DNA from: Metabacillus sp. B2-18
GTDB taxonomy: Bacteria > Bacillota > Bacilli > Bacillales > Bacillaceae
Reading direction: 5' to 3'
NCBI RefSeq assembly: GCF_021117275.1
Contig: NZ_CP088245.1
Span: 4,776,001-4,840,000 of the forward strand
Length of the DNA: 64,000 bases
Position 1 is the first letter of the stretch; each line of letters begins with the position of its first letter. The notes below the pieces were generated by a model that saw nothing but the letters and a program-made list of their open reading frames with translations, was not told the origin of the DNA and did not search any database. Below, piece after piece: positions 1 through 64,000 of this stretch. The translations under genes and the position numbers were made by a program.

Positions 1-243
1 GCCGTAACGATTCGCATCAATACAGACAAACTAACGATTGAAGATAACGGAAAAGGCATACCAGTAGATGACCTGGAACAAATCTTCGAACGCTACTATC
101 GGGGGACAAATACCAGCAACATTCGCGGTACAGGTCTTGGCATGGCCATTTCAAGGGATATTATCGAAGCGCATGGCGGGAAAGTAAGCTTAACCAGCAA
201 GATTGGCATTGGGACAACTGTGAAGATTCGGTTGAATGAATAA
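1..243 (+). CDS. Sensor histidine kinase, C-terminal ATPase end (partial)
   Basis: The window opens inside this gene; 80 codons remain before the TAA. The residues show the HATPase_c (GHKL) fold of two-component sensor kinases: a G1 box (DNGKGIP), an F box (FERYYRG) and a G2 box (GTGLGMAIS) followed by the usual EAHGG strand. This domain binds ATP and phosphorylates the conserved histidine, which lies upstream outside the window. The partner response regulator would also be upstream. The family is certain; the stimulus cannot be inferred. Confidence 0.93.
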   Translation, partial: AVTIRINTDKLTIEDNGKGIPVDDLEQIFERYYRGTNTSNIRGTGLGMAISRDIIEAHGGKVSLTSKIGIGTTVKIRLNE

Positions 244-500
244 ACTTCTCTTAAAGGGCTCTATCTGCAGCTAGTTTATCAGCAGGCTGAATACACTTTA
301 TGCATAGGACCATGTAATTTATCACAAAGTCATTTTCTATGTTAGCTATAGATAGGGGTATGTAATGATGTGATACGATTAAAAGGAATTTTAATGATTA
401 TTGTTGGTTCAATATTATGATTATGAATAAAATAGTATCTATTCAGCTTTGTGTTGAGAAACATTTCAAAATGATACTATCTAAGCTACAAAAAAAATTA
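244..500. other. Intergenic, left flank of island
   Basis: No credible gene. It contains an inverted repeat, ATAGTATC at 432-439 and GATACTAT at 473-480, with a 33-nt loop. The junction between the chromosome and the recombinase island must lie between here and about position 600. I see no direct repeat shared with the right junction near 18856. Confidence 0.5.
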
Positions 501-536
501 GCTCTTTCAAACACTAACAGAAAGTGTAGAAAGAGC
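501..536 (-). terminator. Terminator of recombinase fragment
   Basis: An 8-bp stem (GCTCTTTC/GAAAGAGC) with an inner ACACT/AGTGT stem. On the minus strand it is followed by a run of T, so it ends transcription of the recombinase fragment at 603-1067. Confidence 0.75.
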
Positions 537-602
537 CGTTTTGTTTGGTATTATTAAGTTTCGTTTACTATCTTTAAACACCAAACAAACACCAACACGA
601 AA

Positions 603-1067
603 TCAAAATCGCTTATAATAGCGTGTTTTCGCCTTTTGTTCCGTATCAGTGTTAATGTTTTCAAAGAAGATCCCAACTTTCATTGCATTTAGCTTTTCAA
701 CGATCGTCAGCAATTCTTCTGCATTTCGTGACAGACGAGATACATTTTTGGTCAAGATAAAATCGACTCTTCCTTCCTCGCAGTGGCGAAGCAGCCGTTG
801 TAGTCCCCGCTGTCCCTTGGCGCTGGTTCCACTCGTTCCGTTATCGACATACACTCCAACAAACTTCCAATTTGGCTTTTCGCGAATCAGATAGGTATAG
901 TGGCTCACCTGATTTTCAAGAGAGCGCAATTGTACGTCTAAAGAAGAACTGACCCGGCAATAAGCAGCGACTTTTACTTGTTTTTCTCCTATTAACGGAC
1001 TTTCTTCCCTCGCTTTGACTGGGTTCCAAAGTGTGCGGACCCACAATCCTTTCTGTAATTCATCCAA
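603..1067 (-). pseudogene. Serine recombinase N-terminal catalytic domain, 3' truncated
   Basis: The protein has the resolvase catalytic signature of large serine recombinases: the active-site region AAYCRVSSS, the SLENQ segment, a VGVYVD strand, and the DFILTKNVSRLSRN helix. It stops soon after the FFENINTD segment with an unrelated tail, so the hinge, recombinase domain and zinc ribbon (normally 300 or more further residues) are missing. TTG at 1067 is the likely start: it lies 8 nt after an AAAGGGG site, the same arrangement as the intact fused recombinase at 15865. A longer open frame reaches a GTG at 1121. The lost part corresponds closely to where the fragment at 9565 begins. The full active-site residues remain, but it is unlikely to work alone. 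Confidence 0.85.
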
Positions 1068-1088
1068 TACAAAAACCCCTTTCCTATA

Positions 1089-1118
1089 AGTGATAATGGT
1101 TCGTGTCCATCTATCACT
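1089..1118. repeat. Inverted repeat in recombinase leader, copy 1
   Basis: AGTGATA (1089-1095) and TATCACT (1112-1118) lie just upstream of the recombinase start on the minus strand. The same arms occur at the same place ahead of the intact fused recombinase (15889-15941). This could be a recombinase binding site or a leader hairpin. Confidence 0.45.
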
Positions 1119-1188
1119 CACATCCCGAGAACATTCAAGTTCTTTTTCCGGGTGGAAAGAGGTTTATGTTTATTCAATTAGTTTTAGC

Positions 1189-2039
1189 TTATTTTTTCTT
1201 AGGAGTCTTACGTTCTCTTACACAGAGGGTCCGTTTCACCCCGCATTTAAATTGAAATTCAACTATTCGTTCCTTATAAATAATGCCCCGTTCGATTGTC
1301 TTTTTGAAAAGCGTTAAATCAAAATCATCTAGTTTCTCTGTTTCTTCTAATAAGACTAGGAGCGATTGGAATTGCTTTTCTAAATAAAGTTGCTCTTGCA
1401 TGTTTTCCTCTAGGCTGTCCCGCTCCTGTTGAAGGATTTCTTGTTCATAAATCAAGTGCCTTAATGTCGCATCGTAGATAGCATCTCTTGTAGCCGATTC
1501 CTTGGCAGCCAAGTCACTGATGCGATCTGTTATGGTTTCAATTTGCTTGTTTAACTCTTCCAGTCGCTGTTGTTCCGGTGGTGAGAGGGATGCCTTTTCG
1601 ATAGCTTGGTTAGCTTCTTCTATTACTTCATCGGGGTTTTCTTTCATTTCCCTCATAATTTTCATAAAGGCATTTTCAAGGTCTGTCTCATGAACATAGC
1701 TTGTTTTACAATCTTTATAGTCTGGATCTCGTCCTGCGGTCACTCTGCATTGCCAAGCAGAAATGTAATACTTCTCACCCTTCCTGCTTGAAGTCATCCG
1801 CCTTCGTATAACGGGCCTTCCGCATTCTCCACAAAAGTATTGGTTAGAAAATGGACTGTGTCCACTAAAGTGTTGTCGATATTTTTTATCCGGGTCCCTC
1901 ATCATCAAGCTTCGCCTTTTCATTTCTTTTTGAACAGCCTCAAAGGTTTCTTCGCTAATAATTGCTGGATGGGTGTTCTTCACATAATATTGTGGCTGAA
2001 TATCATGGTTGCGAACGCGTTTATGAGTTAAAAACGCCG
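1189..2039 (-). pseudogene. Large serine recombinase, C-terminal half (copy A)
   Basis: The reading frame carries the last part of the recombinase domain (FLTHKR...QYYVKNTHPAII), a zinc ribbon with CGECG and a distal Cys pair, and the long coiled-coil that follows it in large serine recombinases, ending in a lysine-rich tail. The whole catalytic domain is absent. The homology starts at the TAFLTHKR segment and the frame then continues upstream into unrelated sequence, so this is a remnant. A second fragment at 15983-16836 is cut at exactly the same residue and shares the abnormal leader. A GTG at 1983 could start a shorter protein, but a functional product is doubtful. Confidence 0.85.
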
Positions 2040-2213
2040 TGAGGACGAGTGGATAAAAATACGCAAAATATAGATTAAAATATCCGAGTTTCTATTATTA
2101 TATAGACCGATAATTCTTAGTCCTTTCACATTTCAGCACTCACTCTGCTCTGAGTTAAATGACTCCCCTATAAAACGAAGAAAATGGCCCATCTCCTAGA
2201 CGCTTACTAAGAC

Positions 2214-2227
2214 TATGACTGTTAGAT
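2214..2227. repeat. Cassette-junction motif TATGACTGTTAGAT, copy 1
   Basis: This 14-nt sequence lies between the helicase-module terminator and recombinase fragment A. It is found exactly once more, at 9679-9692, in the equivalent place between the nuclease-module terminator and another cut recombinase. It may mark a recombination junction. Confidence 0.45.
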
Positions 2228-2252
2228 AAATGAAAAATGATCAAAACAAAAA

Positions 2253-2280
2253 GCCCACCACCTTATTAAAGGTAATGAGC
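2253..2280 (-). terminator. Terminator of helicase module
   Basis: On the minus strand GCTCATTACC pairs with GGTGGTGGGC over ten positions using G-U wobbles, followed by TTTTTGTTTT. Nearly the same hairpin ends the modules at 9720 and 16894. Confidence 0.8.
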
Positions 2281-2302
2281 TCATATTGTAAAAATACAAA
2301 AA

Positions 2303-2629
2303 TTAAACCGCTTGTTCTCTGAATTGCATATGCTTTTTTATCTCTTTATACTTACTGGCTACCTCTTTACTACGATCGTATATTTCATCAATTTCTCCAT
2401 TAATGTTGCCACTCAATGTAAGTAATCGTTTCTCCTTATCAAATTGATACTTGTACTCAGCCTCTTCACCATTTGCCAGAGTACATTTTGTTGTAACAAA
2501 TAAGCCAGTTGGATTAGACTCAAAGTTTACAGAAGTATAATTAGGTAATGTAGCATTGTTAATCAATTCTTCTGGATTCACTTTAGGCGAATAAAGTTCG
2601 TCATATAATCGTTCTATCATCTCATTCAT
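2303..2629 (-). CDS. Small protein paired with DEAH helicase
   Basis: This 108-residue acidic, soluble protein has no family I recognise. Its start codon overlaps the stop of the helicase gene by 4 nt (ATGA type), implying translational coupling and probably a physical or functional partnership. The middle (roughly residues 30-80) looks like a beta-rich fold and the end is a charged helix (EVASKYKEIKKHM). It is followed by a strong terminator, so the two genes form a complete module. Helicase plus small-partner pairs are common in phage defence, but nothing in this sequence names a system. Confidence 0.75.
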   Translation of the reverse strand: MNEMIERLYDELYSPKVNPEELINNATLPNYTSVNFESNPTGLFVTTKCTLANGEEAEYKYQFDKEKRLLTLSGNINGEIDEIYDRSKEVASKYKEIKKHMQFREQAV

Positions 2630-4497
2630 TTATTTTCCTCCTCATATTTATCAATTACCTCACGAATATATCTATCAAGAGACTTTGCTAATTCCACAGC
2701 TTCTTCATATTGATCAAGTGTCCATTCGTCACGCGGAGCTTTCAATTCATTCTTTAAGTATGCATTAAAATAATTCCCTAATAAAGCCCCATTTGTCTTA
2801 ACAGTACCGTATATCCAGCCATAACTTTTTCTAGGTAAAATATACCTTCCTTTTACTAACTCGTCACCTTCCAGGTCTAGGTTATAATCGGCTACTAACT
2901 CAGGTATCAATTCTTCACGAATCAGTGTATCAAAATCTTTTCTTCTCTGAAAATAAAATTTATCTGGACGAAGCAATCTTTCTGTATCAGTGCTCTTTTT
3001 AGACTGCCTAATAAAATCCTTGGCTTTGCCTTCATCGATGCCTAACAGGTCTTGAAGTTCACGGATTTTTTTATTTTCTTCTTCTAATTTTTCTTTTCGC
3101 TTCCTTATTAATTCAGTTTCCACAAAGGTATCCTTTTCAATCCTAAAATCATCTGATTCATTAGCTTCTCCCTTTGTTAAATCTTTTGACCCGGATCCAC
3201 CTAAATCTAAGTTTTTATCTTCCTTAATCTTTTTTATAGCATCTCGCTTAACTTTTTCTTTTTTATAATACTCCCACAATGGTTCTAAGCCTAACTCTTT
3301 GTGGTGAATAAGTACAGCTGTATTATCCTCTTCTGTGAAAGTTCCATCTTCCGATTCAATGGACCTTAATGTACGACCAATAAATTGAGCATAAGGAAGT
3401 AACGTTTTAAATGGGCGGAAAATAGCAGCTATTGATAAAAATTTGTGGTCATATCCCTCACCCAACATGGCAACGTTAATAACTACATCAACTTTATCCT
3501 CATTTATCTTTTTAAGCTCCTTTTCCTGCTCAAACTTCTCTAGTTTACTATGGACGATCGATGACTCATAACCTTTTTCTTTATAAATTTTTTGTATATC
3601 CTCAGCATGATTGATACTACATGCAACGGCTATGATTTTATGTGGATTATTTGTTAAATCTTTCTTTTCTTTCAGATGTTTTATGGAAAGGTCCACTATC
3701 TTTTCATTACTTTCTCTTGATAATGCAACGGATCGCTGAATCCAGTTTTCTTCTCTAATATTACCTTCCCTTAGTTCATCAAGCGTATATGTCTTACTTG
3801 TATCGTTATCAAGCGTAAAGAACATTTGGTCAGGGATATGATCAATTTTTTCTAAACTCTTAACATACCCTTTTGCCATTGCTTGAGCCAGACTATATTT
3901 GTAAATTTCTTTTCCTTCAATGGATCTACCATCACTTCTAAAAGGTGTTCCAGTAACCTTAAGTACTTTACTTCCTTCAAAATATTCAATTGCCCTTTTC
4001 CACGTTTTTGCTTCAGCATGATGCGCCTCATCAATTATTATCATATCGAAAAAGTCAGGGTTAACTCTTTTTATCAATGATGAATGCAAACGTTCTTGTA
4101 ATTTATGAACATTCAACACTACGATATCTGCTTGATGAATTATTTCATCTGTCAAATTTTTCTCATATTCTATTAATGTAGGTAAGTGATGAACCTCATC
4201 AAATACCCTTGAGAACATCCAGAAATTCTTCGGATGCGTAGGGTCTAATGATCCTAGAACAGAATCTCTTATTACAGTCTGTGGAGTAATAATTAGTACT
4301 CTTCCTTCCGAAATGTTAAAAGGAGCTATCCCCATCAAACCAGTTTTTCCGGTTCCGGTTGGAAGTGTAACTAATGCATGTTCTTCACTTTTTTTATTTA
4401 TAAAATGATCATATATTGCTCTGTATGCATCTTCTTGAGGTTCTCTCAAAAAGCTATTACCTACAATGTTAGCTGGTGCATCTAGAAAGTAGCTCAT
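2626..4497 (-). CDS. DEAH-box SF2 helicase of restriction/defence type
   Basis: A 623-residue superfamily 2 helicase. Visible motifs are Walker A LPTGTGKT (45-52), DEAH (156-159), motif III TGTP (182-185), and motif VI QFIGRTLR (371-378). The core resembles the HsdR/UvrB-like translocase group. After residue 400 come a charged coiled-coil (about 440-500) and an alpha-helical C-terminal domain of unknown type; no nuclease motif is evident. It is co-transcribed with the 108-residue protein. Location between recombinase remnants, and the helicase type, suggest an anti-phage or restriction role (inference). Upstream there is no second gene in the operon; the neighbouring unit ends at 4695. Confidence 0.85.
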   Translation of the reverse strand: MSYFLDAPANIVGNSFLREPQEDAYRAIYDHFINKKSEEHALVTLPTGTGKTGLMGIAPFNISEGRVLIITPQTVIRDSVLGSLDPTHPKNFWMFSRVFDEVHHLPTLIEYEKNLTDEIIHQADIVVLNVHKLQERLHSSLIKRVNPDFFDMIIIDEAHHAEAKTWKRAIEYFEGSKVLKVTGTPFRSDGRSIEGKEIYKYSLAQAMAKGYVKSLEKIDHIPDQMFFTLDNDTSKTYTLDELREGNIREENWIQRSVALSRESNEKIVDLSIKHLKEKKDLTNNPHKIIAVACSINHAEDIQKIYKEKGYESSIVHSKLEKFEQEKELKKINEDKVDVVINVAMLGEGYDHKFLSIAAIFRPFKTLLPYAQFIGRTLRSIESEDGTFTEEDNTAVLIHHKELGLEPLWEYYKKEKVKRDAIKKIKEDKNLDLGGSGSKDLTKGEANESDDFRIEKDTFVETELIRKRKEKLEEENKKIRELQDLLGIDEGKAKDFIRQSKKSTDTERLLRPDKFYFQRRKDFDTLIREELIPELVADYNLDLEGDELVKGRYILPRKSYGWIYGTVKTNGALLGNYFNAYLKNELKAPRDEWTLDQYEEAVELAKSLDRYIREVIDKYEEENK

Positions 4498-4642
4498 TTT
4501 TCAAACCGCCTCTCAAGTATAAATTACTTCTATTATCTATTATACTTGAATATTTTCCCATACATTCGACAAAATCAGTCATTATTTTTACTAGAATATC
4601 ACACCACTTACATTAGGAAAGGTTGTCCTAACACTGCAAGTT

Positions 4643-4691
4643 AACCCATCAAGTAAGCTGTATAAAATCTTATACGCTAACTCGATGGGTT
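4643..4691 (-). terminator. Hairpin after the 4695-5462 gene
   Basis: AACCCATC (4643-4650) pairs with GATGGGTT (4684-4691), starting four bases after the stop codon. The T-run expected of an intrinsic terminator is poor on either strand. It belongs to the same CCCACCAAG/CCCATCAAG hairpin family found at the ends of other modules in the island. Confidence 0.5.
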
Positions 4692-4694
4692 GCT

Positions 4695-5462
4695 CTAATA
4701 ACTTATTGAGTTTTCCTTCATCAAACGACCTATTTCAAAGATGGCTGCAATTTCAGCATTTTTAACTGGGGATATTTTAAAACCATCCTCCTTCCGATAA
4801 TAATTAACTCCATCACAATGTACATAGTCATACACAGCGCTTATATCATAAATGACTTCTGGCGTAATACTACCTTTCCCTTGAATTATTCCAGTGGATA
4901 TTGAATGATTACCTCCCCCAACCCATGCAATACCCATTGGTAACCATAAGTCTACACAATGATTATAGTCTTGCCGCCAAGGTCCATCTGCTCTGCCTTC
5001 ACCTATTCGAGCAATACAATTAACCAATCGCGAGGTTCTCCATGACCACGGCAAAACTAAATCATGACTTAATAAAACTGTTTTTTCTTCCTTTAATTCA
5101 TTTATTATATCCTCAAATTCCTTACCATCCAGCGAAAGTGAGGCTCGCAGATCAAAAAGCACTTCTTCAGGAAATAAGCTAGGTAATTCTGATTCAGTTT
5201 TTTTATAAAGCAAATTAGTTAAATATTGAGTTTGAAGTTTTCTTCCTACTAACCGAACAACATCAATAAGTGGATGTTCTACTTCATCACTTAAAGGTCC
5301 TCTTACTTCTTCTAACTTTTTTGTTTGCTCCAGCACAGAATTAGCAAACTCCATGATACTATCAAAATCTTCCTTATTCTTCTTTGCATTGATTTTTCTA
5401 TGGATTTCATCTATACGTTGATTTGCACTTTTCTCCTTTTTCTTCTTTATTTTAAAGAACAA
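4695..5462 (-). CDS. Unknown protein, possibly DUF6710
   Basis: A 255-residue soluble protein. The first 60 residues are a lysine/glutamate-rich helix; the second half contains a distinctive motif set (PWSWRTSRLVNCI, GNHSISTGI, YDYVHCDG) that recalls the DUF6710 family, though I cannot confirm this. The conserved H, D, N and C residues in that half could form an active site. It is divergently arranged with the gene at 5598, with about 135 bp between them for two promoters. No partner enzyme is recognisable; the setting inside the recombinase island suggests cargo with an accessory or defence role. Confidence 0.7.
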   Translation of the reverse strand: MFFKIKKKKEKSANQRIDEIHRKINAKKNKEDFDSIMEFANSVLEQTKKLEEVRGPLSDEVEHPLIDVVRLVGRKLQTQYLTNLLYKKTESELPSLFPEEVLFDLRASLSLDGKEFEDIINELKEEKTVLLSHDLVLPWSWRTSRLVNCIARIGEGRADGPWRQDYNHCVDLWLPMGIAWVGGGNHSISTGIIQGKGSITPEVIYDISAVYDYVHCDGVNYYRKEDGFKISPVKNAEIAAIFEIGRLMKENSISY

Positions 5463-5597
5463 ATTACCGTCCCCCCTTCAAATAATCCTTATGAATGGGG
5501 GGTAAAAAAAATTCTACAAGTTCTCTATAATAAAGAATACTCCTAATTCTTGGGCAATATATTTTATTATTGTACAAAGAATGAGGGGGATTACTAC

Positions 5598-6188
5598 ATG
5601 TTTAATATTTTCCGCAAAAGAACGACGGTTGTGAAAAAATTAAATGAAGAGAGTAATAAAACCAAGGTGGATTACAAGGACAAACAGAAAGAGGATTTGC
5701 CTAAAATCAAACTTGTTACATTATTAGACCTAATAAAAAACGGGGATGAAATTAGCCTTAACATTGAAAACGAAGATGCCTATGAAGGAGATGCACTATT
5801 AGCTAAAAGAAGATCTCTTATATTAGACGGTTTAAGTATTGAATTTTCAGAATGGGCAGAATGGACTGTAACCATTAATGTTCACCATGACGATAAGGCT
5901 TTCGCTGTCTATAGCAATGATGAATTAAAAATTGATTGGGATAATGAAACTGTTGAGCATGCCCGAAAACATTCATATCAGGATATAGAAGTGGAATGGA
6001 CACATGAAGGTGAATGGTGTGAATATATTACTTCGACAGTCCATGATTTAAAAAAGAAGTTGGATAAACACCGAGAAGATACAATACGACAAGCCAAACT
6101 TGAAAAAGAACGACAATATCAATTAAAAGTAAAAAAAGATAATGAGCAAAAAGAGTACTTCAATCAAGTTTATAAAAATAAGAAATAG
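5598..6188 (+). CDS. Unknown charged protein
   Basis: A 196-residue protein with no family I recognise. ATG 5598 is preferred over an in-frame TTG at 5550 because an AGGGGG site sits 8 nt before it. Residues 1-50 are basic. The middle (about 60-150) looks like a mixed alpha/beta domain rich in Trp and acidic residues (FSEWAEWTVTINVHHDDKAF), and the last 50 residues form a charged coiled-coil. It is the only plus-strand cargo gene in the island and diverges from the gene at 5462, so the two probably share regulation. Confidence 0.7.
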   Translation: MFNIFRKRTTVVKKLNEESNKTKVDYKDKQKEDLPKIKLVTLLDLIKNGDEISLNIENEDAYEGDALLAKRRSLILDGLSIEFSEWAEWTVTINVHHDDKAFAVYSNDELKIDWDNETVEHARKHSYQDIEVEWTHEGEWCEYITSTVHDLKKKLDKHREDTIRQAKLEKERQYQLKVKKDNEQKEYFNQVYKNKK

Positions 6189-6204
6189 TATCTGCCATAA
6201 CATA

Positions 6205-6248
6205 GCCCACCAAGTATCCATCTAAATCTAGAAGCATACTCGGTGGGT
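6205..6248 (+). terminator. Terminator of plus-strand cargo gene
   Basis: The CCCACC/GGTGGG stem with AGTA/TACT extension is followed by a T/C-rich tail on the plus strand. It also serves as the border with the recombinase remnant ending at 6314. Confidence 0.7.
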
Positions 6249-6313
6249 TGCTTCTTTCTTTATTTTCTTTTCTTCCAATGATGAGCCAGTTAATCTATTA
6301 CTCTATTAAGTTA

Positions 6314-9300
6314 TTAACTTCGCAAACCAGAATGCTTGATAACCTGATAATGAAACACCTCTCTAGTTCCACCCTTTTCCGGTGCTTTGAATCTTTCCAT
6401 TTTTCCTTGCTTCATTAAAGGTCTCAAAATAATTTGGAAGGTGTGCGTATCAGAAATGTCCATCCTCTCATTCAAAAAATCCACAATCTCTCTAACTGAT
6501 TTTGGCTCCTCACAAAATACTAGAAGCTCCGCCACCTCAGGCCCTTCTAAAAGTTCCTCATGTTTTTCCTTTGTTTTCTGCTTCTTTTGCTGTCTTTTCA
6601 TCTCAACATAATCATCATAAGTCTCTGGAATTTCTTGTTCCTGTTCAAATATAAGATGGTAGGTGACCGTTCCATCTTTACACACTTCTGCACGGCTAAT
6701 AAATTCTTGAAACAAATCTTCTGGAAAGTCCTCACTTTCACCTTCCACATACTTTCTCACTTTTTTCATGATTTCCTTAAACATCTTTCTTTCTTGTTCC
6801 ACACGTCTTTCGCGTTCACTAAATTGCTTCAGTCGTTCATGCAATTCCACCAATTCTTCTGTCAATTGATCCACCAGCTGAGTGTTTTGGCCATTGTCAT
6901 GAATCCCATCTTCAACTGCACTATACAAAGTTTGGTTTTGTATTTCTACTCTTTCTTGCAGATCCGCTCTTTCTTTTTCCTCTTCCACTGTTAATTCTAA
7001 TCTCTTAATCCAATGCAAGACGTCAGTTGTACAATTAGGATTGGTATGAATTTGATTTAAAAAGCGAATAAAGTGCCATTCCAAATAATCCTGGCGAATA
7101 CGCTTTGTATCGCATCGTTCAGTTCTATATCTCTGATCATGGCGGCAGCACACCCAGAAGTGCGTTTCATGAGGTTTTTTCCATCGTCTCTCTACATGAC
7201 GTCTATGCCCCATCAAATATCCACATTCACCACAATACAGTTTTTCAATATACGCTTTATTTTTCATTTCGTCTTTTTCATACTTCCGATGTCCATCTTT
7301 GACAAATCCTTTATTTCGTTTTCGTTCTTCTAAAATATCTTGGACCCGGTCCCAGTCCTTTGGCTTAATAATCGCCTCATGGTGATTTTCAACATAATAC
7401 TGTGGTTCCTCTCCTTGATTACGAATAACCTTAGATTGCAGAGTATCGACAGTGACATGTTTTTGAAATAGATAATCGCCTTTATAGACTTCATTCGTTA
7501 ACATTGCCATCACTGATTTAGGATTCCAATAATCCTTTCCTGTCACTGTTTTAATTCCGTCCTGTGCCAATTCTTCACAGATTTTATTTACGGTCTTCCC
7601 TTTTAACACATCAGAGTAAATACGTTTGATGATTTTAGCTTGCTCTGGTTGGATATGCCAGCGATACTCATCATCTACCCAATATCCATACGTAGCTTTT
7701 TTCCACCGGATAATTCCTCGTTTGGCCTGACTCCGATGTCCCCAAGCAATGCTTCTCCCTACATTCATCGCCTCTTCTTGTGCAATAGCACCGTAGATGG
7801 ACATCATCAGTTCTGATTGAGGATCCGACGTCCAAATATTCTCCTTCTCAAAATAGATATACACAGGGGATGGAAGTTGTTTCAGTTGTCGGGCAATGGA
7901 AAGGGTATCTAATGCGTTCCTGCTAAAGCGAGAAATTGATTTTGTAATGATCACATTTACAAGGCCTCGTTCACAATCCTTCAAGAGTTGGTTTAATTGA
8001 GCTCGTTTTTCCAAGGATCGTCCCGTAATCCCTTCATCTGCATAGATACCCGCAAACTCGTAGGATGGGTCTTTTAAAATGAGATACGTATAGTATGCTA
8101 CCTGTGTTTTCATGCTTGTTTTCTGTTCTAGGCGGTCGGTTGAAATCCTGCAGTAAGCAGCTGTCTTGAGTGCCTTTTGGGTCTTCTGTAAATGACCAGG
8201 CTTTTCGGTTTCTAATCGTGCCTTCTCAATCGTTTGAAGAATAGTCTTCCCCTCACCTGGTTCTATCTTTTGCACTTCTCTTTCAACTGTAGCAATCATT
8301 TCTTCTTCCCTCTTCTCTTTTAACGCCCCATGTTCATCGAGAAGGTTCAGTTCTTGATTCACCTCCTTCTTGGGACTCTCTTTTTTCGTTTCTTCTTTCT
8401 GAACTGAATGAATCGGTTTTCTTTCAGATAGTTGACCAACCGTCAGCCTTGTCCCATCAAACCATTCCACTTGATAGTTCTCTTCATTTTCAATCGTCAT
8501 TTGATGAATCCATGCACGTAAGTATTCCGTCGTTACTTTTTGGTGAAACTCCTCCATAGTCTGCAGTGTTCCTAACCATTCCAATGTCTTCACTCGAAAA
8601 GGACGATCATCTTCTATTTGAGCAACTTGTTTTTCAAATGCATGGTATTCTTTTTCTAATGCCTGTATCTTTTCTGGATCTTCATTACTTTCCTTTGCTA
8701 TCTCCAATTCCGTTAACCATCTCAACCGATGAAATTCAAAATGATCCTGTTGGTTGGTTGCTTTTAGGTCTTTTTGCAAATGGGCAAGGCTATCTGATTG
8801 TTCCAACTCATATCTTGAACTCATCGCATGTAATGCCATTTGTTTTAACTGCTCTTCATTGATGTTTGGAGCATCGCATGTTTTTGTACTACTTGAGACA
8901 CACTTCCAATAATCAATCCGTGGGCTAGGATAAAATTTATATCGATAGCCACAGGCATGACAAAAGAGCTTTTTGGAGAATGCCGGTTGATTTCTCTTCG
9001 TAGGTGTTCCTGTATTTCTCTTGTTGCTCTCTATCCGCCGCTGCACTTCATCGAATACTTCCCGACTAATGATTGCAGGGTGGGTGTTTTCTATCTCAAT
9101 CTCCTCTCGATCGTGATAAGTCTTTTTGTGAGTGAAAAGGTCTCTGCTCTCGGTCCTCGCCATCCTATTTCCTGTGTAGGTGTAAGCCTTCAGCAATTTT
9201 TTGATATTGGAAGGCGACCATCTTTCTTTTCCGGTAGCTGTTTTAACCCCTTGCCGATATAATTCTCTAGCAATTTCAGTCTTTGGCCACCCTTGGAGAA

Positions 9301-9565
9301 ACCAATCAAAAATGTTCCGAACAACGGCCGCTTCTTGTTCATTGATTTCAAGCGTACTTCCTGCTTCATTTTTCACTAGGTTATATCCATACAATCTTGA
9401 GAATTTAGCTTCTCCTTTTTTGAACTTCTTTTCGTAACCCCATTTCGTTGTAGAAGAGAGGGTCTCGATTTCTTCTTGGGCAAGGGCTGCATAAGTGGTG
9501 AGTAGGAATTGATTAAACGTAATGGAGGTATCAATTTGTTCCTTTTCAAAATAGACCCCATGATA
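6314..9565 (-). pseudogene. Fused double serine recombinase, 5' truncated
   Basis: An open frame without a proper start runs from just after a stop at 9566-9568. It begins inside a catalytic domain (GVYFEKEQIDT, then the AALAQEE helix), so the first domain has lost its active-site serine. A recombinase domain, zinc ribbon and coiled-coil follow. A linker (about residues 320-405, counted from ATG 9394) leads to a second complete catalytic domain (AAYCRIS, serine near 418), another recombinase domain and zinc ribbon, and a C-terminal winged-helix-like tail. An ATG at 9394 could still express the second, intact recombinase. The layout matches the intact fusion at 12548-15865 but the sequences are well diverged. 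Confidence 0.88.
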
Positions 9566-9678
9566 CTAGTTAGATAAGAAAACTAAATATAGAATTATAT
9601 ATAACCTAAAACACTATATATTGTATCTAAGTCGCCTTTTTTATCTTTATATAATGATGTTTTTGTAAGAATAGATAG

Positions 9679-9692
9679 TATGACTGTTAGAT
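9679..9692. repeat. Cassette-junction motif TATGACTGTTAGAT, copy 2
   Basis: Identical to the motif at 2214-2227, and likewise between a cargo terminator and the cut 5' end of a recombinase gene. Confidence 0.45.
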
Positions 9693-9719
9693 GTATTTGT
9701 AATGAAGGCAAACAAAAAA

Positions 9720-9746
9720 GCCCACCACCGTTTTATGGTGATGAGC
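9720..9746 (-). terminator. Terminator of nuclease operon
   Basis: On the minus strand GCTCATCACC pairs with GGTGGTGGGC, followed by TTTTTTGTTT. Almost identical to the hairpins at 2253 and 16894. Confidence 0.82.
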
Positions 9747-9804
9747 TTAATAAGTCGTCTTTCTTCTATATATAAGGAACATGCACTTTTCTTTTATTGG
9801 TATC

Positions 9805-10662
9805 CTAATTAAGACCATGTTGTTTAGCAATTTTTCTTAACAACTGCAATTGTGCAATCTCTTCTACTAATGAACTACTTTCAAAGCCCCTGCAATTCAC
9901 CTCTCTTATCTGAGCCTTCTCCGACAACTGAATTCCATTATGTAAATTAGCAAAATATTCACAGGATATGTAAAATCCATCCTTTGAAAAAGAATATCCC
10001 CAAGTATTTAATATTTTATTTTTAATTAACAAATTACGTAGACGATTACTTTCAAAAGCTATTGGGTTGTTTTTTATTTGTTCTTCTACTTCTCTTTCAA
10101 TTCCGTACATTTCTATATAATGCTGTCTGAGTTCGGGATCTTGGATATCTTTTAATTGTTTATTCAGTACATGTATTTCATTATTAAAACGCTCAGTAAA
10201 ATTCCTGTCAGCGAGAACTTCACCAACAATTCCATCAATTACTGTAAACTTATCATCGATAAGTTCAGTTTCAGGGTAAGAAACAATAACAAGTGGAACT
10301 CCTGATTCTTCGCATATTTGACTTTTAAAGTTTAGTTTCCAATCACGGTTAGGATCTTCTGTTTCCCGGAGTTGTTTGTACTCGCCATCAAGAGAATAGC
10401 CTTCACCAAGTCCATCAAACTCAATAATTAATAATGGTTCACCAAAATTTTTATCCTCTTCTGAGGCAATAACATAATCGAAATTTGTTTTCCATAAATA
10501 CTCTATTTGACTCTTTTTATATCCACTAAGATTAGGAATATTAACTACATTCGCAACTGGAACATGATTATATATTCCAACCTTTCCTGTCCATGTTGAA
10601 CGCAACTGTTTGAGCACTTTTATCTCGCTTTTACTGTCAAAAATACTATTCTTTAGAGTCAT
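9805..10662 (-). CDS. PD-(D/E)XK-like nuclease, DUF2726-like
   Basis: A 285-residue protein whose first half fits the PD-(D/E)XK nuclease fold of the DUF2726 type: an SKSE entry (S10, E13), D62 in NFDYVIAS, the E81-x-D83 strand (PLLIIEFDG), a K-rich helix near K113, then CEESGVPLVIVS. The C-terminal half is helical and may bind DNA or a partner. ATG 10662 has a strong GGCGGGGA site 6 nt upstream, which beats the TTG at 10686. It is the last gene of a three-gene operon with a ParB-like protein and a second nuclease, so a joint role in DNA restriction is likely (inference). Confidence 0.72.
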   Translation of the reverse strand: MTLKNSIFDSKSEIKVLKQLRSTWTGKVGIYNHVPVANVVNIPNLSGYKKSQIEYLWKTNFDYVIASEEDKNFGEPLLIIEFDGLGEGYSLDGEYKQLRETEDPNRDWKLNFKSQICEESGVPLVIVSYPETELIDDKFTVIDGIVGEVLADRNFTERFNNEIHVLNKQLKDIQDPELRQHYIEMYGIEREVEEQIKNNPIAFESNRLRNLLIKNKILNTWGYSFSKDGFYISCEYFANLHNGIQLSEKAQIREVNCRGFESSSLVEEIAQLQLLRKIAKQHGLN

Positions 10663-10675
10663 ACCAATCCCCGCC

Positions 10676-11392
10676 TTATTTATCAAAAAACTTCTTTAAC
10701 CCGTCCCAAATCGATTGCTTACTATTATTCACCTCGGATTTTTCTATTTCGTTTAAATCTATCAGCTCTATATTTAATTGTTTAAAACGTTTTACCTCTT
10801 CTTCCTTTAATCTTTTCAAAGGGCTAAATTCTCGATTAAAAACTTTTCGGGCATCATGTTTAACTATTTTGTCATTGCCTATCAGAAGGTAATCATCACC
10901 TTGTTTCACTAAAGTGTGGTTTGAAAGGAAATCTGAATAATTATACTCCTTAACCTCGGCAAGTATTTTGTTTTTCCCTAATAGAATATGAGCATAAAAT
11001 CTGTGTTTCCCATCACTTATGTAGTAATCTTCCCCAATCTTATGTACATCTATTGGTTTTTTGTTTCCTTCAATGATAAATGGGACTGCCTTTTGAACAC
11101 GACTAATATTTGAATATATTCTTTCTCTACTACTCGAGACATTATGACCTATTATAATATTCAAATCTAGCATTTCATTATAGGTTTCTGTCTTATCTAT
11201 TAGTTCATATTTAGGATAAATCTCTTTTAACTCTTTATTAGGCTGTAATACAACCTCCGGTATTTCTTTCTCGAATAATTGATTTAGTTGGCGTTCAAAC
11301 TGGACAGAATCTAATGATTTCCTTTTTTCTACTAAATCCCTAAGCTCTTTATTGAATAAACTAAAATGGCTCTGATCTCTATAAACAAGCAC
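10676..11392 (-). CDS. ParB-like nuclease-domain protein
   Basis: A 238-residue protein. The centre (about residues 75-150) matches the ParB/sulfiredoxin-like domain: a VPFIIEG strand, then DGKHRFYAHILLG, which corresponds to the ParB GxHR motif and helix. Such domains bind or hydrolyse nucleotides and occur in DndB/ParB-like defence proteins as well as in partition proteins. There is no ParB helix-turn-helix and no ParA nearby, so partitioning is unlikely. It starts with GTG after GGGAGAGG. The gap to the preceding gene (11419) is 26 bp and to the next gene 13 bp, so the three are one operon. Confidence 0.75.
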   Translation of the reverse strand: MLVYRDQSHFSLFNKELRDLVEKRKSLDSVQFERQLNQLFEKEIPEVVLQPNKELKEIYPKYELIDKTETYNEMLDLNIIIGHNVSSSRERIYSNISRVQKAVPFIIEGNKKPIDVHKIGEDYYISDGKHRFYAHILLGKNKILAEVKEYNYSDFLSNHTLVKQGDDYLLIGNDKIVKHDARKVFNREFSPLKRLKEEEVKRFKQLNIELIDLNEIEKSEVNNSKQSIWDGLKKFFDK

Positions 11393-11418
11393 CTTTTCCT
11401 CTCCCTATCATCTTAATA

Positions 11419-12399
11419 TTAAACACTGTCTTGCTGCTCCTTCTCCATATATTCCTCACGAATTTGGGAAAGTGTCTTACCAGTTTCCTTTTGAACAGCA
11501 AACACATAAGTCTGTATACTAGACCAGCCAAAAAGCTCCTTTAACCATTTCTGCATTGAGATTTCTTCGCCATTAACCTCTACGTTTCCATTAGCCAAAA
11601 GTGTGCCTTCGTCTTCCCGGCCTTTTGCAACAATTATATCACCGGCTTTAACTACGCCCCATTCCAGCATTTCATTAATTTTAGGCAGTGTTCTCCGTGT
11701 GAAGCCTTTTTTCTGTGCACTACTTTTTATTGGACTTTCCAAGAAATTAACGTAATAATCTCTATACGTATTAACAGGCAAAATCTTTTCAATATTTATG
11801 TACACTTCATCCTGTATCTTGTAAGGAATCATTTTAAAACATGTAATATCAACATTATTACTATTTAGCCACGCAACCGCCGATAAAGTTTGCTCATCAT
11901 AATCGGATGCCACAAGTATGATTTTTTGATTCTTATTAAAGTTGCTTTCCGCTACATTTTCCCGCAAAAACTCCATTAACTTTCTATTCCCAAGTTCTGC
12001 GCTCGTTAAAGGGCCGCTTTCAAATTCATCCCGATATTTCTCGATGTAGGGGGCATATATTTTATTCACTAAATCCTCTGGATCCTCTATTGTTGCATAG
12101 CTGGCTGCATATCGAATGGCCTGAAATTCAAAGGCTTCTTTTCTTCCCTCAATGTCTTTCCGGTCTCTTTTAATCTCAACTAAAACAATATTCCCCTTAT
12201 TATCAACTGCAGTAAGATCACTAATACCGTGCTGGGCGTTTCGTACTTGTTTACCAACAATCAGCATCGATTCTTCTTCGTCACATATCATATCGATATT
12301 CTTCCGTAATAATTCCTCTATATCGCTTTCCTTATAATTAAGCTCTGAAAAAGTCGTAGCACCTATTTTTACTGCCTTATCATTGGATACATTGTGCAT
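11419..12399 (-). CDS. NucS/DUF91-like nuclease with RAMA-like tail
   Basis: A 326-residue protein. Residues about 20-110 form a PD-(D/E)XK nuclease of the DUF91/NucS type: D61 in HGISDLTA and E75-x-K77 in IVLVEIKRD, followed by a helix with FQAIRYAA. Residues about 240-310 resemble a RAMA domain (AGDIIVAKGREDEGTLL, ISMQKWLKELFGW), a module found beside restriction and methylation proteins and thought to sense modified DNA. First gene of the operon; its product may select modified or unmodified DNA for cleavage (inference). The assignment of the nuclease domain is firmer than that of the RAMA domain. Confidence 0.75.
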   Translation of the reverse strand: MHNVSNDKAVKIGATTFSELNYKESDIEELLRKNIDMICDEEESMLIVGKQVRNAQHGISDLTAVDNKGNIVLVEIKRDRKDIEGRKEAFEFQAIRYAASYATIEDPEDLVNKIYAPYIEKYRDEFESGPLTSAELGNRKLMEFLRENVAESNFNKNQKIILVASDYDEQTLSAVAWLNSNNVDITCFKMIPYKIQDEVYINIEKILPVNTYRDYYVNFLESPIKSSAQKKGFTRRTLPKINEMLEWGVVKAGDIIVAKGREDEGTLLANGNVEVNGEEISMQKWLKELFGWSSIQTYVFAVQKETGKTLSQIREEYMEKEQQDSV

Positions 12400-12487
12400 A
12401 CTAATTGCCTCCCAATTCGGACTAGTTATTAGATACTTTTACCATATCACAATTTCATAAAATTTAGCTAACAACGCAAACAAAAAA

Positions 12488-12531
12488 CACCCCACCAAGT
12501 AGCCGTAAAAATACGATTACCCAGTGGGGTG
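12488..12531 (-). terminator. Terminator of fused recombinase gene
   Basis: CACCCCACC pairs with the GGGGTG arm across a 20-nt inner stem; on the minus strand it is followed by TTTTTTGTTT, 17 nt after the recombinase stop. Confidence 0.8.
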
Positions 12532-12547
12532 CTATTATTGCAGATAT

Positions 12548-15500
12548 TTATTTTTTCTTCCGTTTGCGAGGCTTACCTTTCTTTCTCAACCGCCAAGCCA
12601 TCATATCATTTTGTTCGGTAGTGACTTGCATCCCAAACTTTAAATCATAAACGATTCGGCCATCGGGATAGACAGTTCCTTTCTCAACAATCCTACTGAA
12701 AATATCTGCCCGGAATTCAATCCGCTCCTTTTCAGGTTTAAATTCCTGAATCCCTTTCAATTCTTCAAGAAGCCATTCAAGATCTTTTTCCGCTTCCAGG
12801 CACTGTTGTTCTCTATCTTCAAAGTCATAGACTTGATTTTGCAGTTCCACAATTTGATCTGTTATTTCTTTTATTTTGTTGGGGTCGCCTCCATGCCGCT
12901 CTCCTTCATCCACTTCATCATAAAGCTGTTGGTAAAGTTGCTGCATATCATCCTTGACTTGTTCTATCCGTTTTCGTTCGTTTTCATCAGGAACAGTATT
13001 TCTAAACGCTTGTTTCATTTTATCCCGATAGCCATCTGTCATTTTCATTTCCTGCAGTAATGTCATGAACCTATGTTCAATCGATTCTTCTCGGAACCCA
13101 CGTACATCACAAGTTACTTCTGTGTACTTTTTCTCCGCTGTTCTACACCGCCAATAATGAGACCCATCACTCGAGCATCTTATATGAATGATAGGAGCGC
13201 CGCATTCGGAACACGTAAATAGGTTAAAAAATTCCTGTCGGGTGTGGGGCTTCGTTGATTTTCCCTTTTTATTACTCCGGCTATCCATGATACGTTGGGC
13301 CGCTTCCCAATCCTCCCTACTGACGATTGCTGGGTGGTGATTTTGGGTTACATATTGCGGGAGCTCTCCATTATTTTTAAGATTTTTTCCAGTTAAAGTA
13401 TCCTCTACATAAAACCGTTGAAAGACTAAATCACCGGCATAAATTGGATTGGTAATCATGCAATCAATGCTGCGATGGTGCCACTTGTTTTTTCCTCTAG
13501 CTGTTACAATACCATCTTCAGATAATTCCTTTGCAATTTGATTTGTGCTTTTGCCAGTCAAAAACTCCTTGTAAATTCGGCGTATAACATCCCCCTCTTT
13601 CGGGTGAATTAGCCAGTTCCCATCCTCATCATACTCATAACCGTAGCGTTCGTATTTGGTATTGAACTTCCCTCGCTCAGCCAATCTACGTTTTCCCCAA
13701 GCAACGCTTTCTGCTAAGTTTCTGCTTTCCTCTTGAGCCAGTCCAATATAAATCGTAAGCATCACCTCGCCATCTTCATCAAGTGTTCGAATATTTTCCT
13801 TTTGAAACACAACTTCCACCGGTGGCTTCAGTGCCTTAAGCATTCGAACAGTCTCAAGTACGTCAACGGTATTTCTGCCAAATCTGGAGATTGACTTTGT
13901 AATAATGCGATCAATTTTTCCTTTTTTGCAATCCTCTATTAACCGTTGGAATTCTTTTCGATGGTCTGTATTTGTTCCCGATACCCCCTTTTCAGCATAC
14001 ACTTTGACCAATGATTGATTAGGGTCTTTCAAAATATAGTAAGTGTAATAGGCAATTTGTGTTTCCAAACTTCCAAGTTGGTGTGGTACTTCGGTGCTAA
14101 TTCTTGCATAGGCCGCAGTTCTAATTTTCGGTTGATCTGGTTTCCGTTCAGATGGGCGTTGATTTGCATATAACTCAAATTCCTTTTTTACTGTTGTTAC
14201 TATTTTTGAAGGATTTTTTTCTATTACAGTAACTTGTCCGTTCAATTTTGGTTCCCCCTTTTCTACCGGAACTTCAGGGGCCTTATTAGGAGTGGTTGGA
14301 AGAACCTGTTCATGATCCACTTTATTTTCCACAGGCTTTTCAGGTACCACACAATTTCCTATTTGTGTTTCTTCCTGATTTAGCCATCGAATTATAAATG
14401 CATCTTGTGAAAATACCTTAATATTAATAATCCAGGCACGCATATAGTCAATGGTAAGCCCCTTTATAAACTTTTCTGTACCCGTAACCCTTGATATCCA
14501 TTCAATTGCTTGATTACGATATTTTCTGTCTTCTTCAATTTTGGTTGCCCACTCTTCAAATGCCTTCAGTTCCTGTTCTATTTCTTCTCTCCCTCTACTT
14601 GTTAAGTATTTTTCTTTACTAAGCTCTACTTCCCTAGCCATCTCCAATTCAGAAAAATAAAGCAAACGACGATATTCAAAGTGATCGTTTTTATTCATGT
14701 GTTTAATATCAAATAACATCTGATTTAGCACTTTTGGGTTGCTAAAATCATAACGCTGTTGAAAACCCCTGATTGTCATCTTAAGAAGTTCTTTTTCGGT
14801 TATCTTTTCCGAATTGCACAGATGTTGGCTTGCTTTTCTTCTTCTGCAGATCCATGTAGCTTTTGAATGCTGATAATTATTGTCACACAACCCACATGTA
14901 ATTCTTTTGGACAAAGGGGTTTCCCTATTCTTCGGCGAATACTTTCGTGCCTGAAACTTGCTATTATATTTTTCCAGAAGAGATTGCGCTTGATTAAAGG
15001 TTTCTCTGCTAATAATGGCTGGGTGACTATTCTCAATGAGGTACTGTTTCTCGGTTCCACTATTTCTCTTATAACCATCTTGTAGGTAGTCCCTCACTTT
15101 CTCATGAGTAAGTTTGTCCCCGGTGTAATTTCGATTAGTAAGAATCCGATGTACAGCTGTATTTGTCCATACATCATATCCTTTGGTTGTTTTTACTCCC
15201 CGTTCAATTAACATATGGGCAATATCACTCTTTTTCATTCCATTGTTAAATCGTTCAAATATTTCTCGAACAATCGCTGCTTCTGCCTCAATTATCCTTA
15301 CAATAGATACTTGTTTGTTTTCCACCACCTGATAACCTAACTGTGGTTGGAAATGAGGAACCCCTCTTTGAAATCTTTTTTCAAACCCCCATTTTGTAAT
15401 TTCCGAAATGGTTCTGCTTTCTTCTTGAGCGATTGCTGCTAATGCAGTAAGGTAGAACTTATTTTTTAATTCCGATGTGTTTATTTTCTCACGTTCAAAA

Positions 15501-15865
15501 TAAACTGTCGTACCCAGTTCCTTTAGACGGTCAACTATTTCGAGTAAATCCTTTGAATTCCTAGAAAAACGTGAAACGCTCTTTGTCAAAATTAAATCTA
15601 TTTTTTGTTCCTCACAATGCCTCAGAAGTCGTTGGAAACCTGGCCGCTTCTCGATTGTCATTCCTGATTTTCCTCTATCATAGTAGATTCCTATCAATTT
15701 ATAATTCTCTTGTCCTTGAATAAATCTTGTATAATGCCGCACCTGATTCTCAAGAGACTTTGTCATTTCATCATGACTAGTACTTGTTCGACAGTAGGCT
15801 GCAACACGAATCATCTCATTTTCCTTACTCCCCGAAATCGAAGGAGCATTTATTTTCCCCAACAC
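12548..15865 (-). CDS. Intact fusion of two large serine recombinases
   Basis: A 1105-residue protein made of two full large serine recombinases in one chain. Half 1: catalytic domain with Y24-x-R26-x-S28 (S28 the nucleophile), LILTKSVSRFSRN helix, recombinase domain about 175-290, zinc ribbon (C324, C327, C340, C350), coiled-coil. A charged linker spans about 500-580. Half 2: S590 in AAYARIS, LAQEESRNLAE helix, recombinase domain, zinc ribbon (CSECG...), a second coiled-coil and a basic tail. Members of this family are normally 450-600 residues and act as tetramers cutting two att sites. A fused pair could act as a built-in heterodimer. GTG 15865 or TTG 15862 starts after GAGAGGGG. Confidence 0.93.
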   Translation of the reverse strand: MLGKINAPSISGSKENEMIRVAAYCRTSTSHDEMTKSLENQVRHYTRFIQGQENYKLIGIYYDRGKSGMTIEKRPGFQRLLRHCEEQKIDLILTKSVSRFSRNSKDLLEIVDRLKELGTTVYFEREKINTSELKNKFYLTALAAIAQEESRTISEITKWGFEKRFQRGVPHFQPQLGYQVVENKQVSIVRIIEAEAAIVREIFERFNNGMKKSDIAHMLIERGVKTTKGYDVWTNTAVHRILTNRNYTGDKLTHEKVRDYLQDGYKRNSGTEKQYLIENSHPAIISRETFNQAQSLLEKYNSKFQARKYSPKNRETPLSKRITCGLCDNNYQHSKATWICRRRKASQHLCNSEKITEKELLKMTIRGFQQRYDFSNPKVLNQMLFDIKHMNKNDHFEYRRLLYFSELEMAREVELSKEKYLTSRGREEIEQELKAFEEWATKIEEDRKYRNQAIEWISRVTGTEKFIKGLTIDYMRAWIINIKVFSQDAFIIRWLNQEETQIGNCVVPEKPVENKVDHEQVLPTTPNKAPEVPVEKGEPKLNGQVTVIEKNPSKIVTTVKKEFELYANQRPSERKPDQPKIRTAAYARISTEVPHQLGSLETQIAYYTYYILKDPNQSLVKVYAEKGVSGTNTDHRKEFQRLIEDCKKGKIDRIITKSISRFGRNTVDVLETVRMLKALKPPVEVVFQKENIRTLDEDGEVMLTIYIGLAQEESRNLAESVAWGKRRLAERGKFNTKYERYGYEYDEDGNWLIHPKEGDVIRRIYKEFLTGKSTNQIAKELSEDGIVTARGKNKWHHRSIDCMITNPIYAGDLVFQRFYVEDTLTGKNLKNNGELPQYVTQNHHPAIVSREDWEAAQRIMDSRSNKKGKSTKPHTRQEFFNLFTCSECGAPIIHIRCSSDGSHYWRCRTAEKKYTEVTCDVRGFREESIEHRFMTLLQEMKMTDGYRDKMKQAFRNTVPDENERKRIEQVKDDMQQLYQQLYDEVDEGERHGGDPNKIKEITDQIVELQNQVYDFEDREQQCLEAEKDLEWLLEELKGIQEFKPEKERIEFRADIFSRIVEKGTVYPDGRIVYDLKFGMQVTTEQNDMMAWRLRKKGKPRKRKKK

Positions 15866-15888
15866 AAAAACCCCTCTCTTTTATCGTA

Positions 15889-15941
15889 AGTGATTTCCTT
15901 TCGCCGCAATGTAAAAGGCTTAAGGTATGCTATCTATCACT
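15889..15941. repeat. Inverted repeat in recombinase leader, copy 2
   Basis: AGTGAT (15889-15894) and ATCACT (15936-15941) bracket the region upstream of the fused recombinase start, like the pair at 1089-1118. Confidence 0.45.
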
Positions 15942-15982
15942 CAAATGCGATAAAAGTTCAAGGGGTTTATCCTATAATTCTG

Positions 15983-16836
15983 TCATTCTTCTTCCTTAAC
16001 TCTTGTAGCTCTAACCTGTCTTGCAATTCCACATTTAAATTCAATGGTTACATCGTAATTTCTGTAAATGATGCCCCGGTGAACCGTTTGCTTGAAAATG
16101 TCAGCCCTGAAAGGTTGGTTCTCGGCGCGTTCTTCCAATTCATCCAGATACATCAGTAATTTGCTAAGTTGCTTGGCTAAATGGCGGCTTTCCTGCTGTT
16201 TCTCGTTAAGCTCTTCAAGTTCTGCTTGAAGCATTTCTTGTTCATAATATAGATGCCTTATGGTTGCCTCATAAGCCCCACTTACTGAGGAGGTGCTATT
16301 ATCGGTTAGTTCAACCAAACGTTCATTTATGGTTTCCAGTTTCTCTTCTAGAATTCCAAGCCGCTCTTTTTCTTTAATATTTAGGTCGTACTCGGCTATG
16401 ACCTCATTTGCTTCTTCTATCACCTGACTTCTGTTCTCTTTCAGTTCATAAATCAAATCCATAAATTCTCTTTCCAATGCTTCTTCCCAAACATGTCGTC
16501 CAGAACATTTAATATTGTATTTTTTGGGGTGAATCTTCGCTCTGCATTGCCATGCTGTGTATAGATATTTTTCCCCATTTCTTTCCGAGGTAAGCCTCCG
16601 CCTTACAACCGGGCTTCCGCATTCCCCGCAGTAAAAGCTGTTGGAAAAATACGATGTGTTCGAATACACTTGTGCATATTTGCCATCTGGATCCCTCAGC
16701 ATCTTGCTTCTTCGTTTCATCTCCTGCTGGGCTGCATTCCAATCTTCGTCTGAAATGATAGCTGGGTGATGGTCCTTAATAAAATACTGTCGTTCCGAGC
16801 CATCATTACGGATTCTCTTATGGGTAAGAAACGCCG
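15983..16836 (-). pseudogene. Large serine recombinase, C-terminal half (copy A')
   Basis: Same content as the fragment at 1189-2039: the end of the recombinase domain (FLTHKRIRNDG...DHHPAII), a zinc ribbon (CGECG with distal cysteines), and a coiled-coil. It has no catalytic domain and is cut at the identical residue. Upstream it shares with copy A a leader containing GCGTATTTTTATCCA that is not recombinase-derived. An apparent start further upstream (to 16966) only runs through the terminator of the toxin-antitoxin pair, so I do not accept it. It lies 117 bp upstream of the fused recombinase, which mirrors the A-to-N-terminal-fragment order at 1189/1067. Confidence 0.85.
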
Positions 16837-16893
16837 TGAGGCTGAATGGATAAAAATACGCAAAATATATCCCCCCTATAACAATAAAAAAAT

Positions 16894-16916
16894 GCCCACC
16901 ACGTATTGTGATGAGC
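16894..16916 (-). terminator. Terminator of toxin-antitoxin pair
   Basis: GCTCATCAC pairs with GTGGTGGGC on the minus strand, followed by ATTTTTTTATTG. Third member of the shared cargo-terminator family. Confidence 0.78.
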
Positions 16917-17031
16917 AAAATTTGACGAGTTTCTTCTATATTAATAAGAAGTTTTATTTTCTCCATTTAATAGAACTGAATTGAATAATAAAAAATAACC
17001 CCTTCCACTTCTATATGGAAAAGGGTTACTT

Positions 17032-18123
17032 TCAATTGGCCCATTTATAAGATCTTTTTAAACGATTTAACCTTGTTGGATAAGGTATATGTCCATCGTG
17101 CTGCAACCTTCCAAGAACAACACCAGGTGCAATATTGACTTCTTCCGCAAATGCTATAATGGCTTGTTCCTTAAAGTCTCTTTTTTTAATAAACTCACTA
17201 TATTTCTTTGCAGGTATTAAAGTAGTGGATGCAAATAGATCTGCTTCTTCTTCATATTCATCAATGTTGTCTTTAAATTCCAAAAAGGTAATTTTCTTGC
17301 TATGCTTTAAAATATGGCCAGCTTCATGAAAAAAGGTAAACCATAAATGGTCGTTTGATTTATATCTAAAACTTAAAATAATTATTGGTTTTTTTCCATT
17401 CCATGTTGTAGCCCCACTTACCCTACTACCAGGTGTCTCAGGGACAAATACAACTGCAACTCCAGCCTTGGCGCATATTTCAGTTAACTTAGGAATAAAG
17501 CTTTCTGGATCTTCATCTGTTAATAATCTTATCTCTTTTAATGATTCTTTAAACTTTTTCTCATCATAAGGAGCACAATTAATGTTCCTTGCTTCTAGTT
17601 CTCCCTTTCGTAACCATACTGCGATTGACTCGGAATTGCTTGGAAAAGCCTCTGTTTTCCTAAATGCAGCCTCTGGTTGGTTAAATACTTCGCCCCATAC
17701 TTCTTTCCAAGCACTAAAGGACGCGACTCCGAAAAAAGATAGAAGTTCTTTTAATTGTTTCGTTTTATCTTTCTCAGCTTTAACCCAACCATTCTTTACC
17801 ATGAACTTAACTGGAAACTGGTTCAAGAAATCTAATTGTTCCTTGAGTTGGTCTTCATTCTTTTTTCTAGCTAACATTTGCCGATAGTTGCTCTCTAAAT
17901 TATTCCAAAAGTCAGCTTCTACTCCAAAAACATGCTCAAATTGTAAAGCTGTTTCTGGAGTCAGTGCAGCCTTTCCTTTTATGATCTCATTAATTAACTT
18001 TGGTGTTCTGCCAGTACGTTCTGCAAGTTCAGCCTGAGTCATATCGTAGTGTTCTAATAATTCCTCTAAAGTATCTCCAGGCGGAACAATATAATCCGGA
18101 TTAAATTGATTTTTATTTGCCAT
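17032..18123 (-). CDS. HigA-like antitoxin with ImmA/IrrE peptidase domain
   Basis: A 363-residue protein with an N-terminal XRE helix-turn-helix (about 20-75, MTQAELAERTGRTPKLINEIIKG, the HigA/VapI style) and a C-terminal ImmA/IrrE-type metallopeptidase domain with H266-E267-A-G-H270. Such long antitoxins repress their own promoter and neutralise the toxin encoded beside them. ATG 18123 is chosen: a GGGGT site precedes it, and a longer TTG-started frame reaches 18144. It overlaps the toxin gene by 11 nt. A perfect palindrome upstream of the toxin (18480-18496) is the likely operator. Confidence 0.88.
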   Translation of the reverse strand: MANKNQFNPDYIVPPGDTLEELLEHYDMTQAELAERTGRTPKLINEIIKGKAALTPETALQFEHVFGVEADFWNNLESNYRQMLARKKNEDQLKEQLDFLNQFPVKFMVKNGWVKAEKDKTKQLKELLSFFGVASFSAWKEVWGEVFNQPEAAFRKTEAFPSNSESIAVWLRKGELEARNINCAPYDEKKFKESLKEIRLLTDEDPESFIPKLTEICAKAGVAVVFVPETPGSRVSGATTWNGKKPIIILSFRYKSNDHLWFTFFHEAGHILKHSKKITFLEFKDNIDEYEEEADLFASTTLIPAKKYSEFIKKRDFKEQAIIAFAEEVNIAPGVVLGRLQHDGHIPYPTRLNRLKRSYKWAN

Positions 18124-18457
18124 GATAATCAACCCCAACTTCAATAATTTTTATAGCGCTGATGAGCGTACGATCAATACCGCCATCAGATTTCCTAGGA
18201 ACAGGATCATGATCAGGCACAAAAATAAGACGAAAGGGATGTTTTAAATCAACTGCAAATTGACCAGTTCTATCCTGATCTAGTTCATGTAGCCTAGGAG
18301 GGGGTAAATGACTTATCTTGTCAAGACTGCTTGCAGCCCTTAGCTCAAATAGTCTTTGTTGTAGTTTTTTCACAACTTGCTTTTCAAAGTGTTTAGACAT
18401 TTCTTTTTCATTGTTACATACTTTTTCTATACGTTTGTTCTTGAAAGATATATCCAT
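18113..18457 (-). CDS. HigB/RelE-like toxin
   Basis: A 114-residue basic protein of the RelE/HigB fold: KKLQQRLFELRAASSL helix, LPPPRLHELDQDRTGQFAVDL, then the PFRLIFVPD strand that in this family places catalytic residues for ribosome-dependent mRNA cleavage. It is first in the operon, as is usual for HigB, and overlaps the antitoxin gene. The pair would act as an addiction or abortive-infection module for the island. The family assignment is strong; the target is inferred. Confidence 0.87.
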   Translation of the reverse strand: MDISFKNKRIEKVCNNEKEMSKHFEKQVVKKLQQRLFELRAASSLDKISHLPPPRLHELDQDRTGQFAVDLKHPFRLIFVPDHDPVPRKSDGGIDRTLISAIKIIEVGVDYHGK

Positions 18458-18479
18458 CTATTTCCCCTGATTAATATTA

Positions 18480-18496
18480 TTAACGTATTACGTTAA
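18480..18496. promoter_or_regulatory. Likely HigA operator
   Basis: A perfect palindrome, TTAACGTA-T-TACGTTAA, sits 23 nt upstream of the toxin start. A TATAAT hexamer lies about 30 nt further upstream on the minus strand. Position and symmetry fit autorepression by the antitoxin. Confidence 0.6.
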
Positions 18497-18593
18497 TTAA
18501 AACCTCATTTCTTAATTTTATTATACATTCTTTCAGGATATCTGTAAATGGATATTCGTTTAGCCACTACAGCAACAAAAAAAGCCCACCAAG

Positions 18594-18616
18594 CGGCATA
18601 AGCCAACTCAGTGGGT
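18594..18616 (-). terminator. Terminator of recombinase tail
   Basis: The ACCCACTGAG / CTTGGTGGGC stem is followed by TTTTTTTG on the minus strand. Same hairpin family as at 6205 and 12488. Confidence 0.75.
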
Positions 18617-18647
18617 TCCTTAAATAGTCCTTCAAGATATAAAGTTT

Positions 18648-18855
18648 TCATTTTCTTCGGTAATGAAACACTTCTCTGGTTCCACCCTTTTCCGGTGCTT
18701 TGAATCTTTCCATTTTTCCTTCCTTCATTAATGGTCTTAAAATAACCTGGAAGATGTGCGAATCAGAAATGACCATCCTCTCATTCATAAAACTTACAAT
18801 CTCTTTAAGATCCTTTGGCTCTTCACAATATACTAACAGCTCCTCCACCTCAGTC
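18648..18855 (-). pseudogene. Recombinase C-terminal winged-helix tail fragment
   Basis: About 69 codons homologous to the last 65 residues of the fused recombinase at 6314 (shared segments CEEPK, ISD.H.FQ.ILRPLMK.GKMERF, then KAPEKGGTREVFHY). Homology stops abruptly near 18855, which I take as the right end of the island. A short protein could start near 18848, but it is best seen as the 3' remnant of a third fused recombinase. Confidence 0.82.
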
Positions 18856-19028
18856 GTTCACAGCAGGACGGAAAGCTCTATATAGAGTATAGAAAGAAAG
18901 CTATTAAAAGAATATCTTCATAAAATCTATCATTCTTTCACTCTGTGGCATCCAAATTTGGGTGTTTTTTTTCTTTCCTAAGAATAGATAGATCTATTTA
19001 TGACCATCATCTAGAAGAGGTGATTGGA

Positions 19029-19475
19029 TTGAAAGGTTTACTTGTTTGTTTTGCTATTTTGTTATTATGCTTATTCACTTTTACAGAAAGCTTAAGTCTA
19101 CTTTTGTCTCAACAAAAGGTTTCGTTTCATTATGAGCCGCATCCTGCTTTTAGCAGTTTTCTTCATAATGATTTGATGAATCTACAGGATCTTACCTATC
19201 GTCGGCAGAAGCTTGGGCATTTTAGCTATTTCTTCTTTCTGGCTATCCTTATTTATTGGGCTTGGAGACGTCATTCCTTCGTTTTCATTATGACGTTAGG
19301 TGCAGCTTTTCTGACTGAAATTGGACAGCTGTTTTTCTCAAGAAGCGGACGATTGTTGGATGTTGGATATGATATGGCTGGCGTTTGTTTGTTTTATTTA
19401 TTGTATGGATGCTATCGTGGTGGAAGCTGGTTGTATACGAAAGTGAATGATGAAGTATCGGTGAACAGACAGTGA
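19029..19475 (+). CDS. VanZ-like membrane protein
   Basis: A 148-residue membrane protein. An N-terminal hydrophobic helix, then KLGHFSYFFFLAILIYW, TEIGQLFFSRSGRLLDVGYDMAG and a last helix follow the VanZ pattern (K..H...F, then E..Q.......R..D...D..G). TTG 19029 is preferred because AAGAGGTG lies about 7 nt upstream; an upstream ATG at 18945 has no site and would add a non-hydrophobic leader. First chromosomal gene right of the island. A short hairpin with a T-run just upstream (about 18950-18975) probably ended a former neighbour gene. Confidence 0.75.
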   Translation: MKGLLVCFAILLLCLFTFTESLSLLLSQQKVSFHYEPHPAFSSFLHNDLMNLQDLTYRRQKLGHFSYFFFLAILIYWAWRRHSFVFIMTLGAAFLTEIGQLFFSRSGRLLDVGYDMAGVCLFYLLYGCYRGGSWLYTKVNDEVSVNRQ

Positions 19476-19540
19476 TTGTGGCTGTCTTTTTTGTTTTATT
19501 TAAATTTATAGATAAAAATTTAATTATTGATGATGGACTT

Positions 19541-19554
19541 TGTAAGCGTTTTCA
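19541..19554 (+). promoter_or_regulatory. CcpA cre site
   Basis: TGTAAGCGTTTTCA matches the catabolite-responsive element consensus (TGWAANCGNTNWCA) and lies about 50 nt upstream of the small membrane-protein gene at 19607, overlapping the likely promoter region. Confidence 0.55.
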
Positions 19555-19606
19555 TTTATACTATAGGTAATCAGTACTTATACTTATTTTATAAGGAGTG
19601 GTCTTA

Positions 19607-19708
19607 ATGGAGCATCAAGAGAATGTGTTTATCGGTATGTTTTGGGGAGCGTTGTTAAGTTTTCCATTATGGGCTGCGTTTTTTCTGTTTTTGAAGGTTC
19701 TTTTATAA
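19607..19708 (+). CDS. 33-residue single-span membrane peptide
   Basis: MEHQENVFIGMFWGALL starts a peptide with a polar N-terminus and one transmembrane helix ending LFLKVLL. A clear AAGGAG site lies 8 nt before the ATG, and a cre site lies upstream. It converges with a sister peptide on the other strand (19703-19813), overlapping it by six bases. The two share the plan of charged start, aromatic G-W/F-G segment, S-x-P, then helix and K-x-L-L end. No known family; a toxin-like or membrane-regulator role is possible. Confidence 0.65.
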   Translation: MEHQENVFIGMFWGALLSFPLWAAFFLFLKVLL

Positions 19709-19813
19709 AAGTTTTACAACTAAATAAATGATACCGATCCAAATAGGAATGGAAATGAGGATTCCCCATAAGCAACCTTTGTAAAAGCGATTTTTTTCAT
19801 GAATCTTTTCCAT
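19703..19813 (-). CDS. 36-residue single-span membrane peptide
   Basis: MEKIHEKNRFYKGCLWG begins a peptide with one transmembrane helix (ILISIPIWIGIIYLVV) and a KLL end. The site AAAGGTGA lies about 6 nt upstream of ATG 19813. It looks like a diverged paralogue of the plus-strand peptide at 19607 and overlaps its 3' end, so each transcript would be antisense to the other's tail. Confidence 0.65.
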   Translation of the reverse strand: MEKIHEKNRFYKGCLWGILISIPIWIGIIYLVVKLL

Positions 19814-19898
19814 TCCGATCACCTTTGTCTATTATTGTCGAATCCTCTTTGTATTATACCATTTTATCTAAGAAAGCCACTCGCTGGAGTGACTTCCT

Positions 19899-20792
19899 TT
19901 ACTTCGGTAACAGCCCCGCTCCGATTAAACCTGCTTTTTGATCTAACAGTGCAGGGATTATTATTAAGGTTTCCTTTAAACTCGGATACACATATTCCTT
20001 TGTTTTATTGATTAATGGCTCTAAAATTAGTTCCTTCGATTTCATCACACCACCGCCGATGACGATGATCTCTGGATTCACCGTATGAACAATGTTTGCC
20101 AAGCCAATTGCTAGGTAGTTGATTGCTTCGTCGAGGATACTCTGTGCTTCTTTGTTGCCCTGCTCTGCCAGTTGGAAAACTCCTTGCGCGCCGTTTGTGA
20201 TGTTTAGGCGTTCTTGACCGATTCTGCCGATGGCGGTTCCGCTTGCTAGACCTTCGAGCGCACCTTTGTTCAGGCCTGGTCCTTGATAGGCGTCTGGGCT
20301 TGGGTTCACAATCATATTGCCAATCTCGCCGCAGCTTCCTTGGGCACCTGAGACGAGCTCGCCGTTTAACACATATCCACCACCGATTCCCGTACTAACT
20401 GTGATGAAGAACACACTGCTTGCACCTTTTCCTGCACCAAGTGTGGCTTCGGCAAGGGCAGCTGCGTTTGCGTCGTTTTCTAGTTTTACTGGTAGGTTGG
20501 TTTTTTCTTCGAGTAGTTGGACGATCGGGATGTTTACCCAGCCTGGTAGGTTAGGTGGTTCGATAATGATTCCGTCGTGTGGGTTGAGTGGGCCTGGTGA
20601 GCCGATGCCGACGGCTTTGATTTTATATGTAGATTTTAGTTTGTTGATGATCTCTGCCATTTGGTTTATGACGTACTCGGGTCCTTTTGCTGCTTCTGTT
20701 GATTGACTTTGTTCGTTGATGATTTCTCCTTGCTCATTGAAGACGCCGATGCGCAGGTTTGTGCCGCCGAGGTCGATTCCGATTGTGTGCAT
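19899..20792 (-). CDS. ROK-family sugar kinase lacking zinc motif
   Basis: A 297-residue ROK protein: DLGGTNLRIGVF phosphate loop, GIGSPGPLNP, NDANAAALAE with the catalytic aspartate, STGIGGGYV, and GEIGNM. It would phosphorylate glucose or a related sugar with ATP; a glucokinase or fructokinase role fits the length and the lack of an N-terminal helix-turn-helix. The ROK zinc motif (CxCGxxGC) is absent, its place read as GLNKGALEGLASG, and the histidine of GEIGHM is asparagine, so the usual zinc site is gone. It stands alone on the minus strand. Confidence 0.87.
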   Translation of the reverse strand: MHTIGIDLGGTNLRIGVFNEQGEIINEQSQSTEAAKGPEYVINQMAEIINKLKSTYKIKAVGIGSPGPLNPHDGIIIEPPNLPGWVNIPIVQLLEEKTNLPVKLENDANAAALAEATLGAGKGASSVFFITVSTGIGGGYVLNGELVSGAQGSCGEIGNMIVNPSPDAYQGPGLNKGALEGLASGTAIGRIGQERLNITNGAQGVFQLAEQGNKEAQSILDEAINYLAIGLANIVHTVNPEIIVIGGGVMKSKELILEPLINKTKEYVYPSLKETLIIIPALLDQKAGLIGAGLLPK

Positions 20793-20866
20793 GGTTGTGC
20801 CTCCTTTTTTCGATATGTTCTATATTTAGTTTACCTGAATGGAAGGTGTATGAAAAGGATTACAAA

Positions 20867-20907
20867 AAGAAGTAACTACTCTTTAGATGAAGAATAATTA
20901 CTTCTTT
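20867..20907 (-). terminator. Terminator after coiled-coil gene
   Basis: AAAGAAGTAA pairs with TTACTTCTTT across a 20-nt loop, with T-rich sequence following on the minus strand. It follows the gene ending at 20995. Confidence 0.6.
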
Positions 20908-20994
20908 AAAGGTTTTTTTATGTTATGGAGATACTAAGGTGAGGTTATATTCTGTCTTTTACTCAGCTTTATGTATGGTTAGGCTCGTTTGGAG

Positions 20995-21342
20995 TTATTT
21001 CTGTGAAGTTATTTCTTCGAGTTGTTTCTTGATTCTTGACATTTTCTTCTCATCTTCTTCATTTATTGAGGGTGAAGAATTAAATTCAATTTCTTTCATC
21101 GTAAAAAAGTTGCTTTTTCTATCATTAACATATTTTTTACGTATTTGGGTCAGGTCTTCCTGTATAGCTGTTTGCTCATCTAAGATGATCGTTACTTTTC
21201 TGCCCATTGTTGTTTGGTGTTGCTTTAATCCTGCTAGATCATGTTTCATATCTGATCGTTCTTTCTTCATACCACTTACCTTATCTAATAATGAGGATAG
21301 CAAGATATCCATTTTTCTTATTATTCCTTCAACTTGGTCCAC
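20995..21342 (-). CDS. Small coiled-coil protein
   Basis: A 115-residue, highly charged helical protein without membrane or signal segments. Residues 1-75 show heptads (MDILLSSLLDKVSGMKKERSDMKHDLAGLK). It resembles the 109-residue protein at 25369-25698 in layout and in the M-D-x-x-E start, suggesting paralogues. No family name; a structural or adaptor role is possible. It has an AGGAGG-type site upstream. Confidence 0.65.
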   Translation of the reverse strand: MDQVEGIIRKMDILLSSLLDKVSGMKKERSDMKHDLAGLKQHQTTMGRKVTIILDEQTAIQEDLTQIRKKYVNDRKSNFFTMKEIEFNSSPSINEEDEKKMSRIKKQLEEITSQK

Positions 21343-21419
21343 TTTTGTTCACCTCCTCTACAATATTTTACAATTTTTCAAGATATTAACTATTATTTTT
21401 TTCTTTTTTAACGAAAAAA

Positions 21420-21436
21420 GCACCCGATATGGATGC
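21420..21436 (-). terminator. Terminator of secreted-protein gene
   Basis: GCATCC / GGGTGC stem followed by TTTTTTCG on the minus strand, just after the stop at 21447. Confidence 0.65.
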
Positions 21437-21446
21437 TTTTCTCACC

Positions 21447-22493
21447 TTAATACAGTTGAGAAGGATCAATTTGCTCATATAGTGACGGATCGAAGTTTCC
21501 ATCGATATTCATTAGTCGATATAGAGCATAATAATTGCCTTCGCCGTAAGAGTAATCTTCATAGAATTGTGCATTTAGAATTTGTCCAGTCGGACTTACA
21601 AAGATGATTTCATCAAGAGCATCATCTGTTGGATATGGATTGTAGTAAACATCTCCGTCAAATGCGTCTAGGAATTCAACCGGGAAGCCGTAGCCACCTG
21701 CGATATATGTGTGAGCAATAAAGTTCACTGTGTCGTTGCCGCCGTAGTAAACATAAAGATCTTCATCATAATCTGAGTATGGATAAGGATATACATAGGC
21801 TAGATATGTGCCACCTTCAAATTCATCAAGATCTTTATAAGTTGGTTGACCGAGTGTAGCGAATGTTTCATTTCTTGTTTGTGAAAGAGTTGCCCCGTTC
21901 AGGAGGATGTCTCCTGTTGCTGGGTTGTACGTTAATTTAACTGCTTCTCCATCACCTGCTGTTGATTGGTTAAGCTTGTCACTGAACCAGTTGATGTAAG
22001 CTGTTAATTCTTGATTCACTGCAGCCGGAAGAGCTTTGTAGCCTCCTGCTTGTTTAATCGCTACTGCACGTTTTTTCAGCCTGTCTAGCTTTGCATAATC
22101 ACTTTTCATTTTTGTGAATTCACTATTATAGTAGGAATCCGTGATCACAGCGATTAATCGGTATTGAGAAACCTCATAGATGACGCGCTCTCTCGCTACT
22201 TTTGCGACTTTTACATATGTGTCATTTAAGTACTTACGATTTTTAGAGCCAGAAACTTTTCCGATTGCGCGTTCAACCTTTTTGATTTCGGCACTGAATG
22301 CATCATATTGCTCATCGATATAGTAAAGATCGCCTTTACTGATTGTTTGGTTGAAAGCATTTGTTTTTTGTAATAGCTTTTTCCCTGCACCTACAGCGTT
22401 TGCATAGTTGGTGTCTGTAGCAGCGCTTGAAGTTGTTGGCAGGATTGATGCGGTGAATAAAGTAAGTAAAATTGCCAGAAGTATTTTCTTCAT
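21447..22493 (-). CDS. Secreted protein with SbsC-like helical domain
   Basis: A 348-residue exported protein. Residues 1-24 are a signal peptide (KK, hydrophobic core, TTSSAA). Residues about 30-120 are helical and match the pattern of the SbsC C-terminal domain family from Bacillus S-layer proteins (IDEQYDAF, GKVSGSKNRKYLNDTYVK, VAKVARERVIYEVSQYRL). The rest (about 190-348) is Tyr/Asp-rich and beta-like, with YPYPYSDYDEDLYVYYGG, and may bind a ligand or cation. No sortase motif or lipobox. Probably a wall-associated protein. Confidence 0.72.
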   Translation of the reverse strand: MKKILLAILLTLFTASILPTTSSAATDTNYANAVGAGKKLLQKTNAFNQTISKGDLYYIDEQYDAFSAEIKKVERAIGKVSGSKNRKYLNDTYVKVAKVARERVIYEVSQYRLIAVITDSYYNSEFTKMKSDYAKLDRLKKRAVAIKQAGGYKALPAAVNQELTAYINWFSDKLNQSTAGDGEAVKLTYNPATGDILLNGATLSQTRNETFATLGQPTYKDLDEFEGGTYLAYVYPYPYSDYDEDLYVYYGGNDTVNFIAHTYIAGGYGFPVEFLDAFDGDVYYNPYPTDDALDEIIFVSPTGQILNAQFYEDYSYGEGNYYALYRLMNIDGNFDPSLYEQIDPSQLY

Positions 22494-22612
22494 GTTCGGC
22501 CTCCGAAGTAGTAGTAAAAACCTACTATAAATGTACTATTCTAGGAGGTTATTAGTCAATTTAAACTTTAATGGTAGATTGTGGGTGGTGGATTGTTGTG
22601 TGAACTATTCGA

Positions 22613-22632
22613 CAAAATTCGGGTGGTGCCTG
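22613..22632. repeat. Dispersed repeat, left half, split by the insertion sequence
   Basis: TCGACAAAATTCGGGTGGTGCCTG up to the IS is the left half of a palindromic dispersed repeat; the right half (CTGGCACCACCC) resumes at 24129. An uninterrupted near-copy lies at 25222-25255. Confidence 0.8.
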
Positions 22633-22710
22633 TGCTCGACCCCCTTATAATGGACATATGAATTATAATTAAAGTACGACATATATACATTTTTATTGGG
22701 GGGATAAGAG

Positions 22711-23013
22711 ATGGCAAAACAACATAATACTGTCGAAACTAAGTTAAAAGCTGTTCGTAGAGTATTGGAAGATCTTACACCAGTGGCAATTGTGGCTAAA
22801 GATTTAGACCTTCATCGTGATACGGTTAATCGATGGGTTAATGCATATAAGAAAAATGGAGAAAAAGGATTAATTAATCCTAAATCTGTTGCCCATTCTT
22901 CAACTCAAAAACAAGATGAAAAGATAAGAGAGTTAGAAAAGAAACTTAAAGAAAAAGAACTAGAGAATGAAATCCTAAAAAAGTTCCAGGCCTTTCTCAA
23001 GGAGAAAAAATAA
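22711..23013 (+). CDS. IS3-family OrfA
   Basis: A 100-residue protein with an N-terminal helix-turn-helix (DLDLHRDTVNRWVNAYKKNG) that recognises the IS ends, and a leucine-zipper-like C-terminal helix (IRELEKKLKEKELENEILKKF) for multimerisation. The gene ends in a run of six A (23005-23010) before TAA. This is the usual site for programmed -1 frameshifting into OrfB. A GGGGGGA-type site precedes the ATG. Confidence 0.92.
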   Translation: MAKQHNTVETKLKAVRRVLEDLTPVAIVAKDLDLHRDTVNRWVNAYKKNGEKGLINPKSVAHSSTQKQDEKIRELEKKLKEKELENEILKKFQAFLKEKK

Positions 23014-23039
23014 ACACAAAATATGAGGCAATTACCCAC

Positions 23040-23927
23040 TTGAGAGAGGAATATTCTGTGGTGTTGTTATGTAAGGTTTTAGGGGTATCTAAAAGTGGAT
23101 ATTACGCTTATATTAAACGTCCTAGTAGAAAAATTGGTAAAGGGGATCGTGAAATTTTAAGCCTTATTAAACGTATCTATAATCGTCATCAGGGCACCTA
23201 TGGTGCTAAACGAATTTCGAAAGTATTGAAGAATAAAGGAATAGTAGTGAATCACAAAAGAGTAGCTCGCTTAATGAAAGTAACAAACTTAAAAGCCAAA
23301 GTAAGACGGCCAAAAACAACCAAAGAGTCTAAAGTTCAAGCAGCTGGTTTTGTATATGAAAATATTTTAAAAAGAAATTTCAAAGCAGTTCACCCTAATC
23401 AAAAATGGGTAACAGATATGACTGAGGTATGGATTGGGTCACATAAAAGATGTATCTCAGCTATTCTAGACTTATTTAACAGTGAAATTATTGCTTTTGA
23501 GATTAGCACAAGTCCAAACACTGAATTAATTGAAGCTACTGTAAAAAAGGCGATGAAAAATAGAAATCTGAAAGATTTAAAAGGCGTAGTCATTCATAGT
23601 GATCAAGGAAGTGTCTATAGATCCCTTAGTTACAATGAATTAAGCAAGAATCTACACTTTACTCCGAGTATGTCACGTAAAGCAAATTGTTGGGATAATG
23701 CGGTAATAGAGAGCTTTTTTTCCCAACTAAAATCTGAGTTTCCATGTTTTTATCCCACAAATAACATAAAAACAAGTGATACAAACTTTAAAAAATATGT
23801 ACATTATTACAACGAGGAACGAATTCATACAAGAACCGGTTTTGTTTCTCCAAGTGAATATTATAAGGATTATATCCAAACTAAGAAGCTGGGGCTTTGC
23901 GTATCAAACTTCAAAGCAGCAACTTGA
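23040..23927 (+). CDS. IS3-family transposase OrfB
   Basis: A 295-residue catalytic subunit with an HTH_21-like region, then an rve integrase core with the DDE triad: D126 (WVTDMTEVW), D188 (HSDQGS) and E224 (NAVIESFF), with 35 residues between the last two. The frame lies -1 relative to OrfA and remains open upstream through the A6 run, so an OrfAB fusion is made by frameshifting there. All key residues are present, so the element looks capable of transposition. Confidence 0.92.
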   Translation: MREEYSVVLLCKVLGVSKSGYYAYIKRPSRKIGKGDREILSLIKRIYNRHQGTYGAKRISKVLKNKGIVVNHKRVARLMKVTNLKAKVRRPKTTKESKVQAAGFVYENILKRNFKAVHPNQKWVTDMTEVWIGSHKRCISAILDLFNSEIIAFEISTSPNTELIEATVKKAMKNRNLKDLKGVVIHSDQGSVYRSLSYNELSKNLHFTPSMSRKANCWDNAVIESFFSQLKSEFPCFYPTNNIKTSDTNFKKYVHYYNEERIHTRTGFVSPSEYYKDYIQTKKLGLCVSNFKAAT

Positions 23928-24213
23928 TATGGAGTGGTGCATGATTGCCTTGTTTGGTATGCCAACCATTAACTAAATGGCTGGCTTTTTGGTGGCAGAA
24001 TAATGCCCACAGAGGCTCCATGTCAAGTATTAAATAAATCTCAGTTTAAAATTCAAAGGACAATTACATTTCATTTATTTTCCAATTTTGTCGTTTTGTT
24101 TTTTGTCTATTTATTGGGGGTTTGACCACTGGCACCACCCTCTATGTATAACCTAACAAATACTGCAAAGAATAAAAAAATACTTTCAAAAATCAAATGC
24201 GAGTTGACTACAA

Positions 24214-24687
24214 ATGGAGTTGTTACTGTTATTCAATCTTTCTGTTGTTATGATTCTTACTTTCACGGTCATGAAAAAAGGCTTAAATCCGCTTGAGAAC
24301 ATATTTATGTTTATGGTATTAGAGTTTTTCATTACGAGCTATTTTTCAATTTTATATGTTAATACTAAAGTGTGGGAACTAACGAATGATGTAAGTGGTT
24401 TTATTGCTTTTCGACTATTTGAGGTGATTTTACTTCCTTTTGCTTATTTAATTTATTTTAATTTACGATCTGCTATTAGTAAAAAGCTTGGGAGGATAGT
24501 ATTACTCTTCGTGACTGTTTTCATCACTCTTATTTTAGAGAAAGTACTGGTAATATTGGGCATTATTAAGTATAAAAATTGGGAGTATTACCTTTCATTT
24601 CTGCTAATTATTGTATTAATGCTAGTTATTCAGCTATTGCAGGTAACATATAAAAAGCTACTGAAAAAAGAAGGGATATGGACATGA
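24214..24687 (+). CDS. Membrane protein of the CBO0543 type, first of pair
   Basis: A 157-residue protein with about five hydrophobic helices. The layout resembles CBO0543-family Bacillus membrane proteins, which occur as adjacent pairs. It overlaps the next gene by a few bases, so the two form an operon. No catalytic motif is visible. A function cannot be assigned. Confidence 0.65.
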   Translation: MELLLLFNLSVVMILTFTVMKKGLNPLENIFMFMVLEFFITSYFSILYVNTKVWELTNDVSGFIAFRLFEVILLPFAYLIYFNLRSAISKKLGRIVLLFVTVFITLILEKVLVILGIIKYKNWEYYLSFLLIIVLMLVIQLLQVTYKKLLKKEGIWT

Positions 24688-25193
24688 ACATTCTTCCACT
24701 CCCTAAAGCATTTGATGAAAATGAGTGGTTTATCCTACTTGGGTTAATTATTACCATAGCGATTATTGTTTTCTTACCGAAGAGAATGCCAATAAGTCTG
24801 AGTATTATTATGCTTATGTTCGGCTCGATTATTGCAAGGATATTAGATCATCTACTGTCTTCACCTACATTCAACTTATACGATGTGATGGATACAGGGA
24901 AATATGATTTTTTCGATATTTTAACGTATCTATTTTACGCACCCTTTTCCTATCTCTTTGTCTATTGTTATGAAAGGTTTCACATTAGGGGATTTGGTGT
25001 TCTTTTTTACATTATTGCTTGTTCACTAGCAGGCACCCTATTTGAAGGAATAAGTGTTTATTTCGATGTATTTACTTATAAAGGCTGGGAATTGAAATAT
25101 TCGTTTAGTGTCTATTTAGTCGTACAGTCACTTACGATCTTGTTATATCGGTACATTACGTTTATCTATTTAAATTTATCTGGAAATAATTGA
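24684..25193 (+). CDS. Membrane protein of the CBO0543 type, second of pair
   Basis: A 169-residue protein with about five membrane helices and the FDVFTYKGWELKYSF segment typical of CBO0543-family proteins. ATG 24684 is preferred because the AAGGGA site lies 7 nt upstream; an in-frame ATG two codons earlier is only a few bases from that site. It shares the operon with 24214. Confidence 0.68.
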   Translation: MNILPLPKAFDENEWFILLGLIITIAIIVFLPKRMPISLSIIMLMFGSIIARILDHLLSSPTFNLYDVMDTGKYDFFDILTYLFYAPFSYLFVYCYERFHIRGFGVLFYIIACSLAGTLFEGISVYFDVFTYKGWELKYSFSVYLVVQSLTILLYRYITFIYLNLSGNN

Positions 25194-25221
25194 GAAGATG
25201 ATGGATGATTGATGTTGTTCT

Positions 25222-25255
25222 TTCGACAAAATTCGGGTGGTGCCAGGCACCACCC
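25222..25255. repeat. Dispersed palindromic repeat, intact copy
   Basis: TTCGACAAAATTC then the palindrome GGGTGGTGCC-A-GGCACCACCC. It is the uninterrupted counterpart of the repeat split by the IS3 element at 22633-24128. Confidence 0.8.
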
Positions 25256-25368
25256 AGCTTATTTTTGGAGTCTCTGTGTGTGCTATTGGATTGTTCTTTG
25301 ACGTTTTTAACGAGTGTTGTATTTGCTCTTGTGGTTGTTAAGTTCGAAGGTGATTTTGTGGTTACATT

Positions 25369-25698
25369 TCACGTGAAGTCTATTAATTCAAACTGCTTTT
25401 TTAATTTTGCGATTTCCCTTTCATTTTGCACAGTCTTTTCCCAAGTGTGCTCATGATCCAACTCGTTTGAAGAAATTCGACTGCTGATTTCAGTGTGGTG
25501 CTTTTCATTTTCCAGTCGTAATCGAGCTATATCTTCCCGTGTTGCTTTTTGGTCCTGTTTCAATTCTGAGATGTCTTGTTTCATTTCCTTAATCTCTTGT
25601 CTCGTTTCTAGTTGTTCTCTTTTCATATCACCAACCATCCTAATCAAATTGGCCAGCATGTCTTCCATTCGCTCTAATCGTTCTTCCATTGAATCCAC
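25369..25698 (-). CDS. Small coiled-coil protein, paralogue of 20995
   Basis: A 109-residue, almost fully helical charged protein (MEERLERMEDMLANLIRMV...). It has long heptads and ends in KKQFELIDFT. Similar design and size to the protein at 20995-21342. The stop lies near dispersed repeats. No function can be assigned. Confidence 0.65.
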   Translation of the reverse strand: MDSMEERLERMEDMLANLIRMVGDMKREQLETRQEIKEMKQDISELKQDQKATREDIARLRLENEKHHTEISSRISSNELDHEHTWEKTVQNEREIAKLKKQFELIDFT

Positions 25699-25966
25699 CT
25701 CCTTCTCTACAGTATTTTACAATCTTTTTAAGCAGTACGCCATTGGTTGATCGATTTTTACAAAACATTAACAATGACAGTCCTGTATAGACTGCCCACA
25801 AGCTTAGCCATTCACCGATCTGCTAGTTGTCTTTTTATATAATATTTCCCGAGTAATATATAAACTAATCATCTTAGCAACACCGTCAAAAGTGTAACCG
25901 TCATTTGCCAGCAAAATATTTGAGGTTTGTTTTTCTATTTTGAGAATTCCTCTGCAGATAGACACG
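25699..25966. other. Intergenic stretch without a gene
   Basis: I see no gene here. Open frames in this area run into the dispersed repeats at 25967-26043 and have no ribosome binding sites. Confidence 0.5.
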
Positions 25967-26043
25967 TTTCGACATAATCCGGGAAGTGACAGGCACCTCC
26001 TCATCCTATTCCGACAAAATCCGGGAAGTGACAGGCACCACCC
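25967..26043. repeat. Two tandem copies of the dispersed repeat
   Basis: Two head-to-tail copies of TTCGACA-AATCCGGGAAGTGACAGGCACC-type sequence, the second ending in CACC. They share the core found at 34324 and 43470. Confidence 0.75.
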
Positions 26044-26054
26044 AACACAAAAAA

Positions 26055-26077
26055 CGAGCACCCTCACCAGGTGCCCG
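26055..26077 (-). terminator. Terminator of small gene 26084
   Basis: ACGGGCACC pairs with GGGTGCTCGT, followed by TTTTTTG on the minus strand, six bases past the stop codon at 26084. Confidence 0.75.
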
Positions 26078-26083
26078 TTTTCT

Positions 26084-26227
26084 TTATGATGCATATACTT
26101 TTCTTATTTGAGAGATTAAGTCTTCTATCATTTCGTTAGTTGTGATATCGGCTTTTGCTTCGCCTTTGTCGTAGGCGCTTAATAGAATTTGTAACAGCTC
26201 TTCTTGTTTCAGCTGATTATCCTTCAT
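26084..26227 (-). CDS. 47-residue soluble protein
   Basis: A short helical protein (MKDNQLKQEELLQILLSAYD...ISQIRKVYAS) with an ATG at 26227. A GAAAGGA site lies about 12 nt upstream and a strong terminator follows. The start overlaps the stop of an upstream frame (26217-26405), as in coupled genes. Size and style resemble conserved small Bacillus proteins. Function unknown. Confidence 0.6.
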   Translation of the reverse strand: MKDNQLKQEELLQILLSAYDKGEAKADITTNEMIEDLISQIRKVYAS

Positions 26228-26405
26228 ATTGTATAAGTTTCCTTTCTTTTTTTACAAATTCAGACAATACCAAATCATTATACTTTGATTCTGTGGTGCT
26301 GACAAGATGTAATTTATTTGGTTTGCCCGGAGCAAATAAAAGTTTCGAAAGCTGCTTTTCTTTTATGTCCCCGATTCTTTCTCGTACTAAACCTTTTTGA
26401 TCAAT
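26217..26405 (-). pseudogene. Possible short gene without a normal start
   Basis: A 62-codon open stretch (ERIGDIKEKQLSKLLFAPGKP... to KLIQYEG) overlaps the start of the 47-residue gene by 11 nt in a coupling-like way. Its composition looks like real protein, but no ATG, GTG or TTG with a ribosome site lies near the beginning; an ATT at 26405 is the only early option. It could be a decayed gene or start with an unusual codon. Low confidence. Confidence 0.3.
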
Positions 26406-26515
26406 TCATTATGCGTTATAATAGAAGAATTAGGTTTATTTCAATCATTTATCTGTTTAATGTAGTGCAGCTGTGCTTGGGCGCAGTTCTGCTTTAAATG
26501 AAAGGAGTCCTCTCT

Positions 26516-28147
26516 ATGCTTGGTCGGGAACTTAGTAAAGAATTTGTACTTGGTGCCGGTGAACAGATTAAACAGTTGCTTTCTCCTCAGGATGAGCATG
26601 ATCGTAATGTCGTGAAAAAAGGACTCATTTTATATCGTCAAGGTAGTATTTATAATGTGAGCACAACAAGTCACACTGTTTCCGCAAAAGTCCAGGATGT
26701 CACGAGTGTTCAGGTTGAGCTTGATTTGGATGATTTTGTGATGAGCACGTGCACTTGTCCGGCTCCTTCAATATGTCGGCACCGTATTGCAGCCTTTCTA
26801 TATGTATATGCAAGTGTGGACCGAGTCGGTACCTTCGTTGATTTTTGGAAAGAAGAAAAACCGAGCGATGATGTGTTAAAGCATGTACGTAAAGCGAGCT
26901 CACTTTTAAAGCCTGAAAAGGAGTATGAAGATTCCTCCCTTGCAAGCTGGATTGCGTTTTTTGATCGTGAGTTTGAGAGCTGGTATGATCAGCTTTCTTC
27001 ACCAAATCAGCTTTTTCAAAGTCTTTTTCATCATTATTATTCAGCCCTGAAAAAGAAGGCACCGAAGTCTCCTGAGATGAAGCAGTTTTTTATCGTTCAG
27101 GCATCTGTGACAGTTTTTATAAAAATCTTGCAGCTAATTAATGAGACGAAGCCAACAGACTATATGTTACAACATATTATTTACCCTTATATTGATCAGC
27201 TTTCAGATAATGTGGCGATCGCGATTTCTGAGATGAAACGCTATGCCTTACCGTTTGCCCTTGATCCGCTTTTAGTGGACAGTGTTGAGCGCTTCCGTGA
27301 GCTGTTGTTTACGAGCAAGCAATATCAATACGAGCGCTCGAATTTGTATCAACTGCTATGGATTGAACTATTGCGTCGCGATAAGTTTATTAATATCGAA
27401 CGAGAATGGCTTGAGGAGCATCTTGAAGATGAAAAAAATCACGAGCCTTCGTTTGCGGTGGAAATGGAAACAGCGCTCATGCATATGGATTTTCTTCAAT
27501 CGCGTGATGAGCACATTTTTGAAACGATGAAAAAGCTTTCACCTTCTGCACTTCCTTTTACCTTTCATTGGGTTGAGGACATCATGAAAAAGAAAAATTG
27601 GAAGCGCATGTCTGGGTGGATGTCTTATATGATGGACAATTCAACCGAATACATAAACAGTGATCTTCCTTTTGAGGAAAAACGACAAGTTATCCGTTAT
27701 ATGATGCAGCTTATTAAGCAATATTCAAAAGCTACAAATGATGAAAAGCTGTTTGAACGGGCGTGCCGTAATATGCTTCCGTTGAGTTATGCGGAATATC
27801 ATGATTTTCTTTTAGATAAAGAGCAGTATCGTACGTGGATTGAACTGCAGACGTTATTAGGTTTTTCAATTGAAGAAATGGATACTTATGTGTTAAGAGA
27901 TATTGAAAAAAGTGAGCCGGGTGTCCTTTTGCCTCTTTATGTTAAAACGGTTAAGCATGAAATCAGTATGAAGACCCGTGAAAATTATAAAATGGCTGTG
28001 CGCTATTTGAAGAGAATGAAATCTCAGTACAAAAAGCTGAAGCGCGAAGAAGTATGGGAAAATTATATTTTGCAGCTATCGGATGAACATAAACGACTAC
28101 GTGCATTTCAGGAAGAATTGAAGAAAGGGAAGCTGATCCATGATTAA
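26516..28147 (+). CDS. ywqB: SWIM zinc finger protein, YwqB-like
   Basis: A 543-residue protein with a SWIM zinc finger near residues 78-90 (CTCPAPSICRH, the CxCx(n)CxH pattern), and a long helical remainder without membrane segments. ATG 26516 is chosen since AAAGGAG lies 8 nt upstream, inside a longer frame that begins at 26498. It overlaps the SNF2 helicase gene by 8 nt, matching the ywqB-ywqA pair of B. subtilis. The finger probably binds DNA or the helicase. Confidence 0.85.
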   Translation: MLGRELSKEFVLGAGEQIKQLLSPQDEHDRNVVKKGLILYRQGSIYNVSTTSHTVSAKVQDVTSVQVELDLDDFVMSTCTCPAPSICRHRIAAFLYVYASVDRVGTFVDFWKEEKPSDDVLKHVRKASSLLKPEKEYEDSSLASWIAFFDREFESWYDQLSSPNQLFQSLFHHYYSALKKKAPKSPEMKQFFIVQASVTVFIKILQLINETKPTDYMLQHIIYPYIDQLSDNVAIAISEMKRYALPFALDPLLVDSVERFRELLFTSKQYQYERSNLYQLLWIELLRRDKFINIEREWLEEHLEDEKNHEPSFAVEMETALMHMDFLQSRDEHIFETMKKLSPSALPFTFHWVEDIMKKKNWKRMSGWMSYMMDNSTEYINSDLPFEEKRQVIRYMMQLIKQYSKATNDEKLFERACRNMLPLSYAEYHDFLLDKEQYRTWIELQTLLGFSIEEMDTYVLRDIEKSEPGVLLPLYVKTVKHEISMKTRENYKMAVRYLKRMKSQYKKLKREEVWENYILQLSDEHKRLRAFQEELKKGKLIHD

Positions 28148-30899
28148 TACGATCAATATTGTACTGCATGCAGAGCAAATTGAGAACAATTCGTTTTATG
28201 TGTATTGTACATCTGCACACGACGAAAGCCCGCTTACAGTTGAAGAGTTTTCCCGTTATCTTTTCACCTGGCACGAGTCTTCTTTTTTCGGAACAAAATT
28301 AGAGGACATTAGCTATATCGGCTTGCCAGCTGTTCAGCTCTCAGCATGGATGATGGTCGAGCTGCTCGGAAAAGAAACGTACAATTCACTTGCGACGATT
28401 TCGTTGTCAGAAGATGCAGAGCGCCTTGCCCATGTGGCCCATACGATTTATGACATCATCGCAAATGGTGAGTATGTGCCTGATTTTGAAGGCTGGAAGC
28501 AAGGTGTGACACGCTTTAAAGATGCCCGAAATGAGCTCGAAGGCTTTGCTTTGGAATGGTTTTCTGCGGCTATGAACGATCTGATCGAAAATGATTTGAT
28601 TCTTCATGATGCATGGGCAGATATTGTGAATGCTTATCCTGTATTAACAACGTTTCAAGGACATTTCATCGATGAAGCAGATTTTCTTGAAAAAATCGGT
28701 TGGCATCACGATGATACACCATTTACAGTTGGCCTTCGATTAAATGAACCAGAAACGGACACTGATGATTGGCAGCTTGAGATTCTTTTGCGTAGTAAAA
28801 CGGATGAAGATGATTTGATTCATTATCAAGGCGAGCTGCCGAGAAAGTGGAAGCCTTTCTTAAGCAAGATTGAGCGTGAGCAGGAGCGCTTTTCAGAGGT
28901 TGTGCCTTGGTTAAGCTTTCAAACTGGAACCACGTATGTGACTGAAGATGAAGCTTGGTTGTTTTTAACCGATGCGAGTGAGACGCTCATTAATATGGGC
29001 GTGGAAATTTTGCTTCCATCATGGTGGCAGGTTGTGAAGGATTCGCAGCTTATGCTCAAGGCCAAGGTATCATCGTCCCCTCGTGGGCAGTCATTTGTTG
29101 GCATGAACTCATTGATTGATTTTAACTGGCGCTTTTCAACAAACGGCGTGGAGATGAGTGAAGAGGAATTTCTGCAGCTCGTTTCGCAGCAGCGCCGCCT
29201 TGTAAATTTTAGAGGACAGTGGATTAAGCTTGATCCTGCCTTCATTAAACAGGTTCAGGCCATTTTGAAAAAAGCTGATCGAGATGGTTTACATTTGTCT
29301 GATATTCTTCATCAGGAGCTGAACGCAAAAGATCTTGACGAAGATCATGATGATGTCGTTGATGCACGTGCATTTGCTAATATTCAAATTGAATTGAATC
29401 AGCAGATGAGAGGATTGCTTAGAAAGCTGACCGATACGGAGGAGCTGCCTACACACCAGATACCTGAGGAGTTTCAAGGAACACTTCGCCCTTATCAGCA
29501 AAATGGTGTGGATTGGTTGTTGTTTTTACGTAGTGTTGGCTTTGGCGCTTGTCTTGCAGATGATATGGGTCTTGGAAAAACGATTCAGATGATTGCTTAT
29601 TTTTCTTATGTAAAAGCTACGGAAAAGCCTGAGCATCCTGCGCTCATCATTGCGCCAACCTCAGTGCTTGGTAACTGGCAGAAGGAATTTGAAAAGTTTG
29701 CTCCGCACTTGAATGTGAAGCTTCATTACGGACCGAACCGCCCTAAGGAAGAGGGGTTTGCTCCTTCATTACAGGGCTATGATGTGATTATTACTTCATA
29801 TGGACTGTCACATGCTGATTTCGAGGAAGTTTCAGCTGTTAAGTGGAGTACGATTTGTTTAGATGAGGCGCAAAATATTAAAAATGCGCATACAAAGCAA
29901 TCGCGGGCAATCCGCAAGCTACGCGGGCAGCATCATATTGCCTTAACAGGAACGCCAATGGAAAACCGCTTAACAGAGCTTTGGTCCATTTACGATTTTC
30001 TGAATCATGGTTACTTAGGCAGCTTGCATAGCTTTCATAAACGCTATGTTCTTCCAATTGAAAAAGATCGTGATGTGGAGCAAATTGAACAGCTGCAGCG
30101 TTATATTAAGCCGTTTTTATTAAGACGTACAAAACGAGATGAACAGGTTGCGTTGAATTTACCTGAAAAGCAGGAGCAGAAAGAGTATATTCCGCTCTCT
30201 ATTGAGCAGGCCTCATTGTATGAGCAGCTTGTGAAGGATACATTTGAGCAGGTGAATTCATTGGCTGGTATGCAGCGTAAAGCATTGATTTTGAAGATGC
30301 TTGGGAAACTGAAGCAAATTTGTAATCACCCTGCCCTGTATTTAAAGGAACAACAGCCAAAGCAGTTAGTTTCTCGTTCACATAAAATTGAGAAGCTTTT
30401 AGAACTTACCACCTCCATCCGTGAGCAACAGGAAAGCTGCTTAATTTTCACGCAATATATCGGCATGGGTGAAATGATGAAAGGGCTGCTGGAAAAGGAA
30501 TTTGGTGAAAAGGTGTTGTTTTTGAACGGAAGTGTGATGAAATCAGAGCGTGACCGAATGGTTGAATCGTTTCAAAACAAGGACTTTCCGTTTTTAATTC
30601 TTTCATTGAAGGCTGGTGGAACAGGACTGAATTTAACAGCCGCCAACCATGTAATCCACTATGATCGCTGGTGGAATCCTGCCGTTGAAAACCAGGCAAC
30701 AGACCGCGCCTACCGAATTGGTCAGGACCGCTTCGTTCATGTTCATAAACTCATTACAACCGGAACGATTGAGGAAAAAATTGATGAGATGCTCGAGAAA
30801 AAGCAATCATTAAATGATGAAATTATCCAGAGTGAGAATTGGATTACAGAGCTTTCTTCTGATGAGCTTGAAGAGCTCTTTACGTTATCGATGAGCTAG
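28140..30899 (+). CDS. ywqA: SNF2-family DEAD-box helicase, YwqA-like
   Basis: A 919-residue SWI2/SNF2 ATPase. The N-terminal half is the SNF2-associated bacterial domain. Then come a Walker A segment DDMGLGKTIQ (about residues 472-480), motif Ia, a DEAQ box (CLDEAQNIKN), TGTPMENRL, and C-terminal helicase motifs (SLKAGGTGLNLTAANHV, DRAYRIGQ). It probably remodels DNA-protein complexes. Co-transcribed with the SWIM protein and followed by a tiny basic peptide gene. Confidence 0.9.
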   Translation: MINTINIVLHAEQIENNSFYVYCTSAHDESPLTVEEFSRYLFTWHESSFFGTKLEDISYIGLPAVQLSAWMMVELLGKETYNSLATISLSEDAERLAHVAHTIYDIIANGEYVPDFEGWKQGVTRFKDARNELEGFALEWFSAAMNDLIENDLILHDAWADIVNAYPVLTTFQGHFIDEADFLEKIGWHHDDTPFTVGLRLNEPETDTDDWQLEILLRSKTDEDDLIHYQGELPRKWKPFLSKIEREQERFSEVVPWLSFQTGTTYVTEDEAWLFLTDASETLINMGVEILLPSWWQVVKDSQLMLKAKVSSSPRGQSFVGMNSLIDFNWRFSTNGVEMSEEEFLQLVSQQRRLVNFRGQWIKLDPAFIKQVQAILKKADRDGLHLSDILHQELNAKDLDEDHDDVVDARAFANIQIELNQQMRGLLRKLTDTEELPTHQIPEEFQGTLRPYQQNGVDWLLFLRSVGFGACLADDMGLGKTIQMIAYFSYVKATEKPEHPALIIAPTSVLGNWQKEFEKFAPHLNVKLHYGPNRPKEEGFAPSLQGYDVIITSYGLSHADFEEVSAVKWSTICLDEAQNIKNAHTKQSRAIRKLRGQHHIALTGTPMENRLTELWSIYDFLNHGYLGSLHSFHKRYVLPIEKDRDVEQIEQLQRYIKPFLLRRTKRDEQVALNLPEKQEQKEYIPLSIEQASLYEQLVKDTFEQVNSLAGMQRKALILKMLGKLKQICNHPALYLKEQQPKQLVSRSHKIEKLLELTTSIREQQESCLIFTQYIGMGEMMKGLLEKEFGEKVLFLNGSVMKSERDRMVESFQNKDFPFLILSLKAGGTGLNLTAANHVIHYDRWWNPAVENQATDRAYRIGQDRFVHVHKLITTGTIEEKIDEMLEKKQSLNDEIIQSENWITELSSDELEELFTLSMS

Positions 30900-30915
30900 G
30901 AAGGGGTTTTTTCAG

Positions 30916-31014
30916 ATGGCAACAAAGCAAAAAAGCAAGAAGAAAAATGAAGAAAAAAAGGCCCCACAGTGGCAAAAGCTAGTTACATTAATTGAAAAGA
31001 AGGTTTCGAAGTAG
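30916..31014 (+). CDS. 32-residue basic peptide
   Basis: MATKQKSKKKNEEKKAPQWQ begins a lysine-rich peptide ending LIEKKVSK. GGAAGGGG lies about 9 nt upstream of the ATG, the gene is 16 nt after the helicase stop, and a strong terminator follows. So it is the third gene of the ywqBA operon. It might bind nucleic acid or the helicase. Function unknown. Confidence 0.6.
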   Translation: MATKQKSKKKNEEKKAPQWQKLVTLIEKKVSK

Positions 31015-31016
31015 AG

Positions 31017-31036
31017 CGACAGTTTTTTAGCTGTCG
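31017..31036 (+). terminator. Terminator of ywqBA operon
   Basis: CGACAG/CTGTCG stem with an 8-nt loop and a run of T. Confidence 0.85.
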
Positions 31037-31070
31037 TTTTTTTGTTTTTCCGTTACATTCTTTAAATAAA

Positions 31071-31100
31071 AATGGCTGATCGCTAAGCAATCAGCCATTT
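31071..31100 (-). terminator. Terminator of lipoprotein gene
   Basis: AATGGCTGATCGC pairs with the GCAATCAGCCATT arm, T-rich downstream on the minus strand. It is right after the stop at 31103. Confidence 0.8.
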
Positions 31101-31102
31101 TA

Positions 31103-31984
31103 TTACATTTCCATTTCAACCGCGTTATCAATAACCTCTTGAGGAACTTTTACTTCTTCAATTTCATTATAATCAGTGTACGTTCCTTCCATATTTTGCT
31201 TCAGTTTAACAGTTTCACCTTCAGCGGTAATTTCCATATCCATTACCGTATTTAGGCTTGTTGGGTAGTATGTTTCTTTGTTGATGTGGATTTCATACTT
31301 AATTTCATTGATCTTCATATTATTAAAAACATCTCCACCTGCGTAAAGATCTTGTGGAAGTGTTTGTTCGACTGTTTCTTTAATAAAGTCTGTGAATTTT
31401 TCACCTGATGCATTTAATTTTAAAATGAAGTTTTTATCATCTTGCTCAAATGTAAAGTCATCAACAAATTGTTGAAGCTTTTTTAGCTCTTCTGCTGGAT
31501 TTGTTTCTTGTGTTGATGTTTGCATCAGTTGATCTGACATTTCCTTCGGGAACGTCATCCATTGATTTGTTGATGAGTCAAATACAAAAATTCCATCAGG
31601 GGAGAAATATGTTTCAGTTGTATAAGTATTTTCCGCTCCAGCTTCGTTCATGTTCATATCCATTTTTTGATATAGTGTCATTGGATTTGTTACAACCTTC
31701 ATATCAATGGTTGAATCCATATCAATTTCTTCTGTTTGCTCAGAAGCAGACATTTCTTGAGTCATATCCATTTTAACAGCGAAGCTTTTCACTGATTCTG
31801 AAGCTTCCATTGATTTTGTCATTACTTCTTCAAGAGTTAGTTCTGATGTGTTTTCCTTTTTTGTGCTTTCTTCTGTTGGCTCTGCTTCTTCGTTAGTTGT
31901 TTTTGCTGTTTGATCACATGCTGCAAGCATAAACATTAATAAAGCGGCAAAAACAACCGATAGTGTTTTTTTCAATTTGTACAC
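31103..31984 (-). CDS. Lipoprotein, DUF6612-like
   Basis: A 293-residue lipoprotein. The signal ends in a lipobox (MLAAC), so Cys23 is lipidated. A Thr/Glu-rich linker follows. The remaining 230 residues resemble the LolA/LppX-like outer-face lipoproteins of the DUF6612 family (FSPDGIFVFDSSTNQWMTFP, NEIKYEIHINKETYYPTSLN, VDNA-type end). It would sit on the outer face of the membrane. Function unknown; lipid or peptide binding is plausible. Single gene with its own terminator. Confidence 0.82.
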   Translation of the reverse strand: MYKLKKTLSVVFAALLMFMLAACDQTAKTTNEEAEPTEESTKKENTSELTLEEVMTKSMEASESVKSFAVKMDMTQEMSASEQTEEIDMDSTIDMKVVTNPMTLYQKMDMNMNEAGAENTYTTETYFSPDGIFVFDSSTNQWMTFPKEMSDQLMQTSTQETNPAEELKKLQQFVDDFTFEQDDKNFILKLNASGEKFTDFIKETVEQTLPQDLYAGGDVFNNMKINEIKYEIHINKETYYPTSLNTVMDMEITAEGETVKLKQNMEGTYTDYNEIEEVKVPQEVIDNAVEMEM

Positions 31985-32151
31985 TCCTTCTTCCCTTTTA
32001 TATGTTATACGAATAAGTTCCCAGGAAGTTTCATATTTCTCCCAGAAACTATGGACTATGTGTAATGATAATAGAGATAGAGGGAAAATTCATGGTACAA
32101 ATTAACGAGTTTTGGACAAAAGATTCCTATCATCAAATTTGCAAAAAAATC

Positions 32152-32177
32152 GGCTGATCACCTCACAGCAATCAGCC
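32152..32177 (-). terminator. Terminator of ssb
   Basis: GGCTGAT/ATCAGCC stem, T-run on both strands, 63 nt beyond the ssb stop. Confidence 0.65.
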
Positions 32178-32239
32178 TTAAAAAATGTGGAATTAAGGGG
32201 ATACCATTGATTCTTTCTCATGAAGAGAACGAGGGAAAA

Positions 32240-32587
32240 TTAAGCTTCTTGCTCGACTAGTTCACGTGGCTTACCACTCATAAAGCGAACAGAATCAGCA
32301 ACAACTTCTGTAACATAAACACGGGTTTTTTCAGCATTTTCATAGCTTCGTGTTTGGATACGACCTGTGACACCTACGATTGAACCTTTGCGGCAGTAGT
32401 TAGCCGTATTCTCAGCAGTTCGTCTCCACACCGTACAATTCACAAAATCTGTTTCAATTTCTCCGGCTGCATTTCGGAAGCTTCGGCTAACAGCAAGTGT
32501 GATGTTCGCCACCGGTGCTCCATCAGCTGTGTAGCGAATTTCGGGGTCTTTTGTTAATCTTCCAACCAAAATGATTTGATTGATCAC
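32240..32587 (-). CDS. ssbB: Single-stranded DNA-binding protein, SsbB type
   Basis: A 115-residue OB-fold SSB ([55 protein letters not shown]). It ends shortly after the OB fold and lacks the long acidic tail with the DDDLPF-type tip present in the essential SsbA. This matches competence-type SsbB (YwpH), which in B. subtilis is adjacent to ywpG and ywpF, as here. It protects ssDNA taken up for transformation. Confidence 0.9.
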
Positions 32588-32770
32588 TTCATTCCTCCTT
32601 TCCTTTTTTGTACAAGCTTATTGTATTCGATTCCTAAGGATTGGAAAAATGAGTGAAATTGTTTTTTTATTTGCTTCTGTGCTATGAAACTAAATTTTTC
32701 TTATAAGGAAATAAATTTTTTAATTTGGTTTTATCTTGATACAACAAAATTCAACAATTTTCTAGTTTTT

Positions 32771-33178
32771 TTAATAATGTTGGTCTGTTAGTCGTTGTAG
32801 GGAATTCGTTACATATGAAAAATTGTTTTCACCAGTGAAGCTTACACTTTGAAGAATGTGTTGAAAGGATTGAGATTGAATGATTTCTTCATGAAGAGGT
32901 GTGTCAATATAGTGTTTTTCATCCTCATTCCAGGTAAAATACTGAATGGATAAGTCACTTTTTTCTAATTGAAAAATGATACGTAGAATACTATTCAAAT
33001 TTGGCTCTAAATATCGGATATCGACTGTGGCGTGTACAGGAACCCGAAAATGATGATAGTTTGTTGTACCTACTTCTTGATCTCCTACTCTCAGAATAAC
33101 TAAGTTTCCATCGGTATGTTCTCTAACTCGTTGTGGATTTTTTTCTAAGTAAATTGATTTCAGCCTAAATTCAACCAT
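32771..33178 (-). CDS. YwpG-like protein
   Basis: A 135-residue protein with beta-rich N-terminus (VEFRLKSIYLEKNPQRVREHTDGNLVILRVGD) and an FQLEKSDLSIQYFTWNE core. Position between ssbB and ywpF and the size correspond to YwpG. ATG 33178 follows a GAGAGG site at suitable distance; an upstream TTG at 33196 would place the start in front of the site. Its function is uncertain; a link to envelope proteins is known only for the B. subtilis member. Confidence 0.7.
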   Translation of the reverse strand: MVEFRLKSIYLEKNPQRVREHTDGNLVILRVGDQEVGTTNYHHFRVPVHATVDIRYLEPNLNSILRIIFQLEKSDLSIQYFTWNEDEKHYIDTPLHEEIIQSQSFQHILQSVSFTGENNFSYVTNSLQRLTDQHY

Positions 33179-33368
33179 TTCATGACCTCTCTTCAATTAT
33201 TTGTCAATGTAAGTATATTCCAATTTATCCTATTTCAAAATTTAACTATTTTTCATTTTTGGCTAAATTTGACGAAATATCGGGAAAAAGATAGTTTCAT
33301 CTCTTTCTTTCGTTGTATTTTACGTATTTTCTTAAATTAGGACGAATTATCTATTTTTGTACAGTATT

Positions 33369-33402
33369 AGAACATCACTCCATATGTTCTGTATTAGAAC
33401 AT
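33369..33402. promoter_or_regulatory. Putative XRE operator cluster
   Basis: AGAACAT (33369-33375), its inverse ATGTTCT (33384-33390) and a further AGAACAT (33396-33402) lie 60-95 nt upstream of the regulator start, consistent with autoregulation. Confidence 0.45.
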
Positions 33403-33461
33403 ACCTTGTCCCTATTCTCCTTTACGATAACAGTAAGCTTGGAGAAGGGAAATGTTGTTAC

Positions 33462-33872
33462 ATGAGAGAATTAGAGAAATTCCAAATGAATCTAAGATTT
33501 TATCGTGAACAAAATGGTTGGTCACAGGAGCAGTTGGCCGAAACAATCAGCGTATCCCGACCAGTTATTACCCGCCTTGAAACAGGTGAGCAAGCTCCAG
33601 ATCTTTCTTATTTAATATCGCTTAGCAATGCGTTTCAAGTAAGCATCGATCATCTGCTTGGACGCGATGAACAAACAAATGAATATCTTTATGAAATGTA
33701 TGGAAAATATCAAGCTGAAGGCTCCGTTTCTCAGTTGATTGATTATTTAATAAAAAACCCTAAGTTCACGCAAAGCCTGCAAGAGCTTTTATTAGTAAAA
33801 ACGAAAGACCGAAAAGAAATTGAAGCCATCATTATGACCGTCATTGAACGGGTATCAAATGTTTCGAAATAG
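33462..33872 (+). CDS. XRE-family regulator
   Basis: A 136-residue protein with an N-terminal helix-turn-helix (WSQEQLAETISVSRPVITRLETGEQAPDLSYLISLSNAFQVSIDHLLG), the classic Cro/CI-like fold, and a C-terminal helical region of about 60 residues. ATG 33462 is chosen, following GGAGAAGGGAA; upstream codons extend the frame but have no such site. The AGAACAT repeats upstream are probable binding sites. Its targets are unknown; ywpF follows on the same strand. Confidence 0.82.
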   Translation: MRELEKFQMNLRFYREQNGWSQEQLAETISVSRPVITRLETGEQAPDLSYLISLSNAFQVSIDHLLGRDEQTNEYLYEMYGKYQAEGSVSQLIDYLIKNPKFTQSLQELLLVKTKDRKEIEAIIMTVIERVSNVSK

Positions 33873-33948
33873 ACCGTCGATTGGCTCATTCTGTAGTTTG
33901 TGATCTCTATGGTATACTAAAAGAAAACGAGCTAGCGAGGATGATATC

Positions 33949-34272
33949 ATGAAAACGTTCAAGCTTGTCGGTCTACAAATTGATGATACAGCAGTAATTG
34001 AAAACAAAGTTATTTCTTTGAAAGATGGTCTTGTGATTAACAAAGAAGATGGCGAAAACTCCTGGTTAATCGAAGCTTTAATTTCAAAAGAATGGTTACC
34101 TTTTTTTAAAGAGCACGTGGAACAACCAGACACTCACCTGAAGGTCCTTGTTACAATCTCCAAAACAACCAACACACCTGCACAAATATCCGCTAGTGTG
34201 AAAAACATTACAGAATTGGAGGAATCTATTTCTGTTTTGTTGGATGGACGGTTGTTGGCGAGGTCGGTTTAG
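33949..34272 (+). CDS. ywpF: YwpF-like protein
   Basis: A 107-residue protein (MKTFKLVGLQIDDTAV..., KDGLVINKEDGENSWLIEALI, WLPFFKE) with the sequence style and location of YwpF, next to ywpG and ssb. Beta-rich, soluble. The B. subtilis version is longer (about 136 residues). Function unknown. Confidence 0.78.
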   Translation: MKTFKLVGLQIDDTAVIENKVISLKDGLVINKEDGENSWLIEALISKEWLPFFKEHVEQPDTHLKVLVTISKTTNTPAQISASVKNITELEESISVLLDGRLLARSV

Positions 34273-34323
34273 GGCGGAGGTTGTGGTGCCTGTGCGGGGG
34301 ATGTGGTCCGGAGCGGGGTGCTT

Positions 34324-34353
34324 GGTGCCTGTCACTTCCCGAATTTTGTCGAA
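34324..34353. repeat. Dispersed repeat copy
   Basis: GGTGCCTGTCACTTCCCGA then ATTTTGTCGAA; same element as at 25967 and 43470, in reverse orientation. Confidence 0.75.
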
Positions 34354-34435
34354 TGGCTGCACATGGTTGTGTGGCTTTTTTGTGTTTTTTCAAAGTGTAT
34401 TTCACAGCCAAGAACATCTTTTTTCACAGCAAAAG

Positions 34436-34461
34436 GCCCAGAACTACATCGGGTTCTGGGC
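34436..34461 (-). terminator. Terminator of cotJC
   Basis: GCCCAGAAC/GTTCTGGGC stem after the cotJC stop on the minus strand, with C-T-T-T-T following. Confidence 0.75.
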
Positions 34462-34470
34462 TAAAGCTTC

Positions 34471-35040
34471 TTAAAATATTTTTTTCCGATCTCTTTCGTC
34501 TTTTAGAATCTCAACCGCTTCTCTGAAACGTTGAGAATGGACAATTTCGCGTTCACGTAGGAAGGCTAAACTGTCATTCAAATCAGGGTCATCGGACATG
34601 TTTATGATCCACTGGTATGTAGCACGCGCTTTTTCTTCTGCAGCGATATCTTCGTAAAGGTCAGCGATTGGGTCGCCTTTTGCTTGGATGTAAGTTGCCG
34701 TGAATGGTGCGCCTGCTGCGTTGTGATAGAAAAGTGCTGAGTCGTGATTTACATAATGGGGGTCAAGGCCCGCTGCTTTTAGCTGCTCTGGTGTGGCGTC
34801 TTTTGTGAGCTTGTAAATCATTGTTGCGATCATTTCGAGGTGGGCAAATTCCTCTGTGCCGATATCGTTTAATAAGCCCACTACTTTATCAGGAATTGTG
34901 TAGCGTTGATTTAAATAGCGAAGTGCAGCTGCGAGTTCACCGTCGGCACCGCCGTATTGTTCAATAAGATATTTTGCAAGTGTCGGGTTACATGTGCTTA
35001 CTTTTACAGGGTATTGAAGTTTTTTTTCATAAACCCACAT
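34471..35040 (-). CDS. cotJC: Spore coat manganese catalase CotJC
   Basis: A 189-residue di-manganese catalase-like ferritin fold: GADGELAAALRYL, GTEEFAHLEMIATMIY and AAEEKARATYQWI carry the Glu/His metal ligands. CotJC is a coat component made in the mother cell under sigma-E and depends on CotJA for assembly. Here it is separated from cotJB by 453 bp of repeats instead of being directly adjacent. It may need its own promoter or depend on read-through. Confidence 0.9.
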   Translation of the reverse strand: MWVYEKKLQYPVKVSTCNPTLAKYLIEQYGGADGELAAALRYLNQRYTIPDKVVGLLNDIGTEEFAHLEMIATMIYKLTKDATPEQLKAAGLDPHYVNHDSALFYHNAAGAPFTATYIQAKGDPIADLYEDIAAEEKARATYQWIINMSDDPDLNDSLAFLREREIVHSQRFREAVEILKDERDRKKIF

Positions 35041-35080
35041 GCTGTTATTCTCCTCTCCTGTTTATGTCGCTTTTTGTCTA

Positions 35081-35176
35081 ATCGCGGATAAATCTTCAGA
35101 ATCGCAGATAAAATGCGAATAATCGCGGATAAATCTCGAAAATCGCAGATAAAATCCCGATAATCGCGGATAAACC
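35081..35176. repeat. Tandem repeat TCGCGGATAAA
   Basis: Five tandem units of about 20-21 nt with the core TCGC(G/A)GATAAA. The same core recurs in an array at 53860-53949. Confidence 0.8.
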
Positions 35177-35209
35177 TCTTGATAGAATTGAAAATCCTGC
35201 TAGATTGCT

Positions 35210-35420
35210 GATATATGCACTAATTTAGAACAAGTCCAGGCTAATTTGCCGATATACCTCCTAATTTAGTAGCTAATCCCTGCTATATGGTCGATACACC
35301 TCTTAATTTAGTATCTAATCCCTGCTATTTTACCGATATATCCCCTAATTTAGTGCAAATCCCTGTTGAACCTCCGATACGCCTCTAATTTAGTAGCAAA
35401 TCCCTGTTAAATCGTACGAA
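35210..35420. repeat. Tandem repeat CTAATTTAGTAGC, about 41-nt period
   Basis: At least five units of about 41 nt with CTAATTTAG and AATCCCTG cores. Sequence differs from all other arrays in the window. Confidence 0.75.
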
Positions 35421-35493
35421 GTTAAGCCTCTATTTTTGAAGATAAATCCAGGTCAGTTCCTCTTAAACTCTGTTCACCTCAATTACCGCCCCA

Positions 35494-35760
35494 CTACACC
35501 TGCCAAGGCCATGGAGCAGTTCCCCAGCTCCAATTTGCATCGGCAAAGCTGCCACCGTATTGTGTGAGCATGCCGAATTTGGCTTCAAATGTCTGTCTTA
35601 ACTGTTTGGAATAGGCAGCGTATTGGTTAAATTGTTGCAGGGCTTGCATGTCATTTGGATGTGTATCTAAATATAGAGTTAGTTCGACAAGTACAAAGTC
35701 TACAGCTTGAAGCTCCTCTAGCAGTTTGTAGTACTCATCTGGTAATTGCTTGTGACTCAT
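35494..35760 (-). CDS. cotJB: Spore coat protein CotJB
   Basis: An 88-residue CotJB: LEELQAVDFVLVELTLYLDTHPNDMQALQQFNQY is the diagnostic stretch. Soluble, helical, with a Trp-rich end. Its ATG overlaps the cotJA stop by 4 nt, so both are translationally coupled. Sporulation mother-cell gene. Confidence 0.9.
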   Translation of the reverse strand: MSHKQLPDEYYKLLEELQAVDFVLVELTLYLDTHPNDMQALQQFNQYAAYSKQLRQTFEAKFGMLTQYGGSFADANWSWGTAPWPWQV

Positions 35761-36014
35761 GGCTTTGGACCTCCTTTTGCCTCATATGGATTTACGTAAT
35801 CATCATATAATGCAGGCCAAAGTGTTCCCTTTTTCAGTGCAACTCTTGGGGGAAACTGTTGTAGGTTTGGTGGTTGAAAACCCATATATAAATGAGGAGG
35901 TGTTGAATAAAATTTCACACCAATTGGACGACAAGGATCAAAACGACTATGGAACGGATGATAGGTTTTCATATACGTTAGATGCTGTTGGTATGGAGCA
36001 TTCATGTCTTTCAT
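35757..36014 (-). CDS. cotJA: Spore coat protein CotJA
   Basis: An 85-residue CotJA with the PPNLQQFPPRVALKKGTLWPALYDDY motif. ATG 36014 follows AAGAGGTG by 8 nt; a GTG at 36023 is in the same frame but too near. First gene of cotJABC. Confidence 0.88.
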   Translation of the reverse strand: MKDMNAPYQQHLTYMKTYHPFHSRFDPCRPIGVKFYSTPPHLYMGFQPPNLQQFPPRVALKKGTLWPALYDDYVNPYEAKGGPKP

Positions 36015-36137
36015 CTCTAACACACCTCTTTTTTCCTATGGAACCATCATTCCATATTAATCTAGAAAACTCTGTTCATTTCATCCTATTCGGTGTGAGA
36101 TCATAAATATGATTAATATTTTTAGATTAAAACATAA

Positions 36138-36165
36138 AAAAGGCCAACATCGTTATGTTAGCCTT
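36138..36165 (-). terminator. Terminator of acidic lipoprotein gene
   Basis: AAAGGCTAACATA pairs with the TGTTGGCCTTTTT arm on the minus strand, just after the gene end at 36173. Confidence 0.75.
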
Positions 36166-36172
36166 TCACATC

Positions 36173-36499
36173 TTATTTATTCTCGTCTTCGTTGTTGTTA
36201 CCTTCTTGTGTACCTTCGTTGTTGCCTTCCATCATATCGTTAGCTTCGTCAGTACCTTCTTCTAACATGTTCTCGCCTTCGTTAGCGCCTTCTTCCATCA
36301 TATCGCCGCCTTCTTCAAGGCCTTCTTCTACGTTTTCACCTGCATCTTCAAGTGGTTGTTCTGTATCCATTTCACCGTTTTCTTCTGTTGGTGTATTTTC
36401 TGGTGGTGCTGGATCTTCGTCATCTGCAGTACAACCTGTTACGATCATTGCTGCTAGTAATGATCCTGATAAAGTTAATAGCCATTTTTTTCTCATCAT
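36173..36499 (-). CDS. Small acidic lipoprotein
   Basis: A 108-residue lipoprotein: a hydrophobic signal with lipobox VTGC, then about 85 residues made almost entirely of E, D, N, G and M, with repeated EEG.N..DM / EEGANEGENM units. It is probably anchored outside the membrane and largely disordered. Function unknown. Confidence 0.75.
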   Translation of the reverse strand: MMRKKWLLTLSGSLLAAMIVTGCTADDEDPAPPENTPTEENGEMDTEQPLEDAGENVEEGLEEGGDMMEEGANEGENMLEEGTDEANDMMEGNNEGTQEGNNNEDENK

Positions 36500-36658
36500 A
36501 ATTGCTCCTTTCTATTTTGACCTTTTTTAGCTTTTGAATCCGGTCTTTGATTATGCTTCCCATTTCGTCTATTTTCATTCTTACTTTTCATGAAAATTGA
36601 TCGGCCGATATGCTTTATATAGACAAGTTTCCAGTGAATGAAACCTTCCTCATGCAAA

Positions 36659-36692
36659 AAGAGTCAAACGACCTATCTGGTCATTTGACTCT
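36659..36692 (-). terminator. Terminator of fabZ
   Basis: AAGAGTCAAA / TTTGACTCTT stem with T-run on the minus strand, ahead of the gene end at 36702. Confidence 0.8.
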
Positions 36693-36701
36693 TATGACTT
36701 C

Positions 36702-37142
36702 TTACTCTTCTGATTTTTTCTCACCTAAAGCAAACATGATTTCTGTTTCACATGCTACTTCGCCGTCAACTGTTGCGATGGCCTTTCCTTTACCAAGTGA
36801 ACCACGTAAACGTGTGATCTCAACTTCAAGTCTTAGCTGATCACCAGGTACAACTTGTTTTTTGAAACGACAGTTATCAATACCAGCAAAAAATGCTAGT
36901 CTACCGCGGTTTTCTTCCTTTTTTAAAATTGCCACTGCGCCAACTTGTGCAAGTGCTTCTACAATTAATACGCCGGGCATTACCGGGTAATCTGGGAAAT
37001 GACCGTTAAAAAATTCTTCATTCGCTGATACGTTTTTGATTCCAACTGCACGTGTTCCTTCTTCGACCTCGAGCACGCGGTCCACAAGTAAAAATGGGTA
37101 ACGGTGTGGAATGATGCTCTTGATTTCATTACTATCTAGCAT
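36702..37142 (-). CDS. fabZ: 3-hydroxyacyl-ACP dehydratase FabZ
   Basis: A 146-residue hotdog-fold dehydratase with the catalytic pair H48 ([13 protein letters not shown]) and E62 (VEALAQ). It removes water from 3-hydroxyacyl-ACP in fatty acid elongation. In B. subtilis (ywpB) it is likewise downstream of flhO-flhP, as here. Confidence 0.95.
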
Positions 37143-37194
37143 ATGTATAAGCTCCTTTTTAAGAAAATCATCACTATGTATATGTACGACAAAA

Positions 37195-37212
37195 GGAAGG
37201 CTTTCACCTTCC
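37195..37212 (-). terminator. Terminator of epuA-like gene
   Basis: GGAAGG/CCTTCC stem with a T-run on the minus strand. Confidence 0.6.
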
Positions 37213-37235
37213 TTTTAACAAGTATATCCCGAGCT

Positions 37236-37520
37236 TTATTCTTTTTCAACCAAGTCAATGATGTGCTGCCAAGTGGACTTTTCAAGGGCATCCTTTGGTT
37301 CGCCACTACCAATGACTCCGTAGCCGACGATAAGTCCAGCGATTGTGCTTACAACCATAAGAATTAAAACAAGCAGAACCCTCACCCAAATAGGGAGTAA
37401 TCGAACTCGAACAATCACCTTTTGACGACCTTCTTCATGAATCTCTTGTTCTTTTTTAGACTTTTTAGCCTTTTTCACTTCTTCTCGACTGATCGGTTTC
37501 GTCGTTTCTTTAGCTACCAA
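37236..37520 (-). CDS. EpuA-family membrane protein
   Basis: A 94-residue protein: a charged N-terminal part (residues 1-38) with many K/E, one transmembrane helix (about 44-67, WVRVLLVLILMVVSTIAGLIVGY) and a short outer tail. This is the pattern of the EpuA family, often listed as an RNA polymerase beta-subunit-like protein because of distant annotation. It sits downstream of flhP. Confidence 0.75.
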   Translation of the reverse strand: MVAKETTKPISREEVKKAKKSKKEQEIHEEGRQKVIVRVRLLPIWVRVLLVLILMVVSTIAGLIVGYGVIGSGEPKDALEKSTWQHIIDLVEKE

Positions 37521-37532
37521 TAGACTAAACTC

Positions 37533-38372
37533 CTATCTTACGCCGTTTATTAATCCCAGCATTTGGTCACCAAGTGTAACCGATTTTGCATTCATCTGAT
37601 AGGAACGCTGTGAGATTAATAAATCGGTCATTTCCTTGGATAAGTCAACATTGGACATTTCAAGTGCCCCTTGCTCCATTGCAACATCACCGCGCAGCTC
37701 ACCTTCTAGAAACGTTAACACTTCATTTAACGGAATGTCACCTAAATCCTTTAATCCATAACGGTTGTTTCCGTTTTGAATTAACATTTGCGGGCGATCT
37801 ACTTGGACAACACCGAGCTGAAATTCTTGTGGTGCTTCTGTTTGGTCATTTTGAACGGTTGAAATCGTACCATCATTAGAAATAACGATTTTTTGAAAAT
37901 CATCATTAAAACGAATCGGATTTTGATTTTCATCAAGAACAGGACTTCCATCAGAAGCTGTTAACAATAATTGATTTGTTCCATCATTTGTTGGTGATAA
38001 GTATAATGCACCATCTCTTGTATAATTAATCTCCCCGTTTACGTCAATTTGTAGAAATTGATTTGGAAGAGTAAAGGCAATATCAAGCTCTCTGCTTGTC
38101 TGTTTAATGTTTCCTTGTGTAAAAACAAGGCTGCTGTTAAGCATAGCTCCTGTTCCCTGTCTAATTCCTAATTCCCTGCCAAAACGTTGCTCTGCAATTT
38201 CCTCAGCAGCGTTGGGCTGGTTATTGAATTGTTGACGTACCAGCTCAGAGAAAGAAGTTTCTGTTCTTTTATAGCTTTGTGTATCAATATTAGCCATGTT
38301 GTGGCCGATTTGATCAAGCTGCTTTTGAAGCTGACTCATCGTATTCGTCGCTGTTATCATTGAGCGTAGCAT
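37533..38372 (-). CDS. flhP: Flagellar basal-body rod/hook protein FlhP
   Basis: A 279-residue FlgG/FlgF-family protein: N-terminal rod signature (LRSMITATNTMSQLQKQLDQIGHNMANIDTQSYKR) and a C-terminal segment (VDLSKEMTDLLISQRSYQMNAKSVTLGDQMLGLI) form the usual coiled pair. Paired with FlhO 17 nt upstream. It is part of the rod or hook of the flagellum. Confidence 0.92.
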   Translation of the reverse strand: MLRSMITATNTMSQLQKQLDQIGHNMANIDTQSYKRTETSFSELVRQQFNNQPNAAEEIAEQRFGRELGIRQGTGAMLNSSLVFTQGNIKQTSRELDIAFTLPNQFLQIDVNGEINYTRDGALYLSPTNDGTNQLLLTASDGSPVLDENQNPIRFNDDFQKIVISNDGTISTVQNDQTEAPQEFQLGVVQVDRPQMLIQNGNNRYGLKDLGDIPLNEVLTFLEGELRGDVAMEQGALEMSNVDLSKEMTDLLISQRSYQMNAKSVTLGDQMLGLINGVR

Positions 38373-38388
38373 TTACTAGTACCCCCTA

Positions 38389-39222
38389 TTATATGCGGCC
38401 AATTTCGTTCGCGGCCTTGTCCATACTTTTATCATAAGCTTGTAATACCTTTTGATTCGCTTCAAACGAACGGTACGCTGTCATCATATCTGTATACGTA
38501 CGTCCAACATCTACTGTTGAAGTTTCTAAATAATTTTGTCTTAGATTATATTGAATGTTATCGTTGTTTACTGCAGTTGGCAGTTCTTCATTATTGAAAG
38601 TACGGAATAAACCATTACCTTCTTTTACAAGGTTACGAACATCCGCTTCAAAACGAACATCAATTTGTGCTACGAACTCTCCATCCGCAATTACTTCTCC
38701 ATCAGGCGTTACTTGGAATTCGCTAGATTGAATGGAGATTGGCTGGCCTGTTGTAGATAGTACTGGATTTCCTCCAGAAGTTAGGATCCCGTTATTATCT
38801 AGTGTAAAGTGACCGTTACGAGTATAACGCTCTTCACCTGCTTGGTTTTGAACGGCAAAAAACAAAGCACCTTTTACATTCGTTTCTGCGTTTAAGGGAA
38901 TAATTTCTTCTAAAAGCGCTACATCCGTGTACAAGCCAGTTTCTTTAAGACCGCCTTGTGAAAAAGTGCTTTGTAATTCTTGAACGTAAGCACCTGTGTT
39001 AATCGAACCAATCGGTGTGATTTGACCAAAACTTGAACCATTTGTTGTTGGTACTGATTTATTTTCCATTCTATTTAAAAGCATTTCGGGAAATGCGCGG
39101 ACACTTGCTTGATCCGCTTTATAACCAGCTGTATTGGCATTTGCCATATTATTTGAAAGCATTTCAGTACGTCTTTGCTGTGCAAGCATTCCTGCTGTTG
39201 CTGTATATAAACCTCTTAACAT
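38389..39222 (-). CDS. flhO: Flagellar basal-body rod/hook protein FlhO
   Basis: A 277-residue FlgG/FlgF relative: MLRGLYTATAGMLAQQRRTEMLSNNMANANTAGYK at the start and TVDVGRTYTDMMTAYRSFEANQKVLQAYDKS at the end. ATG 39222 follows AAGGTGG by 8 nt; a longer open frame to 39261 lacks such a site. Operon order flhO-flhP as in B. subtilis. Confidence 0.92.
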   Translation of the reverse strand: MLRGLYTATAGMLAQQRRTEMLSNNMANANTAGYKADQASVRAFPEMLLNRMENKSVPTTNGSSFGQITPIGSINTGAYVQELQSTFSQGGLKETGLYTDVALLEEIIPLNAETNVKGALFFAVQNQAGEERYTRNGHFTLDNNGILTSGGNPVLSTTGQPISIQSSEFQVTPDGEVIADGEFVAQIDVRFEADVRNLVKEGNGLFRTFNNEELPTAVNNDNIQYNLRQNYLETSTVDVGRTYTDMMTAYRSFEANQKVLQAYDKSMDKAANEIGRI

Positions 39223-39427
39223 CTGTACACCCACCTTAGTCACATAGTTGTTACCGTACAAATGAATTCTTTTCGACAGAATTCCCTATCATTTATTATA
39301 AAGGACATTGGCAGTTTTCTCATTACATTTTTTCATAAATTACCTGTTATATTTTAGGGGAAAATAATGATAGGAACCCACTCCTATATTTTTTTACCGG
39401 ACAAGCCCTTATACTTAAGAAAAATCT

Positions 39428-39515
39428 GAAAAAGGCAAACTTGTTGAAAAACAAGGACGCAAAGCTATGGGCCTACCCAATGTTCAACATTGCAAGGCTG
39501 CCAAGCTGCCAGGCT
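39428..39515 (+). ncRNA. Cyclic di-GMP-I (GEMM) riboswitch
   Basis: The sequence has the hallmark features: a GGCAAAC start, a CUUGUU-GAAA-AACAAG hairpin with the GNRA loop, the GGACGCAAAGC junction, the GGGCCUACC arm, and a closing GGCUGCCAAGCUGCC segment. It lies 40 nt before the secreted-protein gene at 39554. The expression platform is not resolved, but the segment GGCTCC-TTTTT-GAGCC just after the aptamer could act as a switch. Confidence 0.85.
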
Positions 39516-39553
39516 CCTTTTTGAGCCATGGGGCTATTGAAAAGGAGAGGCTA

Positions 39554-40447
39554 ATGATGAAAATAAAGGTTGTAGTTCTGACATTACTATTCTTACTAGG
39601 ATCTCAACTAGGAGGTCTAGCTTTGAATCATAAAGCACAAGCTGAGGGTCTGTCGCCGGGCTATTCAACATGGCTCTGGGATACGAGTAAAATTGTAAAT
39701 GACCGCGAAGTTACATTACAGTTTTTAGAAGCAAAGCAAGTATCACACGTGTTTTTGCAGATTGACCGTAGTATTGATGTTACCTATTATCACACTTTTA
39801 TTAGCGAAGCTGCGAAGCTAGGTATGGATGTTTACGCGTTAGATGGTGCACCTAACTGGGGTGCTAACAATAAAGCATTTTTGAACTTTTTAAATTGGGT
39901 AAGTGGTTATCAAAATGGGGCAGCTACTGGTCAGAAGTTCGCCGGAATTCACCTTGATATTGAGCCTTATTTAACAGAGCAATGGACAACAAACTATGGG
40001 GCTGCTGTTCTTAAATACCAAGGAGCGATTTTAGCTGCCGCTAATACTGCATCTGGTTTAGGCATCAGTCTTGCAGTTGACATTCCGTTTTGGTTTGATG
40101 AAATGAACTTCCGTAACAAACACGGAAAAGGCAATCTAGCCGAATGGGCGTTAAAAAATACAGACGAAGTGACCATTATGGCCTACCGTGACAAAGCCGT
40201 TGGCCCAAATGGCATTATTGAATTAGTGAAATATGAGATGGATCTCGCTGTGTTGCTTAATAAAGATGTAACGATCGCAGTTGAGACGATGAATCTCGGT
40301 ATTAGTGACGGATTTTTAACGTTTTTCGAAGAAGGTCAGGCGGAAATGAATAATCAGCTGGGGCTTGTTTTAGAGCAATATCAGGGTTATTCCAGTTTTG
40401 GTGGGTTTGCTGTGCATCATGTTGGTAGTTGGATGGAGTTGAAGTAG
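39554..40447 (+). CDS. Secreted TIM-barrel-like protein under c-di-GMP riboswitch
   Basis: A 297-residue exported protein. Signal peptide about residues 1-27 with cleavage near AQA-EG. The mature part has repeated strand-helix units with the motifs YSTWLWDTS, HVFLQIDRSID, AGIHLDIEPYL and TIMAYRDKAVG, resembling a TIM-barrel glycoside hydrolase; HLDIEPYL holds the likely acid residues. ATG 39554 has AAAGGAGAGG upstream; the longer frame starting at 39467 would run through the riboswitch. Control by c-di-GMP suggests a role in matrix or wall turnover linked to the motile-sessile switch (inference). Confidence 0.75.
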   Translation: MMKIKVVVLTLLFLLGSQLGGLALNHKAQAEGLSPGYSTWLWDTSKIVNDREVTLQFLEAKQVSHVFLQIDRSIDVTYYHTFISEAAKLGMDVYALDGAPNWGANNKAFLNFLNWVSGYQNGAATGQKFAGIHLDIEPYLTEQWTTNYGAAVLKYQGAILAAANTASGLGISLAVDIPFWFDEMNFRNKHGKGNLAEWALKNTDEVTIMAYRDKAVGPNGIIELVKYEMDLAVLLNKDVTIAVETMNLGISDGFLTFFEEGQAEMNNQLGLVLEQYQGYSSFGGFAVHHVGSWMELK

Positions 40448-40572
40448 GGGATTGGATTGGAGTTGGGTTTTGGCGTGAATTTACTTGGTGAATTCATGCT
40501 TTTTTTATGGAGTTTTTTGGGGGGCGTGGATTTTTGGGGTGGGTTTTCTTAATAGGTATGATTAAGACTAAT

Positions 40573-41070
40573 TTGCTCATATTTTGCTCTTGGTTTCGTC
40601 TTCGTGGCGCGATGATGACCATCTTCCTCTTGTTTTGCTCTTGGATTGGTCTTCATGGCCACGATGATGACCATCTTTCTCTTGTTTTACTCTTAGATTG
40701 GTCTTCATGGCCACGATGATACCATCTTCTTCTTGTTTTACTCTTGGATTGGTCTTCATGGCCACGATGATGACCATCTTCCTCTTGTTTTACTCTTGGA
40801 TTTGTCTTCATGGACGCGATGATGACCATCTTCCTCTTTTCTTACTCTTGGTTTGGTCTTCATGACCGCGATGATGACCATCTTCCTCTTGTTTTACTCT
40901 TGGTTTGGTCTTCATGGACGCGATGATGACCATCTTCCTCTTGTCTTACTCTTGGTTTGGTCTTCATGACCAAAATGATGACCATCTTCCTCTAATTCCA
41001 CTCCCTAATTGGTCTTCATAACTTGGATGAAAACCATCTTCTTCTTTTTTAGCTCTTGGATTGGTCTTCA
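40573..41070. repeat. 52-nt array with alternating inverted arms, family 1
   Basis: About nine units of 52 nt (starts at 40611, 40663, 40715, 40766, 40818, 40870, 40922, 40974, 41026). Each has ATGATGACCA, a 25-nt CT-rich spacer, the inverse TGGTCTTCAT and a 7-nt separator. No long genuine protein frame is expected. Confidence 0.9.
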
Positions 41071-41076
41071 TAACTA

Positions 41077-41255
41077 ATGAACGACATTTCTCTCTTCCTC
41101 AGATCTTTTTTGTCGTTCTCTCCACGATGAACGACACTACTCTCTTCACCGCTCCTGTTTTGTCGTTCATACCCCGATGAACGACACTACTCTCTTCCAC
41201 CGCTCCTGTTTTGTCGTTCATAATCCCGATGAACGACACTACACTCTCCCCTGCT
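41077..41255. repeat. 50-52-nt array with alternating inverted arms, family 2
   Basis: Units start at 41077, 41127, 41177 and 41229: ATGAACGACA, a 23-nt CT-rich spacer, TGTCGTTCAT and a 6-8-nt separator. Same arms recur at 50124-50222. Confidence 0.9.
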
Positions 41256-41349
41256 CCTAACCAATCATCATCCCAATATAAATATTTCTACCTAACCTAC
41301 CCCAGCAAAAAAGCCTCATAAAACTAACAATATAAACAAGACAAAAAAA

Positions 41350-41369
41350 GAGCCTGTACACACAGGCTC
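41350..41369 (-). terminator. Terminator of mbl
   Basis: GAGCCTG/CAGGCTC stem with a T-run on the minus strand, ahead of the stop at 41380. Confidence 0.8.
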
Positions 41370-41379
41370 AAAAGCTTAC

Positions 41380-42381
41380 TTATCCGAATTTTTTGCGTGG
41401 AAGTTTGTCCATGTTGTCAAGCATAATTCCTGTTCCGATTGCTACACAATCCATTGGTGATTCCGCAACTAGTACAGGGACTTTTAGTTCTTCTGCTAGT
41501 AGCTGATCAAGGCCGTTTAGAAGGGCTCCGCCACCTGTTAAGATCACGCCGCGGTCGATAATGTCGGCTGATAGTTCTGGAGGAGTGCGTTCTAATACAC
41601 TCTTAGCAGCTTGTACAATCGCAGCAACTGGTTCACGAAGTGCTGATTCTACTTCGGTTGAATTTACTGTAATTGTGCGAGGTAATCCTGTCACCATATC
41701 ACGTCCACGAATATTAATTTCTTCATAACGTGCGCCTGGGAATACCGTTGCAACATTGATTTTAATATCTTCAGCTGTACGTTCACCGATTAGAAGCTTG
41801 TACTCTCTTTTAATATATTGCAGGATTTCATTATCAAACTTGTCCCCTGCCATTTTAATAGAAGAGGCGGTGACAATATCGCCCATTGATAACACAGCGA
41901 CATCAGTTGTACCACCGCCTATATCTACTACCATGTTTCCATAAGGTTGGAAGATGTCCATACCGGCACCAATGGCCGCTACTTTTGGTTCTTCCTCTAG
42001 GAATACATTTTTTCCACCGCTTTTTTCAGCAGCTTCTTTAATGGCTTTTTGCTCAACAGATGTAATATTCGTTGGGCAGCAAATTAACATGCGTGGTTTT
42101 GAAAATAATCCTTTTACATTTAACTTATTGATAAAATGCTTTAACATTGCTTCTGTTACTTCAAAGTCTGCGATGACGCCATCTTTTAATGGGCGAATGG
42201 CAACAATATTCCCAGGAGTACGTCCTACCATACGTCTTGCTTCTTCACCAACGGCAAGAACCTTTCCGGAATTCTTGTCTAACGCAACAACGGAAGGTTC
42301 ATTTAGAACAATTCCTTTACCCTTAACATGAATCAGTACATTTGCCGTACCAAGATCTATACCAATATCCCTCGCGAACAT
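41380..42381 (-). CDS. mbl: MreB-like actin, Mbl
   Basis: A 333-residue bacterial actin with phosphate-1 loop DIGIDLGTANVLI, connect-1 and the second phosphate loop DIGGGTTDVAVLS, and a C-terminal membrane-contact tail. It lines cell-wall elongation complexes. Its place beside spoIIID and near flhO-flhP identifies it as Mbl rather than MreB. Confidence 0.93.
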   Translation of the reverse strand: MFARDIGIDLGTANVLIHVKGKGIVLNEPSVVALDKNSGKVLAVGEEARRMVGRTPGNIVAIRPLKDGVIADFEVTEAMLKHFINKLNVKGLFSKPRMLICCPTNITSVEQKAIKEAAEKSGGKNVFLEEEPKVAAIGAGMDIFQPYGNMVVDIGGGTTDVAVLSMGDIVTASSIKMAGDKFDNEILQYIKREYKLLIGERTAEDIKINVATVFPGARYEEINIRGRDMVTGLPRTITVNSTEVESALREPVAAIVQAAKSVLERTPPELSADIIDRGVILTGGGALLNGLDQLLAEELKVPVLVAESPMDCVAIGTGIMLDNMDKLPRKKFG

Positions 42382-42537
42382 TCTATCTATATCCTCCTTG
42401 CAAATCTCATTCCCGTGATTAGTTTAACCTAATTAAATATTGTATCATAAAATCGCAAAAATAGTATGATTTTGTAAAATAATTTCAAGTATTTATGTAG
42501 GAATATGTCGATTATGAAAGATGTAGATAGAATGTGC

Positions 42538-42813
42538 TTATTTCACTGGTTCTTCTTCTAAAATCTCGTCCTTCTTGTACTTAAGCTTTGTTGCTTCTCC
42601 ACCACGCAAATGTCTAATTGATTTATGGTAATCTAGTATCTCCTTTACCTCATTCGCAAGATCAGGGTTAATTTCAGGTAACCTTTCTGTTAAATCCTTA
42701 TGGACGGTACTTTTGGAAACTCCAAACTCCTTCGCAATAACGCGAACTGTTTTCTTTGTCTCCACGATATACTTCCCAATCTTGATTGTGCGTTCTTTGA
42801 TGTAATCGTGCAC
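42538..42813 (-). CDS. spoIIID: Sporulation transcription factor SpoIIID
   Basis: A 91-residue DNA-binding protein with the helix-turn-helix RVIAKEFGVSKSTVHKDLTERL. Sequence is nearly identical in style to B. subtilis SpoIIID. It starts with GTG after GGGAGGT. It switches on late mother-cell genes with sigma-E and sigma-K. Confidence 0.95.
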   Translation of the reverse strand: MHDYIKERTIKIGKYIVETKKTVRVIAKEFGVSKSTVHKDLTERLPEINPDLANEVKEILDYHKSIRHLRGGEATKLKYKKDEILEEEPVK

Positions 42814-43465
42814 ACCACTCTACCTCCCTAATATGGATGTGAGAAGTGTGAAATGAGACTCGCATACAAAAGTCACTTTGGCTGAATTTCTCTTAGATGA
42901 TCGTATGATGTCTCTATTACAGCGATTATAAATTACACTCACGATCCCTCACCTCAAACACTCTCTTTGAATAGGTTTGTAAACATTTTATTAGCTTGGA
43001 TTAAGATATATGCAAGAAAACTCAAGTGGGACAAGGGATTCTTTGAATTTTTTTCAAAAACACCCGTTTAGGACAGGAAATCTGAGGGTTTGGAGGTTGT
43101 TTTTTTGAATCTGATTTTTTTCCGGGGTGAAAGGAAATAGTAGCTGGGTGAATTATTTCCCGAGAAATTTGTCGATGTTTGAGAGCGATCGCGAGGTATA
43201 AGAAAAACACACTCTAATAGTGTATTAGGGAGGTTGAGAAATTATTTCTATTTTTGAAGATTTTTTTGATTTTCTGGATGTAAAATTGGGAGTACGTGGC
43301 GGTGGGTTTTTAATGCCTTTTAGGGGCCCTGTTACATTATTGTTTATGTGACTACCCTCTATATCCTATATATCACTCCACCACTCCTCTAAAGCTCTTG
43401 AGTGATGCCTAGCAGCATCAAATTCGATCAACAAGTTATGCATATGTGAAACATTGTGAAACAAG
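42814..43465. other. Intergenic region between spoIIID and symporter operon
   Basis: About 650 bp without a gene I can support. An open minus frame at 43022-43210 has no ribosome site and poor codon use. The spoIIID promoter must lie near 42830-42950. Dispersed repeats begin at about 43466. Confidence 0.5.
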
Positions 43466-43573
43466 AAATTTCGGGGAGTGACAGGCACCAAAAAACCCGA
43501 ACCAACTTCTGATTCGGGCGTGTGAAACATTATGTGAAACAAGAAAACTCGGGAAGTGACAGGCACCACCAAA
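43466..43573. repeat. Two dispersed-repeat copies flanking a terminator
   Basis: Copies with the TGACAGGCACCA core (about 43466-43491 and 43548-43573). Each is preceded by GTGAAACAAGAAA. They lie on either side of the hairpin at 43496. Confidence 0.7.
43496..43518 (-). terminator. Terminator of symporter operon
   Basis: CCCGAA/TTCGGG stem, TTTTTT on the minus strand, downstream of the stop at 43594. Confidence 0.75.
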
Positions 43574-43593
43574 ACTCCGCGGACCGGCCCCCT

Positions 43594-45270
43594 CTAGTCC
43601 ATCCAGACCTCCCCATCTTTGTAAGTCATCTGCTCAGGGTAGCGCAGGTTGAGTACTTCTTCTTGTGTTTTGATGGATGGTGCTTTTGTTGAGAGTGATA
43701 CGATTACGTTTGTTAGGATGGCTGCTGTGGCGCCGAAGATTCCTGCGCCGGTGTCGATGATGCCTGCGATGGTGAAGCCGCCGTATTTGCTGGCGAAGAT
43801 GTAGATAAGTGTGACGGCAAGACCGACGAGCATTCCAGAGATGACTCCTGGTGTGTTAGAGCGTTTCCACCATACTCCGATTAAGAGAGCTGGGAAGAAG
43901 GTTCCTGATGCGAGAGCGAAGGCCCAGGCAACGATTTGCGTGATAGCTCCTGGTGGGTTTAAGGCGATAAGACCCGCGAATAAAGTTGCAATAACAATGG
44001 ACCAACGTGCTACTGATAGACGGTTCTTTTCTGATGCGTTTGGCTTCATAACTCGATAGTAAATGTCGTGTGCAAATGAAGATGAGATCGCAATCATTAG
44101 TCCACCTGCAGTTGAAAGGGCAGCAGCCATTGCACCAGCTGCAACTAAGCCGATAACGAACATCCCTAGGTTCGCAATTTCAGGTGTTGCCATAACGACG
44201 ATATCATTTGAAATGATTAGTTCACTCCATTGAAGAACTCCATCTCAATTGCCGTCTGCAAGCTGGAGCTTTCCAGTGTTGACCCATGATGTTGTCCATG
44301 CTGGTAATTCAGATAGCTTTTGTCCTGCTACTTGTGTCATTAAAATGAAGCGAGAAAATGCTGCGTATGCCGGAGCAGATAAATATAAAAGTCCGATAAA
44401 CAAAATCGCCCATGCTCCTGACCATCTTGCTGCTTTCATCGTTGAAACGGTATAGAAACGAACGATTACGTGTGGAAGACCAGCTGTTCCTGCCATTAAT
44501 GTGAACATAAGGGCTAAGAACTGCCATTTCGTTCCGTTTGTAAATGGTGCGAAATATTCAGAGATTCCTAGCTGACGATCAAGCTCACCCATTTCCTCTA
44601 CAATTTTTCCGTAGGATAACCATGGTGCTGGGTTTCCAGTGATTTGCAGTGACATGAAAATAACCGGGATTAAGTAAGCAATAATCAAGATGATATACTG
44701 TGCAACCTGTGTCCATGTGATTCCTTTCATCCCACCAAATGCAGCATAAAAGGCAATAAGCACAACCCCAATCATCGTTCCTAGCTTTGCATCAATTTCA
44801 AACAGCCGCCCGATAACAACCCCTGAACCTGAAAGCTGACCGATTGAGTATGTGAAGCTGATGATGATCGTACAAATCGCGGCAATCACACGTGCAGTGT
44901 GGGAATTGTAACGGTCACCGATGAACTCTGGTACTGTGTAACGACCGTATTTTCTTAATTGAGGTGCTAGTAAGAATGTAAGAAGTAAATATCCTCCTGT
45001 CCATCCCATAATATATGCAAGTCCATCATACCCAAGGAGCATGATTGTTCCGGCCATCCCGATGAAGGATGCTACACTCATCCAGTCGGCACCGATGGCC
45101 ATTCCGTTAAAAATCGGTGGAACCCCGCGCCCTGCTACATAGAAATCAGATGTTTGCTTTGCTGTGTTGTAAACAGCAATTCCGATATACAAAGCAAATG
45201 TTAATAGAATAATTGTGAGAGATACTAAAAATTGAGCGTCCAACCTCTTTCCCCCTTTGTGAATGAGCAT
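43594..45270 (-). pseudogene. Sodium:solute (acetate-type) symporter with in-frame stop
   Basis: The frame is continuous except for one TGA at 44245-44247. Both halves match an SSS-family symporter of the ActP/YwcA type: N-terminal VAGRGVPPIFNGMAIGADWMSVASFIGMAG, transmembrane helices through residue about 310, and the C-terminal MATPEIANLGMFVIGLVAAGAMAAALSTAGG region. The stop falls inside an EF-hand-like insertion (D-G-N-stop-D-G-V-L-Q-W-S-E), replacing position 4 of the loop. A single base change from GGA or CGA would explain it. Without read-through the protein loses the last six helices, so it is probably dead unless the stop is a sequencing error. The start may instead be TTG 45243. Confidence 0.85.
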
Positions 45271-45332
45271 TCCCCTTGCTGCTCATTTCTCAGTGCATAA
45301 TTTATATGATCCCCTTTTATATATGTTTGTGT

Positions 45333-45635
45333 TTAATGATCTAACGTCTTACCAGCACTAAGCTGTTCATTTTTACTTTCATCAATTCCATATTTTCGAT
45401 CGATTGAGTCACTAACTTTTGCGTTAATAAACAATAAAAGAATAAAGACGACAACTGCCCCTTGTGCACCCATAAAATAGTGAAACGGGAAGCCGTTAAT
45501 GGAAAAACCGCTAAAGAACTCAGCAAATAGCACAACACCAAACGATGAAAGTGCTCCGATAATTAAATAAATCACAATATTTCTTGTGCGCTCCTTGAAA
45601 TAAGCATCAGCTACTTTTTTATCAATCTTTTTCAT
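45333..45635 (-). CDS. Small symporter subunit, DUF4212-like
   Basis: A 100-residue protein with two membrane helices (IVIYLIIGALSSFGVVLFAEFF and GAQGAVVVFILLLFINA) and the GFPFHYFMGAQGAVVVF block typical of DUF4212 partners of SSS transporters. It lies directly upstream of the symporter in the same operon. It presumably supports transporter assembly or activity. Confidence 0.85.
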   Translation of the reverse strand: MKKIDKKVADAYFKERTRNIVIYLIIGALSSFGVVLFAEFFSGFSINGFPFHYFMGAQGAVVVFILLLFINAKVSDSIDRKYGIDESKNEQLSAGKTLDH

Positions 45636-45649
45636 GCAGCCACCTCCGA

Positions 45650-45832
45650 TTAAGATAAGCTAAAAATAAATTTGATTGTATCTATAAACGATGCAGGTAC
45701 CAATGCAATTTGAACAATGAAGTAGAGTAGTAGTGTTAAGACCGGGATGAGTAAAAACTGAGGTTTCCGTTTACGTAAACATAAGACCAAGCTGAATCCT
45801 GTTAGAGCAAGAATAAATAATAAAGTGAACAC
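45650..45832 (-). CDS. 60-residue membrane protein
   Basis: A two-helix protein with a KRKPQF loop. The start is GTG 45832, 9 nt after GGAGGG; a TTG at 45841 is in frame but too near that site. First gene of the symporter operon, function unknown. Confidence 0.6.
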   Translation of the reverse strand: MFTLLFILALTGFSLVLCLRKRKPQFLLIPVLTLLLYFIVQIALVPASFIDTIKFIFSLS

Positions 45833-45851
45833 TATAAGCAACCCTCCTATT

Positions 45852-45865
45852 TGTAAGCGTTATCA
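45852..45865 (-). promoter_or_regulatory. CcpA cre site
   Basis: TGTAAGCGTTATCA matches the catabolite-responsive element and sits right at the 5' end of the symporter operon. It predicts repression when preferred sugars are available, as for other acetate-use transporters. Confidence 0.6.
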
Positions 45866-46018
45866 TTCAACATTTATTATTATGAATGTTTTCATACTAA
45901 CCGGTCAATATAAAATCAGAAATTTGAGATATCTTTCTCTCGACATATTTCGTAATCTTTCGAATCATTAAACTGGGGTCCCCTTCAAATTACCTATAAA
46001 ATTTGTTACCTTTAAAAT

Positions 46019-46438
46019 ATGAAAAAAATAATGATTTATCTTTGTTTTGTAATGTATATAGGAATATTATTTTATCTGTTGTTTTTTTCCGCTTATCGGA
46101 AGTCTGTTGGTGGCCTGATTTCCTATAACCTCATTCCACTTCAAACAATTGGGCAGTATTTTTATTCTTTTGACGGACTAGGTTTGACAGATCAGTTTCT
46201 AGGAAACCTCTTAGCTTTTGCTCCGTTTGGCTTTTTGTTGCCTTTTATTCTAATAGTTACGTTCACCAGGGTTTTGGGGTATTCTTTTTTACTTTCTTTA
46301 TCAGTGGAGATTGCTCAGTTTATTTTTCGGGTCGGGGCGTTTGATGTGGATGATCTTATCTTAAATGTTGCAGGTGGCGGATTTGGTTTTTTAGGCTATC
46401 TAATCATTAGAAGAGCTTGGCTTGTCGCCAAGTCCTAA
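46019..46438 (+). CDS. VanZ-family membrane protein
   Basis: A 139-residue membrane protein with the VanZ pattern: NLIPLQTIGQYF, FLGNLLAFAPFGFLLPF, LSVEIAQFIFRVGAFDVDDLILNVAGGGFGFLGYL. VanZ-type proteins are linked to glycopeptide resistance and cell-envelope metabolism. I see no strong ribosome site before the ATG. It lies head-to-tail with the symporter operon and faces spoIIQ. Confidence 0.85.
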   Translation: MKKIMIYLCFVMYIGILFYLLFFSAYRKSVGGLISYNLIPLQTIGQYFYSFDGLGLTDQFLGNLLAFAPFGFLLPFILIVTFTRVLGYSFLLSLSVEIAQFIFRVGAFDVDDLILNVAGGGFGFLGYLIIRRAWLVAKS

Positions 46439-46498
46439 TGGCGCTTTTCTTATACTATCATCCAAAAAATTTTATACTTCCTGATAGGATAAAAAAAT

Positions 46499-46534
46499 CG
46501 AGGTTGATCTCTAGTTAGTTTGAGTTCAACCCCG
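46499..46534 (-). terminator. Terminator of spoIIQ
   Basis: GGTTGA/TCAACC stem with an outer GG/CC, T-run on the minus strand, 16 bases past the stop. Confidence 0.7.
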
Positions 46535-46549
46535 TATAGACGGCTATCC

Positions 46550-47488
46550 TTATGAATTTACTGTGCTATTTGAAGCTTCAGGTTGAGTTGATTCCTCGCT
46601 ACCTTCAGTTTCTCCTTTTTCAGCGTCTTTTTTATCTGATTCTGGAGCTTTTTCTTCTGCAGACTTTTCATCGTCTTTTGCTGGTGCTTCTTCACCTTCA
46701 CCTGCTGGAGCTTCTTCGCTTACTTCTTCTTCAGTTGTTGGAGCTTCTTCACTCACTTCTTCTTCTGTTGCAGGTTCTTCAGTTGCTTCTTCTTCAACAG
46801 CTTCTACAGACGTTACCGGCTTGTCCATATAAGTTAGAGGGTTAACAGCTTTTCCAGCTTTACGAACCTCGAAGTGTACGTGGTTGCCATCTTCTTCATT
46901 GTAAAGATTTGTACCAGACTTACCAAGTAGTTCGTTTTGCTCAACTTTGTCACCAGCTTGAACACTTACTTCTGCTAATGATTGATAAACTGTTACCACA
47001 TCATTTTCATGCTCAATTTCTACTACATAACCTAGAATTGGATCTTTTTCAGCTTTTGTTACTGTACCACTTAGTGATGCAACAACATCAAATTGCTTCT
47101 GATCTTCTCTTGCTAGGTCAATTCCTTTGTTCATTCTATACGTATTGTTATAGAATACAAGTGCTGCTTCTTGATCTTCTGTTGAAGCATTTTCATCATA
47201 AAACTTTTTCACAACTGTTACAGCATCTGGATCAATAGCTGGCATTGCAAAGTTTTCTTTCGTTGCGTTAACTTCAACTGCCTCAGGCTGATTGTCTGTT
47301 AATGCAAGGTCTTCTGTATTGTTACCATTTAAATCTTCTGCTACATCATTGCTGATGCTTTGATACCATAATACTGCCGTAAGGATAACTGCTGCACTCA
47401 TTAGGTAAATTGCCGGAAATACCCAACGTTTTCTGAAAAATTGTTGAACTTTGTTTTGAGAAGTACGTTTCTTTTCTTCCTCTCTCAT
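46550..47488 (-). CDS. spoIIQ: Forespore protein SpoIIQ with degenerate LytM domain
   Basis: A 312-residue type II membrane protein. Residues about 22-44 are the transmembrane helix; the LytM fold spans roughly 105-220. The first zinc ligand is missing: YRMNKGIDLA has Asn where active LytM enzymes have His, while the HVHFEV motif is kept. This matches B. subtilis SpoIIQ, which joins SpoIIIAH across the intermembrane space. After residue 225 there is an unusually long acidic tail of repeated EE-x-S-E-E-A-P units, so it is longer than the 283-residue B. subtilis protein. Confidence 0.92.
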   Translation of the reverse strand: MREEEKKRTSQNKVQQFFRKRWVFPAIYLMSAAVILTAVLWYQSISNDVAEDLNGNNTEDLALTDNQPEAVEVNATKENFAMPAIDPDAVTVVKKFYDENASTEDQEAALVFYNNTYRMNKGIDLAREDQKQFDVVASLSGTVTKAEKDPILGYVVEIEHENDVVTVYQSLAEVSVQAGDKVEQNELLGKSGTNLYNEEDGNHVHFEVRKAGKAVNPLTYMDKPVTSVEAVEEEATEEPATEEEVSEEAPTTEEEVSEEAPAGEGEEAPAKDDEKSAEEKAPESDKKDAEKGETEGSEESTQPEASNSTVNS

Positions 47489-47635
47489 TCTATCATCACC
47501 TCAGAAATCAGTTTGAACAGATTTTCTGAATTATATACACACCTTCAAAAAAATTTTTTTAAACTTTAGTATGTGTCTTGTTTATAATTATATGTATGGA
47601 ATGTGAAAGTTTTTTAACTAAAGGAGTTTATGTAT

Positions 47636-48004
47636 ATGAAGAAAGTCATCTTCACCCTATTACCTCTACTATATATGGCGCTGATCTGGACGCTCTCAAG
47701 CTTCCCAGCGGATGCGATTGTGAACACACCATTTTCGTTTGATTCACTTTTAAAAGAATCGTTGCATCTTATAGAATTTGCGATTCTCTATTGGTTGATT
47801 GCCTTTGCATTCATGGCTCATGGACGTTGGACAGAGCGTACGAGCTGGATTGCAGCCGCTATCGCTATTTTATATGGACTAACAGATGAGATTCATCAGT
47901 CGTTTGTTCCAGCAAGGTCAGCTACGGTGATTGATTTTGTGAAGGATACAATTGGAGTGCTAGTTTCCTATTATATTGCGAAGAGAAAGTTTTTTAAAAA
48001 GTAA
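47636..48004 (+). CDS. VanZ-family membrane protein, YwnJ-like
   Basis: A 122-residue VanZ homologue: KESLHLIEFAILYWLIAFAF, YGLTDEIHQSFVPARSATVIDFVKDTIG. ATG 47636 lies 9 nt after AAAGGAG and is preferred over the ATG at 47630. B. subtilis has the VanZ-family gene ywnJ in this spoIIQ region. Membrane-bound; no function shown. Confidence 0.82.
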   Translation: MKKVIFTLLPLLYMALIWTLSSFPADAIVNTPFSFDSLLKESLHLIEFAILYWLIAFAFMAHGRWTERTSWIAAAIAILYGLTDEIHQSFVPARSATVIDFVKDTIGVLVSYYIAKRKFFKK

Positions 48005-48027
48005 AAAGGAGCAGAATCTGCTCCTTT
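48005..48027. terminator. Bidirectional terminator
   Basis: AAAGGAGCAG/CTGCTCCTTT stem between the 3' ends of the VanZ gene and spoIID. Confidence 0.85.
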
Positions 48028-49051
48028 ACTGTTTTGCTGTATATTTATTTAAGAATGGCTCGGCTTCCGATACCTTTGTTCCATTATAATAATAAGCAAC
48101 GATGTCTTGATACGTTTTGCCTGATTCAGCCATGAAGTTCGCTCCGTATTGACTCATCCCAACACCGTGACCATAGCCTTTAGTCTCAATTACAACGGAG
48201 TCACCTTTAATTTCCCACGTAAAGTCTGCTGATTTTAATTCAAGCTTATCTCTTACATCTGTACCAGTAAATTCTTTCCCATCTATTTCAACTTTAGCTA
48301 CGCGTTTCCCAGGCGTTAGCTCGGTTACTTTTCCAATTGTTCCGCTTGATGTATCAAGATTTACCCCTAATAGCTTTTCAAACTGAGAGATCGCAATAAT
48401 TTTTTTCTCATAAAACTTCGGTGATTTTTCATCCCATGTGCTTTCTACGCTTTTTAAATAAGGAATCGGCTCTTGCCATACAGCTTCCGAGTTTTCTGTA
48501 TATCCATTACTAGTAGAGAAAAAGCTTGCATCAATCGGCTGATTATCATATGTAAGTATTTGACCTTGAGTTGCTGCTACAGCCTCTGTAATTTTCTCCA
48601 TTTTTTGTGTGTAATCATCTCCCCAAGCTGCTTTTAGCTCTTGAGGGGTTTTATAAACCTGGTGCATGATCGTATCTGTTACAACAGCATTCCCCTCTGG
48701 AACACCCAATGTTTTGCCACTCATCAATTGCTTCGTAATATATGTTCTTGCGGCAAGTGCTTGTGCTTTTAACGCCTCTGTTTCAAATTCAGCTGGCATC
48801 TCAGAAGCCACAACACCTATCACATACTCCTCTAACGGAATGTTTTCCACGACCTTTGCTTGACTTCTATATACAGGCACATCCAACGGTGATTCACCTA
48901 AAACGGGCACTTCGCTTTTGCTGACCGTTATTTCCTCACCTAATTTGCCTTTTGATTGCTCCATAAACGGTGTAACGAGAAGAGTTGGAATCAGAAGAAT
49001 AATAAAAAATAACCCTCCAAGTGCAAAGAGAACTGGTTTAACTGGTTTCAT
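48026..49051 (-). CDS. spoIID: Stage II sporulation protein D
   Basis: A 341-residue lytic transglycosylase of the engulfment machine. Membrane helix about residues 9-27; then the SpoIID domain (PLEEYVIGVVASEMPAEFETEALKAQALAARTYI, with the catalytic Glu) and a C-terminal YGHGVGMSQYGANFMAE block. ATG 49051 follows GGAGGTAAAC. Adjacent to murA and spoIIQ as in B. subtilis. Confidence 0.95.
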   Translation of the reverse strand: MKPVKPVLFALGGLFFIILLIPTLLVTPFMEQSKGKLGEEITVSKSEVPVLGESPLDVPVYRSQAKVVENIPLEEYVIGVVASEMPAEFETEALKAQALAARTYITKQLMSGKTLGVPEGNAVVTDTIMHQVYKTPQELKAAWGDDYTQKMEKITEAVAATQGQILTYDNQPIDASFFSTSNGYTENSEAVWQEPIPYLKSVESTWDEKSPKFYEKKIIAISQFEKLLGVNLDTSSGTIGKVTELTPGKRVAKVEIDGKEFTGTDVRDKLELKSADFTWEIKGDSVVIETKGYGHGVGMSQYGANFMAESGKTYQDIVAYYYNGTKVSEAEPFLNKYTAKQ

Positions 49052-49304
49052 GTTTACCTCCAATGATTAGGTTGAGTAGAATGTCTATAGTTCATCTTAT
49101 GGTCATGGACAAGCAATTATGACTGGAAAAAGTGGGGACAACTAATATTTTGTAGGGGTGGACGAGGGTTGGGGATTTCGAGTTTTAGATGGTTATTTAG
49201 ATATGTTTATTGAAGATGTTATTAGGTTTGCTGTGATTGTAGGTTCGCGAGAGGTGTGGGTGGGTATTGGGGCAGAAGTTTTTTTCAATGCTGGTTTTGT
49301 CTTG

Positions 49305-50050
49305 ATTCTCACGGTATCGGGACAGAATCTTTTCTTCAATATCGGGTTTTGTCCCGATTCTCGCGGTATCGAGACAGAACCTTTCTTAATATACTGGGTT
49401 TTGTCTCGATTCTCGCAGTATCGAGACAGAACCTTTCTTTCTTTACCGGTTTTTGTCCCGATTCTCGGGGTATCGGGACAGAATCTTTCCTTCAATATCG
49501 GTTTTTGTCCCGATTCTCGCAGTATCGAGACAGAACCTTTCTTTCTTTACCGGGTTTTGTCCCGATTCTCGTGGTATCGGGACAGAATCTTTCCTTCAAT
49601 ATCGGTTTTTGTCCCGATTCTCGTAGTATCGAGACAGAACCTTTCTTTCTTTACCGGGTTGTGTCCCGATTCTCGGGGTATCAGGACACAACCTTTCTTA
49701 ATATACTGGGTTTTGTCCCGATTCTCGCAGTATCGAGACAGAACCTTTCTTTCTTTACCGGGTTTTGTCCCGATTCTCGCGGTATCGAGACAGAACCTTT
49801 CTTTCTTTACTGGGTTTTGTCCCGATTCTCGCAGTATCGAGACAGAACCTTTCTTTCTTTACCGGGTTTTGTCCCGATTCTCGCGGTATCGAGACAGAAC
49901 CTTTCTTAATATACTGGGTTTTGTCTCGATTCTCGCAGTATCGAGACAGAACCTTTCTTTCTTTACCGAGTTTTGTCCCAATTCTCGCAGTATCGAGACA
50001 GAACATTCTTTCTATGCTGGTTTTTGTCTCGATTCTCGCGTATCGGGCAC
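49305..50050. repeat. 52-nt array with alternating inverted arms, family 3
   Basis: Fourteen regular units of exactly 52 nt (starts at 49316, 49368, 49420 ... 49992). Each has ATCGAGACAG-type arm, a CT-rich spacer, the inverse GTCCCGAT/TGTCTCGAT and a 9-nt separator. Frames stay open for several hundred codons only because the unit lacks stops; I do not annotate protein. Confidence 0.92.
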
Positions 50051-50121
50051 CCATTTGCCTCATACATCAATTCTTCTTCTAATTATCAACGGAAGGAACC
50101 GGAGTAAGAGCTGCTTCAACC

Positions 50122-50222
50122 TTATGTACGACATTTCTCTTTCAACTGACCTCTCTTTTGTCGTTCATCACCCTTATGAACGACACTCTCCCCCCTACTG
50201 ACCTCTGTTTTGTCGTTCAAAC
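50122..50222. repeat. 52-nt array, family 2, second locus
   Basis: Two units with ATG(A/T)ACGACA arms at 50124 and 50176, their TTGTCGTTCA inverses and CT-rich spacers. Same sequence family as 41077-41255. Confidence 0.88.
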
Positions 50223-50381
50223 ACCACTGGCTAATCCCTATAAAATCTCATTCACTTACTTTTCACCAAAGTTTTATAAAATTCCATGTATAATCTTCAA
50301 CAAATAAAGGTATTCTAGTAAAGTCGTAAAAAGAATTAATTTCTTTACATATTTGTGAATAATACGCGTACTTATAAAAAT

Positions 50382-50420
50382 AAAAGGAGCAGGGCGCCAT
50401 TGCTGACTCCTGCTCCTTTT
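50382..50420 (-). terminator. Terminator of murA
   Basis: AAAAGGAGCAGG / CCTGCTCCTTTT stem, immediately after the stop. Confidence 0.85.
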
Positions 50421-50431
50421 ATGAAGGCATA

Positions 50432-51736
50432 TTAATCTGATGATACAGCTGCTTGCTGATCAGATTTTGTTGTGATTTCTTCTTTAACACGTTCGATATC
50501 TGCGCCGATAGATGCAAGCTTATCGTGGAAGTTTACATAGCCACGATCTAGATGTTTTAGTTCAGTGACACGTGTATGGCCTTCTGCACATAATCCAGCT
50601 AGGATTAGTGCGGCACCAGCACGTAGGTCAGTTGCTGCTACTTCTGCACCTTGTAGCTTTACAGGTCCATTGATGATAACGGAACGTCCCTCAATTTTGA
50701 TATCTCCATTCATACGACGGAATTCTTCAACATGCATGAAACGATTTTCGAAAACTGTTTCTGTGATCATGCTAGTTCCGTTAGCACATAGTAACAATGC
50801 CATCATTTGCGATTGCATATCTGTTGGGAAACCAGGGTGTGGCATTGTTTTTAAGTCTACAGATTTTAATTTCTCAGGTCCGATGACACGTAAACCTTCT
50901 TGTTCTTCAATGATTTTAACGCCCATCTCTTCCATTTTTGCAACAAGAGATGTTAAATGCTCTGGAATTGCTCCTTTTACAAGAACGTCTCCGCCTGTGA
51001 TTGCTGCAGCTACCATAAACGTACCTGCTTCAATACGGTCAGGGATGATTGAGTGGTTAATACCTTTTAAGGTTTCCACACCTTCAATACGGATTGTTCC
51101 TGTACCGGCGCCGCGGATTTTACCACCCATAGCATTGATATAGTTCGCTAAGTCAACGATTTCAGGTTCTTTTGCTACGTTTTCTAGTACCGTTGTTCCC
51201 TCTGCTAAAGCAGCTGCCATGATGATGTTTTCTGTTGCACCAACACTTGGGAAATCAAGGTAAACTTTAGCACCTTTTAGTCTTCCATTTACTTCTGCTT
51301 CAATAAAGCCGTTTCCAACTTTAATTGATGCTCCCATTGCTTCAAAGCCTTTTAAATGCTGATCAATTGGACGTGAGCCAATTGCACAACCACCTGGTAA
51401 TGCAACACGTGCATGACCATTACGAGCTAAAAGTGCTCCCATGACAAGTACAGACGCACGCATTTTTCTTACATATTCAAATGGTGCTTCTGTTGATAGC
51501 TCTTTTGATGCATCTACAATCACTTGATTATTTTCAAAATGGACATCTGCGCCTAAGTGGCGAAGAACTTCATTAATTGTATACACATCGGAGAGCGTAG
51601 GTACATTACTTATGATACTTTTATCTTCACTTGCTAATAATGATGCAGCGATAACTGGTAGAACGGCATTTTTTGCTCCTTCAACTTGCACAGTACCGTT
51701 TAACCTACGACCGCCACGGACGATGATTTTTTCCAA
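50432..51736 (-). CDS. murA: UDP-GlcNAc enolpyruvyl transferase MurA
   Basis: A 434-residue enzyme for the first committed step of peptidoglycan synthesis. K22 (AKNA) and the catalytic C117 (GGCAIGSRP) are present. Context next to spoIID and ywmB identifies it as the murAA-type gene. Confidence 0.95.
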
Positions 51737-51768
51737 AGTATTCCCCTCCGCGTCCCAATTTCTCTATA

Positions 51769-52497
51769 TTAATATTCAGACGTAATGATTGGTGTTCCTA
51801 TAACGACCGTAGTTTTACCGCCCAATCCGTCAGTTCTTAATGCAATTTGTATGTTCATGTTGTTTTCATCTGTTGGAATGAAATCTTCCCATATAGGGGT
51901 TTTAGCCGATACCGAAAGAAAATCTGGTTCCTGCAGTTGTTCTACCGGTTTCGCCTCAAATTCTTTTAACAAGTTTTCTGATTTTTGATTCAAAACACCT
52001 TCCATATTATCATTAATGATTCCTGCCATACAAGCAAAAATTGTAGGTTTTTCATGAAAGATGTCGAAAGCATTAGTTTGGAAGTAGTCGTTGATGTTGT
52101 TCCAATTTTTTTGTGAGTTTACACCCTTAACCTCATAAAGGATATACGATTGTGATTGATTGTTTGTGAGGGTGTTTAAAATCTGAAGCTTTTCTGTTAC
52201 ATTTTTCTCTCTATTGTTAAAAACACCAATCGCTTTATAAACGTTATCGTCCTCTGAGAACGTCCAATTAAATTGACGGTATTGGTCTGTTATTTGTTTC
52301 ACTTCATCGATTGATTGATTGCTGACAACCTGTTTAGCATATAAAGACCATTCTTTGATGTCAATATCTTGATGTTCCATACCTTTAGCAATTTGAAATA
52401 ATTTCGATTGACGTTCAGTTGCTCCAATGTGATTTGCCACGAAACTAAAAAGTATTGACAACATTAAAACCATAATTCCTATCCCTTTATATCTCAT
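51769..52497 (-). CDS. ywmB: YwmB-family protein
   Basis: A 242-residue exported protein with a hydrophobic N-terminus (MVLMLSILFSFVANHIGATE) and the YwmB pattern (GKTTVVIGTPIITSEY end). It is upstream of murA as in B. subtilis. ATG 52497 is chosen after AAGGAGAGG; the open frame upstream to 52596 is not hydrophobic. Role unknown, possibly envelope or sporulation. Confidence 0.85.
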   Translation of the reverse strand: MRYKGIGIMVLMLSILFSFVANHIGATERQSKLFQIAKGMEHQDIDIKEWSLYAKQVVSNQSIDEVKQITDQYRQFNWTFSEDDNVYKAIGVFNNREKNVTEKLQILNTLTNNQSQSYILYEVKGVNSQKNWNNINDYFQTNAFDIFHEKPTIFACMAGIINDNMEGVLNQKSENLLKEFEAKPVEQLQEPDFLSVSAKTPIWEDFIPTDENNMNIQIALRTDGLGGKTTVVIGTPIITSEY

Positions 52498-52643
52498 ACA
52501 CGGCCACTTCCTCTCCTTAGTAACATTGTTACCGGATAAAAAGTGTCCATACGTGGAAAAAGTCGTCAATAATAGACAATTCTGTAAAACGATCAATATG
52601 TACCTATTTCCCGTTTAAGATCCGCTATAAACCAACGTTTTTT

Positions 52644-52874
52644 CTAAAAAAGTGATGGAAGTTGTTGTGACCATAATAAATAATCAAGGAAAAAATTACT
52701 TACTAATGATCCAATGGCAATGGTTAATAATATAAGAAGTACCTTCGCTTGAATGACTTTGCCCGCTTTAATCCATTTTTCAATGTTTAATGCTTGTAAG
52801 GCCCACCAAGTTACTGCGATGAAAGCAAGGTGTACAACCATACTTATTAAGGCCAGTTGTCCATAGTCGGGCAT
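52644..52874 (-). CDS. DUF1146 membrane protein, YwzB-like
   Basis: A 76-residue protein with two membrane helices (MVVHLAFIAVTWWALQAL, LLILLTIAIGSLVSNFFLDYLL) and the DUF1146 layout. Strong GGAGGGG site upstream. Next to ywmB as in B. subtilis. Confidence 0.85.
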   Translation of the reverse strand: MPDYGQLALISMVVHLAFIAVTWWALQALNIEKWIKAGKVIQAKVLLILLTIAIGSLVSNFFLDYLLWSQQLPSLF

Positions 52875-53321
52875 GCTTCACCCCTCCAATAATCCAAGTT
52901 TTAAGGATTATTTTTTTATTTTGCAAAAAACACAGAGCAATTTAAATCATACCTGTTTTTTTTCTAAAAACAACCTCAAAATGACCTATATTAGCGAAAA
53001 AAATGAATCTTTTTTTCTTGATGTGATATATACCCTTGAATAGTATATTGAGCTTTCCATGTAACATGATTGATTTTTACTTTTAATAAAAATTTAACGT
53101 ATACTGTCTTTACTTTTACAAAAAACATGCTAAGGCCGATTAAGAAACTGCAGGCCAAAAAAGGCTCACCTTTCTATTTTACTACCTTTTATCATCCACT
53201 TACTTCCTCATTTATGAAAAAATTGTTACAGATTTTCCAAGCCATTTTCTGTGTTATACTTCAGAAGCAGCAGATCCTGCTGAGACATATATAGGTTTTA
53301 ACAGGGAGAAGGGGGCAGAAC
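52875..53321. other. AT-rich intergenic region
   Basis: No gene, riboswitch or terminator that I can support. The 5' end of the gene at 53322 and its promoter must lie near 53270-53310. Confidence 0.5.
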
Positions 53322-53819
53322 ATGCAATTAAATTTTGAAAACAACCACGATTCAATTCAAGAGTATGCTTCAACATTACCTTTCTTTGATAATATTTACG
53401 CAGCAAAGGCTTTTTATTACGAACATCGCCAGGAACATCTTAAGCTATTAGAAGAAATTTCAAAAGAGTTTAATGTACTTCTTGATTATTCCCCTAAAAG
53501 TCTCATTTCTTTAGAGGAATTTTATTTTCATTTAGTTCGAAACAACTATTTTTTTGACATACAAATAACGATTGAAGAGTTTGAAACATGTATGAGTCTG
53601 TATTTATGTGAAGTATTAGTTATGCATCATGATGATGCTGCTGAGTGGATTGTCGAAGAATATCCATATGCGGATCAGAAGTTCGTGATGGGCATACGAT
53701 ACGGACGTTTTCATCAATACTTTGAAAATCTGTTTCCACAATTCTATCTTTCACAAAAAGATGGAAGTCAACAAGCGCTGTTTAAGCGCTATATGAGAAT
53801 GAGTATGAAAAGTAAGTGA
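53322..53819 (+). CDS. Unknown acidic protein
   Basis: A 165-residue soluble protein with aromatic-rich helices (FDNIYAAKAFYYEHRQEHLKLLEEISKEF and AEWIVEEYPYADQKFVMGIRYGRFHQYFENLFPQFYL). GGGAGAAGGGGG precedes the ATG. It is between the envelope genes and the atp operon. No domain recognised. Confidence 0.7.
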   Translation: MQLNFENNHDSIQEYASTLPFFDNIYAAKAFYYEHRQEHLKLLEEISKEFNVLLDYSPKSLISLEEFYFHLVRNNYFFDIQITIEEFETCMSLYLCEVLVMHHDDAAEWIVEEYPYADQKFVMGIRYGRFHQYFENLFPQFYLSQKDGSQQALFKRYMRMSMKSK

Positions 53820-53859
53820 TTTGATTGCGGGTAGGACCTGGGATCGTTGAGACTGTGTA

Positions 53860-53949
53860 TCGCGGATATACTCCCGAGAATCGCGGATAAAACCCGAGAA
53901 TCGCGGATAAAACCCGAGAATCGCGGATAAAACCCGAGAATCGCGGATA
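53860..53949. repeat. Tandem TCGCGGATA array
   Basis: Five units; the last four are of 20 nt with AATCGCGGATAAA and CCCGAG. Same family as at 35081-35176. Confidence 0.85.
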
Positions 53950-54029
53950 GCCATCTTAAATCGAAAATAAATGCTTCTTTATTAGGATTAATACTCTTTA
54001 ATCCACTCAAAATACCCCATACAAACCAA

Positions 54030-54058
54030 AAAGGATGGTGCCCGAGGCACCATCCTTT
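54030..54058 (-). terminator. Terminator of atp operon
   Basis: GGATGGTGCC/GGCACCATCC stem with a T-run, immediately following the atpC stop at 54059. Confidence 0.9.
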
Positions 54059-54469
<411 letters not shown>

Positions 54470-54482
54470 CTAGGTCCCAAAA

Positions 54483-55916
<1,434 letters not shown>

Positions 55917-55924
55917 CTATGAAA

Positions 55925-56045
55925 TGCGTAAGCGCCTCGTTCAGGCCCGACAAGCATAAGACGATTATGAAATGAAGGCGTTCTTTGCCTTCAATTCATG
56001 ATTGGCTTATGACTCGAGGGACTAGGCGCTGGAGCTAGACACCGA
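55925..56045. repeat. Stem-loop repeat between atpD and atpG
   Basis: An imperfect inverted structure: AAGCGCCT ... AGGCGCTG outer arms with GCATAAGACGATTATGAAATG ... GATTGGCTTATGAC inner arms. It looks like an interspersed repeat, and similar elements are common in Bacillaceae; inside an operon it could affect mRNA stability. Confidence 0.65.
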
Positions 56046-56082
56046 AACTAAGTAAGATGTCACTATTTTTAAATTGAATTTA

Positions 56083-56946
<864 letters not shown>

Positions 56947-57020
56947 TCACCACCTTTATTTAAAAATCATCTATTAACAGTCTGAGTGAAAGCCCTAGAC
57001 GAGCCTTCACTCACAAATTA

Positions 57021-59620
<2,600 letters not shown>

Positions 59621-59634
59621 TCACTCCCTTCAAG

Positions 59635-59775
59635 AGTTCCATGATGGGTTAGTAAGTTCACGGCTTCCGATGAACTTCGTATTTCTGCGTCAGCTTCTTC
59701 GTCGGCATCCTCACGTACGGTTGTACGCTCCGGTACCTCCTCAGTCGCTTCCTTGAACTACTCGTTCCTCGAAAC
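59635..59775. repeat. Repeat-like insertion between atpE and atpF
   Basis: On the minus strand the stretch reads like an interspersed repeat with AGGAGGTACCGGAGCG and GACGCAGAAATACGAAGTTC; it enlarges the atpE-atpF gap to 294 bp. It has no gene. Such elements are repeated in Bacillaceae genomes, but I see one copy here. Confidence 0.5.
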
Positions 59776-59905
59776 CCTTTTATTCTTTACATAGTTTTAA
59801 AGTAAACTAAGTTAATCTATAACCAGTTTAAATATCTGTGCATAAAGGAATGGCGAAGGTTCGCTTTGAATGATCTTCGCCATATTTCCTACTATAACTA
59901 TCGAA

Positions 59906-60169
<264 letters not shown>

Positions 60170-60197
60170 TTAGTCCAATAAATTGAACATATATTGA

Positions 60198-60953
<756 letters not shown>

Positions 60954-61322
60954 CTAAGCGCGTGAATGTTGAATTACATAATCTATCATAATAACGATAT
61001 ACATCGTCATTAATCCAAAAACAACACTAATCAAATCAAAATACTCGGGAAACTTTATCGCAAAAAAAACTGCGACTCCGGCTGCTGCCATTCTTGATGT
61101 TGTCCCTAACGAACCCGCTTTCCTTCCTTTAGTTAATGCGTCATCAAACTGCTTATGCTTTCTCACCATGATCCAGAGGTTGTACAAAGTGATGCATGTT
61201 CCCAAAATTAATCCTAGGAAAACAGACTGATATTCCGTGAATCCCCAACCTATAACATAAACGGCTAGTAGATAAAATATGTATTTTCGATATCTGCGAA
61301 ACATCAGATGCATATCAAACAT
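60954..61322 (-). CDS. atpI: ATP synthase I protein
   Basis: A 122-residue protein with four hydrophobic helices, the AtpI family. It helps assemble the c ring and possibly import Mg2+. Second gene of the operon. Confidence 0.88.
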   Translation of the reverse strand: MFDMHLMFRRYRKYIFYLLAVYVIGWGFTEYQSVFLGLILGTCITLYNLWIMVRKHKQFDDALTKGRKAGSLGTTSRMAAAGVAVFFAIKFPEYFDLISVVFGLMTMYIVIMIDYVIQHSRA

Positions 61323-61329
61323 GAATTCT

Positions 61330-61551
61330 TTATTCTCCTGAGAAATAGTGGTTGACTAACTTTAGCATGGCATAAACACCTGCGGCTAGTCCTAGCAGAA
61401 GGCCTATGATTAAAAACAACGGTTCTGTTTTAAAATAATCATCTACCCACTTCCCAGCAAAAATACCAATTAAAATGGAGCCAACTAGTTGGGAAAGGAT
61501 AGCTGACATGAGGCCCATCGCGTGTAACGGATGGCGTTTTTTTTGTCGCAT
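61330..61551 (-). CDS. AtpZ-like small membrane protein
   Basis: A 73-residue two-helix protein (LMSAILSQLVGSILIGIFAGKWVDDYF, LFLIIGLLLGLAAGVYAMLKLV) of the AtpZ/AtpI family, first gene of the operon. ATG 61551 is favoured by a GAGGA site 8 nt upstream; GTG at 61566 is less suitable. Confidence 0.83.
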   Translation of the reverse strand: MRQKKRHPLHAMGLMSAILSQLVGSILIGIFAGKWVDDYFKTEPLFLIIGLLLGLAAGVYAMLKLVNHYFSGE

Positions 61552-61643
61552 TTTATAAATCCTCACTGTAGATTTATAACGGAATAAGGGGTTATTTACG
61601 GGTTTTTGTCAGAATTGTAAACCTTATCATTATACCCTCGTTT

Positions 61644-61672
61644 AGCATACAATAGCGTATATGTGATGTCAA
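61644..61672 (-). promoter_or_regulatory. Sigma-A promoter of the atp operon
   Basis: TTGACA (61667-61672) and TATGCT (61644-61649) with exactly 17 nt between them, about 90 nt upstream of the first gene start. Confidence 0.75.
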
Positions 61673-61690
61673 TGTGTTTAAAGTTAAAAT

Positions 61691-61730
61691 GTTCACAATC
61701 TTATCGAATCCTCACAAATCGTTCACAATT
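61691..61730 (-). promoter_or_regulatory. TTGTGA repeats upstream of atp promoter
   Basis: On the minus strand three copies of TTGTGA-type boxes (TTGTGAAC, TTTGTGAGG, TTGTGAAC) lie 20-60 nt upstream of the -35. They resemble the TTTGTGAAT site of the response regulator ResD. Role inferred. Confidence 0.4.
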
Positions 61731-61768
61731 ACCCTCAATAACCCCCTTGACTAGGTACATTCACTTAA

Positions 61769-63991
61769 TTATTCACCAAGTAAAATATCTGTTTCTATCA
61801 AGTCCTCTTTCCCACTTTTATTTGCAAAGATGACTCCTTTATAGTTTCCTTCAGGTATATCAAGTTCTTCTAGCTTCACTTCCTTCTCAACTAACCCACG
61901 GGGAGCATCGTGCAGCCAGTCTAAATAGCCGACAAATGCCAAAGTATCCTGATCGTACAAGGCAATCCCCACTTCATCCGCCCCACCTGGTAAGTACATC
62001 CGGTATTTATAAACCCCAGGCTCATCACTATAAGCAAATTCAAAGCCCATAATTCTCGGATAATTCGGCTCATCTACAACATACGCATAAGGAACTTCAA
62101 TATCATTTCCATCTTGCTGTAATTTTAACCACCCTTGATGAATACCTGGCGTTAACTGACTTGGAGTAAGATCTAGGCTTATTTCAACCTGCTTTTTCTC
62201 ACCTGGCTTGATGTTTATATTTTTTGGCAGTTCCCACCTAACCCCAGGTTTATTTTTCGGCATATCAAAATAGATATGTTCTTCTTTATTTGATTGATTA
62301 TCTATTGTAATTTTTACTGTTTTTTTCGTTCGTGGATGATTTGTTTCATACTGTCCAAATGTTAATGAACCTGGATATACAAGAACTTTTGCCTCAACAG
62401 CTTCTTTAATATTAATTCTTCCAGCACCTTGTTCATTTGGCTTTAACACTTTTTCATTATCATTTGTTAATTTTGTTGCCGTGTTCATTAAGGACGCTTT
62501 TATTTGCTCCGGATTCCAATCTGGGTGGGCCTGCTTGATTAGTGCGCATGCTCCTGCCACATGTGGCGCTGCCATGCTCGTTCCATGTAATGCTAAATAA
62601 CCATCAGGAACAGTGCTTTCAATTGCTACACCCGGCGCGACAACATCTGGCTTTATCGCCCATGTACTTGTAACAGGACCTCGCGAGCTAAAATCAGCAA
62701 GCTGGTCTTCTTCTTTCTTATACTCTGTTCGTATACTAGGATGCTGCTTCAGCTGCTTTCTAATCGCCGCCCCATCTTCTTTCGATATGGAGGCAACCGG
62801 TATATCAAGCGGTATCTCCAATGCCCCCGCAAAATTTCCTTTTACATTATTAGAAATGAGCACTGCTTTAGCTCCTTGTTCTTTTGCATTTAGCACTTTT
62901 TCGGTAAAAGAGATTTTCCCTCTTTCCACTAAAACTATTTTTCCTCTCACGGAATCTTTCATATCTTCTTTATAACCTAAAGCTGCATCAACAATCTCGT
63001 CTAACCCTTTTAATTGCCATGACTCCGCTCCTTGCAATGAGTGAATGGTGATCCCTTCTTTTATTCCGCCCACTTTTAGATAAGGCATATGTAGCGGAGG
63101 TGAAGACGCACCAACAGAGATCGCTTTTGAAGATGTTCCTGGAGAACCTACTGTCCAAAGGCCAGGACCTGAATTTCCGCTAGAAGTAACGGCAACAATT
63201 CCTGCTTCAACAGCTCGATCAAGCGCCAAACTTGTCGGCCAATCCGGACCATTCACATTGTTACCTAGCGATAAGTTGATAATATCTACTTTATCTTTTA
63301 TCGCTCGATCAATTGCAGCAATCACTTGATCAGATGTTCCCATACCACCGGGTCCGAGCGCGCGATAAGCCACAATTTCTGCTTCCGGTGCCACACCTTT
63401 CAGTTTTCCATTAGCGGCAATAATTCCGGCTACATGTGTCCCATGAATTGTTTCACTTCCGTCCTGAGCCATTGTTTCCATCGGATCTTGGTCACCATCT
63501 ATAACATCAAAGCCACCAAGATAACTTCTTCTTAAATCAGGATGATGATAATCAACACCCGTATCAATCACAGCAACCTTTATTCCCTCACCAGTTAAGC
63601 GATGATCACTTCGATCAAATAAGCCTCTCACATCCTCACCACCGATGAACGGAACACTTTCATCAATCTGTGATGCATAAGAAACGACAGAACTGGAATG
63701 AATAACGGCCGGATCTTTTTTCAAAGTCATGATGTCATCGGTTCTACCTTCAATTGAAAAGCCATAAAAAACATGCTGATAGGTTTGGTTGATCGTTAGT
63801 CGAGAGAAGCCTTCTATCTTTTTTTGGAAAGAATGAAAATCCTCTTTTTTGACGATTACCATAACTTTTTGAATTTCTTCTTGTGTTTTATTTGGAAGTG
63901 GAGGCCTGTTTGGAAAGGTTTCTCCAATTGCCATGTTAGGAAAACAAATTGTTGTCACAAGCATGATGTAAAGTACTTTTTTTATTCCCAT
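61769..63991 (-). CDS. Vpr-like subtilisin protease
   Basis: A 740-residue secreted serine protease. Signal peptide about 1-23; inhibitor I9 propeptide about 40-105; S8 domain with D143 (AVIDTGVDYHHP), H186 (HGTHVAG) and S472 (HGTSMAAPHVAG); PA domain inserted about 305-420. A C-terminal beta extension (about 540-740) completes the Vpr-type layout. It is extracellular. The start at 63991 lies near the window edge, and the GTTTTGGAGG-type upstream site is outside the window, so the N-terminus is slightly uncertain. Confidence 0.9.
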   Translation of the reverse strand: MGIKKVLYIMLVTTICFPNMAIGETFPNRPPLPNKTQEEIQKVMVIVKKEDFHSFQKKIEGFSRLTINQTYQHVFYGFSIEGRTDDIMTLKKDPAVIHSSSVVSYASQIDESVPFIGGEDVRGLFDRSDHRLTGEGIKVAVIDTGVDYHHPDLRRSYLGGFDVIDGDQDPMETMAQDGSETIHGTHVAGIIAANGKLKGVAPEAEIVAYRALGPGGMGTSDQVIAAIDRAIKDKVDIINLSLGNNVNGPDWPTSLALDRAVEAGIVAVTSSGNSGPGLWTVGSPGTSSKAISVGASSPPLHMPYLKVGGIKEGITIHSLQGAESWQLKGLDEIVDAALGYKEDMKDSVRGKIVLVERGKISFTEKVLNAKEQGAKAVLISNNVKGNFAGALEIPLDIPVASISKEDGAAIRKQLKQHPSIRTEYKKEEDQLADFSSRGPVTSTWAIKPDVVAPGVAIESTVPDGYLALHGTSMAAPHVAGACALIKQAHPDWNPEQIKASLMNTATKLTNDNEKVLKPNEQGAGRINIKEAVEAKVLVYPGSLTFGQYETNHPRTKKTVKITIDNQSNKEEHIYFDMPKNKPGVRWELPKNINIKPGEKKQVEISLDLTPSQLTPGIHQGWLKLQQDGNDIEVPYAYVVDEPNYPRIMGFEFAYSDEPGVYKYRMYLPGGADEVGIALYDQDTLAFVGYLDWLHDAPRGLVEKEVKLEELDIPEGNYKGVIFANKSGKEDLIETDILLGE

Positions 63992-64000
63992 CTTGTTCCA

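Follow-up and report, generated by a model that had tools for sequence, protein, structure and literature searches.

The window analysed here is a stretch of 64,000 nucleotides from the chromosome of Metabacillus sp. B2-18 (NZ_CP088245.1, positions 4,776,001 to 4,840,000), and it holds tandem repeats of three sequence classes, A, B and C, at two places. One pair of arrays faces the end of an mbl-like gene and the other lies between spoIID and a murA-like gene (Table 1). Twenty dinucleotide shuffles of the window gave six TRF rows, with a top score of 70 and no period between 45 and 60.

Table 1. Arrays and terminator-like hairpins in the window (coordinates are those of the window)
Feature	Coordinates	Strand	TRF interval, period, score	Remarks and source
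Class A array	40573..41075	+	40582-41071, 52, 663	about 9.5 units of 52 bp; pyrimidine strand is +; TRF, sequence, array consensus table
Class B array, adjoining A	41077..41258	+	41077-41258, 50, 236	arms TGTCGTTCAT / ATGAACGACA; TRF, repeat search, sequence
Terminator-like hairpin, mbl-like gene	41343..41369	-		between stop codon and A/B array; placed by eye; scan site of -13.5 kcal/mol in interval
Class C array	49293..50045	+	49293-50045, 52, 1051	about 14.5 units of 52 bp; pyrimidine-rich 25-bp spacer, 9-bp linker; TRF, sequence
Short class B array	50116..50219	+	50116-50219, 52, 136	two arm-25-arm' units; TRF, sequence reading
Terminator-like hairpin, murA-like gene	50382..50420	-		between stop codon and C/B arrays; placed by eye; scan site of -24.3 kcal/mol in interval

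In all three classes a 25-bp spacer, pyrimidine-rich on the + strand, lies between inverted arms of 9-10 bp, and the short gap that joins successive units (the linker) is 7 bp in A and B and 9 bp in C. This common geometry had been claimed in a first-pass annotation of the sequence, and it was borne out, with TRF arrays at the places named there. The same annotation had described the arms as unrelated between families, which they are not: A and B arms agree at 7 of 10 positions, and B and C arms have TGTC...AT in common. Class A arms elsewhere in the genome are mostly TGGTCTTCAT/ATGAAGACCA in the consensus table, and the window's own class A array combines a left arm TGGTCTTCAT with a right arm that is mostly ATGATGACCA, leaving one central mismatch; class C arms are TGTCYCGAT and ATCGRGACA (9 bp). 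The A-to-B junction reads as a mixed element, with an A left arm, a 5-bp gap and a B right arm, and the short class B array has a right half-site at its start and a left half-site at its end. The 52-bp step is not a multiple of 3, and array C is crossed on both strands by several open frames that overlap one another. We take the longest of them, of 347 aa (49158-50201), to be spurious; ORFs lying mostly inside arrays were omitted from the flank survey by design.

Geometry within and beyond the home chromosome

The shared layout recurs in 57 array segments at about 44 loci in the 1.5 Mb of chromosome examined. Of the 384 element-to-element distances no longer than 330 bp in these stretches, 355 equal 52 exactly and 13 equal 51, and the period of 50-52 first proposed therefore narrows: 50 is a local exception of the window's longer class B array, whose spacings are 50, 50 and 52. 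Of 53 consensus units of home-genome arrays, 45 have a short gap of 7 or 9 between the best arms; one of the other eight is a 154-nt array that slipped in. The whole-genome BLAST lists, which may be incomplete, held 62 and 66 candidates, of which 40 were scored in each case.

Array ends are also regular. Outside the 5′ end, 24 of 57 segments have a right half-site at the expected place and 1 has a left half-site; outside the 3′ end, 22 of 57 have a left half-site and 2 have a right half-site. Arrays hence tend to begin and finish with half-units, which points to arm-25-arm' as the working unit.

Searching the genome by geometry rather than by sequence, as had been suggested, gave a divided result. 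Sequence-blind autocorrelation of 31 arrays (place-sampled stretches plus the window) placed the best lag at 52 or a multiple in 16 by manual count, but the other 15 have lags of 36 (2), 168 (4), 103 (2), 153-155 (4), 21, 41 and 131. The varied periods that the first-pass annotation had named as evidence against its own idea are therefore present in part. Its proposal of a function in structure likewise holds for duplex geometry, given the fixed 25-bp spacer and the five-turn step, but not for RNA or single-strand pairing. Arm mismatches across the linker, class C position 5 omitted, comprise 54 GA-strand wobbles, 49 CT-strand wobbles and 144 others; at class C position 5 they lean to GA-strand wobble (138 vs. 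43). RNA structure as the selected feature was rejected because, that position apart, the mismatch types show no wobble excess. Mismatches are constant in some arrays (the window's A array and one array of genome G048).

A/B elements occur in 9 of 21 genomes of the genus, the home genome included, and since so patchy an occurrence is seen even inside one genus, array function cannot be essential. A free best-arm search of other genomes gave a gap of 25 or an outer width of 27 in 31 of 36 arrays (manual count). Arm sequences differ between species; across genera, arms are kept and spacers are not. Two sister genomes carry an array at the same place as the window's C array, upstream of a spoIID whose product is 97-98% identical. 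In one representative unit per sister genome, 8-9 of 9 arm positions are identical to those of the window, as are 21/25 and 14/25 spacer positions, and both spacers are still 25 long with 18-21 pyrimidines. At this one orthologous site, arms and length are constant while the spacer sequence turns over. The spoIID-murA site holds a 52-nt array in only 3 of the 21 genomes of the genus and a 21-nt array instead in at least two.

Orientation to replication, neighbouring genes and insertion sequences

In 56 of 57 home segments, and in 33 of 36 arrays in 9-20 kb stretches of other genomes, the pyrimidine strand runs with replication, in keeping with the earlier expectation that all arrays would face one way relative to the origin. 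The sole home exception (2362522-2363540) falls where GC skew changes sign, between the last positive sample and the first negative one, which leaves its chromosome arm uncertain; among other genomes, G301, G048 and G277 each contribute one exception, with a skew of 0.000 at the site in G277. The 36-array set excludes the array-free stretches L177, L178, L230-L233 and L236, as well as L191, where the only detected stretch is a run taken to be N. An earlier and coarser test on 8-kb loci from other genera found 29 of 45 arrays in agreement with local GC skew and 16 in disagreement; the same arrays agreed with gene direction in 23 cases and disagreed in 22 (loci L101, L110, L118 and L141, judged spurious, and arrays shorter than 120 bp were omitted from this count).

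Among home arrays without IS neighbours, polarity agrees in 11/11 convergent and 2/2 divergent regions, in 3/3 lagging-strand pairs and in 15/16 leading-strand pairs. Leading-sense purine averages 0.647 in arrays, and because it reaches only 0.516-0.530 in array-free intergenic DNA, mutational skew was rejected as the cause of the polarity. The arrays, tested over 22,314 characters of sequence, contain on neither strand a copy of GAGAAGGG, the SRS polar word of SpoIIIE, which would be expected to favour the leading strand.

A terminator-like site precedes the array in 24 of 54 gene ends facing arrays (16/37 for leading-strand ones), compared with 46 of 120 control genes and 0 of 60 shuffled controls. 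Terminators were thus detected ahead of arrays about as often as is usual, and a 3′-UTR role was accordingly rejected. The remaining 30 gene ends have no detected terminator, some intervals being too short for one. In 10 of 10 scorable copies, the centre of the IS256-type insertion falls at spacer offset 11-14, so the transposase also reads the dyad of the 25-bp spacer; one of the 13 IS256-type copies (2547658) lies outside any array. Two IS21-like insertions examined by eye lie away from the spacer dyad.

Possible roles and relation to known repeats

We tentatively read the arrays as phased putative protein-binding sites in duplex DNA, acting in cis rather than as RNA. The working unit is an interrupted palindrome of 9-10-bp arm, 25-bp spacer and inverted arm, and with linkers of 7-9 bp equivalent dyads return at a 52-bp step, which is about five helical turns and keeps them on the same face. 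The arms may serve as half-sites for a putative protein, or for related proteins of slightly differing specificity, that would bind as dimers and assemble along the array. The arrays would then act in cis on the chromosome, in a role that might exploit which way forks or translocases move. Homogenisation can yield regular spacing within one array, but not an identical 52 across separate arrays. Several observations count against duplex sites: only 4 of the 23 published consensus repeats of 52-nt families have a best-arm gap of exactly 25 (another 3 are 11-23-11, their linker being 7 bp), some arrays have constant arm mismatches, class C position 5 leans to GA wobble, and the first polarity test was weak (29/45, 23/45). 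Published RNA-seq reads from B. coagulans cover 52-nt repeats, according to PMC8161180 and the accessible part of PMC8625621, and were counted against a cis-acting DNA role. A single universal binder would not predict the arm differences between species.

In a broader and unlikely version, the arrays would be chromosome-wide sites defined by geometry, five-turn dyads with a replication-direction strand, and the machine reading them would follow the fork or organise the nucleoid, depending on phase, symmetry and polarity but accepting many arm sequences. If true, the 21-nt arrays at the same intergenic site in two sister species would make the 52-nt and 21-nt classes alternative forms of one system. 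Fixed spacer, half-unit ends, polarity and a transposase at the spacer dyad make these satellites testable as to the dyad that is recognised, its destruction by a half-turn change and the importance of fork orientation.

A somewhat unlikely competitor is that the arrays are selfish satellites without host function, arising when template switching or slippage occurs where the lagging-strand template exposes palindromes, with the replication machinery setting both the 52-bp step and the orientation. Their consistent orientation, patchy presence in sister species, homogenised units with different spacers at the orthologous site and uneven occupancy of that site by 52-nt and 21-nt arrays would all fit. 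Copying alone would not predict arms conserved across genera when spacers are not, and we know of no replication ruler that yields 52 in different sequences. The arrays may nonetheless share a common amplification mechanism, as the first-pass annotation proposed; its observation is confirmed and its interpretation partly supported.

Control of transcription seems quite unlikely. On this view the pyrimidine strand of the arrays would act as a weak terminator or as a place for Rho to load, stopping transcription head-on to replication, and in line with this the arrays are enriched in convergent intergenic regions (11/32 non-IS arrays vs. 71/515 array-free regions; Fisher P 0.004) and depleted in divergent ones (2/32 vs. 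117/515; P 0.03), and at least 5 T in the 8 nt after the 27-bp hairpin occur in 64/441 elements on the pyrimidine strand and 1/441 on the opposite strand. However, T-runs of this kind are confined to about 15% of elements, wobble is not generally favoured among arm mismatches, termination requires neither an exact 52-bp step nor half-unit ends, and RNA-seq in B. coagulans runs through several repeats (PMC8625621, accessible part). Very doubtful is an origin from mobile palindromes of the REPIN/BIME kind that a Y1 (RAYT) transposase would have scattered and that were amplified in tandem: these are clustered intergenic palindromes and IS targets, as for REP, and the home genome has 5 Y1_Tnp domain matches, but PF01797 (Y1_Tnp) occurs in 17 of 21 genus genomes, array-bearing or array-free, with no family-level RAYT association, and 431 of 449 elements lie inside arrays and 8 are isolated (many stretches having been chosen for holding arrays), whereas REPINs are mostly single in the accessible part of PMC3116915.

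The three window families belong, as local representatives, to the 52-nt variable-sequence satellites already described from Bacillus, which are non-coding arrays of at least four repeats with a period of 51-53, have several sequence families per genome and often a short motif plus its reverse within one repeat, and which are called enigmatic, without known function (Subirana and Messeguer, 2021, PMC8161180). Here too, a constant repeat length of 51-53 goes with different sequences in one genome, and 49 of 57 segments hold at least four elements (manual count; the other 8 hold 2 or 3). Table 1 of that paper lists two B. litoralis families, 42_52_9 with class B arms (best-arm geometry 10-25-10, linker 7) and 77_52_5 with class C arms (8-27-8, linker 9). 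The repeat class is already known; the new part is the common layout and direction. Replication polarity, a fixed 25-bp spacer, half-unit ends and insertion-sequence targeting are absent from the text of PMC8161180, and the accessible literature mentions no half-unit ends, replication polarity, IS256 spacer targeting, orthologous-site spacer turnover or arm-mismatch test.

CRISPR arrays resemble these in their 27-bp partly palindromic repeat, spacer of about 25 bp and regular spacing, but were rejected, as spacers within one array here are near copies of each other rather than unique, half-repeats often stand at the ends and there are dozens of arrays per genome. REP, BIME and REPIN elements are, like the arrays, intergenic palindromes in clusters; in the accessible parts of the two reports, REP elements take IS insertions at their symmetry axis (Tobes and Pareja, 2006, PMC1525189), and tandem REP arrays of P. 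fluorescens SBW25 have opposite orientations on the two genome sides, although with a period of 184 rather than 52, and REPIN clusters lie beside RAYT genes (PMC3116915). The 20-21-nt Bacillus repeats (PMC8161180) share a constant length, near two helical turns, with the 52-nt arrays and differ from them in period and motif, and in two sister species it is 21-nt arrays that replace the 52-nt ones at the spoIID-murA site.

Unit geometry and chromosomal distribution

The first-pass annotation described three tandem families at 40573-50222 with differing arms and a common 50-52-nt geometry, an observation borne out by sequence reading, TRF and shuffles. TRF recovered all window arrays, and 20 shuffled windows gave 6 rows with a top score of 70 and none of period 45-60. 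Arms measure 9-10 bp; a short gap of 7 or 9 bp alternates with a long spacer of 25 bp, which is pyrimidine-rich on the plus strand. Calling the arms unrelated was too strong, since class A and B arms are identical at 7/10 positions by sequence reading, and B and C arms share outer TGTC and inner AT. Open frames run through both strands of the class C array (longest 347 aa); we took these as spurious, given the overlap of several frames and a period (52) not divisible by 3. Both window array blocks sit past terminator-like hairpins of the adjoining mbl-like and murA-like genes.

Features in the window and on the home chromosome (G000:C1)
Feature	Position	Remark	Basis
Class A array	window 40573-41075	pyrimidine-rich spacer on +	sequence reading, TRF
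Class B arrays	window 41077-41258 and 50116-50219	pyrimidine-rich spacer on +	sequence reading, TRF
Class C array	window 49293-50045	pyrimidine-rich spacer on +	sequence reading, TRF
20-21-, 41- and 42/84-nt arrays	window 35079-35178, 35220-35413, 53859-53949	ATCGCGGATAAA.. and TTAGTAGCA..TGCTAA	
41-nt repeat, two copies	window 43455-43573	contains GTGACAGGCACC	
c-di-GMP-I-GGC riboswitch	window 39425-39514	overlaps first start of ORF 39467-40447	RF03167, 73 bits
103-nt period arrays	G000:C1:16204-16682 and 3253056-3254081	~21-nt direct sub-repeats, TCACGTCATTTT type	
Dispersed 153-155-nt arrays	G000:C1:349580, 2301821, 4338582, 4673087	most with inverted arms around AAAGCATACGCA / TGCGTATGCTTT	
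IS256-type transposase genes at class C arrays	G000:C1 630.8, 700.0, 898.7, 900.6, 4172.6, 4216.1, 4218.1, 4252.4, 4300.8, 4351.4, 4845.4, 4846.9 kb		PF00872

Sampling of the chromosome (5,138,672 bp; window at G000:C1:4776001-4840000) covered 1.25 Mb, made up of the window and 60 regularly spaced stretches, denser origin-proximally; targeted stretches brought this to 1.50 Mb. Sequence-blind autocorrelation over the 1.25 Mb found 31 arrays, with a best lag of 52 or a multiple in 16. An element search over all stretches (≤3 mismatches) gave 449 elements, 431 in arrays and 8 isolated, and consecutive distances up to 330 bp were exactly 52 in 355/384 cases and 51 in 13/384. These form 57 segments of at least two elements, or about 44 loci once IS-split segments are joined. 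The origin-proximal half holds 50/57; its denser sampling biases this count somewhat, although the targeted stretches were picked by whole-genome BLAST. Among the BLAST candidates scored (40 of 62 and 40 of 66), matches of the window arrays lay on the chromosome only, with none on the 330-kb second contig. At 208.8, 3480.8, 4316.3, 4816.6 and 4939.1 kb of the chromosome, class A arrays followed 5′ to 3′ along the pyrimidine strand finish with a single class B unit or a few of them; 4523.9 kb shows the opposite order. Five of the eight segments that are mainly class B hold just two elements.

Past the 5′ end of segments, the expected place held a right half-site in 24/57 and a left one in 1/57; past the 3′ end, a left half-site was found in 22/57 and a right one in 2/57. 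Other edges had neither, some being cut by an insertion sequence. Array ends therefore tend to fall within the short linker, which makes the unit an arm and its inverted copy on either side of the 25-bp spacer. Consensus best arms had a gap of 7 or 9 in 45/53 array units, and mixed A/B half-site pairs spanned the linker five times and the spacer once. The fixed spacer may not extend to the whole 52-nt class, as the best-arm gap is exactly 25 in just 4/23 published family consensus repeats (two from thermoamylovorans and one from coagulans, all 11-25-11 with a 5-bp linker; one from litoralis, 10-25-10 with a 7-bp linker). A further three have an 11-23-11 layout and a 7-bp linker; the remaining 16 have other best arms, several weak.

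Orientation relative to replication

The first chromosomal ORF reads by eye as DnaA. GC skew is positive up to 2.3 Mb in all sampled stretches save one, and negative past 2.43 Mb. In 56/57 segments purines are enriched on the leading-sense strand; the sole exception lies at the terminus, in the interval where the sampled skew changes from positive to negative. Gene context was tabulated for 56 segments, 32 of them without IS neighbours. Polarity agreed in 15/16 leading pairs, 11/11 convergent, 3/3 lagging and 2/2 divergent pairs among those 32, and in 17/17 convergent, 5/5 lagging and 5/5 divergent pairs when IS neighbours were counted. Given this agreement in all gene-pair contexts, array orientation tracks replication, not gene direction. 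Mean leading-sense purine content was 0.647 in arrays vs 0.516-0.530 in array-free intergenic regions, 56-77% of which exceed one half.

In eight other genomes, 33/36 arrays matched local GC skew in stretches picked for holding elements; these include all 12 arrays of G005 and G118, which both belong to one other family. An earlier, coarser test on 8-kb loci was weak (29/45), so the rule may hold unequally among genera.

Conservation and neighbouring repeats

The A/B arm pattern occurs in 31/299 genomes of the order and 20/114 genera, home genome counted, and its reversed control in none of the 299; class C occurs in 3/299. Within the genus, A/B elements are present in 9/21 genomes, and counts run from 0 to 172 per genome. 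Two close relatives retain the 52-bp step and class C arms at the spoIID-murA site, where their representative spacers match that of the window at 21/25 and 14/25 positions. Two other genomes have 21-nt arrays in place of the 52-nt array (G299, L207; G318, L213), G310 a weak 21-nt array and G315 a 42/114 pattern; nothing clear was seen there in the remaining genomes compared. The mbl site keeps class A then B half-sites in G305 and G301; G311 (L240) has, read by eye, a short 20-nt repeat where the home genome has its 52-nt array.

Among the other repeats, TCGCGG is the printed signal of B. weihaiensis 21-nt repeats (PMC8161180). Plus-strand purine content of the 103-nt arrays is 0.51 (16204-16682) and 0.31 (3253056-3254081). 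The 41-nt repeat at window 43455-43573 looks REP-like, and Y1_Tnp domains occur in the genome carrying it. ORF 39467-40447 had no Pfam match at 0.001, and its true start is probably further downstream.

Duplex geometry, mechanism and precedents

Were pairing in RNA or single strands the reason for keeping the arms, an excess of G-U type mismatches on one strand would be expected. Excluding class C position 5, arm mismatches across the linker fell into wobble changes on the GA strand (54), wobble changes on the CT strand (49) and other changes (144); position 5 itself leans to GA-strand wobble, 138 to 43. Across all arrays, a terminator-like hairpin precedes the array at 24/54 gene ends.

The window arrays belong to an already published class: constant-length, variable-sequence 52-nt repeats were reported in ~30% of Bacillus species studied, with a polymerising protein or small RNA suggested (Subirana and Messeguer, 2021; PMC8161180), and classes B and C match its printed B. 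litoralis families. Its text makes no statement on replication orientation, nor do the portions available of PMC6749651 and PMC8625621. Structural function or common amplification had been proposed for the shared geometry; the added facts favour constrained geometry of the duplex DNA, together with a role or an origin linked to the direction of replication. As the mechanism, our first choice would be phased protein binding to the arrays, followed by selfish lagging-strand amplification.

At the threshold used, a Mutator/IS256-type transposase (PF00872) is present in 13 copies, of which 10 share 99-100% identity and three 67%; class C arrays host 12 of the 13. Two copies were not scorable for target duplication; in 10/10 scorable ones the duplication centre falls within the 25-bp spacer, at offset 11-14 (nine duplications of 8-9 bp, and one of 5 bp adjoining another copy). 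Because insertions centre on the spacer, a DNA-binding enzyme can distinguish its dyad. This is a new case of known behaviour: in the part of PMC1525189 available, REP-targeting IS include IS256-family elements, and insertion at REP symmetry axes is on record.
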